Shown here piece after piece: positions 1 through 64,000 of a stretch of DNA of 64,000 bases. This DNA is from Neopestalotiopsis rosae (lineage: Eukaryota > Ascomycota > Sordariomycetes > Amphisphaeriales > Sporocadaceae). Within the stretch, counting starts at the first letter, position 1; each line of letters opens with the position of its first letter. Made by a program: the position numbers and the translations under genes. The notes beneath the pieces were generated by a model that made no database searches, was not told where the DNA came from, and saw only the letters and a list, made by a program, of their open reading frames with translations. The stretch spans positions 2,046,001 to 2,110,000 of the forward strand of contig JALGAS010000006.1 of the NCBI GenBank assembly GCA_023078685.1, in the 5' to 3' direction.

Positions 1-3000
1 GCACCGAACAACTTGCAGACCATATCCGAGAACAGTGCTGCTGCCCTAGAAGACAGATGGCCCAGTGCTAGTACCGAGCCGTCAACGGCAGAAGATTCAG
101 AAGACGACTTGTTTGTGCCATCATCATCTTCGACTGACCCAAATGATTCGAACACATCAGTAGAGCGCGATCCAGACGGAGAGGATGAGCCGGAATCCGG
201 GAGCCTCCTGGCCCAAGCAAGACTTGATCAAGACCCAGCCACTCTTGCCAGACCAAGGGGCACTTCTTTGAGTGGCAATTCCAACTCCAGCGCTCGTCCG
301 ATCCATTCAAGAACACATTCACACCCTCGCCTGCGGCCGTCGCCAGTTAAGCATAGGCCGTTGCCGGCAGAGGATATATCTGAAGCAGGCATAGATTATG
401 CTCTTGCTGGATCTGATTCACCTTTATCTCCTCGGTCAATGAGCCCCAAACATCTCCAAACCTCGATCAAGACATCGCCTGCGGCTGCTCACCCGCGTCC
501 CAGCGAACGCACAACTGCTGCGGCTTCCGCGCAGAATCCATCTTTTTCCAAAACTGATCCACATAACGACTCGAGAGAATCGCTACTCTACCCAAAGACT
601 ATTCAAAAGGCGACTTTGAGTAAAGTTGACACTGTTCCCTCAATCAATGGATACGATGCTTCTCAGGAAGTCGGCGCTGATATAGAAGACGACGTGAGAC
701 CCGACGCCGACTTCCTTCCTCAGTCGATATCTCGTCTCAATGTGGACATAATAGACCTCTTCTGTGACGTCTTGGAACAAGACAACACACTTGAAGAACA
801 CTTGCTCGCAGGGAGCATGAGTAGCCGCACAGCTTTGAAAAGACCGATCCCTACCCACAAGTCGTATCCTCACCTCCTCAAGCTTGAGTGGAAGCTATTC
901 ATTGAGCAGAGCATCTACAATGTTCTCAGTGACCCGAACGCTGTCCTCGAGTCTTTCACAACTCCCAGCGGTCTAATGGAGTCTCAAACATTGTTCTACC
1001 ACATGTTGCGTTTGACCAGAGCTACCCCGAGCCTGGTGTTTGATAGCCTATGGCAAGCTTCTGCAAGCCTTTTCGAACCCCCTCGCGCTCTAAAATCAGC
1101 ACACCCTCGACCATCCAACAGTTCCTCCCAGAATGTAAGGTCACTGTCCAATGAGGAGGCTGGTTTCCTGATGTCCATTTGTCTACATGCTCTCGTTGCA
1201 GCTGCTCCATTGGTTGACGATGCCACACGATTGTTTGACATGTCAAGAATCAGATCTCGTGGTTTGACCATGTCCGAATACGGATTTGTGGCTTCACAGG
1301 GTTATAATCTTTGTTTACAGTACGAAGATTCGTTCACAGATGATATGGCGCTGCGACTGGCGCGTCGGGTGCTGGCAGCGATCCCGACGCGCCGATATTT
1401 TGATGAACTCATAAAGTTTGATATGGATCCAGAAGATGCAACGGAGAATACAGATGTCCTTGACATAGTGCTGTCTCACCTTGAACCAGGGCGAGACCCG
1501 CAACCATCTGGCGATTTCACGCTGCAGGAGCGAGAAGTACACGAAAAGCGGGTGCCCATTCTGCTTCTCGACTGGGCACGTACTGTCATGTTGAATGAGT
1601 GGCAAGGAAGACCAGACGTCCCTGGTGACGGCCCTTTTGGTGGTGCCCTTGCACTCTTTGCGGCTATACGTAAGTCTTCAAATAAGAGCGCCCTTTGCAA
1701 ACATCACAGCTAACAAATGACAGACCAAAAGCGAAAGTCACTTCTCCTGGGCGACGCTATTTTCCGCGTCGAGTACTTTAGCGATCGACTAGACTCAATC
1801 GAAATGCCCGTCACTTGGTTGACATACGACTCTACTAGGCGTGCGGCACATTTGCTCGACTATCCATACATGTTTCCAAACTCGTCACTGGTATCATATT
1901 TTCGAGCCATCAACTTCTCCCGCATGAGTCGGTCATATGAAGAATCCAGTTCATTACAGACGCGAATCAGTGCGATAATAGCCATGGACAGTCTCGTGAC
2001 AGATGGCCATCAAAAGGGCGTTCTTCAGGATATGCTCAAGGTTGCTTCGTCCAAGTATCTGATCTTGGACATTGGCCGTAAGACGATTATCAGCGATGCA
2101 TTTGATCAACTATGGAGGCGACAAGAACGAGAGCTTCTGAGGCCATTGAAGGTACACTTGGGCGAGGATGCTGGAGAAGAGGGCTTCGACTCGGGCGGCG
2201 TTCAGCAAGAATTCTTCAGGCTGGCTATTGCAGAAGCGCTGAACCCCGACTATGGCGCCTTCACAGTCGATGACAGAACCCGGATGACATGGTTCCAGCC
2301 TGGTGCGCTGCAGCCAGAATGGAAGTTTGAGCTTGTAGGCTTGCTCATGTCTCTGGCCGTATTCAACGGTCTCACATTGCCCGTCACTTTCCCGAAAGCA
2401 TTGTACATGAAGATTCTGGGTGAACCGGTGACGGAATTACACCATATTTCAGACGGCTGGCCTGATCTTACCAATGGTCTCACAAGTCTCCTTGAATGGG
2501 ACGAGACTGATGGTGCTGTCGAAGATATATTTGCTCGCACTTATGAGTTCTCCGTCAATATGCTTGGACAACCTGTCTCGCGGCAAATGGATTCGTCCCA
2601 GGGCAATACTTGGCCACAATTTCCACAATACCCAAGTGATGCGACACTGGCATCTGAAAACCCCGAGGACGCGCCACTCGTAACTGCAGACAATCGCGAA
2701 GCCTACGTCACCGACTATATCCGCTATCTCACAGACGTCAGTGTTGCACCACAATACGAAGCTTTTGCCCGCGGCTTCCGAACCTGTCTCCATTCCAAGT
2801 CCTTGCAGCTCCTTACACCACCGTTACTGCAGTCACTTGTGGAAGGAGTTCAGGAGATTGACATTAATGAGCTTCGCCGAGCTGCACGCTACGAGGGCTG
2901 GGATGCTAATCATCGTACTATACGTGACTTCTGGAGCATTGTCAAGCGTTATGACGAGAACAAGAAACGCAAGTTGCTTGAGTTTGTGACGGCCAGCGAC

Positions 3001-3198
3001 CGTGTTCCGGTTGGCGGCATGCGCAACATCAAGTTTGTAATTCAAAGGCATGGTGCCGCCGAGGGTAAACACGGGCGTCTGCCATCTGCCTATACGTGCT
3101 ATGGAATTCTGCTGTTACCCGAATACCAAGACAAGGAGACTCTTAAGCAGAGATTGGGATTTGCCTTGGAAAATACTCAAGGGTTTGGTCTTGCCTAA
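1..3198 (+). CDS. HECT-type E3 ubiquitin ligase, HUL4-like (5' partial)
   Basis: The frame is open from base 1, so the N-terminus lies upstream of the window. Exons are 1-1669 and 1724-3198. The 54-nt intron 1670-1723 has a GTAAGT donor and a CAG acceptor, and splicing rebuilds a His codon. The first ~230 visible residues are Ser/Pro-rich and look disordered; the part around 690-1045 is a HECT domain. Its N-lobe has FDQLWRRQ and the FDSGGVQQEFF motif, and its C-lobe ends with AYTCYGILLLPEY, whose Cys (codon 3097-3099) should be the thioester-forming residue. The C-terminus ENTQGFGLA is typical of the family. HECT ligases take ubiquitin from an E2 onto this Cys and pass it to a substrate Lys. 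HUL4/HECTD2-type proteins are the closest relatives I recognise. Family assignment is secure; the exact orthologue and substrate are inference. Confidence 0.9.
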
Positions 3199-3685
3199 GC
3201 CGACCAAGTTGATTGTAATATGGCCATCAGGAAATCGGAATTTTACCTGAGGTTATTCCACGTATATGATGGATTTTGGTACAGAAGCGTGAGGATACCG
3301 ATTTATACAAGCATCTCAATAGAAATTACATAGCGGGAGTTCGTGCTGGCAGCTGCAAAAGGCTTTTCATTATATTTATGGAACCATCAGAGCCGCCGAC
3401 CAGGCAAAAATACAAAGTCTTACTTGTGCTCTTGTGCTTCAAGATGATATATCGACACTGAGAAGTTCGGAAAGCTGTTGGCTCAGACTTTGGGTAGCAT
3501 AAAGATATTGCTAGTGGCCTGTAATTCTTTTCAAGTCGGGCTTTTGAGTTTTCCCTTGTGGTCAGCTCGTGGTCAGGCTAGCAGCGCAGTCGTATGCAGG
3601 TATCCACCGGCAAGGATTATTCTGTCATGAATCGAATTAGTGCCGCAAATTCAACATCAAATCATAACAGCCCAACCGGGACAGA
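3199..3685. other. Intergenic, 3' of the HECT gene
   Basis: 487 bases between the HECT stop codon and the first tRNA-His. It should hold the 3' UTR of the ligase. I see no credible ORF or RNA gene. Confidence 0.5.
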
Positions 3686-3787
3686 GATGTTGTAGTATAG
3701 TGGTCAGTACATCACGTTGTGGTGTGAGCAATCACCTACAACCACGGCATCTCCGTGAAGACCCCGGTTCGATTCCGGGCAACGTCA
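3686..3787 (+). tRNA. tRNA-His (GTG), with 30-nt intron, copy 1
   Basis: The cloverleaf can be folded by eye. The acceptor stem GATGTTG pairs with CAACGTC, followed by discriminator A3787. The D-arm is GTAT-AGTGGTCA-GTAC, the anticodon stem TCACG/CGTGA, and the T-arm CCCGG-TTCGATT-CCGGG. The anticodon GTG is at 3719-3721. An intron at 3723-3752 lies one base 3' of the anticodon (37/38), the standard site for nuclear tRNA introns cut by the TSEN endonuclease. The TAGTATAGTGGT A-box region resembles yeast tRNA-His. The G at -1 needed by tRNA-His is added after transcription. A second copy starts 508 bases downstream. Confidence 0.93.
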
Positions 3788-4193
3788 TTCTTTTGTCGAT
3801 CTGACCTACTTTTTGGACTCGGAAAGTCACACCCTGCCACGTCCCATGCCTCATTAAGCGAAAGATCGTGCCTCACCAAACTGTATATCATCAACAGTTA
3901 TATTCCCAGGAACATCTGTTTGCCCACCGGAAGTCTGCATATGCTCTTTTGTCTTGCCTCAGAATATCATTTTATATGGCTGTCCACTTGACACTTGTAT
4001 TCGTTATTTATTTATCGAATCTGTGTTCACTGATGTCACAATAAATTAGAAAGCAAAAGCTCCCACAACTGAAAATATAACCGTTCACACATTCGGAACA
4101 TGAACTATACACGATGCCTTCATTCAAGGCATGGAAATGAGAGATGCCACATATTGCAAAATACTTTGCATTTCTTTCAACAACTCAACAACC
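3788..4193. other. Spacer between tandem tRNA-His genes
   Basis: 406 bases, AT-rich toward the second tRNA. No supported gene. The spacer does not look like a copy of the flanks of the other tRNA. Confidence 0.5.
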
Positions 4194-4294
4194 GATGTTG
4201 TAGTATAGTGGTCAGTACATCACGTTGTGGAATTAAATCCTCCGCAGCCACGGGCAATCCCGTGAAGACCCCGGTTCGATTCCGGGCAACGTCA
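4194..4294 (+). tRNA. tRNA-His (GTG), with 29-nt intron, copy 2
   Basis: The mature parts are identical to copy 1 (acceptor GATGTTG/CAACGTC, stem TCACG/CGTGA, anticodon GTG at 4227-4229). The intron 4231-4259 sits at the same 37/38 position but its sequence is quite different from that of copy 1. The T-run after 4319 (TTTCTTTTTGTTTTTT) is a plausible Pol III terminator. Confidence 0.93.
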
Positions 4295-4677
4295 AGTTCG
4301 CCCAAGCTTGTTACAAGCTTTCTTTTTGTTTTTTAATCATCTCTTCTCTCTTTGCCTTTTTGTGTATCGAGGCTTGTTTGTGGGCCGAGTACGTAATGTT
4401 CAAGAGATGAAAGTCGTCGCCTGCCCAAGTATAGAGGTTTCGTGACTGACCATATGGCTATACTCAAATTAGCCGCGGAGACTAGCCCGACGCTATTGCC
4501 CATACGTATAATAAAAGAACGAGTTCCGTATGTGTCATTAGGACTGCCGACATTCGTGAATTTGGAAAAAGGTAGTGCAATTCAAGAGAGACATCGCCCA
4601 TATGATTAAAGCACAAGCACAAGTTAAAAGGCAATCATGTCTATATCCATCTCATCCGTATGGGAAATAGAGAGAAA
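4295..4677. other. Intergenic, tRNA-His to P450 3' end
   Basis: 383 bases with a T-rich Pol III stop region at 4319-4336. The remainder is probably the 3' UTR of the P450 gene on the opposite strand. No ORF supported. Confidence 0.45.
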
Positions 4678-6431
4678 CTATTCAAGATCATCCGGGCAAC
4701 CCGGGCGACGTTTGAAAACTAGATACGGCCCAGTGTGGTTGGCATTAAACATGCCAAACAAGTGAAATTGATTGGCATGCCCGATTCCCACCCCGTTTCC
4801 GTTTTTGCCCTGGCCAATTTCGCCGACAGGGCCCGGTGCTTTTTCAAAATCAAAGTACCAGACCGTCTTGGCCAGTACGAGACTAATCTCCAGGTAGGCC
4901 ATGGCCTTGCCCGCACAAGACCGGGGACCAATGATGAAGGGAGCAAAGGCCCGGCGCTGCTGCTGCTGCTGCTGTTTCTGCTGTTGCTCCCCCGATGCGC
5001 CTTCGTCCTCCAGCCATCTGCCGGGGTGAAAGGTGAAGGGATCGGGAAAGTAGTCCTCGTTGTGGTGCAGCGCGTACAGGTTGACGCCGACCTGGGTACC
5101 GGGCGGAATGACGTGGCCATCGACGAGCAAGGGCTGTCCGGCGTCGTCGTCGTCGGCCGCCGCGGTCTGCTCCCGCCACAGGGTCGCGAGTGACGGCGGC
5201 GCCATGCGCAGGGCCTCGTCGATGCAGGCGCGCAGGTACTTGCAGGCAGACAGCTTGGCACCGCCATGGATATCTCGACCGGAGGCAAAGGTGGTCCGGA
5301 CCTCTCGGGCGAGCTTCTCGTGGCACTGCGGGTGGCGCGACAGGTAGAAGAACAGAGCGCTCATGGTGGTGGCCGGAGGCGTTCCGCCCGCCGTCATGAA
5401 GAAGATGGCTTCGCTCCAGAGGATGCCGTCGTAGAGGCCGCCGGGCTTTATGTGCTCGGCCATGAGTGCGTACAGATCGTGCTGGCCTCTGTCGTCCTCG
5501 GCGATGCGAGTCTTGATTATCTCTGTGATGATGCGCCTAAACTCGACGGCGTCTTTCGAGGGTAGAGCCTGGAGGATGAAGTCAAGCGACTGCAGGGCCG
5601 GAAAGTGCATGAAAGCGTTGACTCGCATCTTGGCGACGGTGAGGAGTCTTATCATGACGCGGTTGGTCTCCTCGGTCTGCATCTTGAGATCGCACCCGAA
5701 AGCCAGGTGTCCGATGACGTCGAATCCGAGGCGTTGGCACATGTCGGTCATGTTCAGAGGCGTGGAGTCATGACAGCTTTGAGACAGCAGTTGTAGAAAT
5801 ATGTCGATCTGCCGCGACATCGTGGGCTCGAATATTCGCATTGAACGGTCATTAATCGGCTGCCCCATGACTTGTCGTTTCTGGCGGTGCAGATCTCTTT
5901 CAAACGTGCTGAAGATGCTGGGGGCCGTGCCCAGTCGTGATGCGACGTATACATGTGACTTGGTGATCCTCGGACTCGAGTAGATTTCTTATCTTTCATC
6001 AGTCTTGTATGGCAGTTTGTCATTCTGAAGCGCAAGTACCTTGGAATGCGGTTACGGTATTGAACAAGAGACGGTTTGGACTATACCGTACAACAGCACC
6101 TTTGCATAATTAGTAGATACTCTACAATAAAGATTTTAGACTTTCATATATACTGACCATACTTGACATGGTTCTGCCATATATTCGTATGGGTACGTCT
6201 GGCAAGTGCTTGAAAGCCGGCATATCCATCGGTCAACTTTGCAACCAAGGGTCCTGGGTATTTATGAAGTGGATGATACGACGAGCGATAAATGACCAGG
6301 AAAAATGACTGCATGATCAAAGTCAGTTACTATACCATCAAAAGTATCTGTCATAGGAGGCTTCTCACATAAGGTACGATCACGCACGCGGCGTAGAGGA
6401 GAAAAGCGTACACCAACTCCACGAATCGCAT
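4678..6431 (-). CDS. Cytochrome P450 monooxygenase-like protein, 4 exons, 524 aa
   Basis: Exons (complement): 6431-6378, 6308-6158, 6099-6040, 5987-4678. The three introns are 69, 58 and 52 nt, all GT...AG, and give one 525-codon frame. The N-terminus is a short hydrophobic anchor (MRFVELVYAFLLYAACVI) followed by HKYPGP, the usual hinge of microsomal fungal P450s. Later come the VVRYSPNRLLFNT strand region, YSSPRITKSHVY, the C-helix HRQKRQ, the ExxR motif (EALR) and the heme loop FIIGPRSCAG with the Cys ligand. Length is normal for the superfamily and the protein should sit in the ER membrane. Two oddities: the I-helix reads AGGTPPATT instead of the usual AGxDTT, and a glutamine run (CAG repeats near 4957-4990) lies just before the heme loop. 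Substrate unknown. The first three exons were found from splice signals, not as long ORFs. Confidence 0.9.
4955..4990. repeat. CTG/CAG microsatellite inside the P450 gene
   Basis: A run of CTG units (CAG on the coding strand) encodes a Gln-rich stretch just before the heme-binding loop. Such tracts vary in length between strains. Confidence 0.75.
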
Positions 6432-7019
6432 CTTGCCTTCTGAGATTCGATTTCTTGCTTTGAGATGGACGCATCAACTGAGTGGTCGCGAGACGAAATC
6501 AGAATTGGAGGGCATGGAATTGGGCCCATGGGACTTTTTTTTGTCTCAAAATCCTTAGTCTAAGGCTGGTATCAGGCAAGGGACCGTGTTGGCGCACATT
6601 CAATGAGTGTAGTCTATTCCATCACGTTGCTATACGGTTTGAACTCGTCTAAAAATGGCCTCAAGACTTCAAGGACGACCCGCGGCATGCGCTGACACTG
6701 GTTCTATTGGTAACGAGTAGCAAGATAACGAGACGAGGTCGCAGTCGAGGATGCAAGTCTGCCGTTGGCTGCACGCTCAGTCTGGTCATTTCCCAGCTCT
6801 GCGGCCCAACAGCACACATGCAGATACAGGGCTTGACCCCTGCCACTGTACAAGGCTTTTTAAGCAGACAACAACCAACGTTTATCCTCTTGACCATGCG
6901 AGAGGATATAATTCAAGTTTGGACATGATGTCAAAATTGTTCAGATATTTGATAGTCGAGGTGGCGCAAATCCCAGCTCTAAAAACGTGAGCATCCGTTT
7001 ACTCGGGCGCTCGTCGTAT
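6432..7019. other. P450 promoter region / 3' flank of the rhodopsin-domain gene
   Basis: 588 bases between two minus-strand genes. It should hold the P450 promoter (right of 6431) and the 3' UTR of the upstream gene. Only short overlapping ORFs on both strands; none supported. Confidence 0.4.
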
Positions 7020-8456
7020 TCATGGATGGTGGTGATTCGCTGCCATGGCTTGCAATGCTCCAGGATTCTGGAAATCTCGTTTTGACGCTTCCAATGTATT
7101 GGAGAGACCATCGAGGTCTGAGTGTGCGTCGAGCTCGTAGTGATCAAAACCAGCGACCGGTACGTTGAAGCCGTGAGCATCCAAGTAGAAATCTCCTTCA
7201 AATGCCTCGTGGCTTGATTTGCGGCCCGGCCACGATTGGCCCGCCGGTCTCCGCGATTGTGACGCCTGTGAAAGCTTAGCCGGAGAAAGCAACGATTGAA
7301 CAATCTTTGCAATCAAATGATCATCGGTCTTGAAGATCTTTGGCACTGTAGGTATACAAAAGACCAGAAGGATGCAGGTCCCTTCGGCAAGGCCCCAGAG
7401 CTCTGTCACTGGAGCATAGTAGGTCGCATCGTGATGATAGTCTAGCTTGAACGTTGAGTAGACTCGACCAGTCGTGCAGGCGCAGGCGCTAGACGGTGCA
7501 AATATGGTTATTCAGGCGGCTGTAAATGTCGGTGGATAACCTGTCGGAGATGACTCACATCAAGCCCACAGAAAACACGAGAGCGATCCCTAGTTTATGC
7601 TTCCTTCCTGTCTTGAGTCTCCAAATGACTGGCTGCGGAAGAAGCAGAATGACGAGGTCGAATACGAGATTGCACATGGTGACAGTCTCGTCCATCTTCT
7701 TGCGTTCAATACAAAATCCGTCGACCCAAGGTCGATACTCCTTTTGCATCGGAGAACATGTCATCCATGTTGAAGCGATGGCAGCTACATATAGAGCAGC
7801 ATTCAAGTACATGACGGCATAGCTTGTCCAGAAGAACATGTTGTGTCGCGAAGTAGGCACAAATATATGGATCCACTCCAGCAGGACCGCAGCCTTTATC
7901 AGGGTCATTTCGCAGCTATAGCAAGTCACTAGGGCGTATGTGATCTATTCGCTGAATTAGCATCGTGATAATCAAAATCGCGCGATGTTGTCACCTTGAT
8001 ATAACGCTCAAGATCTTTGACTCGAATGTCCCACTCATGAACCCAGAGACCAGGTTTCTGCGAGAGAAGGATAAAGCTGATGAACATCCCCAGGTACGCA
8101 ATCTTGTCTCGAATTAGCTTTGAAAGTGTATGAGAGCATTGGAGGAAAACTATGCACATAACCAAATAGACCTAGGACTGCATGAAGAGATCAGCTGCTA
8201 TTCATATCAAGCAGTATCTATAACGATGTTAAGCTTGCAACTTACTATCTTCGAGCCTGACCCTTCTCGTGCAAGCCAGCTTTGAATAGGCTCTCAGTAG
8301 AACTATAATCGTGCCAATAGCTACACATATGATTGCGGGTATAAGACCTTGCACGTTTTTGTTGGGCGGATTATTGAGGTAATAGACGCCGTCAGGGGAC
8401 TCCTGGGCGGGTTGATTCAAGATATACTTCAACTGTTCGGGTGATATCGCAACCAT
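7020..8456 (-). CDS. Fungal rhodopsin-domain integral membrane protein, 5 exons, 397 aa
   Basis: Exons (complement): 8456-8246, 8177-8158, 8102-7995, 7944-7559, 7488-7020. They sum to 398 codons in one frame. The product has about seven hydrophobic helices. It has the signatures of the fungal 'rhodopsin domain' family (related to PTH11-like proteins): LED after helix 1, PGLWVHEWDIRVKDL, IHIFVPTSRHN, CNLVFDLVILLLPQPVIW, then a polar cytoplasmic tail. No CFEM Cys motif precedes helix 1. Exon 2 is only 20 nt and its donor is GTGCAT, a weak match to consensus, but only this splice pattern gives the expected run of residues into exon 3. A further in-frame upstream start exists near 8600; 8456 was chosen because the protein there (MVAISPEQL) is a normal polar N-terminus. 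Ligand and signalling role are not known. Confidence 0.82.
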
Positions 8457-9128
8457 TTCGCATCTAGGACTGGAAACGAGGTCCGAATGACTTATTGTAC
8501 ACAAGGGATAGTTTTCTCGGGACCAGAACGGTGATATAGGTGAGTACTTATGTGATGACGGACGGTTCAGAGTGACCCATAGATCATCAGCGAGGGCCAA
8601 GACTAGGATCCTTAGTATACTAGACGCCGCCTTCCCGCCCGATGACCCTCAACGGGTTTGAGTCAGCGGATGTTGCGGATTTTTCCAAGTCTTTGCAGGT
8701 ATGATCTACCATCCATGCATCCAATTTTAAGCACGATTTGATCATACCTGTGATGCTTGCAAGCACTGTAGACCTCGCCCAATCAAGGTAGTATATTGCT
8801 GATATATCACAGTGGGGATATGGAAGGGTAGGCATCTTGGTAACATGGCTCGTGGCCGGGGTTGTGTCCGAGAAAGGCTCACAAGTCCTGCGAGACAGTT
8901 GTGGTTGTTCATACCAACTGAACCGAGTAGTGGGCCACGTTACCAGGAATAGCAGCCAGACGTCGCCGTGCGGAGCTATTTCTGCAGCTACAAGGGGATT
9001 GTTACTATGTACAATGCTACGTCGAAGCAACTATCACAAGGCATACATTAGTGGAAAACCCCATGCAAATCATATTTCATGTTAATCCACCAAGGGTCAA
9101 TAATGTATGTCTTGAAGCAACTATCAAT
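8457..9128. other. Intergenic, upstream of the rhodopsin-domain gene
   Basis: 672 bases between the start of the rhodopsin-domain gene and the 3' end of the GH43 gene. ORFs here are short and unsupported. Presumably promoter and 3' UTR. Confidence 0.4.
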
Positions 9129-10757
9129 CTAAACGATTTCCATGGAAAAGCTCTTCAACGTGACTGCACCGCCCAGAGCGTTGGTGGCAAAGTTGAAGGC
9201 TGCATATCGATACCCAGTAAAATAAGACCATGAGTTGACCAAGAGGAACTCATCACCCAGTTGCGTCCAAGTCTGACCGTCCAGGCTGTAGCTGAATATG
9301 GCGGGCCGGACCGGGTCAAGACCAAACGCCGGGGTGATATCAGCCCTGATCTTGAGATAGATGGTCGACTGTGTCACGGTAGGCCCAGTGGCTGCGACGG
9401 TCCCAGTGGACGCGGTCGCCCACGTTGCGTCGACCAGATTGATGCCGTCGACGTAGACCAGGGTAGCTGTGCCGCCCGACTTGTGCACTCCAATATAGGC
9501 CGACTGGTCCCTGAACACGGCGGCACCCGCGCGGTCGCCGTCGGCCATTTGGCTGATATCGAACTCAAAGACAGCCTCGGACACGGGCCCAATGATGCGG
9601 TGCGTCAGAGTGTTTCGAGCAGTGAAGAGGTCGTCCGTAATGGTCGCGGTCTGGAGAACAAGACCTCCGCCGCTCGCGATGCTCCATTTCGAGGTGTCGG
9701 GATTGTGATTCCACTCCCACTCGTCGCCGAGGAAAGTAAAGGTGTCCGTGCCGGTCAGGGGCGGTACCGTCTTGGTCGTGCTCACGGGCGCGTCGTACTC
9801 GACGGCCCAGCCGCCACTGCTGTTGGTGACGACATAGGGCCAGCCATCGCTATCCCAGCCCAGCGGAGCCATGACGGGCATGCGACCGGCAGGGTACGAG
9901 TCCAGGAAGGAGACGTAGTACCAATCGCCGTCCTGCGTCTCGACGAAGCCTCCCTGGTGAGGGGACCCGGCGTGGGCGAGGGGCGCAGGGATGGAACTGA
10001 CTAGTACGCGCTGCTCGTATGGGCCGTAGATGCTCGTCGACCGGTACATCCACTCGGCCGTGGCGGGCTGCGTGGGCACGATCCAGTAGTAGCCGTTGAT
10101 CTTGTACAAGTGGCTGCCCTCGACGGCGGTGCTGCCGCTGGTGAAGACCTGCTGCGTGCTGACCTGCGAGAGGCCGTCGCTCGACAGCTGGGCGACGTTG
10201 ATGTTGGTGTTGCCGTACACGACGTACATGGTGTCGTCGTCGTCGATGAAGAGGCCGCAGTCGTAGTAGCAGGTGTCAATGACGGCGGCCTGTTGCCAGT
10301 CCCACGAGTCGGCCTCGCCGTTGTTGTTGCCGGCGTTGCTGCCAGACGAGGTGTAAACGTACGTCTTGGAGAACTCGATGCAGCCGATCCAGTAGAATGT
10401 GTCGGTGGACGCTCGGTAACGAACGCTGCTAGCCCAGATGCCCTTGACGTAGGCGCGGTTGTCAGCGCTGGGCAGGTTATACTGGTCACCAAAGTCGAGC
10501 GTCGGCACGCTGTGCGTGACGGGTGCCCAGTTCACCAAGTCATAGGACTTGTACAACGGCGCGCCCGGAGAATACGCGAACGTGGAGGTGGAGTAGTAGT
10601 ATACATCTCCAATCCGGAAGACGTCTAGATCTGGAAGATCTTCGTAGACGATGGGATTGGTAAAGGTCGAGCTCTGTCGTGGCTGATTGACATGAGAAGC
10701 AGGCCATGCCGTGGCAAAGCCCGCAAGAAGAGCTGTAACGACGCTTGAGAGCAGCAT
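9129..10757 (-). CDS. Secreted glycoside hydrolase family 43 protein, 542 aa
   Basis: Single exon. The N-terminus MLLSSVVTALLAGFATAWPA is a clear signal peptide, so the enzyme should be secreted. The five-bladed propeller of GH43 is recognisable: the first blade has LPDLDVFRIGDVYYYSTSTF (catalytic base Asp in DLDVF), then YKSYDLVNW and GIWASSVRYR. The motif TAVEGSHLYKINGYYW carries the proton-donor Glu. After about residue 330 follows a second beta-rich domain like the C-terminal domain found in many GH43 beta-xylosidases. Family members release xylose or arabinose from hemicellulose by an inverting mechanism. The exact substrate (beta-xylosidase or arabinofuranosidase) cannot be read from the sequence. 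Codon use is GC3-rich. Confidence 0.9.
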   Translation of the reverse strand: MLLSSVVTALLAGFATAWPASHVNQPRQSSTFTNPIVYEDLPDLDVFRIGDVYYYSTSTFAYSPGAPLYKSYDLVNWAPVTHSVPTLDFGDQYNLPSADNRAYVKGIWASSVRYRASTDTFYWIGCIEFSKTYVYTSSGSNAGNNNGEADSWDWQQAAVIDTCYYDCGLFIDDDDTMYVVYGNTNINVAQLSSDGLSQVSTQQVFTSGSTAVEGSHLYKINGYYWIVPTQPATAEWMYRSTSIYGPYEQRVLVSSIPAPLAHAGSPHQGGFVETQDGDWYYVSFLDSYPAGRMPVMAPLGWDSDGWPYVVTNSSGGWAVEYDAPVSTTKTVPPLTGTDTFTFLGDEWEWNHNPDTSKWSIASGGGLVLQTATITDDLFTARNTLTHRIIGPVSEAVFEFDISQMADGDRAGAAVFRDQSAYIGVHKSGGTATLVYVDGINLVDATWATASTGTVAATGPTVTQSTIYLKIRADITPAFGLDPVRPAIFSYSLDGQTWTQLGDEFLLVNSWSYFTGYRYAAFNFATNALGGAVTLKSFSMEIV

Positions 10758-11890
10758 TGTTGAACCACACGATGTGAATAGTTGTTCAGATCACCTGTAG
10801 ATGCTGTCTCGAGCTTCTTAATGTCCTCACCATGTCCATGATGAAGATCTTCTTATATAGAAGCAGCGGATCTACAAGAGCAAGTAAAGAAAAGAGACTA
10901 CATGACGCGCACCAATCATGACCGGTGCTCGTTGTTATTATAGAAGCCAGGAAGGCAAAACTCCGCGTTAATTTCTTTGCAACAATGATGCTTTTCAGTC
11001 ATTGGTGGAGTAACGCCAATGGTATGTGGATTTGCTTGGAAGAAGAAAGCAATGCGACCAATCACTGCCACATCGGAGGAGAGAGAACTTCAGGTTCTAC
11101 TTCATTGAAAGATCCACTGTAAAGCCTTGATTTTCTCCAGGCTCGCCAAACTCTTCAGCTTACCGGGTATGTGTTTATCATTTCGATCGAATTCGGTAGT
11201 TGAACGCATCGGTCGACCATTCGGTGGAGTTGCCGCAAAGTGCCCATGCGAATTGCCCATGCGAGCCAATAATGACTGGCATTCGGCTGTATGGGGAAGA
11301 CTGTCCAGGATGTCGCTTTAGCGAGACATGGGGAAAATGGGGAATAAGACATGGGGAATATGGAGAGGGATGCATTGAACACCGGCTAAAGAGCGCCTCC
11401 AGTTGGAGATTCCCCATTCTGTGCGATCCTGGGACTCTTGGCTGAGTGTGCCAATTTCATCATCGCAGTAATGAGCGAGTAGAACCAATACGCGTCTATG
11501 CCAACGATGATTTCTCGAGAATACACGATATTTCTGCAGTGCGAGAATATACGCACAAAATTGTATGATGAGAATCATCACAATGCCGGGTTTTGAAACC
11601 ATCTACAATCAGTGGTCCTCGAGCCCAGTGGCATCCTTTTCATATTATGTCTCTGTATTACATGGTATAATCTTAACGCATTGTACCGCATCCTGAATCG
11701 AGAATACGATGCCATGCTGCTGACTTTTGTTTAGTTGTCGAGTATATTATCATATGTGCGCTTGATAGACCGAGTACGACCGAATACGATTCTCGTAATG
11801 GTAGCATTTCACCGTGGCTAGCACAGTATAACAGTGTTGCATGAACAATACCGGGACACAGCCTCCGAGTGCCCCCTTCCAGAGCGTGGT
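10758..11890. other. Intergenic, GH43 promoter side
   Basis: About 1.1 kb. The first ~100 bases are the GH43 upstream region. Small ORFs at 11155-11445 on both strands have no recognisable protein pattern. No RNA gene seen. Confidence 0.35.
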
Positions 11891-11900
11891 ATGGTCGCAC

Positions 11901-12549
11901 CTATTGCGCCTCTCTGCGAACCATCCGCCACACCTCTTTGCGTTTCGTGGGTGTAGTGAGTAATACCGTTCTGGAGAGGACTCTCGATTGCGAGAAGTTC
12001 TTCGCCTGGCCGCCCGCCATACACCGAGATTTGACCAGAATGGTGTCTTGGGGGGCAGCGTTCCGCCATGCCCTCGTCCAGGGCATTCGAATTCTCCCAC
12101 AGCTCCGCCAGCGCCTATGCCAGACATCGCATCCAGCCGGCGTGTTGAACTCCAATGCTTCGTCGTCCGCCGATGATGATAAACACGTCGCGCCGTACAT
12201 ATGATTCCGACTCCTGCCCATTATCACCCTCTGTCTCTTCATCATGGGTATCGATTCATTGAATAAGAGCCTCGCGAGCCTGTTCATAGTCGAGTCCCTC
12301 AAAATGCACAGCGGGCAGCATGAGCGTATCTGGCTGAAAATGAACCTGAGAGACTGGCTGGATTCGAACAGAATTTCTAGACGGAGTGCTTCCAGCGCAT
12401 TGGCGAACGCGCGCTGGTCGGCAGCGTCTTGACAGAGACTACGACCACAAATCTCCATGAATGCGTAGGATCCTTCACGGCCACCTGAAACTGGAGCAAC
12501 TGATACTTCGCTGTTGACTGCTGGTTTGACGTCATTGTCTATGAGATTT
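11901..12549 (-). pseudogene. Decayed protein-coding gene, family not recognised
   Basis: Read on the minus strand, protein-like stretches switch frame. A start at 12549 opens with MTSNQQSTAKYQLLQFQVAV and HSWRFVVVV. The reading then continues in a second frame as CQDAADQRAFANALEALRLEI, then in a third as VHFQPDTLMLPAVHFEGLDY, which ends at a TGA after EQAREALIQ. After that TGA the same frame is protein-like again (IDTHDEETEGDNGQ). A parallel frame is open for 185 codons (12458-11901) but is basic and Cys/Arg-rich, like a shadow. The simplest reading is a gene broken by two frameshifts and a stop. An unusual set of small exons is possible, but I find no good splice signals at the frame changes. 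Function unknown. Confidence 0.4.
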
Positions 12550-13790
12550 AATGGATTATGAAGGCATGAGTCTCTTAAAAAGAAGGGGAAATCAAAGCCA
12601 AGTATTATACCAACGCAGTCCTTGGCCTCGACTCCTCACATCTGGCGAGACACCAGTCATAAGCACAAATCTGTTGTCTTGATAGCTTCTCTATGATGTA
12701 ATCTCTTGGTAAGAATACTGTCAGCTAACCTCAAACCCGGGTTCCCCTTAAGTTGTCTACGATTCCCCGCAGTATCTGTAGAGACTGATGGTTGATCCAG
12801 GAGACAACGACATATCACATGCGCTCACTCACGGCCGACGTTCCAGCACAAGTAAACGAAAGATGTCTTCGTTGTATTGTGAGCGTCTATCATGGGTAAT
12901 TTTTGTACACTCACATGTATTGCAGGAGCAGTGAAATGAGGGTTCGCGACCGTTGGATTTCCTGTACGTGTGAAGGGATCCAATGCTGGTCTTGACGGGT
13001 TGCGGCACATGTAAGAAGCGACAGCAACACTGCATAGTTTAATGCCCCCCTATTTATCGAGATATGGCCTAGCATGCAATGTCTTTACACCTAAAATACA
13101 TTCTCTGTGATCATATTATGAGACAGGCATGCCGTGTTGGGTCTAGCTGCGCAAAAATCTAGTCCTCTTGGAACGTGTGGAGATTTTCAAATGGGGGCAA
13201 AGTCAATACACAGTGCTTGCATACATAATAGACTCCCATAAACTCGTGATCGGCGCAAGACGGTAAACTCTAGCAACCAAAAACTGCAGCAACTTCCCCC
13301 CGAATCCGATGCGCTCCATGCAGCGTTTTCCGGCCATTATACCATCATCTCCAGCCCCCCTGCCATGCTAGATTATCTCTGCAAGGGATGAGAGTCCATC
13401 ATGCCCGGGAACCAACATACATCAAGTGCAACCAGACTGCGAGCACAACAAGAAATAGATTACACTCGCCGTTGGACCGTTTCATCCTTGACGCCTGATA
13501 AGAATTGCGCTGTTGGGGGACTTCACTGACTCTCTTCCTGGCAATTTAAAATGATGGTCTGAATACGCTTAAATTGCTTGTGACACCGTTCGCCAGTCGT
13601 GGACCTCTCTTCTCTCTCAGAGACACAACTGAAACATTCAATCTTTGACAAAAGTCAGGCAATCTGCATCCTGCTTTAGCATCACGGACATTGTCTTAGT
13701 GTCAATCAACCCAGAAACAGCCGATCAAATCCTCCCATCCATCCACCAGAACTTTCTACATCCCAGTACATCCACTTCACGACGACGACG
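12550..13790. other. Intergenic, upstream of the small secreted protein
   Basis: About 1.2 kb with no supported gene. The last ~150 bases are rich in CA/TC with few G, a common fungal 5' UTR composition, leading into the ATG at 13791. Confidence 0.4.
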
Positions 13791-14214
13791 ATGATGATCC
13801 ATTTCAGATTTTCTCTGGCTTCTTGGATCGGCCTTGTAGCTTTACAAGTGAGCAACACGACGGCGACTCAAGTTGCCCTGGTAAACAACACCTTGGTGAA
13901 CAGTACCGCTCCTACGCCGACCATCACCGAGGCCCCGTCAGCGACCCCCAATTGGGCGGCCGCTTGTGACTGCTCCACCACGAGCTCGAACTGCTACTAT
14001 CAATACAAGATCTGTAACGATGTCATGACATTTGTGTCCAAGTATGTTGGCTCTGTGAGAACAAGAAAAAGGAATAATGTCACTGACAGACGAAAAACAC
14101 AGCTGTTACCCACCTTGCGTCACGGCCACCACTTTTACATGTCCGCCAGAAGTCATGACGATTGACGTGGTTGATTGCTATACGGATTTCAGCCTCCATT
14201 GTTTGGGAGCTTGA
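13791..14214 (+). CDS. Small cysteine-rich secreted protein, 120 aa
   Basis: Exons 13791-14041 and 14103-14214; intron 61 nt (GTATGT donor, CACTGAC branch region, CAG acceptor). An earlier AG would keep an open frame but gives a basic, Cys-free tail. The chosen acceptor yields NCYPPC, FTCPPEV and DVVDCYTDFSLHC, continuing the Cys pattern of exon 1. The N-terminus has a hydrophobic signal segment (FSLASWIGLVALQV). A Thr/Pro-rich stretch follows, then nine Cys in all (CDC, NC, IC, NCYPPC, TC, DC, HC). No family is recognised. Size, secretion and Cys content fit an effector-like or cell-surface protein, which is inference only. Its neighbours give no functional clue. Confidence 0.72.
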
Positions 14215-15646
14215 AGTTGAGGAATGCTTTAAAGGGGCAGAAGTTCTTAGCTACACGTATTTTTATGAGCCACAAGGCTGTAGATTTTATAATTCCGAGC
14301 GACTCAATTTCCTTTCAACGACTATGATTTGTATGCACATTGCTATGCTATCTAGCCTTTACTGCCAATTTTGCGACGGCCAACTGTACATTTCTTGTCA
14401 ATATCAAATGAGAGGGGGAAATATAACAATACCAAGCTGTTCAATGTTGAGGGAAAATGCATTGTTTCTATGATTTAGTTGATGTCCATGCTAGCAACCT
14501 AAATGGGCGAGCTTGTCTTGGCTTGAGACGAACATGCCCCTTTCCGTGTAAGCTGTGGCTGTCTATGATTCCAGACGCATCTAAAAGCCTTGATTTGATT
14601 GGGCGGTTCCAACATCCAAGAACGATGCAATTCGATCACACATTCCAATCAATATGATAGTTGACGGGCCAAGCCGGAGGGTTTGTCTTAACCGCAATCC
14701 TCCGTAGCATGTCACAAGAAGCCTCGAAGTAGGCGAGCTTTAGAAACACAAAACGAGGCCATAAATCTATGATGTATGCGATATGAGATTGGTTCGCTCA
14801 CAAATTATATCACCCCGGCTCAAAGAGTTAACAATTTATTTTAAAACCACCCTATATCAAGCCACAGATAGCAAAATTTTGACAGATCAAGATGCCATCG
14901 TGATTTGATCGGCTGGAGATGGCCACGAATACCTGCCAGTCGTCACACTGATGGGTACAGCAGTGCTAGTACCAGTATCAATTCAACACTACAACACTTG
15001 AGTTTCCAGCAAATTCCAATCACCAATATACTATTAACGACAACATAGTCATATATGTGGCTTGGGCATCTTGGCCTACTTCTTTTTGTTACCCTTCACC
15101 TCCACGGTCCACCTTCTTTGCCTGGCTGTGTCGGCCAGCTGCAGCGGGGCTATGCTGCTGCTGGGTCACGGGTGCTTTCAAACTGCAACCAATCTGCATA
15201 TATTAGGACTCCACTTTGGAAGCTTACTTACTGGGTGCTTGGCTAGGTACTATTTCAACTATGAACAACCACGATGATTGAACGCGACTTGAGCCAAAGC
15301 TTCACCAGATATCACCTCGATTTGAAAAAGCAGACGAACTGAGTTAATTTGAAAAAAGGGACCTTTTTTCGACGTATCGCATGTCAAAATCTGCACAAGA
15401 AAGTGATAAGGCTGAGCTTTTGACATATCGTAATGAGCGGTCGCCAGCATCATCATATCATGGCCGGAGAGGGGTTCATGTTCGCCAAGCGCAGAAGTGC
15501 AGAAGTGGCCCCCAATTTCTGATTATAGGCCGCCAGCTGAACCAGCAGAAGAAGGATGCAGAACCCGGCTGGGAACCTCGCGACAAGTTTTTTTCAGAAT
15601 GATATCTCTGCGACTGTGCCCGTTCTCTGAGCTCTGAATCCTGTCA
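14215..15646. other. Intergenic 1.4 kb
   Basis: Between the small secreted protein and the DUF3176 gene. Short ORFs at 14457-14657 and 15055-15602 do not resemble proteins and lack splice partners. Nothing supported. Confidence 0.4.
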
Positions 15647-17437
15647 ATGCTTGAGGGGGCATCTCTCACTGCCATAATGATGAAACTATCATCACCGCCG
15701 ACGGTCCATACTCGCTATGTTCCTGTCGAGGGGCAGAGCTTTGAGCAAAAGCAGCAGCAGAGCTTCGAGCCCAACCGCCATCCGATCTGGGGCTGGATAT
15801 GGGAGATCCTGTCCCTGCTCGCCTGCTTTGGCTGTCTGGCCGCTGTGGTGGTCATCCTGGTCATGATGAAGGATCAGCCATTGAAGAAATGGACATTCTT
15901 CATGAGCCTCAACGCCACAGTCGCCCTCATCATTACGGCCTCGAAAGCGGCCGCCATGTTTGCTGTGGGGTCGTGCATTGCTCAGTCAAAGTGGTTTCAC
16001 TTTACCAAGTCTCCCCGGAAACTGAGAGACTTGGACCTCTTTGAAGAGGCCAGCCGAGGGCCACTAGGAGCGCTGAATCTCTTGTTCTTCACCAAACTCA
16101 GAGTCGGGCTTGGTGTGGCCCTAGGCGCCCTCGCAACTGTCCTCGCGCTGGGAGTTGACACATTTGGCCAGTTGGTGGTCGATGTCAGTGGGACTAGGCC
16201 GGTAGAGGTCAACGATGGGCAAGCGAGATTCGGCTACACTCACATATACGACAGTGGTGTACAGATGAGAGCTACCAACGGTGGTCTCACGGTAGAGAGT
16301 ACGTTATTTCACACTGAATATCCCAGATGGAGTATCTTGCAATAGAAACTGACAGAGACGAATATAGCATCCACGATTGACACCAGCATGCAAGGGGCCA
16401 TCTACAAGGCATTGTACGGTGTAAATACACAGCCCGTCTTCAATTGTCCCTCGCAATGTGCCTGGCCAGAAAACTATATATCACTCGGGTTTACAACCGA
16501 CTGCGCCGACGTGACTGCTGAGACGCAGGCGACCAGGGTCGAGAGCGATGAGAATGGGCCGAAATGGTTCAACATGACTACGCCAGGCAATATTAGCATA
16601 CATGTCGACTACTCGCAGACCAGCTTCTTGACCATCGCCCAAGTCGGGGTGGTGGATCTCTTGAAAGACGTTGTAGTGGGCATGACTATTGAGGAGCCCA
16701 CTCCCATCTCTCCTGAATTTGCACGGATTGCCTTGGTCAACGCAACGGTCAATAATGTCAATGACGCTGACGTCGGCCTCTATCCGGACAGTTGGAACGT
16801 GTACGAGTGCAGCATTCGAGTCGCGGCCTGGAACTACACGGGCATCACCACGGTTGGTAACGACTTTATCGGAACGCCCGTCGCCATTCCGCTGTCTACG
16901 GGCACGATCAACGGGACGACGCTGACATTCAATGAAACCGGTCTGCCGTCGCTGACCGTGCAAGGTAGAGATCTCAAGGCCATCAACAATCTCTTCACCT
17001 CGGACAGGTTCAGCGGCACCACCTACTCTGGAGAGAGCTACCCAGACGACGACACGGGCATGAGCGCCGTCTTTCGCAAGTCAGACCTGCCGACGCTGAT
17101 GAACGACCTGGCCGCGAGCATGACGGACCAGCTCCGCTCCAGCTACAACCAGACGGCGACCGGATTGACGGTCCAGACGGAGACCTATGTGCGGGTCGAC
17201 TGGCAGTGGATGTCCCTCCCCTTCGTCGTGCTGCTGGCGGCCCTGGTGCTGCTGCTGAGCACAATCGTGGGCAGCTTTGACCGGAGACCGCTGTGGAAGT
17301 CATCCGTCACGGCCCTTTTGTACCATGACATCGCCTTTTACGGTGGTTCGTCGGCCGTCCTGCAACCGAGAGTCTCAAGTATGGATGAGCTGGAAAAGCT
17401 GACGAAGAGAACAAGGGCAACAGTCAGCCCTTATTGA
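15647..17437 (+). CDS. DUF3176 family membrane protein, 573 aa
   Basis: Exons 15647-16298 and 16368-17437; intron 69 nt. The donor is GTACGT. The branch AAACTGAC is followed 12-13 nt later by ATAG, chosen over the closer CAG, and both keep frame. The N-terminal third has three hydrophobic segments (around IWEILSLLACFGCLAAVVVI, FMSLNATVALIITASKAAAMF and VGLGVALGALATVLAL). Then comes a large, probably extracellular domain with many N-x-S/T sites, and a last helix (WMSLPFVVLLAALVLLLSTI) before a short cytoplasmic tail. The layout, with WTFFMSLNA and the QSKWFHF motif after helix 2, is that of the fungal DUF3176 family, whose role is unknown. The start may instead be the ATG pair at 15677-15682. 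Confidence 0.83.
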
Positions 17438-18064
17438 GCTCGCATTGTGCGTTTATTTTATTTAGATCGACATAATTAATTCTACATGTGAAAGAGTCAG
17501 AAGAGTCCTCTCGCAGTAGCCTTTGTCTTCCTTGCGAACCAGGATGTTGAACATACAGCACCACCTTGAACGAACATGGCGAGGCTGATTTAAGCTTGAT
17601 GACATCCTAGTAAATGGAAATATTCAATGCGCGCTGACAGCTGCAAGGAACTCTTGGACAAGTCCTAACCAATTCAAGACTAGGATATATCAATTGTCTG
17701 TCGACCATCAGATCATAGAGTCGCATTATCAATGTTTCTTTAGCGGATAGTCGGGAAGGATTCAAATATCCATGGTCTAATACAGGATTCTTACCGAGCT
17801 TATGCAGATACGAATATGCATGCCAAGTCAATTAATTTCCAAGTAGAATCCTTCAAAATATTCCGTATAGCGGTAGCGAGATGTCGCTTGTGTATAGGGC
17901 ACATTTGAGCGATCACTTCACCATATAGTATATACAAAAGGCTCGGCGCGATTGTTTTGCCCATGATGATGATCGCAACAAGAGCCATCATTTTTCGTTA
18001 TTTATAATCTACTGTAATCACTGGAAGACAGTCTCACACTCGCTCAGAAAATAGCCCTGGCACA
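17438..18064. other. Intergenic
   Basis: 627 bases, AT-rich, with no supported ORF. The last ~100 bases are presumably promoter and 5' UTR of the secreted protein gene at 18065. Confidence 0.4.
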
Positions 18065-19052
18065 ATGCATCTTAAACATTTGATCGCCATCGCCGGCATA
18101 TCCGGCTTGGCCAGCAGCGCCGTGGTTCCTTCGGGGCTCGAAACACGCGGCGACGACCCGGGCTTCGTCTACGAGCAGGCGTACCGCATCCGGATCGCCA
18201 AGAATGCCGAGTTCCCCGACTTCACCGACCGCGACTATGATCGCATCCTACCCGGGCTGCCCGACTCGGACTCGCAGCTCTCCACCTGGTGGTTCGGGTA
18301 TCAGTCTGCCGGAACGCGGTTCACCAATATCGCGGTCGCGCAGCTGTGGCCCAGTGCCGTGTACTATGAGCAGGTGTACCACAGCGAGTTTAGCAGTACT
18401 GTAAGTCACACCAAAATATTTCAGCCACTTCACAGAAACTTGGAATGCCCAGAAGAGGCAACTGATAACTCCCGACTGATCATGAACGAAAATCATAGTG
18501 GAAAGCCTACACGGACCACGAAAAGTTCTTCCGCCTGTCCTTCAAGGCGCAGGGCCTGACAGAGTTCGACCCGGACTACCCGCAGGAGCACAACGTCTTT
18601 GTGAACCGCGACGACACGGACCTGGCGCTGGGCGCGCCGGCGCCGACGCACCCGCCCGAGGTCTGGGGCCCGGCCCCCGGGACCTACCTCGTCTGCCAGC
18701 GCGAGTTCCAGCGCCGCGAGGTCCTGGCCGTGCGCTTTGCCTACTCGGTGCTCAACGAGACCCAGACCGGTAACATCCCGCGGGCTTGCGTCCCCGTCAA
18801 GCTCGAGTCCCGGTGCGCGCAGCTGGAGCCCCTGCTCTTCAACAAGACGTGGAACCACGACGAGATCATCACGACCCCCTGCGTGAAGGACGCGTTTAGC
18901 TGGGGCAAGAAGGCTGTGTAAGTTGTCTCTACACCGAATTTGTAGTTCGCTGCTGACTGAATAGTAGACGCGGCCCGGCCCCCGTGGCGCTCGACTATAC
19001 CAAGCCTGCGGCTATGGCTCGTGAGCTGCATCGAGAAACGAAGGAAAACTAA
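18065..19052 (+). CDS. Secreted protein of unknown function, 3 exons, about 279 aa
   Basis: Exons 18065-18400, 18499-18917, 18968-19052; introns of 98 and 50 nt, both with GTAAGT donors. The last acceptor could also be the AG three bases earlier (exon from 18965), changing one residue. The N-terminus MHLKHLIAIAGISGLASSAV is a signal peptide. The mature part is soluble, with WWFGYQSAGTRF, SEFSSTWKAYTDHEKFFRLS across the first splice, and a few Cys (LVCQRE, RACVPV, SRCAQLE, TPCVKD) that could form two disulfides. Exon 2 is very GC-rich at third positions, as expected for expressed genes here. No family is recognised. The spliced frame is convincing; the role is unknown. Confidence 0.75.
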
Positions 19053-19962
19053 GAAGAATTATGGAATGCCTGCTTGGGAGTTGCAAGATATCGATTGCAT
19101 GCACAGAAGCTCAGCCAATGTGTCGAAAACTAAGAATAAGTTTACACGAGCGTGGAAAATTATCGCAAAATATATTTCAATGACATGATTCGATCTCCAC
19201 ATGACAACATGTAATCATCAGTGAACCGGGTTTTGGGAATACTCCGTGTAATCAGTCCTGTTAATTAAATCAAATATCAAATATCACGAAGCGGAAGACG
19301 ACTATATGAGATCCATGGCAGCTCTGAAGATGGCCTCGAGTGTTGCAGCTGGTGCAGGATTAGGGTATCAATGTAATTTTTACGTTGTCAAGTGTTGGCA
19401 TCTTTGTTGACACATGCTGTTTGAGAACAATGATCATTCATGAATCGTTATGCATGGGCAGGGAGTAAGACACCCTTCTATCAGTTTTGAAGATAAAAGA
19501 GTATAGGCTTTAGGTAGGTGCTAAGAGTGCTGAAGTACAATGGCTACCTAGGTACCTACCTAACCTAGTGTAAACCTTGGATTGGAACCTCTCAACTGAA
19601 TTCACAGCGGGGCAAATGGTTTTTCCGGCGCCGCCCTGAAATCCTCGTTTCTTCCATTTGGGGGTCTTTCCAACAGGGGGTGGAGGGGCCCGCAGAAATT
19701 CGAGAATTTGGGTAGTGGACGGACGTGGTTTGGCAGCAATTGGAGCCAGCCAGAGAGCAGAGAGCCACAGGCAGCGCAGGAGGGGCAAGTTCCAATAGCT
19801 GCTAACTAATAATCTACTGGAGAACACCACCAAACAATTCTCTGTGGTTCAGGCTCCTGTTTTACGTTTCTTGATAGAGCTTCCCTTTCAACCCGCCCCC
19901 CTCCCAATTCCTTTTCTTCCTCGCAGCGAAGTTCCTTTCGAGCGAAAGAACCTCCCGTCAAG
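19053..19962. other. CCT5 upstream region
   Basis: 910 bases. Contains a cluster of CTACCTAGGTACCTACC-like palindromic repeats near 19544-19568 and a long pyrimidine-rich tract (about 19879-19922) just before the CCT5 start, which fits a fungal housekeeping promoter/5' UTR. No gene. Confidence 0.4.
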
Positions 19963-21893
19963 ATGGCTTTGAGTATGTATTTATTCCCTACTCCTGCAAA
20001 TAAACCCTGAATCCCTGCTAACATGGAAGCTTAGATCTTGATATGTCCAACGGTATGTGCTGGACTGACTATACAGAAGCTATGCCGATGATGGACTTGC
20101 AACTGACTGGGTCCCAGCTGTGGTGACGAAGGATGAGCAGGGAAGACCGTTCATCGTCGTCAGAGAGTAAGTCCATGATATCTTTTCCCGACTACTGCTG
20201 CTGCTCTTCCTCCGCAAACCGGCGTCCCTAACCAGCTTTCTTCCCCTTTCTCTCTAGCCAAGGCAAGAAGAAGCGCCAGTACGGCAACGAAGCTGTAAAG
20301 TCACACATTCTCGCCGCCCGTACGGTCGCAAACCTCGTCAAGACGTCCCTGGGCCCCCGCGGCCTCGACAAGATCCTCATCTCCCCCGACGGCGATATCA
20401 CAGTCACCAACGATGGCGCCACCATCCTGCAGCAGATGGAGATCTCGAATCACGTGGCAAAGCTGCTGGTCGAGCTGTCCAAGTCGCAAGACGACGAGAT
20501 TGGTGACGGAACCACTGGCGTCGTCGTCCTGGCCGGTGCCCTGCTCGAGCAGGCCGCCGAGCTCATCGACAAGGGCATCCACCCCATCCGGATCGCAGAC
20601 GGCTACGACCAGGCTTGCGACATTGCAGTGCAGGAGCTGGACCGGATAGCAGACGTTATCGAATTCAGCCCCACAAACACGGAGAACCTCCTCAAGGTCG
20701 CGCACACGAGTCTGGGCAGCAAGATTGTCTCCAAGGCCCACGACCAGTTCGCCAACATGGCCGTCGACGCCGTCCTGTCCGTCGCCGACCTGGAGCGCAA
20801 GGACGTTGACTTTGAGCTCATCAAGGTCGACGGCAAGGTCGGAGGCGCCCTCGAGGACTCGATCCTGGTCAAGGGCGTCATTGTCGACAAGGACTTTTCC
20901 CACCCCCAGATGCCCTCCGAGGTCAGAGACGCCAAGATTGCCATCCTGACGTGCGCGTTCGAGCCCCCGAAGCCCAAGACCAAGCACAAGCTGGAGATTT
21001 CGTCGGTGGAGGAGTACAGAAAGTTGCAGAGCTACGAACACGACAAGTTTGTGGAGATGATTCAGCAGATCAAGGACGCCGGCGCCAACCTGGCCATTTG
21101 CCAGTGGGGTTTCGACGACGAGGCCAACCACTTGCTGCTACAGAACGACCTGCCTGCCGTGAGATGGGTTGGTGGACCCGAGATTGAGCTCATTGCCATT
21201 GCCACCAACGGCAGAATAGTGCCCAGATTTGAGGACTTGAAGAGCGACAAGCTTGGCTCTGCCGGTATCGTACGAGAGATGACCTTTGGCACAACCCGGG
21301 AGAAGATGTTGGTCATTGAGGAGTGCGCAAACACGCGTGCTGTGACTGCCTTTATTCGTGGCAGCAACAAGATGGTGAGTGATCTCTGTTGAACCCACTG
21401 CTTAATAGATAATTGGGCACTAACATGGAAACAGATCATCGACGAAGCCAAGCGATCCCTACACGATGCCCTTTGCGTGGTACGAAATCTGGTGAGAGAC
21501 AACCGCGTCGTCTACGGTGGAGGCGCCGCCGAGATTGCCTGCTCGCTCGCCGTCGAGGACGCCGCCGCCAAGACGCCCGGTCTCGAGCAGTACGCCATGC
21601 GCGCCTTTGCCGAGGCCCTGGACGCCGTGCCCATGGCCCTGGCCGAGAACAGCGGTCTCAACCCCATCGCCACCCTGGCCGAGGTCAAGTCGCAACAAGT
21701 CAAGGCCGGCGAGGCCCGCGGCCGGCTGGGAGTCGACTGCATGAACAAGGGAAGCAACGATATGAAGCAGGCATTCGTCATTGACCCCTTGATCGGCAAG
21801 AAGCAGCAGCTCATGCTGGCGACACAACTCTGCCGCATGGTGCTGAAGGTGAACAATGTCATTGTGAGCGGATCTGGCGACGAGGACTTTTAG
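19963..21893 (+). CDS. CCT5: T-complex protein 1 subunit epsilon (CCT5), 550 aa
   Basis: Exons 19963-19972, 20035-20052, 20118-20166, 20258-21374, 21435-21893; introns of 62, 65, 91, 60 nt. The first three exons are only 10, 18 and 49 nt; joined they read [18 protein letters not shown] and so on, matching the group II chaperonin N-terminus. Chaperonin signatures follow: [18 protein letters not shown], the nucleotide-binding [12 protein letters not shown], and [18 protein letters not shown] and [11 protein letters not shown] match the epsilon subunit, as do [11 protein letters not shown] and GGGAAEIA. Length matches other CCT5 proteins (about 540-560 aa). It is one of eight subunits of the cytosolic TRiC/CCT ring that folds actin, tubulin and WD40 proteins using ATP. 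Confidence 0.96.
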
Positions 21894-22480
21894 ACTTGAT
21901 ATCCCACAAAGGCTTCAGAGGCATTCAAAAAAGAAAGACAAAAAGGCCAAATGGGTTACGGCATAGTATCATGAACGAAACAAATAGACTAATGCAAAGT
22001 CACTAAAGGAGACTGAGATGAATACTAAACTTGTGCTCTTGGCTACGTTATCAGGACTATACGGTCTGCCAGTTTTTGTGTCAGTGATTCCATGCATACT
22101 TCGCACTAATAAAACTGAGGCTCTCTTTGGAAGGTTCATCCACATATGAAGATCATGTCCCATATCAACAAATGGCAAGACTTTGTAGGGCGGTATGATG
22201 ACAACCAATCTGTTGTTTATGCTATCTATTTTACTCCAAATGCCAGGCTGCTCAAGGCGCCACCCGCATTACTAAAAAAGCCCTATTCCATACAGCATAC
22301 AGTGAACCTGAATCCTTTGCCTAATCCCTGAAGCTCGAGCACAATAAAATTCACAGGCGAGCCTATTCGCCATCACCATATGCCCCTGAAGCACAATTGC
22401 TAATGATCTCCCTCCTCTTTCTTTCCCTTGTATTCTTGGATGGTGTATGACACGATCGTGTTCCCCTACTTCTCATTACA
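21894..22480. other. Convergent 3' region of CCT5 and NUP145/98
   Basis: 587 bases between the stop codons of two convergent genes. Expected to hold both 3' UTRs. Only short ORFs; nothing supported. Confidence 0.5.
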
Positions 22481-25400
22481 TCATTGGCTAGCGACAACAG
22501 TGTGGTAGTGCGACCATGCTAGGTCGCGGCTGTGACGAAGCAAGACGTCCTCAGTGAGCGGCAACTTAAGAATGCGCTGATGGTCCATCTGTTTTAGAAT
22601 TAGCCATTTGTTCATGTCATGATGCTGAAATACAGTTGCACATACCTGTCCGTTCTTAGCCAGATCACTGACCACCTTGGCAACAACTTCGGCCATGTCG
22701 GTAAGGGCTGCATACTCCATGATACCAGCCTCGGGGGTGTTACCATGCATGGCGGGTAGTCCCTCCAGCAGTCCACTGATCAGAGCCAGGGGCGGTTGCT
22801 CGTGGCGACGCTGGAAACCCACTAATTGGAGGAAGGCCTTGTAGACCTCTCCACCCAGATTCCAGTTTGGCACCTGCGGCTGACGGCCATCAAATTGCCG
22901 GAGTAGATCAGCTAGAGCATCATAATCACGCTCAATAACAGCGTATGGGGCCACTTCCTTGATGAAGACCTGATGGGCCTCGGCAAAGGATTCTGCGCGT
23001 AGAAGACACTGGACCTCGCCAGACGCGTCCTTCTTGACACTACGCATATGCAAAGCCTTGGCATGCCAGATCCATCGTGGAGGCATCTTGAGCTTCTCCG
23101 TCAATCGCTTGAAGCTGTCAGACTGCTCGTCACCAATCAAACCGGCGTGACGACAGAGGTGCTCCTGTAGGGCCTTTGACCTTGCATCCGCATCTGTAAG
23201 ATGGAGAATGACAAAGGCTGCTTCGAGCCAGCTGCCCTCGTTCGTCAATTGTGAAGCAAATGACACGGTTGCGGCATCTGTCTTCTCAATTGCATCGCTT
23301 CCAAATGATACCTTTCCGGTGGCCGTCAAAGCTTGGCCGAGCTGCCAAGTGAGACGATAGTCCAGTGGCGAGAGTTGGGAGTTCTCAGGTCGCAACACTG
23401 ACTCCAGGTCGGCATCTGGGTTGGAATACAGTTCCAAAAGGCCCCAGAGTAGATCTTCGCGGTCACCTTCCCTGGGATCGTTCCAGATGCTGCGAATGCC
23501 GGCTTCCACAAACCAGGTCAACGGGCGCTGCTCCTTGTCTTGTTGATAGTCCTCCTTGTACTTCTCAACAGCATCTGCAATGGCATCTTCCGTAGAACAT
23601 GCGTACCACAGGCGGAGACCAAAAGCTTGCTTCCAGTTGAGCCCAAACTTCTCAGAGATCATAAATGATTCGACGCGATCCTCAGAGACACCACCCTTGG
23701 TGCCCTCGCAAATGCAGACATTGCCGCTCAACATTTCATAGAGTGCTCGGATTGGCTCCGAAAACTCTGAGAGAGCCTTGCTTGACTGCCAATCCTTGAT
23801 TTGCTCGCGCATGTCTTGCTTGATTTCATCTCCAGTACCAATGAGAGAAATGAGGGTGGCAAGGCGGAAGTTCTTGCCTTCGAGCAGATGTTTACAAGCA
23901 TCGGCAATGCGGTGGCCTGCCAAGGCTGCCAATGCCTTTTCTTCACTTGAGCCTGCCATGGAAATGGCCTTGTTCGACTCGGCTTCGACCATGGTCTCCC
24001 AGAAGCGGGACAAGGCTTCCCGTCGGAGTCTTTCCACAGTATCTGGCTGGTCCGCGTACTCGGAGGGAATCTTAATATTATCAAATAGGGTGCTGGCAAG
24101 CTCCCACACGAGCTTCTCGTGTTCAGCAGCAGGGTTCTTGGCGCCAGTATCTGTGCTGAAGTCCTTCAGGCTGACACGAGGGCCCAGGACGGTAGGAATC
24201 CCGTTGTCCAAATAAATCTGAGAGAGGTCGGCATGCGCGCGAATTGCTTTTGCGGACATCTAGTTTGACAGTCAGTCTACCTATACATCATCACCGTAAG
24301 CGCGACAACTCTCAACTCACCTCATTTGAGAACCTGGCAATGCGAATGTCCTGAGACTCAAAGTTGAAGTTGTTCTTGGTGACTGTCATCAAGCCATTTT
24401 TCTCGGTAATGCGTCCAGATCGTCCAAAAGGAGTCTCTTGAGGATTAGCTGCAAAGACAAGCGTGCCGTTCGGACCCCATGTCGGCCGTAGAGTGTCGTG
24501 CCAGATCTGGTCTTTTTGGTCCAGATCATTCTCATCAAGGGTTTTCGTCATTCTTTTATAAGGCCACTAAAAGGAGAAAACACAATTTTTAGCAAATGTA
24601 CTTGATTAACTAATTCATATCCATATACACAACTTCAGAGAATGTCACCCATCGATTGGGAAATGATTATGAAATGGGGCTAATGACAACCGACCTTGAC
24701 AGTTCCAGCCTGCACGGCAGGAACAGGTTTCTCGACGGGTGTTTTGGCCTGATCGAATATGGACTTCATCAGGTCAATGCTAGTGGCAAAGCCACGACCA
24801 TCAGATACAGCCCGCTTCTTTGGCGACGGCTGACGTTGCGCACTGTCTTGTACGCGGTAAAGTTCGGCTTCTTGGTTCTCCCTAAGTCGAGCACGGTCTC
24901 TCTTTTGTGGGCTGACAGTTTTCTGAAGCATATCCATCCAATCATCCCCGGCCGTTACTGTAATTTTCGCCGGGGTGGCAGATCCCTTTATGGCACGCAT
25001 ACGTGCTCTCATGATTCCAGCGGGAGTTTCGGGAACAAACTCCATCTGGCTACCAGCGAACGAGTCATCGTCTTGCTCCGCGGCGTGATGCTGTCCAAGA
25101 TCAGAACTCGCATCTTGATCCTCAGACATAGCATATTCTTCATCCAGTTCCTCCTGTGCCACAGGAACGAGAGCCCTGGAAGTAGAACCCACGGAGCGAC
25201 TACCTAAAAAAGACGACCGCGATCCGCTGACTTCAGCCATCTCGTTTACGCCTCTCTTGCTCCTGTGTCGGTCCGTGGCGTCGAAGGCACCAGGCAGTGA
25301 GCGGTTGTCGGGTCGGATGTCGAAAATTTCGTCCTGGTCAAGGTCAGGGTGTGCTGAAGGTGACGGGGACGCGGACTCATGCCTTGGATACGCTGGAGCC

Positions 25401-28400
25401 TCCGTAGAGCGGTCGGCTTCGGTGTCTTCATCTTCATCGTAGTCCAAGCCGTATCTTGTGAAGTGATCAACTGAGAATGTCCATTCACCAGTTTCCTCAT
25501 TGTAGTTCTCGAAGTGAGTGTTTTCTATCCGCTTAAGACGATCGATGTGCTTCTTCACAGAGGTAGGTGCTTTGCCACGCGCCTTGGTTGCACGAGGCCA
25601 TGAGTTCTCGAGGTTGATGATAGAGGGGACGTTGAGACCCTTGCCGACTTGAGGCTTCTTTGCGGCATTAGGGTACACTGTACAAGATCGTATATCAAGA
25701 ACGACGATGTTGTCGTAAAGATTGTCGATATCGATCTGAGTCAAGTCGACCGGCACCTTGAACATAACCCAGCCGGACCCGGAACGACCAACTCTGAAGT
25801 TTGACACCTTTTGACGCTGGACGCGATTCATGGCCAGAATCTCCTCCTTACTGGGCTCCATCCAGTAGTCACCGAGCTCCTTCTCAAAGCTGCCAGTAGA
25901 TGCAGGTGTCGTACTTGGGCTGGTCACTTCTTCTTCGTGGACGATGGCAAGATCACGGCTCTTGGCAGGCTCTGTCTCGGGAGTCTTTGTGCCATTAGTA
26001 CCATTGGTTTGAGGGCGAATGTAACCAAGTTCTTCGGCAGTCGGGCTACCATTGCTCACAGCACCCTCAATGGCTTTGGGAGTCTCGTGGGACTCTTCAA
26101 AGCTCACGCGCTTGTTCAACTTGCGCGAACCGCTGGCTGCATTCTCTGGGGTCCTGGTAGGAGTAGAGAAAAGGTCACTCCTCAGCTCACGATTAATGAT
26201 GAGCTTCTTGACATTGTTACCTCCGCCGTATCGTGGGCCTACGCTTGCAGAGAATGCACCCGGGGCCAACAGACTATCTTCAACATTGTAGCTGCGTCGC
26301 AGATTACTCGAAGAAATGCTCTTGCTGAAGCTTCGGCCTAGACTTCCGCCGCCAAGAAGGCTCTGAGACATGGATCCAGGGGTGCTAGCGGCACTGGACG
26401 GGCTGTTCGGAGTGCCATAGGTACTGTAGGAGAAGCCGAATCCTCGCTTCTGAGGCGTAGTCAGACGCGAAGCCGAAGCGGGGTTCAATTTGTACATTGG
26501 CAGAATTGAAGGGCGCTTGGTCTGCTTCTTGGCTGATAGTGGCGTGGCAAGAGGGCCGGGGTCGTTGGTAGGAGCAGACAGGTTTCCAAAGAGAGATCCC
26601 GTACCGTAGGCCGATGGATCGTTAACACTAGCGGTCAGTGTCTGTGGTGTTTGCTGATTGTTCATACTGTTACCAAAGAGGGAATTGCCAAGGCCGTTTT
26701 GCGGTTGCTGGTTGGTAGAGTTGCCGAATATGCCGCCTCCCTGTTGTGCGTTGTTTTGGCCACCGAAGAGACCACCTCCAGTAGACTGATTGGGTGTACC
26801 GAATAAGCCTCCGGCTGGCTTGTTCTGTGTTGAGTTGTTCAGGCCACCAAAGAGTCCACCGCTCTGCTGGGGTTGTTGCTGAGCATTGGCCCCCATACCA
26901 CCAAAGAGACCGCCTCCGGCGTTGGTGTTCTGCGGCGTGCTGTTGCCAAAGATGCCACCAGTGGCGCCGCCAGCAGGCTTGTTACCGAAGATGCCACCGC
27001 TTTGCTGGTTGTTCTGGCCGAATCCAGTACTTCCCGTGTTGGCAGTATTTCCAAAAAGGCCACCACCACCAGTGTTTGTCGGGGTGTTGCCGAACAAGCC
27101 ACCTGCAGGCTTCTGCTGGGTTTGGCCACCAAACAAGCCACCACCGGCTGGTTGTGTGTTCTGAGCTCCGAATCCACCACTGGCCCCGAATCCACCTGTG
27201 CTTTGCTGCTGTTGATTGGCGTTGTTGCCAAACAGGCCACCGCCAGTGTTCGGGGTGCTCTGCTGGTTGTTGCCAAACAGACCACCACCACCAGTATTGG
27301 TCGCTCCAAAACCAGTGCTCTGTGGCTGGGTGTTACCGAAGGCACCGCCGCCTGTAGCGGGAGCCGCATTGTTCCCAAAACTGAATCCAGCTGGTTTGTT
27401 TTGTTGCTGGTTGGCGCCACCGAAAAGTCCACCTCCAGCTGTGTTCGTGTTTGTGCCAAATGCATTATTGGCAGGCGCGGCGTTTGTGTTGCCTCCGAAG
27501 CCAGTTGTTCCAGATGAGCCAAATAGGCCACCAGAAGCAGGCGTAGACGCTGCTCCAGTGCTACCGAAAAGTCCTCCAGTAGCAGCAGGCTTGGCGCCGA
27601 AGAGTCCTCCCGAGGCGTTGGATGAGCCGAAGCCTGTACTGGCTGTGTTCGTGTTTGCTCCGAATCCGGTTGAGCCGGTGTTGGATCCAAAAAGCCCACC
27701 TCCTGTGTTAGTTCCAGAACCAAAAGTGTTTGTCGTCGGGGCAGCTGTCTGTGTTTGAGCACCGAATCCGCCTCCGAAACCACCACCAAAGCTAGGGCCA
27801 GAACCACTGCCAAAGCGACGGTTTTGTGCGTAATCAGCTAGACGTAACTCCTCGGCGGACCACTTCTTGTAGGGCTCCTGGAAGAGAATGTTCTGAAACG
27901 AGTTCTGGGCGAGACTAGCAGCAGACTCTTTTTCGAGCGTGGGTGTGAAGGCAGTGGTTGCCGTTCCAGGGGCATCTCCAACCGGTGCTCCCAATGCTGT
28001 GCTTGCAGGGGCGTTGAATGCATTGCCCGAGCCGAACGATGTAGTCGTGCCGCCGCCGCCGAACAGGCCACCACCAGTAGTTCCAGTTGTAGCCGCGCCA
28101 AAGGCGGGCTTGTTCTGAGTACTGCCAAAGAGACCACCGCCGGTACCACCGCCACCAAAGGTATTCGTCGTCGACGCATTGTTCGTGCTGCCAAAGCCGC
28201 CGAAGCCGGTGCCCGTTGTGCCTGTAGCAGTGTTACTTGAACCGAACAAACCACCGCCAGTAGAAGCTGTACTACCAAAAGCAGGCTTGTTTGCAGTCGC
28301 TCCGAAGCCACCTGTGGTATTTGCGCCAAAGCCACCTGCCATAGCAACGTTAGTTTCTGTATACTTGGAACTCGGATGACAACATAATAAGAATCACGTA

Positions 28401-28711
28401 CCTGAGGTAGAGCCGAAGCCTCCTGCTGTGTTGCCACCGCCTCCAAAGAGGCCGCCGCCGCCGGTGTTGCTCGCGGCGCCAAAGGTGTTGTTGTTGGTCG
28501 AGCCAAATCCACCTACGGATTGCAATGGTTAGTAAAGTATTGCGCAAACAACTCTAGAACACGCCTTCAATTGGAAGTATAAATGACTTGAGAAATGCTC
28601 ACCTGTAGATGCGGTATTGGCTGTGTTGTTGCCACCAAACCCTCCAAATCCTGTGCTGGTGTTGGTGTTTGTGTTGGAGCCGAAGCCCCCAAAGCCTCCA
28701 CCAAACGACAT
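22481..28711 (-). CDS. Nucleoporin NUP98-NUP96 / NUP145 autoproteolytic precursor, 1942 aa
   Basis: Exons (complement): 28711-28603, 28512-28402, 28335-24695, 24566-24321, 24259-22646, 22588-22481, giving 1943 codons in frame. The N-terminal ~650 residues are FG/GLFG repeats that form the pore permeability barrier. They are interrupted by a GLEBS-like segment (FQEPYKKWSAEELRLADYAQ) that binds Gle2/Rae1. The autoproteolytic domain follows (WVMFKVPVDLTQIDIDNLYD ... GEWTFSVDHFTRYGL). The HF|T cleavage site lies at 25462/25457, so Thr-1033 would start the C-terminal nucleoporin of the Y-complex scaffold. The last three exons encode its helical domain (DENDLDQKDQIWHDTLRPTW; TEDVLLRHSRDLAWSHYH). 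The intron at 24694-24567 has a poor donor (GTCGGT). The last intron (57 nt) has no stop and keeps frame, so retention would add 19 residues. Confidence 0.93.
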
Positions 28712-30785
28712 TTTGAAGTTTTGTCAAGCTCGCCCGGTAGAATGATCGGGGATGTGGTGAGGAAGGTCGCGTCAGACGCGTATGAGACGGGTTATGGAGA
28801 GCTCGAATTAGGCTTTCGAAGACATGGGATAGCAAGTACGATACGGGGAGGCGCAAACGATTCTCCGAAGTGCTCGCTGCTGGGTCTTGGTGTGTTCAAA
28901 GACCACGGAGCTTTCCACTAATTGAGTGCACTTGAATTCCGCAGAAAAGATGCTGATGCCGTGCCCTGCGAATAGTGTCGGATTCGAGGGTAAGGGAGAA
29001 GTGACGGACGACTGCGATTTTTTGCAGGGGCGCGCAAATCGAGCAGGTTGGGCTAGTATGAAATGGAGCTGGAGCTGCCTTGGTGGAAAATCGGCGAGCA
29101 CGACGCGGTTCGTGGTAAGCGGCGATGCACCAATTCCAGAATGCAGGACCAACAATGACGGAAGGAGAAGAAAGAAACTGCCCGGATGGCGGTTGCTTGG
29201 GCGAGATGTTGATGATGCCTGTGCAGTGAGGTCGAATTAAGACAAGGCGGCTGGGGCAGAAGAGGTAGACAGACACGCAGAATTTCCCAAGACGACTGGG
29301 GGTTGAATGAGTGCACTGGTTCGAGAGAAAACTGAGTGGGGCCTGGGTCTTGAGAGCAAAAAAAAGAGCTTGCCAGGGCCTGGGGGAGCTTCTGGCACTG
29401 CAGCTGCTTAGCGGCGCCAGCAAGAGGCCAGCAGTTGAAGGCCTGAACTTTGAAGCACTTTGAGTGGCTTCAAGAAGCTTGGGCCACTCGAATGGTCACG
29501 CAGAGCAAACGCGTTTCTAGAGGGAGCGAGGAATGGGCTGCAAGAAAGCCGAGACAGGCCAAAAACGTTGATACAGTAATGACAAAGATCATACAGAACA
29601 CGAACGAGACGGGTCTCTTACTTTCACAAGTGCAATTGCATCAAAGGTCACTGTTTTCTGGGAAATCGCATTTCATGCCAGACTGATGATGAAGTCTGTA
29701 TGGTACTTGAAGAAATACGCAGTGTTCTACAATTGCTTGCCCAGTGATTGTCAACGGTAGCCCACTTCTCCTCGCTTGCAGCTGATGAGTATAACAGAGA
29801 GTCAAGAAGTCCAGCGTAGTAGCAAGCAGTCAGAACACCTTTTATAGCATTGCTCAGCGTGAGGGAAGGATGAAGTGATATGTAAGACGGAGTCATTTGC
29901 AGCGGAATTTAGGAGTGCCCGAACTGCTCTACCAATCATACACTCCAGTTCTACGATTGCTTGTTAAGCAAGGCAGATTTTGGCCGTGGCAGCCTACAGC
30001 GCTGTCTAGCGAGGACCGGGTCCCCGTACAGTGACAAGTCGGGGCGCATACGGAGGTGGGCTCCCAGATTTGGCAAACTTTTGGCGGTGTCCAGGCTAAC
30101 TAGGACGACGCGAAAAGTCGCGACTGCCCCTCGCCCACCTAGGGACCTGGTTGAGCTTCGCGGTCGCACACGATCCTTGACGCGCCGCCATAGGGCCCCC
30201 GGCCACCCAATTATCACTGCTGCTGCCGAGTGGTTTGTAGTGCGCGATGCTCTCAAGTCAACAGCGCGCGCGACCCTAGAGCTGTTTACTTGCGTCGATT
30301 ATTGCATTGTATCATACATTTTCTTTTCGTCAATTTCTTCTTGTTGTCTTGGACACACAATTGGATCTTCCCTAACGACTTTCGGTCCTTCATACTTGCG
30401 AGGGCCTCTACCAACGCCATCAGTTTTTCGAATGCATCGTTGTTAGTTTCGACTCGAAATAATTACTTCAACCTGGCCGCCACGAAGAGAGCCTGTCGCG
30501 GCTTGTTGCTATCATAAATTGCACCTGCGCCCGACCATTGAATCGAAGCAAAGTGGTCGCATGACAGTCCCGCTACTTTGTATTTCTTTGACAGGTCCGA
30601 CTTCGTGCACATTCGTCGTCTGCTGAGCCAAACGCGCGGGAGTGTGAGCAGCAACCCCTGAGATTCTTGGCTCAGTCATCCGAGGCCGAAAATCGATATT
30701 TTTGATCACCTCAGGCACCAAACCGAGTTATTTTCGAAACATCACGGCAGCACTTGCGGTGCTGCTCGTATAAGCTTGTACGAAA
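28712..30785. other. Divergent promoter region, NUP145/98 and CDC31
   Basis: About 2.1 kb between two divergent starts. ORFs on both strands (the largest is 28896-29423 minus) are basic or Ser/Pro-rich and have no family look. 29951-30256 minus overlaps 29961-30446 plus, so neither is supported. Probably promoters and long 5' UTRs. Confidence 0.4.
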
Positions 30786-31481
30786 ATGGCGAACTACGGG
30801 GGCGCGAGTAGCATGATAAACAACTACAACGATACGAGGGGGCCGATAGATCGTGATACTAGGCAAATGGGAACGCGCTCTTTACCTGCTCGACCGGGAT
30901 CAACCACCATTCGGCCAGGCGGGCGGTTTGCGCCGCCCATCCAAAATCCCGAAGAGCCTGAACCATGGGATCAAATATCCGACGAGCATCGCAGCGAGAT
31001 ACAGGACTGCTTCCATCTCTTCGATATGAACAAGGACGATCAGCTTGACTTCTCCGAATTTCGCTATGCGCTACAGTCGCTGGGCCTCGGGCAGGTGTCG
31101 CGCCCAGAGTTGATTACCAGGTTTCAAGAACGAGCAAGGCCACGAGCGGACTGGACACCGCTTCCTACTATTCCAAATCAACCTCCACCGTCGCAGACGC
31201 CTGTAGTGGCAGACTTGCGATTGTCAAAAGAAGGGTTTCAAGCGATAGCAGCAGAGTACTTGGCGCAACGCGACCCACGAGAAGAACTGCTCAGGACCTT
31301 TGCCATGTTCGATAAAGGTGGAAAGGGGATAATAACCATCGACGACCTAAGAATAGTCGTCAAAGAGTTGGGCGAGGACGTGCCAGAGAACGAAATGCAA
31401 AGCATGATTGAGCAGTTTGATATTGAGGATAAGGGCGGTGTGAACAGGGAAGAATTCCTAGGGATCTTCCTGGCTGGTTGA
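30786..31481 (+). CDS. CDC31: Centrin / cell division control protein 31, 231 aa
   Basis: Single exon. A Gly/Pro/Arg-rich N-terminus of about 60 residues precedes an EF-hand protein. The first EF-hand (FDMNKDDQLDFSEFRYAL) has a full set of Ca2+ ligands. A second region is disrupted by an insert (DWTPLPTIPNQPPPSQTPVV). The third (FDKGGKGIITIDDL) and fourth (FDIEDKGGVNREEF) loops are degenerate but recognisable. The motif YLAQRDPREELLRTFAMFD and the C-terminal MIEQFDIEDKGGVNREEFLG are typical of fungal Cdc31. Centrin/Cdc31 acts in spindle pole body duplication and in nuclear pore-associated complexes. Human centrin is about 170 aa; the extra length here is the N-terminal tail and the insert between hands. 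The start at 30786 is the first ATG of the frame. Confidence 0.88.
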   Translation: MANYGGASSMINNYNDTRGPIDRDTRQMGTRSLPARPGSTTIRPGGRFAPPIQNPEEPEPWDQISDEHRSEIQDCFHLFDMNKDDQLDFSEFRYALQSLGLGQVSRPELITRFQERARPRADWTPLPTIPNQPPPSQTPVVADLRLSKEGFQAIAAEYLAQRDPREELLRTFAMFDKGGKGIITIDDLRIVVKELGEDVPENEMQSMIEQFDIEDKGGVNREEFLGIFLAG

Positions 31482-33321
31482 TACCGCGGTAGTGGCCTGG
31501 ATAGGCTCGGAAATCAACAATCATACCACCTACAGACGCCACCGCTATGCAGGAGACATGCCGACCTAAGTGCTTGCTCGGTATCGGCATTGAGGAAGCC
31601 CGTTGGGCAACAACGAGAGTAAAGGATGCGGCGCCAAGGGCCTTCGAATGGATAAGGCGATCATCGAGATGACGATGAGTGAGTTGCCAGTATCGCCGAC
31701 AAGGAGAAAGGGAAGCTTTATGGGGTGTGCACACCCAGAAAGAAGAGAGCGTCGCAAAAAAAAAAGCAAGGACAAAGCTACTACCACCATGATGGCTGTC
31801 GTGATATACACCCAGTGTGTTTGGAAGCATAATGCGAAGAGTCGCAACTGTATATATATCCTATTTATATTCAGCATTCAGGATTGACATGCATTTGACG
31901 AAGCATGGAGTTCAATGGCAACGCGGAAGGCGCCGGTTCAGGCGGCTCCGATCAAATCATTCTTCTAGACATGCTTGCCGTGGACTTTAAAGTGAACTTC
32001 GCTCTATCGGACTAAACTGAATACATCTCCCTCCAACATGCGGTAGCTTTGGATTTCATGGATCTTCTGCTCAAGGACTTTATGCAGGCTTTCATTCCTG
32101 GAAACTCTATTGTCGTTGTGATTTGGAGGAAAGACTTGACTTGGATTGTCCTGTGAGGTGGCTTCTCTGTCTTCTTTTTCTAAGTCTTATTCTAGGACAC
32201 CCCATATGCTACGATATTAATGGTTACAAGAGACCAGTCACACAGCAATTCCAACTTTACTATCGTTACATGCTCAATTATTATTGGATATGATTGCTTC
32301 GTGATTAACAAGAAAAACAAGGCAAGAATCTAGAAGCAATGTTTGCTCGTTCTTTAGGTCTCACCGTTGCGGCCCGAGTTACTCTGCCCGAATCTCGTAA
32401 TCACATTGGGTGACTTTTACGGTCCACGCCTTTAGAACAAACCTAGCGTAAGAAGACTCACAGAATTCTGAAACACAAACTGAATTCATTGTAATGGGCA
32501 GCACGACGTAAAACCTACAGGATACCATAACAACACGACAATGCTATTTTGATAAGTGATGCTAGTTTTCGGGCTGTAAGCAAAACATGAATATTGCAAG
32601 TTGAACAGTAATCCAAGTTTGTGAATTTATTTTATGAAACCTAGTTTGGCAGGAAGTCGTGACTCAGGCATGGTATGTTGTTTTCTATGTGAAGCTCACG
32701 GGTTTCCCCCAGGTGAGAGTGTCTGTAGTTGTTGGATGAGAAAACAAAAATATTTTTGTTTGTTGTCAAAAAGTTCAATATACCGCATACTCGTGTTCAG
32801 GACTATACAATTCAGTATAAAATGGTGCTCAAATCTTTAAAATTCTGAATTCGTATTGAATATTCCTAATCAACCAAGAAGCGTACCAAGCATTCCTGAA
32901 TGTTCCTCTACGATAATTACGACTGCTCATAAATACTGTTCATATACGGTGTTTATACGTTACGTCATAGCAGAATTTAGGTACCACTGCGTACATTAAT
33001 TAGGTCGATGACTCTTCGGCCGTCGAGTTGCCCCGCCATTTCATGCCTTATTAACCCCGCCAAAAAGAAGAACAAGCAGACGCAGCGTAAGGCCGTGGTA
33101 GATCACAGAAGCACGACCAATAGCTGACTTGGTTCTTTCGCAACTTTATTTCTACCACCAACATAATTTATTCTGCGCTTTCCCGCGCAGTCATCTACCC
33201 ACGCGAGGTGAAAAACCAAAAAACAGAGATTCGTCCCAGGCCAAGTCACTACCGATAGCCTTTACACCCACAATCTCTGTAGTGCGAGAAGCTACAGCGC
33301 CGCGATACGCGAATTGCCAAA
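31482..33321. other. Intergenic 1.8 kb, CDC31 to HBS1
   Basis: AT-rich, particularly 32200-33000. Small ORFs only. I see no tRNA, 5S rRNA or snRNA pattern. The last 250 bases are HBS1 promoter/5' UTR. Confidence 0.4.
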
Positions 33322-36089
33322 ATGTCTCGACACCAGGCATACCGAAACTACGACTATGAGAACGACCTCGATGAGTTCGACGGCGGCGAAGACGAGTACG
33401 GCGGGGAGGAAGAGGAAGCACTGAGCGCCGAGGACAAAGGTACGCAGAACCCACGTACCGAGAGTCGCAAGAGCTCCAGGGTTTTGCGCCAATGAGCGAT
33501 CACACAATGCTAATACTGACCTTCGCTTTGCCAGAGCAAATGGAGGCGGGCACTGCTGAGATTCGCAGCATCCTGGGACCACAAGCATCCAAGGTCACGA
33601 CGGCGCAAATACAGGAAGCTCTCTGGCACTACTATTATGACGTCGACAAGTCGGTCACCTACCTCATCACCAAGTTCATCGATCCACCGGCTCCCAAGGC
33701 CGCTAAGAGCGCCCCTGTGAAGAACAAAGAACCAGGTAGGTCAAATTTTTGTTTCTCGACCGGTGTACACACCTTTGCATGCAAGAGCAAGAGCAGAGGA
33801 GCAGATCCCGGGCTGGCGCTTGCATGTGGAAATCGCTGGCTCAACCCCTCTACGGTAGCTGTCTCAAGCACTACATGTACGTACCGGTCAACACTAGCAG
33901 TGAGATTGAATTGTGTCGCTGATTCGACATACAGCAGTCATGATGAATTCAAGATCTTCAAATCGACCCTCTTTCGCTGGCTTCTTCCACGACATGCCTT
34001 GGTTGAATACACCCCAAGATCGGCAGGCGACTTTTGTCGAACCTCTACGCCCTCGAGGAGGATTACTCGGAGGGTCCAGTGCCCAGCCCAAGATGTCTAA
34101 GCTACAACTCCTGGCTGCCGAGCGTAAGAGGAAGGCAGAGGAACAGAAGGCCAAGAGTGCTAGCGGTCCCAAGGGGCCAGTCCAGCAGACCACACAAAAC
34201 CTCAGCAAACTGTCGCTGGGATCGAAGAGCCAAGAAGTGCCGGTCTCAGAGCCAACAAGCACAGCTTCCTCCTCGAACGAGGCGCATGCTACGACACCCA
34301 CCCCAGCTGGGCTTTTGAAGAGAAAGACGAGCGATCTGGCTCAACTCGATGGCCCTCCTACCAAAGCAGCTTCTCCAAGATCAGAGGATGTACATATGGA
34401 AGAAGACCTGCAATCTGCGCCAGCTGAGCCATCTGCTTTTGCTCAATGCCTCGTGGGATCTTCTCCGCCTGCTCATGCGCCCGAAAGGAGATATGCTCTT
34501 CCATGGATGAAATACATATCGCAATCCTCTCTACTTGACGCATTCTCAGGGCCTAGTCCTGATGATGTGGTGCTATCAGCACAAGCGAAAGGTTCGCTTT
34601 CAAGTGCCAGGAAGGCATAGAAAGATAGTTACTGACAGCCTCCATTAGCTAGCAATAAGAAGCTTGCCAACACGACCAAGAAAAAGGGCGGCGACGATAA
34701 GGTTGATCAAACGGCAGATGGTATCAAGGCCATCAAACTCGATGATGCACCCTTGCCAAAGAGCAAGAACTTGGACGTGCTGGGCGAATATGAAAAGAGC
34801 AAGAGCAAGAAGAGTGCAAGTTTTGTCGTTGTTGGTAAGAAAACTGATCATGTCGAGGGTCCTACTGGCAACTGACGCAAGCAGGTCATGTCGATGCCGG
34901 AAAGAGCACACTGATGGGAAGGCTGCTTCTTGATCTTAATGTGGTTGACCAAAGAACCATAGAGAGATACCGCAAGGAGGCAGAGCAAATGGGCAAGTCG
35001 TCATTTGCGCTGGCATGGGTCCTCGATCAACGCGTCGAAGAGCGTAGCCGAGGCGTTACCATCGACATTGCCACAAACAGGTTTGAGACCGAAACGACAT
35101 CTTTCACCATCCTAGACGCACCGGGCCACCGAGACTTTGTCCCCAACATGATCGCCGGCGCAAGTCAGGCCGACTTTGCAATTTTGGTAGTCGATGCTTC
35201 AACAGGCTCCTTTGAGTCCGGACTGAAAGGACAGACACGAGAGCATGCCCTTCTGATTAGGAGCATGGGTGTGTCACGAGTGATTGTTGCTGTCAACAAA
35301 TTGGACACCGTCGGATGGTCACAAGAGCGATTCGATGAGATCACACATCAAGTGTCTGGTTTCATGTCTACAACCGGCTTCCAGTTGAAGAACATTAGCT
35401 TTGTGCCCGTTTCTGGTCTGAACGGCGACAACCTAGTCAACAGATCTGTAGACCCAGCCTCGGGGTGGTATTCAGGCGACACTTTGATGCAAGAACTCGA
35501 GAAATCGGAGCCCTTGACCAGGGCACTAGATAAGCCGCTGCGTTTGACAATCTCCGAGGTCTTCAGAACGGCACAAAGTCCGCTCACCATCTCAGGACGA
35601 ATCGATGCTGGATCATTACAAGCTGGAGATGCGCTCCTGGTGCAGCCAAGCGGGGAAAAGGCATATGTCAAGTCTCTTGAGCTTGACTCTGAACCAGTCG
35701 ACTGGGCTGTGGCGGGACAGAATGTTGTGATACACCTGACCAATATTGACCCAATCCACGTGCGCGTTGGAGATATTGTCTGTGATCCCAAGTCGCCAGT
35801 CAATGCGATAGATACCTTCACGATCAAGGCTTTGGCTTTCGACTTCTTGATGCCAATGCAAGTGGATGTGCACCGCGGGCGGATGTGGGCGCCGGGTCAG
35901 ATTGTGGAAATGTCAGCCATCCTGGACAAGGTCAAGGGCACTGTCATCAAGAAGAAGCCCAGGGTTGTGAAGGCAGGCAGCGTGGCCAGAGTAGTGGTCA
36001 AGATGAGTGACAAGGTGCCTCTGGAGGCTGGACAGAGAATTGTTTTGAGGAGCAATGGAGTAACCATTGCCGCCGGACTCCTAGAATGA
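33322..36089 (+). CDS. HBS1: HBS1-like translational GTPase (ribosome rescue), 788 aa
   Basis: Exons 33322-33439, 33535-33735, 33935-34591, 34649-34834, 34885-36089; introns 95, 199, 57, 50 nt. The N-terminus has an acidic Tyr-rich start (YRNYDYENDLDEFDGGED) and the HBS1 N-terminal helical domain (IQEALWHYYYDVDKSVTYLI). A linker containing PSFAGFFHDMPWLN follows, then an EF1A/eRF3-type GTPase: GHVDAGKS (P-loop, spliced across the last intron), RGVTID (switch I), DAPGHRDF and NKLD. Two beta-barrel domains complete the protein, which ends RIVLRSNGVTIAAGLLE. Hbs1 works with Dom34/Pelota on stalled ribosomes in no-go and non-stop mRNA decay. The length and the N-terminal domain separate it from eRF3 and EF1A. 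The acceptor of intron 2 could also be 3 nt later. Confidence 0.94.
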
Positions 36090-36858
36090 GGCAACATTTG
36101 AAATTGGTTATGACAAGCATTGTTATGGCATTGAATCCAAAACGGATAGAATGGCCATGACCCACATTTAATGGCAGTGAAATGATGATGGATGAAAGAG
36201 GCGCACTCTCTTTGTGTGACATGAAATGAGCAAAATGATCCAGGACTGCCGGTAAGTAATACTCTGGATTACATTGTATAAACCATCAAGGGAATTAATC
36301 GATATCTGGTCTCATTGATAGGACTTCATGTCGACCTGGTGTATGATTGTACTCACCTAGCAATCTTTTATCTCATTTTTGTTGATATAGAGCTACTTGT
36401 GTCATGACAAGCAAGCACCACTACTCATATCGCCATGCTCCTCTGCATTGGATTGCCATGTAAAGATTTCACCGGTAACCATCATTGCAGTCTTGCCAAA
36501 GAGCGCACCATCTAATGAATCTTGCTGTAATAGATAGCAAGCAAAGATGATTCTGTTCTTGATTAAAATTTGTGACTGAGGGGTCAGAAGCATTGGTATG
36601 TACATGTGCAGCTTCAGATCTTCGAGGAAATCTATCAGGGTAATCTGTGCAAATAGCTGAAGACAGCCAGGGACAGAAACAATGAAGTCACGCTCAATAC
36701 AAGCCACGCTGACAAGACAGGCAAGAAAAATTATCAACACGATATCAATTGGTCTCGAGGTATATCAATGAAAGAATCAACTCCGCAATAAATAACAAAA
36801 AATACCCGATGAACCCAATTCAAAATAAAGAAAACCGGCCCATTTTTATCTACCTGAT
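36090..36858. other. Convergent 3' region, HBS1 and ARG5,6
   Basis: 769 bases between convergent stops. The 112-codon ORF at 36402-36740 minus does not look like a domain and starts in AT-rich sequence. Probably two 3' UTRs. Confidence 0.45.
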
Positions 36859-41408
<4,550 letters not shown>

Positions 41409-42360
41409 CTACTTTCTGGTGGCAACGACTGTGTTACCGTGTTAGTAAATCGCACTGACGCCAAAAAAGATCGGTATGGACGTACCAGCAGGAATGACAA
41501 TGACCAAAATGAGGATAATGATGCCCACAATCAGACACATGCGCATCTTCATGTCCTTCCACCACATCTGCTTGCGCACTCTGTTGGCACCACGACGGAA
41601 TCCTTGAGCAGAGACTGCCAAGTTGTCGGTCTTATCTTGTAAAGCATCAAGTCGCTCGCCACGCTGAGAGACCTTGTTGATGTTCTCTCTCATGACACCA
41701 ACGGTGTCATCAATTTGCTGTAGAAAGTCCAGTCAGCATTTTCTCGTCCAAGTAAAGCCGAAATCTAGCAAGCCAGAAGTCCTCCGAGGTTGCAATTGTC
41801 CATGTCTGCAAAGTTGACGCTGTTTTGTTTCTTTCTCGCTCCTGTCGCCGACGTCGCTTTCCAGAAACTCGATTGCCGCAAGTAGCGAAATCAGACCATC
41901 ATCTTGATTCACTGTTTGCGAACTGTGGCAGCAAGGAGATTCGAATCGCGCGACTCTCTTCGTTGCCAAAACTCGCCGTAATGCCAATTGTCGAGTTCCA
42001 AAGCATTTTCCTCACTGAAACCTTGGCATTGTTCCTTTCCATCGCAGTCGTGATGGAACAGCGATGAGAATTTTGCGGCTGCCATCACACTCGACTTGGA
42101 ATCGATGAAACTGGCGATAATAGCGATCATGGCGATGATGACGCTGCGTGCGAGGAGAGCTTCGAGCGATTACGGCGGACATGGCGATTTCGCAACCCCA
42201 TCGAGACAAATCGGTCGCCAATTGTTGGCTTGATCCATTTCACAGAAAAACTTACAGCTTGAAGCGCTTGTGTTCTGGCGTTTCCGCCTTGCTGGCCAGC
42301 GCCGGCCTGCTGACCGCTGGGAATGTATGGGTCGTAAGGGGCATCGTGAGTAGCAGACAT
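41409..42360 (-). CDS. Synaptobrevin / R-SNARE (Snc1/2-like), 118 aa
   Basis: Exons (complement): 42360-42256, 41717-41486, 41428-41409. Intron 1 is 538 nt (GTAAGT ... GCTGAC ... CTACAG), by far the longest of the window. Intron 2 is 57 nt with a perfect TTTACTAAC branch. The protein has a Gly/Gln-rich N-terminus and a SNARE helix ([20 protein letters not shown], zero-layer Arg in QRGERLDAL). The juxtamembrane WWKDMKMR and a C-terminal anchor ([20 protein letters not shown]) follow, ending TRK. Reading through intron 2 would give a different tail (GTSIPIFFG...), but the spliced VVATRK matches the known Snc C-terminus. It should act on secretory vesicles that fuse with the plasma membrane, pairing with Sso and Sec9. 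Confidence 0.93.
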
Positions 42361-45300
42361 GTTGACAGCTGGTATCTTGTGGTAGTAGAGGATTTGATGG
42401 ATTGGCGGAAGGTGATCAGAATGACCGAGATGGCAAGATTATGCAACGGCGACTAAATGACGTTGAAGCGCAGGCTGAAATGAGCTCGTAGACGGTATGA
42501 CGCTGGTTGGTGATCGTTTGGGTTGGGGTCGTAAAAAATGTGGAATGAGGAGAGGTTGGAAGAGAGACGAGATGGTAGAGGCAAAGTTCGACTTGGTTGT
42601 GTTTTCGGGGCCCTGCTGACCACCTGTACACTACGGAAAACACTGGACTAGTAGGACCTGACGTTGGGCGCTGTCTGTCTTTCTTGGTACTGGCGCTGGC
42701 GCTTGGTTGCTTTGGTTTGCTTGGTGCTGGTGCTGGGGTGGCGGGCGGGATCCTCAACTGTCCGTGCTTTTACCACACTACAAGTTGCTCTGGTGAAACG
42801 TTTGAGAGACGAGGGAGCCTTTTTAGCAGTCTCAATGAATAGTGCACAATAGGTACCTGAACCGCCGACGGACAAGGGGGCTATGAGAAGGGGGGTTCGG
42901 ACGGATGACACTATCTGGTGGCACTGTAGCACGAATACGTAGCAAGGAGCGCCTAAATGGCAGTGATCTTTGTCGGGTTTCTCTTCTTTTTTGGCTGAAG
43001 GGTCAATAACACGCAATGGGGGGTTGTGATTCTCTTCTATCCACGCCAAGAATGTCTGTCTGGAGGCAACATTGAACAAAGAAGTTCACCTCTTGTTACA
43101 ATAATAGATAGCGCACCACCGCTGTCCAGGGCTCAGCTGGGAACAAATATCGTTGCCTGCGGTCCATACGGCAGTTGAACAAACCAAGCTCGACGTCCGC
43201 GCAATCCGACCACAATAGGCGCCTCATCAGCCTCGCGCTTTCGTAAGTCCTCACCGTGGCAGTGCTATGGATCTTGTTGCTCTCAGGGACTGGGGTGTCA
43301 TCATGACCTAGGGTCTGGCCAACGTCGATTGGAAGGAATTGGGTCCAAGCAACGATGGGTTCCTTGTTTGGCCGTGTTTGGATTAACTTGTGATAAACAA
43401 ATCGTTTATGGCTTGGCTTTGGCCACCGCCTTCCATCGCCACGCTTCCTACCTTCATTCCTTGATGAATCCATTCGGCAATGTATTTCTCAAGAAGTCAT
43501 ACGGAGGTGCCCATCGCAGCAGACATTGCTGTTGGCATGTAATCTGTGGTTTCCGCGATTTGTTCTTTGCAGAAAATTGACGGGCTGCCAAGCTTACGGT
43601 CCATGCTCGTCGGCCGTCAAAGCTGTTGCAGCTCCGTTTCAGCACAGAACGAGATGGGCTCGTCTAAATGGTTCGGGTCCAGCCGTCGCCTCAAAACTCT
43701 CTGTCGAAGAGGTAGCATGGCAGCCATGGACCAGACCCTTTCTGAGACACTGCTCTGTTAAGTAGGTAGCACTCAAAGCACTCCGGCCCTGACCTTGACT
43801 TTTTGGTGTCAAAGTATCATGGGAAAAGAGTTATTTAGCACCAGATGTCAATTATCGCTGCATTGTCGGGTTGCACGTGCGGATGCGCCAGTAGTCAAAT
43901 ATCAGCTAAATGCAATTCTTCTAGCAGCCATATCCAAGTTGTGCTCCATTGCAGGTAGGTAGGAGACCAGTAATTAGCTACAGGTCGGAGGATCTTAAAT
44001 CGACCTGCCGACATCACGGGGTCACGTGAGAGTAAAGAATTACTATGCCAAGTTCAGTGTTCACGGGTCCCTCAAGTGCATGGGCTGGCCCTGAGATTCT
44101 TGTCTTGCTACGGGTAATGAGTGCGCCATGTTTTATTATTATGTTTCTTGTATTCGACTGCATTTGTGAGAGTGGATGTATAGACACTACTGTGTGCCTG
44201 ATTCTGCAGATCAAGTCAACATGTTTGTCGATCACCATGCCAGTCCAGAAGCATTTGTAACCTATCATTTCTATACGTCACAAACAGTCAAGCGAACCAA
44301 CCCACTTTAGTCAACCCCAGTCGAGAGTCAAGTCCATTGAAGTTATTTTTGATTTAGGCGTTGGCCGGTTCGCAAAGGTCAAACTTCTACTGAAATGCGA
44401 TCTAGAATCTGCATCGTGCTCGTACCTACCTTTATGTGATTCATATATGTATTTTGGCTTGCTGGCATATATATGCATCTGCATTTCGCTACATAATCCT
44501 TGTTTGCATAATTATTTATTGCCTGCTCATCTACACACTGTACATGATACCACTTACACCTGCCCTTTTCTTCCATTCAGCTTTCCCCGCTTTTGACGAG
44601 AATTGACGTGATTCCTTCCCTAGTTCCCCGTCACAAGCTATAGTGAGGTCGAGTAGGTAGGTACTGCCTGATGCTGATGAGATGCACGATTCAACACGGT
44701 TTCCGACATTTCCTGTATCTACTGCAGTTACTCAAGAAAGACTTGCGGTTGGTAGTTACGATAGCTTACAACTAACTTTGCGCGCGCATAAAAAGGATAG
44801 GCTCATCTTTGTTTAGAGACATGCATGGGAGACGGCGACGACTACAGAGTAAGGAGATGCTCGGAATTCTGCACAGCAGCAAACAAGATGAATTCCTCAA
44901 GCTAGAATTGCACTCGCAAAGGAATTACCAACTTCCAATTGGACACCCCTAGCGATGAGCAGACAGCAAGACATAGGCGAGGAGGGGAGTCTTGCCCTTG
45001 TGTCTGTCTTCTTCCGTCATTACTTGGGGTAGGAGTTCCGGGTTGCCAACCATCTCCATTCCCATTAATGCCTGTCAGGTTCCAACCCCGTGGCTCCCGA
45101 GAGTCCAGTCAGTCAGTCAGCCCGCCAGCCAGCCCACAGTGATCGGTCGGTTGCTTCAACTTGCTGCCCACGTTGACGAAACTTGCAGTTTGGCCATGCC
45201 TGCTACCTTCTTATAGGCTGCTGCACCCAACCCTACCTTACAGCACAGTAGCTTGCACTTGATCGTAGCTCCCGTCGGTTGGCCTCGGTGGCTTCCCAGC

Positions 45301-45863
45301 TACTGAAATCTTACTGGCTTCGCTGACACGCATATGGGAAAGTGTCTGCCGTCATGTCATGTCAATTCATTATGTAGGTAGCCTTGCCCGCATTCTTTCT
45401 GGGTTCCCGTCGTACATTGCATGCGACGACCAAAAAGCTTCCCCCATCTTCATCTCAACGCTCCTCTCCTTCGTGTTGGTTGGAGCCTTGAAATCAGAGT
45501 GATTCATTCCACCCTTTCTTGATCCTTTTGGGTCATAAATGGTGCGCTCGAGGATACAGCCGTAAAAAAAACGACCTGGAGTTGCCACTCACTTCTACAC
45601 CCAATATTGTCTGCGCCTCAGCCGCCCTTATAGTGGACGCATACTGCGGGTGCAAAAAGCAAACCCAAGCACGCGGATGCTTGAGCTTACTCGTTTGCGC
45701 CGGGACACCATAAAGAGTCTAAATCAATTCTTGTTGCTCGGCTTCAGCTTCAGCTTGGATCTCGTTTACTTTCTTGCAATATCAAGCCGTATCTTTCTTT
45801 TCTTCTCGGTTTGATGCCTCCCCTCGAATTGCATCGCTTTTTTACCAGGGACCTGTCGCTAGT
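42361..45863. other. Divergent intergenic region 3.5 kb, SNARE and GH76
   Basis: The longest gap in the left half. Only short overlapping ORFs (for example 43096-43473 minus, 43329-43580 plus). TAGGTAGGTA-type repeats occur near 43953, 44655 and 45375. The last ~250 bases are pyrimidine-rich, as in a 5' UTR. No gene or RNA supported. Confidence 0.35.
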
Positions 45864-47748
45864 ATGTGGGCACCATGGCACACAACACTTACAACGGCTT
45901 TGTTGATACTGGTACGATATCGCCCCGTCAATGCAGCTTACGACTTGGATATCAGCTCGTCAGGTATTGAAAGCCCTTGTTTGACTCTATGGTACTTGTA
46001 GATGCTCATCATGTCCCTAGATTCCATAAAGAGCGTGGCCAAGCAAATGACGGCCGATCTGGTAGGCTTTTACAACGGTGACAAGCCTGGACAAACTCCA
46101 GGTCTTCTCCCACAGCCATACTACTGTGAGTGATCCCGTTATTCATGTCTCTCGAAATGATTGCTGATTCAATACAGGGTGGGAGGCTGGTGCTTTTCTG
46201 GGATCATTAGTCGACTACTGGTATTATACAGGAGACACGACCTATAATCAGTTGACGACAGACGGGCTACTATTTCAGGTCGGCCCTTATGATGATTACA
46301 TGCCTCCAAATCAGACCTTGACGGAAGGGAATGATGATCAAGGTTTCTGGGGCATGGCCGTCATGTCGGCAGCAGAGTACAAATTCCCGAACCCGCCAGA
46401 GGACCAACCGCAATGGTTAGCACTCGCTCAAGCTGTCTTTAATACGCAGGCCGCCAGATGGGACAATCAATATTGCCTGGGAGGTCTACGGTGGCAGATT
46501 TTTCAATGGAACAATGGCTATAACTACAAGAACTCCATCTCCCAGGGTTGCTTCTTCAACCTTGCTGCCAGGCTGGCCCTGTACACGGGGAACAGCTCAT
46601 ATGCCGACTGGGCCGTCAAGACGTGGGACTGGATGGTGCAAGTCAAGTTTTTGGATGAGAACTATCGTATCTTTGATGGTGCCCACATTGAAACGAACTG
46701 CACACAAATTGTACCCTACCAATTTTCTTACAATGCAGGTTCGTTTCTGCTTGGAGCTGCGGCCATGTACGCCTTTGCAGATGAAAAGGGACTGTCCAGT
46801 GATCGGGATTTGTGGCACGAAAGGGTCGACGGTCTTTTGAACGGAACAGACGTTTTCTTCTTCAGTGACGAAGATGGAAGTCCACCAGTCATGATTGAGA
46901 TTGCCTGCGAGGGTGTTGAACTGTGCAACTTGGACGAGCAGTCATTCAAGGCCTATCTCAGTCGATGGATGGCGGCAACGACGAAATGGGCGCCCTGGAC
47001 GTACGACCGGATCAAACCACTCCTGCAAAATTCGGCAGAGGCTGCCGCCACGCAATGTACGGGCGGTGATAATGGTCGAATGTGTGGACTGAAGTGGGCA
47101 AACAACTCGGGAGTGTGGGATGGGACGACTGGGGTTGGCCCACAGATGGCTGCCATGGAAGTAGTTCTTGCCAACATGATCCAAGAAGCTGAGGCTCCCG
47201 TCACAAACACGACTGGCGGGACCAGTGTTGGCGATCCTTCAAGTGGCGGATCTGATATAGGACGTACTGATCCTGTGGGCTCGATCGTCTTCGCCCCAGT
47301 GACGGCAGCAGATAAAGCCGGCGCCATCATTTTGACCATCATCATTGGCTCTGGGGTACTTACAGCTATTGTATTCATGCTTACGGACGAGAGAAAGTCG
47401 ACCACGGAGAATTGGGGCAGCTTGAAATCCTCTCTTGCTAAGGGCGCCGGCACTGGAGTGTTGGTAAAGTCTACCAAGCGTACATCGACTGATGAAAAAG
47501 GAAAGGGGGTAGCAAGGAGTGATTCAGACACCAGCGGTGGGATTGCACCCGTGATGACGGCCGCATACCGTCCACGTCCGGAGGAATACTCAGCGAGAAC
47601 CATGATGCCCCCAAGGCATACACAAAGACCACGACCACCGATTGTGGTCCCCGAAGCTCCCGGCTCTTTGAGTCATCGTGAGCCTCTCTACTCGGATATA
47701 GCCAGGAGGAAACGAAGGTCTTTGAAAAAGAAGCGACCCATAGTTTGA
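45864..47748 (+). CDS. GH76 alpha-1,6-mannanase of the DCW1/DFG5 type, membrane-anchored, 591 aa
   Basis: Exons 45864-45963, 46021-46125, 46178-47748; introns 57 and 52 nt. Signal peptide near the start (TTLTTALLILV, cleavage before YDLDISSS). The GH76 fold is shown by YNGDKPGQTPGLLPQPYYWW and EAGAFLGSLVDYWYYTGD. The paired catalytic acidic residues are in EGNDDQGFWGMAVM; GGLRWQIFQWNNGYNYKNS and CGLKWANNSGVWDG follow. About eight N-glycosylation sites. Dcw1/Dfg5 proteins are thought to transfer GPI-mannoproteins to cell-wall glucan. Instead of a GPI signal the C-terminus has a true helix (AIILTIIIGSGVLTAIVFML) followed by about 125 basic, probably cytoplasmic residues ending KRRSLKKKRPIV. The family is certain, the transferase role is inference. 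Confidence 0.92.
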
Positions 47749-49386
47749 GCGAACTTACGCAGATGGCTCATTCACGATAACCAATAGCATCAGTGCAGTT
47801 GCGGCGCGCGTCGTACATTGTCTCTGGCTCAAAGTGTTGCTTTCTCATGGGGTAGCATATTCTTGTTAGAAAGTGGTACCACAGAACTCAATTCATTGTA
47901 TCCAGTCCGGCAAGGACGGTCGTCACGCTGTCAGATACACAAGACCATGAAAGTCGCATCCACTGCAAAAATACCGAAAAACAATGATTGTTTACGCTGA
48001 GGCATCAAACTTATTAACATGCCACATTTTTAAGCGAGAGTCCAGGCTCGGCAGTTTGTTTCAGTTGTTCAGAACTGTTTCTGAACTAAAATCGTGGCGG
48101 ACAAAGCTGAATTCCTCAGCAATGTACAAAATACCACGATGCTTACCATTATACTATTACCCGCTTTGAACGCGAGTATAGAATTTCATGATCGGATGAA
48201 AACCTGCCCAAAGTCCCCACAAGGATGTAGTAACGCCACTGTGAGACTCGCTTCTCTAGCGCCAGAAGACGCCTATCGCGTCGGTTCTCGGAACCTGGCC
48301 ACAACAACATGATATGATCACTTATGTAAGTATTCAACTACATCTCAACATCTATGTACAATTGTCCATCTCGGACGATTCCCGACTCCATCACCAGATC
48401 ACGACTCGGGGCGCGGGAGAAGAGGTCCCGCCGCTATCAAAGGCTTTGGAATCGACAAGAGTCATGTAATGCGATTGTTAGAGATCGGCACGAGCCACAT
48501 TCAGATTTAGAGTTCCCGCGGCTTGTCAACGGAGAAATCCACTATACTCAAAGGATACGTAGGAACGCGCACTCGTTCTACAGAAATGAGACCAGTGCCA
48601 TCCGGAAATGAACACTCGTTAGCGAGGAACACTGACTTGTGTGTGTGGCCAAAAAGAGAGGGATGAAGAACTAGTTTTTAGGCTGCAAGCAGACAGCCGG
48701 GTTTTCCCTGATTTCCTGTTTCTTGGAGTGCCAGACGAGCACAAATGCAGTTGGAGTTGGAGAGAGAGGATTAAAGCGAGCGACGCAGGTTTTTGGTATG
48801 ATTGTTTATATCAAAAAAACACAAGAAGCTATTGCCCATAGGAACATGGGGGAAAACACAACAAATTGAACACCAGCAGCCGGGATATTCCCAAATTTCC
48901 TTCCCCTTCCAAACCCGCACCGTCCGTGACCAAAGCCAGAGAAAAAGAAAATGAAGTAAAATCAATGTACAAGGCACCAAACACAAGGAATCCCTTCCTC
49001 CCTGTTTCCCACGTGGTGTAAAAAGAAAGATTGCACGTTCCTCCTCCTCTCCCCCATCTTACCCCTTCGCTAGCCTAGCACTAGAAGAGGGAATGAGCAA
49101 CGGATTACGAACAGAAAACAACATTCGTCAGTGCGGCTAGGATTCTTTTTTTTTGTGTCCACCGTTCAGGACCCTCCACAGTGACATCAGCGGGTTCTCT
49201 CTTTTGGCTGCTGATTTCCTTTCCCTTGCCTTGCGGCACTCTCGTCTTTTTTGTGTATGGGATTTTTTTTTTTGGTTGTTGTCGATTTTACAGAATTGTG
49301 GTTCCCATCGTTTGATTGTTGTGATGTGAAAGACTTTCATCAACATGATGGAATTTATAATATGGTGTTTGTATGTTTGGGGCGCT
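47749..49386. other. Intergenic 1.6 kb
   Basis: Between the GH76 gene and the peptide precursor gene (convergent). The part from about 48850 is T/C-rich and is probably the long 3' UTR of the peptide gene on the minus strand. No ORF supported. Confidence 0.4.
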
Positions 49387-49584
49387 TTAACATCCGGGGC
49401 AGGCGTTGCTGCTGCGGACGTCGACCTCGGGCAGGGCCACGGGCTCGGCGACGGGCTCGGGAGTCCTCTCGACAATGGCGTCGCTGGTGACTGGTCCCTT
49501 GCAGCCGGGGCAGGCTTGTGGGAGAGCAAAGGCCAGAGATGCCATGGAGGCGACGGCGAAGAGAGAGGCGAGAGACAGCTTCAT
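49387..49584 (-). CDS. Short secreted peptide precursor with two CPGC motifs, 65 aa
   Basis: Single exon of 66 codons. MKLSLASLFAVASMASLAFA is a textbook signal peptide with cleavage before LPQ. The mature part of about 45 residues begins LPQACPGCKGPVTSD, then an acidic/Pro-rich middle (VERTPEPVAEPVALPEVDV), and ends SSNACPGC at the stop codon. So a five-residue unit ACPGC occurs at both ends of the mature chain, with no other Cys. High GC3 (GGC, GTC, CTG), the signal peptide and long UTR-like flanks argue for a real gene. The terminal CPGC is not a good CaaX box. Possible roles: a metal- or redox-active peptide, a structural cell-wall peptide, or a precursor processed at the dipeptide-rich middle. 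No family recognised. Confidence 0.72.
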   Translation of the reverse strand: MKLSLASLFAVASMASLAFALPQACPGCKGPVTSDAIVERTPEPVAEPVALPEVDVRSSNACPGC

Positions 49585-52500
49585 GGTGGAATAGGTTTTG
49601 TGGTGTTGTTGGTTTTTTGATAACTTTTTTTTTATATAGTGTAGCAAAGATAAGAGACGGACTTTGAAACGAGATCGTTCAGGGTAGTAGTAGCAGTATA
49701 GCAGAAAAGATATAAGACAGATCAGTGGTTTGTTGGAATGATCAGCGAGATGTTGTTGTAGATCAGTCCTGAGGTAGGGAAAGCCGACAGACTTATATGC
49801 ACCGTCTGGTTCCCTCCTGACCACTTTACCCAGAACTACGTAGTAGTGTCACGAAAGAGAGACGGAGAAGTGAGCGAGAGAGGGATCTCCTATCCCGCCA
49901 TGTGTCAACCGGTCGCTCGAAATAATCGTTAGCAGTTCTACCTAGTCTAGTGAACGATGGGGAGGATTTTCGTGGATTCTGACCCCTGTTCAGCCACGGT
50001 CAGGCAGGTCAAGGCATCTCACTGCTACTATGGTATTGCCAAGGTACACAGGAGTAGTAGTGCGATTGTCCCTAATCAGGAAACCCCTGCGTCGTACCGG
50101 GCTGCGGGCCGGGCGCGTTCGTCTGCAGTGCTTACCATATAATTGGGTACGTAGTCGTGTAGTTGGAACTTGGCTCATATAGGATTTTATTTTCAGACTT
50201 TAGACCCAGCTAGACCCCCCCCCTCCCCCATTCGCCTAATACTTGGTCCCCGACATGCTGAAGAGGGAGAGAGAGGGAGAAGAAAAGAGTCAAGTGTCAA
50301 TCAAGCCATGTTCCTAACTGTTGCGTTTGATTCAGAAGAAGTTCGCCTTCGCCTCGCTCTGTGACCCACTTTCTGGTTTCGATGCTAAGAGTTTTGGCGC
50401 GTGCTGACGGCGGACGCTTCGTGAGAGACAATGCCCCAGTGACCCCGAGAATATAAATATCTATATCGTCGCAACGGACGACCAATCAGGCCGTGTGGAG
50501 CCCCATAAGAGAAGCTGCCACCAGAATCCTTCGTGAACGGTGGCTGTTGGATGCAGACGCAGATGGGTATAGAACAATGCAACCGAAATTGATGTAGCGC
50601 AGAATCGTTTGACAAGAGTCTTGGGGGGGGGTTGTCGACTTGGGCTGCTTGTAATTCTTGTTTCTGCTCGGACTCCAGGGGTCTCCAGTCTCTCATCTCC
50701 CCACTGTTTCTAAAGCTGGAAATACTAGTGTCGAAGCCTAGATCGCCATCGTCCCAGTACGCTAGGTTAATCTGTTATAATGTGGCCCCTTTCGATGCCG
50801 CTTGTACGAATGCGACCATGGCTGGTTGAGGGCAGTACATGGACTGTAAGAATCAGCAACCCCCAAAAGAGTGTTGGGCTGGTTGCATATAACATTGGAT
50901 GCAGCCAATATGTTTGTCTGCAAGAGAAGGCAGCTTGCAGTGTGTCCGCGCGTGCGTGTGTGAATCGTCACGACCCGCCGGCAACCTAGTCATGCGGTCC
51001 GAAGAGGGAAACGGAATCCATCTCGGCAGGTCGCGCAATGCAGAAATCGTCAAATCCTCCGATCATATCATTCGGTACCGTGTATTCTAACAGGCTGTCC
51101 ATCTCGTCCAGCATTCCGGGAACTCGTAACCCGCGCGTATTGGATGCGCAGGGCTTGTCAGGTTACAGGACAGCTTACTAACTTACCACTGAAGAGTGTG
51201 CTGCCCAAGCTGATGAATGCCCTCCCTGTATGCAATGTCGGTAGCGGGACCGCAGAGGCGCAGCACCCAGCCGACTACAGCCAATCAGCACCGGGTCCAT
51301 CTACCGACGACATGGTTCGTCCTCCCCTGGGACCTTATAGGGCTGCCTAAGGCTCGCCGACCATGTTTCTTCCTTGCTTGTCACTCGTCTGTACCATTGC
51401 TTACAGAGCAGCTGCGTTTCTCCTGGTCATGCCCAAATAGGGGTGCTTCCGTCAGATTTCGTCAAGGTCTTGGACTTTGTATCGTGGAAACAATTTCAAA
51501 GCCACTGGCTCGGATCGCTAATGGCCGTTGCACTTTTCTGCTGGCAAACCCTGGTCCATTTTAGTGACTAAATGTAACTTTGCAGGGGCCCGTAAGGATT
51601 CGTGGGGGCCGTAAGACAAACACGCGACTTGCACATGCACATCTCTCCCCTTTGAAGGATGCCGACCTCTGAAATGATTGGGCCTTGGCTGGAAACGAAT
51701 GGTGACAATGGACTGTGCTCTTTTTGTTGCATGTTCTCGAAGCCGTCATCCGGTAACCATGCTGATGCCGAGCCTGTAGACAAGAACAGAAACTCACTCA
51801 ATGACGAGTCGAAAGCTGACCGCTCATTGAGTCACTCCAGGCTTTCAGAATGCTGAACTCGTCAAGCTCGTTGGCACGAATGTTTCTGTCAAACATGGTA
51901 TTAGTAAGATATGGACAGCCACTTCAATGGTGTAACCTCGGCATTGTAACGAAGCATTCGGGCTTTATCAGGACTCGGCGTTCTGAATGTCTGGTGAAGC
52001 TGAAAGCAGTTCCTGGTGGTGCATTCTCACTGCAACAGCCATAGACTGCGCGCGCATGTAATGTGAGCAAAAGTAATTGGGTTGCACAAGCCATATTAAA
52101 GTCCAACCACAGACTTGACCACAGCGGCATGGGAGGGCGATCACCGTTTTGCTCTTGGAAAGAAGCATGAGAACCTGCCCAACAGTGAGCTATGGGGCAC
52201 CACCGGCGGTTCTGTTTGTCATGCGGCAACGACATCAGAGCTTGATTCGAAAGTAGAAGTCTTGGGCCCGGCGGCGATGAGGTTGCCATGTTGGTTAACG
52301 TACCTGGGGCAAACTGTACGCGGCTGAGAACAAACGTGTCATCACCGACTTTTGCTCGTCAAGGCCGTTCACCGAGGGATCCGCCCATGAAATGCTGGTA
52401 AGGAGCAACGCTTGTGATGTCAACGACCACGTATTCTATGGCATGGCCATGTTGTCCAAGAAATGGTTTGGTGTTCGAAATGTTTCATGACCCCTCGCAA

Positions 52501-53389
52501 TCAGACTCGGCGACGGGGGGCTTATGCGTCAGCATAATCACCTCGAAGAATGATTCGTCGCACCGGCAGATGACGTTGAGGCTGGACCGCGCCACCACGT
52601 GGGAGATGAGAATGCCCATCTCTATGCATTCACTAATGGTATGCATGTCAGCATCAAATTCAGGGACCGGAGGATCGTCAGACCTGTCCCGCCTTTATGA
52701 TCTCACGGTCATCGCGTTGCTGACTACTGGCGTCAGCTTCTGGAAATCAACGGACATGCGCGGTAAGTAACCCGAAAGGCGGTGAAAATACGTCCGAGGC
52801 CAGAGAGACAATCGATCGAATGTCTTGGGTTTCGCGACAGCTTTATTGCGTTTGATTTGACATCTTTATTAAAGTAATAATTTCGCAGAAATAGAGAACA
52901 AACTGTATTACTCTTCGCTTGATGCGCACAAGTTTTTTCAGACTTCTGCAGAAGAAAGTGTTGAAATGCCCAGTGATGTTTGATCTGTGTAGAAAAGTGA
53001 CGTCGACATCCATTCTCGGCTATTGCAACAAAACTCGACATCTGCGGCTTAGGGATACTCGACACGAGATTACTGCTCAACTATGTCAGCCAGCCGCGAA
53101 GCCAAAATCTGGTGATCAACCACCGATAAATAGCATTGAGTGTAATGAGCTCGGCGTGGAAAAGTTGCTTTGCTGGTACTCATTGTCGGTCGGATAAGTG
53201 GCAGTTTGGACCGCTGTATGAAAAGCTTATTCGGGATCGATTTCGACCATACTGACACCTAATAGGTTTTGATGATAATATGCGATATGCAGGTATACAA
53301 TAATTGGTATAAGTATTAATATATGGATACTGCCCGCTGTCTTGTCGTCGTTCTCTTTTCCTCCTTGGGCCACCTTCAGAAAATGTCGT
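49585..53389. other. Gene-poor region 3.8 kb
   Basis: The first ~400 bases should be promoter and 5' UTR of the peptide gene. After that only short ORFs on both strands. 52281-52770 has overlapping open stretches in several frames (see findings) that may be decayed coding sequence. No intact gene. Confidence 0.35.
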
Positions 53390-53395
53390 CACCTA

Positions 53396-54215
53396 TCTCA
53401 AACCTCGCCGAGGAGTGGCCGCAGCACTCCATACCAAAAGAAGAAGAAGAAGCAGATAAAAAAGAAGAGAAAACCCAAGAACCTCCCTATTGCCGCTATT
53501 AGCAAGTTATTTTAATATATAATTTATTATATAATAAAAAGTTTTAATTTTTAAAATATAAGAAATGAAAAATAAAATTATTTTAATAAAAAGATACTTA
53601 AGAAAAATATTATAAAAAAAGAAAATTTATTTTCTTAATATTATAGCTAAATTACTTAGCCATCTCCAAAATAGCACCAGCTATTCTTAATTCAACCTCA
53701 TCTCGGCGCTTCTACGAGGAGGAAGGCGGAGGGGTCGGGGCGGAAGGTCTGTAGACGGGCCTTGTGCCCAACGGCAAGTCATCCTCTGCTTCCTAGATCA
53801 AGACTCAATTAGTGCTGTCCAGTGTATTAATATTCAGAAAGGCTATAAATACCGTCAACATTTCCTCGAGCTTGTCGAGGCCGTTGGTCCAGGTTTTCGC
53901 CTGGCCACGCACCTTTTAGTGCGGCAGCGCCGCCTAGGCAACCACCACGGCGCCCAAGATCGCGGCGCGGGCGTCTCAAAGCGACATTGGCACGTCTATG
54001 ATAATAACTTAGTTCTTATCTTCCATTCAAAAAGCATCCTTCTCAAGGAGTTGTTCAAGACATTACGAAAGAATATATACTTACGGGCAGGTCGAAGGGT
54101 CTGCGGCCCTTGGTCTCTCTCTTCTCTTTCTTTCTCTTCTTTTCTTCGGTCTTCTTCTTCTTCTGGTGTGGCGGGCTGTGGCCACTCCTCGGCGAGGTCA
54201 GAGGTTGGAGGTGGA
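53396..54215. repeat. Inverted repeat copies flanking an AT-rich island, probably a RIP-mutated element
   Basis: The 5' part (53396-53490, plus strand) and the 3' part (54100-54215, minus strand) encode related peptides: NLAEEWPQHSIPKEEEEADK versus DLAEEWPQPATPEEEEDRRK. The two copies are in opposite orientation. Where they differ, the left copy mostly has A or T and the right copy G or C (for example ATACCAAAAG versus ACACCAGAAG), the bias left by repeat-induced point mutation. Immediately inside the left copy lies a nearly pure AT tract, 53507-53660. The right copy continues on the minus strand into a GTAAGT donor at its end, then gene-like segments near 53870-53925 (WTNGLDKLEEML) and 53710-53790 (DDLPLGTRPVYRP). 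I read this as a decayed, multi-exon repeat gene or transposon fragment. Confidence 0.5.
53507..53660. repeat. AT-rich island
   Basis: About 150 bases with almost no G or C (runs such as TTTATTATATAATAAAAAG). It stands out sharply from the roughly 48-50% GC flanks and looks like an extreme product of RIP on a repeat. Confidence 0.75.
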
Positions 54216-54309
54216 AGCACTCCAGAGGGCTCTGGCACGATGAATACCGCACCGAGTAGTAGGGCCCGCGGACGAAGAGGTAAGCAGTTGTGCTAATCGC
54301 TGTCATCAA

Positions 54310-55919
54310 GAGCCGGCAGAAGTGTGTATGTGTATGAGTGGGTGAGAATAAGTGGTAGCGATGAAATCAGCCGAGGATTTTTCGAGCAGAATTTTGTGGC
54401 AAGTTGTTGATTGAGGTCGAGGTGCTCTGCCACGAAAGAGAAGGGAATAATGTGTGGTGCCACGCGCACAAAATTGCTTGAGCCCTATCGTTTGAGCACT
54501 TTCCCGTTCACCAATTTTGATCTGAAGCAACTACTGTCGCGCCTGCCTCATCAGTTTTTGAAACACTGGCAAGCCATTCAGATGTTAGAAGTAGTCAAAG
54601 CAGCCGCATCTGGTTACTGGTTGCCTAGAATTTCCACATGCGTCGTCCATTTGATCCCTTCAATGGAAGAAATGTAAATTAAAGGTCTGCACAAGCATAG
54701 TTGGGTAATGGCGCCGTTTGAATGCTGCGCCCTATCTCATATCTCTCGCTGCTCGGGCCGAACTAGACGTAAACTACATTTGCTTGAATATAGATCTTTA
54801 GGACCATACCGCGGTACCAGCTGTTTCCATATTTGCAGTTGGTAGACTAGTTACAGAATACTGCCGGGTGACGCATTGATTGGTATTTGAAGGGTGGCCG
54901 TGGGTTATGCCAACTAGTGACACATAGTTGATTCAGATGCGGCTGATCGTTGGCTTCATATCACAGTTCTAGGAACGATTTGTCACAGAATAACATTTCT
55001 CAAGTTGGTTCGATTGTGGAATGACTTGGTTGGATGTGGAATACACGTCTTGCGGGTGCTGTCTCCAGAGCACCAAGTCAGTTATTGTCTTACTCCTTTA
55101 TTGTGTAGTGCTTTGCAGAAGAGCAATGCTCTTCCTGTGAAGTTGTCCGACCACGTCTGGATGTCCTGGCTATTGGCATAACGTGCAGCAGCCATGGTTT
55201 CATGCGGATTCTCAGCGAAGGGCTTGGCAATAAGGGTGTCTGAGTTTGGTTATGTTTAAAGTAAACATAAAAGGGTTGCAGTAGGGATAAACGTCGACGT
55301 ATCTGACTGTTATAATTTCAGTGCATCTATAACGACGAAAGGTGTCGCTGAAGCTCTGCGTAGTAGCCCAAGTCAGCTCGATCCGGGCACAGTACATGGT
55401 GATTATCTTTGTCGGATGGCGCTTATCATAATTCTTGTAAGGTCTTTCAGGTGGTTCATTTCAGTTAGCACGTCATTTCTTCCCCAGAAGTTGACTGAAC
55501 TTGTACATGACCGGTATCCTTTGGACGTCAGTCTGATAGATGTTCCCGCCTTACGACTGCAGTATCACAATCATGGGAACTGAGCGCACTAGAGAAGGAA
55601 AAGTGAACGATCGTACAGAGAGTCTCAATGTTGATGTTATGGGAGAACTATGAACGGGTATGTTATGGTGTTAATACTACACGAAAAGACACAGGCATCA
55701 GTCCATATACGGACTGAAGTATCAACGGCCGGTCCTTTCCACCTCCTCGACGAACATCAAGCCAGCGCTGATGGGTGCTTCAAGATCTAGACTGGTGATG
55801 AGTACCTACTTGAGTCTCTCCATTCTTTACTTTATCTTTTCTTTCTGGAGGACATTTGTCGAGGCTTTGGATGAGCTAATTATTCTGATGTGGTATAGCC
55901 AAATACACGGGATAACAGC
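54310..55919. other. Intergenic 1.6 kb
   Basis: Right flank of the repeat region. Short ORFs only; no tRNA or protein pattern recognised. Confidence 0.4.
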
Positions 55920-56367
55920 CTAAGGACGGAGAATCATCTTCGCTTGTCTCTCTTTGGTTGATCTGATGTTATTCTTGTATGAACGCCTATTGGAGAGCTC
56001 CGAGTCAAGTCCAGAAAAAAAGAAATACTTACTCTCTAGTGATGTAGTTGTCAATGTGACTGCTACTGTTTTTGTTGCTGCTGCTCCTCTTGCTCCTCTT
56101 GCTCCTGGTTCCACTGCTGCTACCACTCATTTCGCCACTGTCGCTCTCGCTGCTGTCGTTGCTCTCGTTACTGTTGATGATGTATCTCCGGCCGCAGTAG
56201 ATTTCGCCAACAACACCTATGCATCATTCGTATCTCCCTTGCTGTTGGCAGTGGCGGCGGCATCGGCCGTGAAGGTGGCCGCGATGGGGTGATGGAGTAG
56301 GGGGTGGTCTTGAGGGCCACTCATGCGGCTCGAGAGGCCGGAAGTCATAATTGAAGGGTGGCCACAT
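55920..56367 (-). pseudogene. Serine-rich two-exon gene with one in-frame TGA
   Basis: Exons (complement): 56367-56033 and 55986-55920, joined by a 46-nt intron (GTAAGT ... CAATAG). The frame starts MWPPFNYDFRPLEPHEWP, runs to codon 47, meets TGA at 56226-56224, and goes on in the same frame for 63 codons: CIGVVGEIYCGRRYIINS, then an acidic/Ser block (NESNDSSESDSGEMSG) and a basic/Ser block (SKRSKRSSSNKNSSS). After the splice it ends with RSYKNNIRSTKERQAK and a TAG. Codon-by-codon the composition on both sides of the TGA is protein-like, and the splice keeps the frame. Alternatives are a recent nonsense change (for example CGA to TGA), programmed readthrough, or a shorter gene starting downstream at MSGSSSG. 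Competing frames here give Ala/Val-rich shadows. No family recognised. Confidence 0.42.
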
Positions 56368-58071
56368 GATGACGATACAGTTGTTTCTGAAAACCTGGAT
56401 TGCGAAAGTGTGCCGGGTTGAATGTGGATGAATACGGATGAATGAGTTGAAAGCAGTTCATGGAGCACTTGACAGAAATAAAGCGGTGCGAGATGAGGAA
56501 TTATCACTTGAAGCGACCTTTGATTCGATCAAAGAGAATGAAAAGACTGTGATCATTTTGTCTGGGGGAAAGTCTCTGTGTGTGCGCGCAAATTCGTCTG
56601 GGCACCCCAACCAACCCAGACCAGTGAACCAAAGCCTGCCAAGCAGGCCCAAGACATTGATGGAAATCCCAAGGTCAAGCGCGCTCGCAGGACCAGAAAC
56701 CAGGGCTGAGAGATGGTTTGCAATGAAAATCGACTGCACTAACGAGGAATTGTGATGACAAGGGATGACTTTTGGCAATGACCGTTCCGCATCGAAAAGT
56801 CTCGCCGCCGCAACAAAAGTCACCAAGTAAAAGTTTATTGTAACACAATGCAAATCTGAGGATTGCAAATGACAATGGAGGACCATGACGGAAGTTTTGC
56901 GATCATTTTCAATCAAGTCTATCTTACAGAAAGCGATTCATGTGGTTTTACAGTTTACTGTGTGAGTGGGTTTTACTTTGAGTATGTAAATTTGGTGCAT
57001 AGTAGTAAACAAAATATATACATGTCTAAGCGAGAAGTCTGCATTCCTTCAGTTTTCGTATATATATATAAATCAATAGGAAATGAATAGTTGTTCTTAT
57101 AAATTCTGGTTTTCCTTCTTTTCTAATGCATTCGCTTTTGCTCTTATAATTATCGTGAAAAAAAAAAATTGAAAAAAAAAAGGTAAAAATAAGTCTTGAG
57201 GGTTTATCGGGGAATTGAACCTTCATCCTCCGCACATTATACTTCGTCATGGTATATCAAAGTTTCGCTTCGGAGGAAGTTGCATGGTGACCAATATGCA
57301 CTGCACAGCTTGAATGTGTGTCATGGTGATGGGCTCTCGTAAAACACAATCATAGCAGGGGTCAATGTTTGCTTTCCCATAGCAAACATCTTCGTCTTTT
57401 TCTTTTTCCACTATCCAGCAATACACCCAAAAGTTTCAATACCGTGACACAAAGTGCGTTCAAGCATAGTCGAAATGGGCCAACTGCACTCCTGGGCTTT
57501 GCATAGTGGTTTATAGATTCAAGTTGGGGTCTTGCTCAACACTGCGTATATTGATGAATCGAAGGCTCACATTTGAATGTCCGCTGGAAAAGATGGCAGC
57601 ACCTTGAAGACTTGTACTCAGTCTTGTTCTGCTTTCGATGGAGCCGGGGGCTTTACAATAAACCTTCATTCCATGCTGGCATTGTGATCCTGAGCCACCT
57701 CAACAGTCCACTGTGTACCCTGTGAACACCGATCAGACTTGGTGTTCTGGGGCGTCAGAAGCCATCTTATTCCTATGTTCTCGATCACACGGTCTCGCCA
57801 GTGGCAGCCGAGTGCCTTATAGTATCAAAAACCTGTCCATGACGGATCAGAGAGGCAACACCTTGAGAGGCCGCACAAGACCAAGTCAACATCCATACAG
57901 TGTGACATGTGTGCCGTCTGTGGAGAAGTCCCCACAGTCGTGCCGGAAATGGCTCATCTGGCCGCTCGCTTAGGCAAAAAGCCACGTCGTTCCAGGAACT
58001 TGTCTTACCTATGTATACCGCAAATACGGACTTCTTTGCAACATCGGAACTGGAATAAACCAGATTTAAGC
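56368..58071. other. Intergenic 1.7 kb, left of tRNA-Pro
   Basis: AT-rich in 57000-57190 with A and T runs. Only short ORFs. A tRNA-T-arm-like fragment near 57205-57235 (minus) does not fold into a tRNA. Confidence 0.4.
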
Positions 58072-58211
58072 GGCGCGATGGTCTAGCGGTATGATTCCTG
58101 CTTTGGGAAACTGAAATATGCAGGAGGTCGTAAGTTATAATCTCAAATATCACGAGAATCGAACAATATGCTAACACACGAGATAGCCGGGTTCAATCCC
58201 CGGTCGCGCCC
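58072..58211 (+). tRNA. tRNA-Pro (TGG) with two introns, one of them spliceosome-like
   Basis: Acceptor GGCGCGA (58072-58078) pairs perfectly with TCGCGCC (58204-58210); discriminator C58211. A-box region TGGTCTAGCGG and B-box GGTTCAATC are intact. Anticodon stem CCTGC/GCAGG (58097-58101/58120-58124), anticodon TGG at 58104-58106. An 11-nt intron, 58108-58118, sits at the standard 37/38 site. After the five-base variable loop AGGTC (58125-58129) comes a 57-nt insertion, 58130-58186, and then a perfect T-arm CCGGG-TTCAATC-CCCGG. The insertion begins GTAAGT, contains TGCTAACAC, and ends ATAG. Removing both insertions gives a normal 72-base tRNA-Pro. The first intron would be cut by TSEN; the second looks like an mRNA-type intron. 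It could be a pseudogene, but every stem is intact. Confidence 0.85.
58130..58186 (+). other. 57-nt GT-AG insertion inside tRNA-Pro, spliceosomal-intron-like
   Basis: Donor GTAAGT at 58130-58135, branch sequence GCTAAC at 58170-58175 (branch A 58174), acceptor TAG ending 58186, 12 nt after the branch A. It lies between canonical tRNA positions 48 and 49. Length and all three signals match the protein-gene introns in this window (mostly 50-98 nt). Confidence 0.75.
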
Positions 58212-59506
58212 ACTCAACTTTTCTTTTTGCCCTTTCTGGGCTCTCATATCTTTCTTCTAAACCCTTCAAACATCTTCTCAAAGTTTGGGATTGATCTGGT
58301 CACTTGTCGTTGAGAAATGTCAATTATCGTAATGACTATATTCTGGTGTTGCGGTATATGGCTACCACTTTTTCGCACTTTCCTGCAGTATAGTTCACCC
58401 AAATGGAAGGCACAAGTCATCTCAACACTAGTGGACATGTATCATCCTACTCAGTACATTCTACAATTGCGCAATTGGTGATAATGAGCACATGTATATT
58501 TGGATCATGGTGATCATGAGCATTCATCCGCCCAGCAGAAATGAGTCGCGGGCCCAAAGGGTTGGTGCGGGGATGCGATGTTGCATGGCTTGGGACCCAC
58601 TAGACACGTTTCCGGCTAGCGGAGCCGGCACGGACCATATCGACCACACGGCTGGATACACATACTGTGTATACGTACCTGCCCAGCACATAATTTCAAA
58701 TTATAGCGACAATGATGTTTGAACAAAACTTCAAATTGACCATTGCGAAACACGGCCATACCTATACGACGCTTGGAATGCTGCAATTTTCTCGGAATAT
58801 CGGACTGGAATTTGAAGCTCTAGGTGCATTGTGTACCACAATGCACCCACAACGCAATTTACACAATGCCCCCGAATGGAAGTGCTTTGATCAATCGCCA
58901 GATCACAGACAACAACAATAATATTTGCAACCGGTTGTTTTGTCATCACCACCGATGTTCTATTTCAACATGGAGGCGGAAAATATCACAAACAATATGA
59001 TTGGCCAGTTTAAACATTGTATCTGAATTATCAGACTACCGTTGTGGCCTTATTACGGATGGGAATGACCACCATACTGGATGCCTTTCAATACTGCAAT
59101 TTTACAGCACGCTTCTCGCAATCATTCATTGACAACAGATTCCAATCGTGCAAACATTATTAAAGCGCTATATCACCAGAATCATTTCATGAGCCCATCG
59201 ACGAAGAGAACTGAATTGCACCTTCGGTGCAATACCAAGAAGGATCAAGTAAAATGTGTGACCCAATTGGCCTAGAAGGCACGCTCTAGCTCCCATGCCG
59301 TCACAGGGTCCCTTCTCCGATAGCGGGGCAAATGTCAATCCAGTCAATATTTTTGGCGGGGCAATTCTCTCGTGGCACCCGGTTGCGAGATCCAAAGACG
59401 ACTCAAGTGACGCATCTTCCTATTCTAAGTTCTGCGATTCGTAGATATCCTTTTTTGCTCAATTCTATTATTTTGGACCCTCAATCACCCTCCGAGTATC
59501 TTCAAA
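58212..59506. other. Intergenic 1.3 kb, tRNA-Pro to HOM2
   Basis: A TTTTCTTTTT run at 58219-58228 just after the tRNA is a good Pol III terminator. The last ~200 bases are the HOM2 promoter; CGACTCA and TGACGCA near 59399-59416 are one-mismatch relatives of the amino-acid control site TGACTCA. No ORF supported. Confidence 0.4.
58219..58228 (+). terminator. Pol III terminator of tRNA-Pro
   Basis: A T-rich run (TTTTCTTTTT) begins 8 bases after the tRNA 3' end, as expected for RNA polymerase III termination. It supports the locus being a transcribed tRNA gene. Confidence 0.7.
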
Positions 59507-60744
59507 ATGGCATCGCAATTTCCGACCAAGAAGGTTGGTGTGCTGGGTGCTACCGGCTCCGTTGGCCAGCGCTTCATCCTCCTGCTCCAGAACCACCCGC
59601 ACTTTGTCCTCCACGCCGTCGGTGCCTCGTCGCGATCTGCCGGAAAGAAGTACAAGGATGCCGTGAGGTGGAAGCAGGCCTCGCCCATGGGCAAGGTCGC
59701 CGACCTGGTCGTGAAGGAGTGCAAGGCCAGCGAGTTCTTGGAGTGCGACATTGTCTTTAGCGGTCTAGACTCGGATGTGGCAGGTGAAGTTGGTGAGTTT
59801 CGCTATCTGCACCTACACAAAGCAGCAGATCATGTACCGAGGAAACCAATAAGAGGCGTCATGCTAATCATTGAATTGTGCAGAGATGGAGTTCATGAAG
59901 GCCAACCTGGCTGTATTCTCCAACGCAAAGAACTACCGCCGCGACCCCCTCGTGCCACTCGTCGTTCCCACCGTCAACCTGCCGCATCTCGACCTCATCC
60001 CTCACCAGAGGAAGCACCACAGCCTTGAGAAGGGATTCCTGGTGTGCAACTCCAACTGCGCCGTCATTGGTCTTGTCATCCCCTTTGCCGCCCTGCAGGC
60101 CCAGTTCGGCGAGGTCGACACCGTCTCAGTCGTCACCATGCAGGCCGTCTCGGGCGCTGGCTACCCGGGCGTGAGCTCCATGGATATTATTGATAACGTG
60201 GTGCCCTTCATCTCGGGCGAGGAGGGCAAGCTGGAGACGGAGGCCCGCAAGATTCTGGGCGGCATCCGTGACGACAAGACGGCTTTCGTCGAGCAGGAGG
60301 GTCTGCGCGTGTCGGCCGCCTGCAACCGAGTTCCTGTCCTCGACGGCCACACCGCCTGCGTCAGCTTGCGCTTCAAGAACCGCCCTGCACCCAAGGTCGA
60401 GGATGTCAAGGCTGCTCTCCGCAGCTACGTCAGCGAGGCCCAGAAGCTGGGCTGCCCCAGTGCCCCCGAGCCTAGCATCATGGTCTTTGACGACGCCGAC
60501 CGCCCGCAACCCCGTCTGGACCGTGACCTTGGCCGCGGCTACACCGTCAGTGTTGGCAGAGTCCGCGAGGACGAGAGTGGTATCTTTGATATCAAGTTCG
60601 TAGCATTGAGCCACAACAGTAAGTTTCTTCCACTGAATGATGGCCACGAAAGAAATCCCAACTAACATTTGCTTAGCCGTCATTGGTGCCGCTGGTTCTT
60701 CCATCCTCAATGCTGAGGCAGCAGTGCTCAAGGGCTTCGTCTAA
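59507..60744 (+). CDS. HOM2: Aspartate-semialdehyde dehydrogenase, 362 aa
   Basis: Exons 59507-59792, 59884-60618, 60677-60744; introns 91 and 58 nt. The N-terminal NADP-binding motif is [29 protein letters not shown] is rebuilt across the first splice. The catalytic Cys is in [12 protein letters not shown] and the substrate-side His in [32 protein letters not shown] is typical of the fungal branch. Length matches yeast Hom2 (about 365 aa). It reduces beta-aspartyl phosphate to aspartate semialdehyde with NADPH, the branch point to threonine, methionine and, via homoserine, isoleucine. It is cytosolic, with no targeting peptide. Codon use is strongly GC3-rich, in line with high expression. 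Confidence 0.96.
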
Positions 60745-61182
60745 TCGTGCATCTTCTGGCGTTCAAGAAATGGAATCGGATCGGCTACTGGAAGTCGACA
60801 CAAAAATGTAGAGAATGGTCTTACATCTACTTGGTGAAGTGGTGAATCTGGGACAAATTATACCTCGCTGAACTTTCTCTTGGACTATTGGGAAAGTCGG
60901 ATGCCTTGTCTAAGAAAACACAATAAAGATATCACAATAAGGTTACAGCAACATGATAGAAGCAATATTCGTCCTCAACACTTCACCATCCTGGGGAAAA
61001 ATATAATGTGCGCTCGAATCAGTAACTCATTAGATTGTGGGTTCATGATATGAGATCTGACTTGCACATCTAACCTCGTTACTTGTATATGGTAACCATT
61101 GCCATGCTTGCGATTCTCTTGTACACCTGGGTGTTACAGCAACTTCGATTCTCTTCCTGCCGTGGCAGTACTTCTCTTTAAA
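60745..61182. other. Convergent 3' region, HOM2 and hydrolase
   Basis: 438 bases between two convergent stops, AT-rich, presumably both 3' UTRs. No feature seen. Confidence 0.5.
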
Positions 61183-62520
61183 TTATCTAGCCATTCTATC
61201 CTCAAGCCAGCGGGCCGCAACGTCCTCTCCATAATGGGGTATCTCAAATGGGCGGTCATCCACTCCAACGTCATACATTTGCACTCTCCTGTCCACCTCC
61301 AAGTACTCGTCAAGATCGTGGTCCCACTTGGACCGGTCCTTGAGCTCAATCTTTTCGAGACTCTTGCGCATCAGCGACGCCAGCTCCTCTGCCTGCGTCT
61401 TGAAGTGATTCGTGGGAACAGCCTTCCGCTGGCGCCTCTGGAACGTGGCGGGCAGCGGCGGCGGGGCCGTGTGCAGCAGCAGCGTGTCGGGCAGCTTGAG
61501 CGTCGACTTGCGCGGCGGGAAGGCCAGGGCGCTCTTGCGCGGCGGCTTGTCGGCCATGACGGTGAGCAGGGACTTGATAGCCTCGTGCGCCTCGTCCGAC
61601 GCCGCGAGCGCGCCGTACGACCCCAGCATCGTGGCGACGGGGTCGGCCGAGGCGTCAAAGTCCTGCGGCACCAGCAGTCCGGCCGTCTGGAAGAAGAGAC
61701 ACGCGCTGGCAAAGGGGTCAAAGAGGTGGCTCGGTTCGCCAAACAGATGGGACATGTGCTGCTTCATGTCCTGGAATGACGGGTCCGTCGGCTGCCCCAG
61801 GATCTCCTCGAGGACGTTTGCTGCCCTGGCGCCGGACTTCTTGTTGATTTGGTGATCGGGGAGAAACATGGTCCAGTTGTAGATGCCGTTGAAGGCGACG
61901 CAGCCGCGCACGGCCATGCGCTGGTGCGGGTGGCTCTCGGTCAGGGCCAGGGACGTCGCCAGAGAGGCGCCCAGGTAGGAGCCGTAGACGTAGACATCGC
62001 GACGCGTCGAGTCCGACGGGGCCAGGTGGTCGACGATCCAGCTGTACGCGTTCAGGGTATCGTGAACAGGGAACGGCCAATTATGGGGTGTCGGCGTCGG
62101 CGTCGGCGCCTCGGAATCCTCGGACTTGGGCACTTCCACCCTTGCTGGTTCAACCTCCTCAAAGGGATGGAAACCATACCACCGATAATTGATAACAGCC
62201 GTGGGATGTCTGCGCAAAAAGGACGGCACTTGTGGTGCAACCTCTGTTGATGCGTCCCAATACGGCGGCAAGTATATCAGCAATGGGTCCGACGACGACA
62301 CTTTGCCAATGTTGTGCAAGCTGTGATTTGAATCATCAATACATATATCCCAGTTTCATGTATGAATAGTTTCCACCTACTCAATAAAGACACTACCGGT
62401 CGAACCACATTTGACACTGACCCGCTCGACATTGCTGGGTTTGGTCGAGACGCTGCTCAATTGCCGTTGGCTGAATTGGCGGGAGAAAGCAGCAGTTCTA
62501 CGCCATATCCATCTTTGCAT
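61183..62520 (-). CDS. Alpha/beta-hydrolase with mitochondrial-like presequence, 425 aa
   Basis: Exons (complement): 62520-62381 and 62320-61183; intron 60 nt (GTAGGT donor, TTGATGATT branch region, CACAG). The start exon reads MQRWIWRRTAAFSRQFSQRQ, an Arg/Ser/Gln-rich amphipathic N-terminus without acidic residues, typical of mitochondrial import signals. The splice gives VFIDLHNIGKV and then LLIYLPPYWD, the start of an alpha/beta-hydrolase core. The nucleophile elbow is YGSYLGAS (GxSxG). NYRWYGF and AFNGIYNWTMFLPDHQ fit the esterase-like group. The C-terminal quarter (about 61183-61500) is charged and outside the usual fold. No close characterised relative recognised; substrate unknown. It is divergent with the K+ channel gene. 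Confidence 0.8.
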
Positions 62521-63418
62521 ATTACGCTGCCGTCGCAAGCAGAAGAAGCGATTCAGTGTTGAACCTCACTCATCCGCCATGCACCAAGCTAGTGTATAGA
62601 TCTTCTTGAACGAGCGTTTGAGTGTACAGCCACTGACTAGACGTTAAAAGTGGTAATTCGCTGTCCTCACCCACTAGCAAAAGTCTGAAATTGGAAGCTT
62701 AGTCACGTCGTCGCAGTCACGCGTCGCGATGCACACTGCGGATGATGCGGGTTTGTGTGCAGTATGGAGATCGTTTACGAGCACCCGCGAGGATTCGCTA
62801 AATGTGATTGGGCTCTAGGGGAGTGCTAGGCGAGTTTGGGGTGCATCAACCACCGGCGATTAGCTGGGATGTCTCGCTGAGATTCGATCCAGCTGGCCCG
62901 CCTAACCCCGGTCAGTAGGCGAGTTTGGCGACCAGTTCTGGTCTTCTGCCCGTTATTTCCAAGGCTTCAGCAGTTGCCAAGCGACGTCATCTTGCCTGAA
63001 GCCATGTCCCCAGACGGCCAGAGCTCAACACCCATCTTCCTAAAATATTGCCTGCCAAGGAACCGCCTTCTTGCAACGGCCACCACCAGAACTTTGTTTT
63101 CCTCCGTTCTGGGGTGGGCTGGCAAGCCGGGTTTGCGATAAAGGGTTGAACTGGTTAGATTGATTTTCTGAGATCTTTTCTCCGAGACAAGAAACAACAT
63201 CTTCTTCATCTTCTCGTTGCGCCTTTTTTTCTCTTCTGCTTCCACAGGACTGCTAATCATCATCACATTGCCAAAAGTCGCTAAATCATCCGTTGTTGTT
63301 GCTGCCGTCTCCCTGCGTACCGACGGGTCATGCATTCCTTCGTTACCATAACCTCCAGAGTGCCAAACTATTTGTCAAGACAGCTGCACGCCAAGCCGCT
63401 TCTTCTAGCCTCGACAGA
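62521..63418. other. Divergent promoter region, hydrolase and TOK1
   Basis: 898 bases between two divergent starts. The ORF 62967-63335 (minus) is low-complexity in part and has no family look. Probably promoters and 5' UTRs. Confidence 0.4.
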
Positions 63419-64000
63419 ATGAACGATGCTGATCTAGGGAACAACATCGACGACTATACACAAGATGTCGACGGCCAACGATCCAAGGGCGAAGCTGATC
63501 GCCAGAGTGTGATCGGGGCGGATCCGGCAAACCACCTTGACCCCAGGTTAGTGCAGCTCGAATTCCTCCTGCCAAGACTTGTATACTGGTCTCCATCGTG
63601 GCGACTTTTCAGACATCTCTGACCATGACCATGTGTAGTCGTTGGTGGTTTGCTAGCTCGGCATTTCCCATGATCGCTGGCACGCTGGGACCCGTCGCAT
63701 CAGCCTTCAGTATATGCGCCCTCGTGAAACAATGGCGAATGCACATTATCCCCGGCGAGGACATATCCAGGGCCATATTCGTCCCTGATCCACCATGGCT
63801 TACTGGCGTCAACGCCGCGCAGCTGGTATTGGCCATTGTGGCCAATGTATTTCTCCTGCTCAACATGACCAGGAGAGTACGCTTTTCCATCGCGCAGCCC
63901 ATCACCATCGTTGGCTGGTATATATCTGCCATTTGCCTGCTAGCCTTGGCCTGCACGGCCGCCGGCCCGCTGATTGAGCAGCCAGAGATCGAGTACGTCT
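63419..64000 (+). CDS. TOK1-type outward-rectifier potassium channel (3' truncated by window)
   Basis: Exons 63419-63546 and 63639-64000 onward; intron 92 nt (GTTAGT ... GTGTAG). The N-terminus is a polar cytoplasmic stretch of about 43 residues. The splice produces DPSRWWFASSAFPMIAGTLG, then the first two of the eight helices expected for TOK channels: PVASAFSICALV and VNAAQLVLAIVANVFLLLNM, and a third, ITIVGWYISAICLLALAC. The motifs RWWFAS, IAGTLGPVASAFSICALV and FSIAQPITIVG are characteristic of fungal two-pore-domain TOK1 channels at the plasma membrane. Both pore loops lie beyond base 64000, so the filter cannot be checked here. The frame is open at the window edge. Confidence 0.85.

Follow-up and report, generated by a model that had tools for sequence, protein, structure and literature searches.

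Can a nuclear tRNA gene carry an intron of the mRNA type in addition to one of the canonical TSEN type? This question is raised by a gene in a 64,000-nucleotide stretch of Neopestalotiopsis rosae DNA, hereafter the window. At positions 58072-58211 on the plus strand lies a tRNA-Pro gene with the anticodon TGG, which is split by two inserts, 11 nt at the 37/38 position and 57 nt at the 48/49 position (Table 1). A preliminary description had proposed that the two inserts are a TSEN intron and a spliceosomal intron, respectively, combined in one tRNA gene.

Table 1 Elements of the split tRNA-Pro(UGG) gene and its 3' flank, in window coordinates
Feature	Position	Strand	Basis
tRNA 5' exon: acceptor 5' strand, D arm, anticodon stem 5' strand, loop to G37, anticodon TGG	58072..58107	+	sequence; ARAGORN
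A box in 5' exon	about 58079-58089	+	placed by consensus
37/38 tRNA intron, canonical TSEN type, 11 nt	58108..58118	+	ARAGORN (11-nt intron at 38)
tRNA middle exon: nt 38, anticodon stem 3' strand, variable loop AGGTC	58119..58129	+	identical to L041 copy
Spliceosomal-type intron at 48/49, 57 nt, GTAAGT donor, TAG acceptor	58130..58186	+	splice signals, register, shuffles
Branch-site motif GCTAAC, branch A 58174, 12 nt before intron end	58170..58175	+	fungal consensus RCTRAY
tRNA 3' exon: T arm, acceptor 3' strand, discriminator C	58187..58211	+	T stem 5/5, acceptor 7/7 pairs
B box in 3' exon	about 58190-58199	+	placed by consensus
Pol III terminator-like T runs: T4 at 58219, T5 at 58224	58219..58228	+	sequence

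With both inserts removed, all 20 stem pairs of the tRNA are formed, in line with the perfect acceptor, anticodon and T stems described at the outset, and the anticodon and the discriminator are intact as well, as in a functional tRNA-Pro(UGG). The Pol III signals mentioned in the preliminary description were also found in the sequence: A and B boxes, the placement of which rests on consensus, and two T runs downstream, with no T4 within the gene. The distance between the two boxes, about 100 bp, is long for a tRNA gene. When introns were allowed and the 57-nt insert was deleted, ARAGORN identified a tRNA-Pro(tgg) and placed its 11-nt intron at position 38, in agreement with the insertion originally placed at 37/38. 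When the 57-nt insert was kept, the program returned the same two ends, but as a spurious tRNA-Gln(ttg) with a 69-nt intron.

The Rfam tRNA model missed the gene in the window, where two other intron-bearing tRNAs were detected, and did not match it at E<=1 in the interval 57900-58400. ARAGORN in the setting of the search tool found zero tRNAs in the window; it also missed both of the Rfam-detected tRNAs, so that its miss says little. A proline covariance model, trained on five proline tRNAs including the split gene itself, recovered the full gene from the whole window at 54.1 bits, compared with 80.9-85.1 bits for ten other proline copies. On a short stretch with the filters off, the same model produced a 38.6-bit alignment that used part of the insert as the T arm, and the true T arm alone scored 12.8 bits. 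Because the gene escaped the Rfam tRNA model and was misread by ARAGORN, similar genes may hide in sequenced fungi.

The 11-nt insert has the features of a TSEN intron. It lies at 37/38, and three of the four central pairs of the bulge-helix-bulge (BHB) motif are formed between the anticodon region and the 3' part of the intron. All of the ten other proline tRNA genes found in the genome also have 37/38 inserts, the sequences of which differ from that of the split gene. The two tRNA-Pro(CGG) genes, L040 and L042, have longer ones (32 and 34 nt, as estimated by match length) with a common 3' end, TCACCAGAYGAGTA.

The 57-nt insert differs from the canonical eukaryotic TSEN intron in both place and kind. 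Six excision registers are available at the variable loop, and only one of them yields AGGTC. The same variable loop is present at locus L041, the one further tRNA-Pro(UGG) detected in the genome; after removal in this register, the variable and anticodon loops are identical to those of L041. It is also the sole register of the six in which the removed segment is GT...AG. The tRNA anatomy and the splice rule, which are mutually independent, thus agree to the base, and the insertion lies exactly at the 48/49 junction, as first described. The splice signals are likewise present as the preliminary description had read them. The donor, GTAAGT, fits GTRWGT, and the branch A of GCTAAC lies 12 nt from a YAG acceptor (TAG), compared with a fungal consensus of RCTRAY at 6-36 nt given in PMC5832005. 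According to the same source, fungal U3 introns mostly have GTRWGT-like donors, RCTRAC branch sites and YAG acceptors, among which CAG far exceeds TAG (129 vs 8).

We evaluated how often such an arrangement arises by shuffling. A loose intron consensus (starting with GTRNGT, ending with YAG and having CTRAY 6-36 nt before the end) was in place in 7 of 3,000,000 mononucleotide shuffles of the insert, and a strict consensus, which had been chosen after the insert had been seen, in 0 of 3,000,000. The combination GTAAGT..GCTAAC..TAG occurs once in the window and in none of 100 window shuffles. In the whole genome it has 169 matches, vs 49 for the reversed pattern, indicating that about 70% of the matches to it probably represent genuine introns.

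For comparison, 21 introns were predicted in 324 kb by open-frame continuity, a method that imposes the donor type, the branch motif and a length of 45-130. Their branch distances are 9-23, the commonest donor is GTAAGT (8 of 21), and their acceptors are CAG in 14 cases and TAG in seven. The 57-nt insert falls within the length and branch ranges of this set, and the earlier statement that its length is average for local mRNA introns holds against the medians of both the predicted introns (63) and 70 pattern-matched introns (58.5). Its GC content (33%) makes it more AT-rich than the predicted introns (mean 46%). The absence of TTTT from the insert is weak evidence, as TTTT is present in only 19 of the 70 pattern-matched and 3 of the 21 predicted introns. 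Taken together, these observations make it very probable that the 57-nt insert originated as a spliceosomal intron.

U6 snRNA is classically a Pol III gene, and Canzler et al. reportedly dealt with fungal U6 introns in 2016. The genome searched here comprises 53.8 Mb in 17 contigs. Its short introns and CTAAC-type branch sites are suggestive of a filamentous ascomycete, as is its Nup96-like protein, for which the closest match among solved structures is the Nup145C entry 4ycz (Myceliophthora). The Rfam search for U6, with 47 of 3289 first-look candidates scored, gave one locus, C11:3398425-3398483, which covers model positions 1-66 only. A 56-nt GTAAGT...GCTAAC...TAG intron begins at the next base, directly after CCCCTGCAC. 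The sequence resumes after this intron with TAAGGATGACACGC, which we take to be the second half of U6 and which remained unscored by Rfam. The split U6 gene corresponds to 1501-1640 of L049 (G000:C11:3398425-3398564). The regular expression for introns matched exactly once in the U6 gene and nowhere in the SRP and RNase P RNA gene matches, which span their models end to end, the RNase P RNA match being a loose one (38.7 bits, with unaligned inserts). The U6 intron carries a B-box-like GTTCGATTCC, such as is present in one of 70 comparable introns, and it may hold part of the promoter. Given that the intron lies in the only detected U6 gene, the maturation of U6 would depend on U6 itself.

The U6 intron bears directly on the tRNA case. 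Judging from the sequence, splicing of a Pol III-type transcript probably takes place in this organism already, and the main prior objection to a spliceosomal intron in a tRNA gene is thereby removed. The statement in the preliminary description that mRNA-type introns occur in fungal U6 genes is borne out both by this genome and by PMC10484740, which names fission yeast as an example. Like the insert in the tRNA gene, these introns have GT-AG ends and a CTAAC-type branch site and lie inside a classical Pol III gene; the host here differs, being a tRNA with a TSEN intron as well. A further difference is that U6 adjoins the catalytic site of the spliceosome, the reason usually given for the acquisition of its intron by reverse splicing, whereas a tRNA does not.

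We next consider whether the spliceosomal intron is actually removed. In the serious rival reading, the insert did originate as a spliceosomal intron, but the split gene is silent or yields no productively spliced transcript. It would then be a redundant gene, recently hit and turning into a pseudogene, with L041 supplying tRNA-Pro(UGG). An A-box pattern matched 12 sites in the genome, consisting of seven AGG, two CGG and two UGG genes and one non-tRNA. The two UGG genes are the split gene and L041 (contig C1), which is intact, with a 37/38 intron and an uninterrupted T arm. An anticodon-based UGG pattern, which the split gene is unable to match, found L041 and L052, and the latter, with 2/5 T-stem pairs, is not a tRNA. 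Several intact tRNA-Pro(TGG) copies elsewhere, combined with a lack of conservation, had been named in advance as evidence against a spliced gene; one such copy was found rather than several, by two patterns that divergent UGG copies may both escape. With L041 intact, the split gene may be dispensable or silent, and a rule of thumb in PMC4090602 points in the same direction.

The two genome scans for a second tRNA intron, which covered the insertion site 48/49 and the branch motifs CTAAC and CTGAC, also speak for a silent copy. The CTAAC pattern had five matches (19 in the reversed control), among which only the split gene was a tRNA with a full T stem, and the CTGAC pattern had 18 (17 in the control), none with a full T stem and 4/5 pairs at best. 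The Rfam tRNA search of the genome, in which 63 of 1703 candidates were scored, is no census of tRNA genes. Similar genes had 0 matches in the IMG/VR and GTDB contigs, as expected for a fungal gene.

However, decay is not visible in the split gene: the 20 pairs, the boxes, the terminators, the 37/38 intron and the splice signals are all intact, and the U6 intron implies that the spliceosome of this genome handles a Pol III-type transcript. The split gene and L041 differ at 13 of 72 mature positions, and three acceptor pairs and one T-stem pair are changed on both sides. These two-sided changes at paired positions indicate that the stems have been maintained by selection since the two UGG copies diverged, which does not date the insert. 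In an alignment of five proline tRNAs with the introns removed (the split gene, one representative of the seven AGG genes, the two CGG genes and L041), all 100 pair cells were standard and 10 of 20 pairs were changed on both sides, vs a shuffled mean of 4.6, indicating that the divergent acceptor stem of the split gene stays paired. In addition, CCA and CCG make up 104 of the 252 proline codons in the eight window ORFs with Pfam support; work therefore exists for a UGG tRNA, though not necessarily from this locus. On balance, we regard a silent copy as unlikely, though not negligible, and consider that the 57-nt intron is probably spliced to yield a tRNA, as judged from the DNA.

The remaining rivals concern the nature of the insert itself. 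One is that the intron is part of a Pol II transcript that traverses the locus, such as a long 5' leader of an aspartate-semialdehyde-dehydrogenase-like gene, with the tRNA being incidental. Such a gene does lie on the same strand about 1.3 kb downstream (ATG at about 59508). This reading, which we consider very improbable, does not fit with the intron edges, which coincide to the base with the 48/49 junction and restore a tRNA, with the two T runs that follow the tRNA gene, or with the short overlapping ORFs (130 a.a. on the minus strand, 57785-58177, and 59 a.a. on the plus strand, 57907-58086).

Slightly less probable still is an ectopic tRNA intron cut by the splicing endonuclease, as in the tRNAs of Cyanidioschyzon merolae or the Guillardia theta nucleomorph. 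Three sources (PMC9602550, PMC4090602 and PMC3978253) describe eukaryotic tRNAs with multiple introns, some of them in the T arm; as here, more than one intron occurs in a nuclear-type tRNA gene, with one outside 37/38. The introns of the C. merolae tRNA-Ile studied have BHB motifs, whereas many of the Guillardia introns lack a defined BHB, and an insert without this motif could on that ground belong to the same kind. The 57-nt insert has no BHB, with 0-1 of 4 central-helix pairs in each of the six registers vs 3/4 at 37/38. It has spliceosomal signals instead, and an endonuclease substrate would leave GTAAGT, GCTAAC and TAG unexplained.

Just as improbable as the ectopic intron is an insert that the mature tRNA retains to form a giant variable arm, or that arose as a chance insertion resembling an intron. 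The variable-loop position tolerates extra length in principle, as is generally known from class II tRNAs, but the insert has no stable fold (-3.7 kcal/mol, z 0.18), so that a structured variable arm is not supported, and the shuffle counts given above argue against chance. A self-splicing group I or II intron is likewise not supported, given the same folding values, the length of 57 nt and the lack of an Rfam match at E<=1 in 57900-58400.

Returning to a spliceosomal intron that is productively removed, we counted several points against it: the two pattern scans gave no second tRNA gene with an intron at 48/49, the SRP and RNase P RNA genes showed no such intron, the insert is AT-rich, its acceptor is TAG rather than CAG, the A-to-B distance is long, and the 38.6-bit alternative alignment exists. 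The proposal that one tRNA gene combines a spliceosomal and a TSEN intron is nevertheless supported by what the DNA could test. The anatomy, the register, the stems and the signals lead us to the view that this is likely a nuclear tRNA-Pro(UGG) gene that, besides its TSEN intron, has gained a U2-type spliceosomal intron at 48/49, and that would be transcribed by Pol III, spliced and functional. A little more cautiously, we suggest that it may well be the first nuclear tRNA gene whose maturation needs the spliceosome, TSEN and tRNA ligase, in an organism whose U6 has the same dependence.

In the pathway that we propose, Pol III would transcribe the gene from its internal A and B boxes, as it presumably transcribes the U6 gene here. 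U1 and U2 would probably recognise the pre-tRNA in the nucleus through GUAAGU and GCUAAC, and splicing would join C48 to C49, thereby restoring a normal variable loop beside the T arm. This spliceosomal step is expected ahead of end maturation and export. It would probably also precede TSEN, which, together with tRNA ligase, would take out the 11-nt 37/38 intron last. For comparison, in the C. merolae tRNA-Ile, the D- and T-arm introns are supposedly removed ahead of the anticodon intron, according to PMC9602550. It is a matter of speculation that the supply of tRNA-Pro(UGG) is tied to the activity of the spliceosome.

The intron probably originated by a rare insertion into the tRNA, for example by reverse splicing. 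BLAST-type searches for its source, either an intron or a transposon, gave no further copy of the 57-nt insert in the genome at E<=10, nor of the 501-bp region; these searches are blunt, as a spliced-tRNA query recovered its own 5' exon only and missed L041. Direct repeats flanking the insert were not found. There is no support for the idea that the tRNA intron was derived from the one in U6: the global alignment score of the two, 10.0, ranks 21st of 71 when compared with 70 other pattern-matched introns. The same score exceeds those of all eight GTAAGT introns in the predicted set of 21 (best 8.5).

The preliminary description knew of no well-established case in a nuclear tRNA, and we found no precedent for a spliceosomal intron in a tRNA gene in the open-licence part of PMC that was searched. 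The main text of PMC4090602 has no word beginning with 'spliceosom'. According to a 2017 paper (PMC5832005), no small structured RNAs other than U3 and U6 are known to be frequently split by an intron. The fungal U3 snoRNA introns resemble the present one in that canonical spliceosomal signals lie within a small structured RNA, and differ in the host RNA. The kind of arrangement, an mRNA-type intron in a Pol III gene, is thus known, and the host, a tRNA gene with a second intron of the TSEN type, appears to be new.

If the intron is spliced, the gene would be an exception to the rule by which, in the nucleus, the substrates of the spliceosome are distinct from those of the tRNA splicing endonuclease, and the spliceosome would act on ordinary Pol III transcripts, not on U6 alone. 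A very short Pol III transcript would then be spliceable without Pol II-coupled recruitment, and the view that membership of the catalytic core is the sole reason for the gain of introns by U6 would be weakened. As a natural substrate of two machines, the pre-tRNA would also bear on the order and place of splicing, end trimming, folding and export.

Several other observations were made in the window and the genome. Upstream of the split gene, the minus strand contains a B-box-like GGTTCAATTCC stretch at window positions 57200-57260, which neither includes a recognisable tRNA nor matches Rfam at E<=1. Two tRNA-His(GTG)-like genes, the anticodons of which were read by eye, lie about 500 bp apart at window positions 3686-3787 and 4194-4294 and have different post-anticodon inserts. 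On contig C7 (50,891 bases), several tRNA matches are repeated about 34.94 kb apart, and contig C8 (34,938 bases) contains counterparts of them at a near-constant shift. The two contigs probably represent a circular, likely mitochondrial genome of about 34.9 kb, which C8 contains once and C7 about one and a half times.
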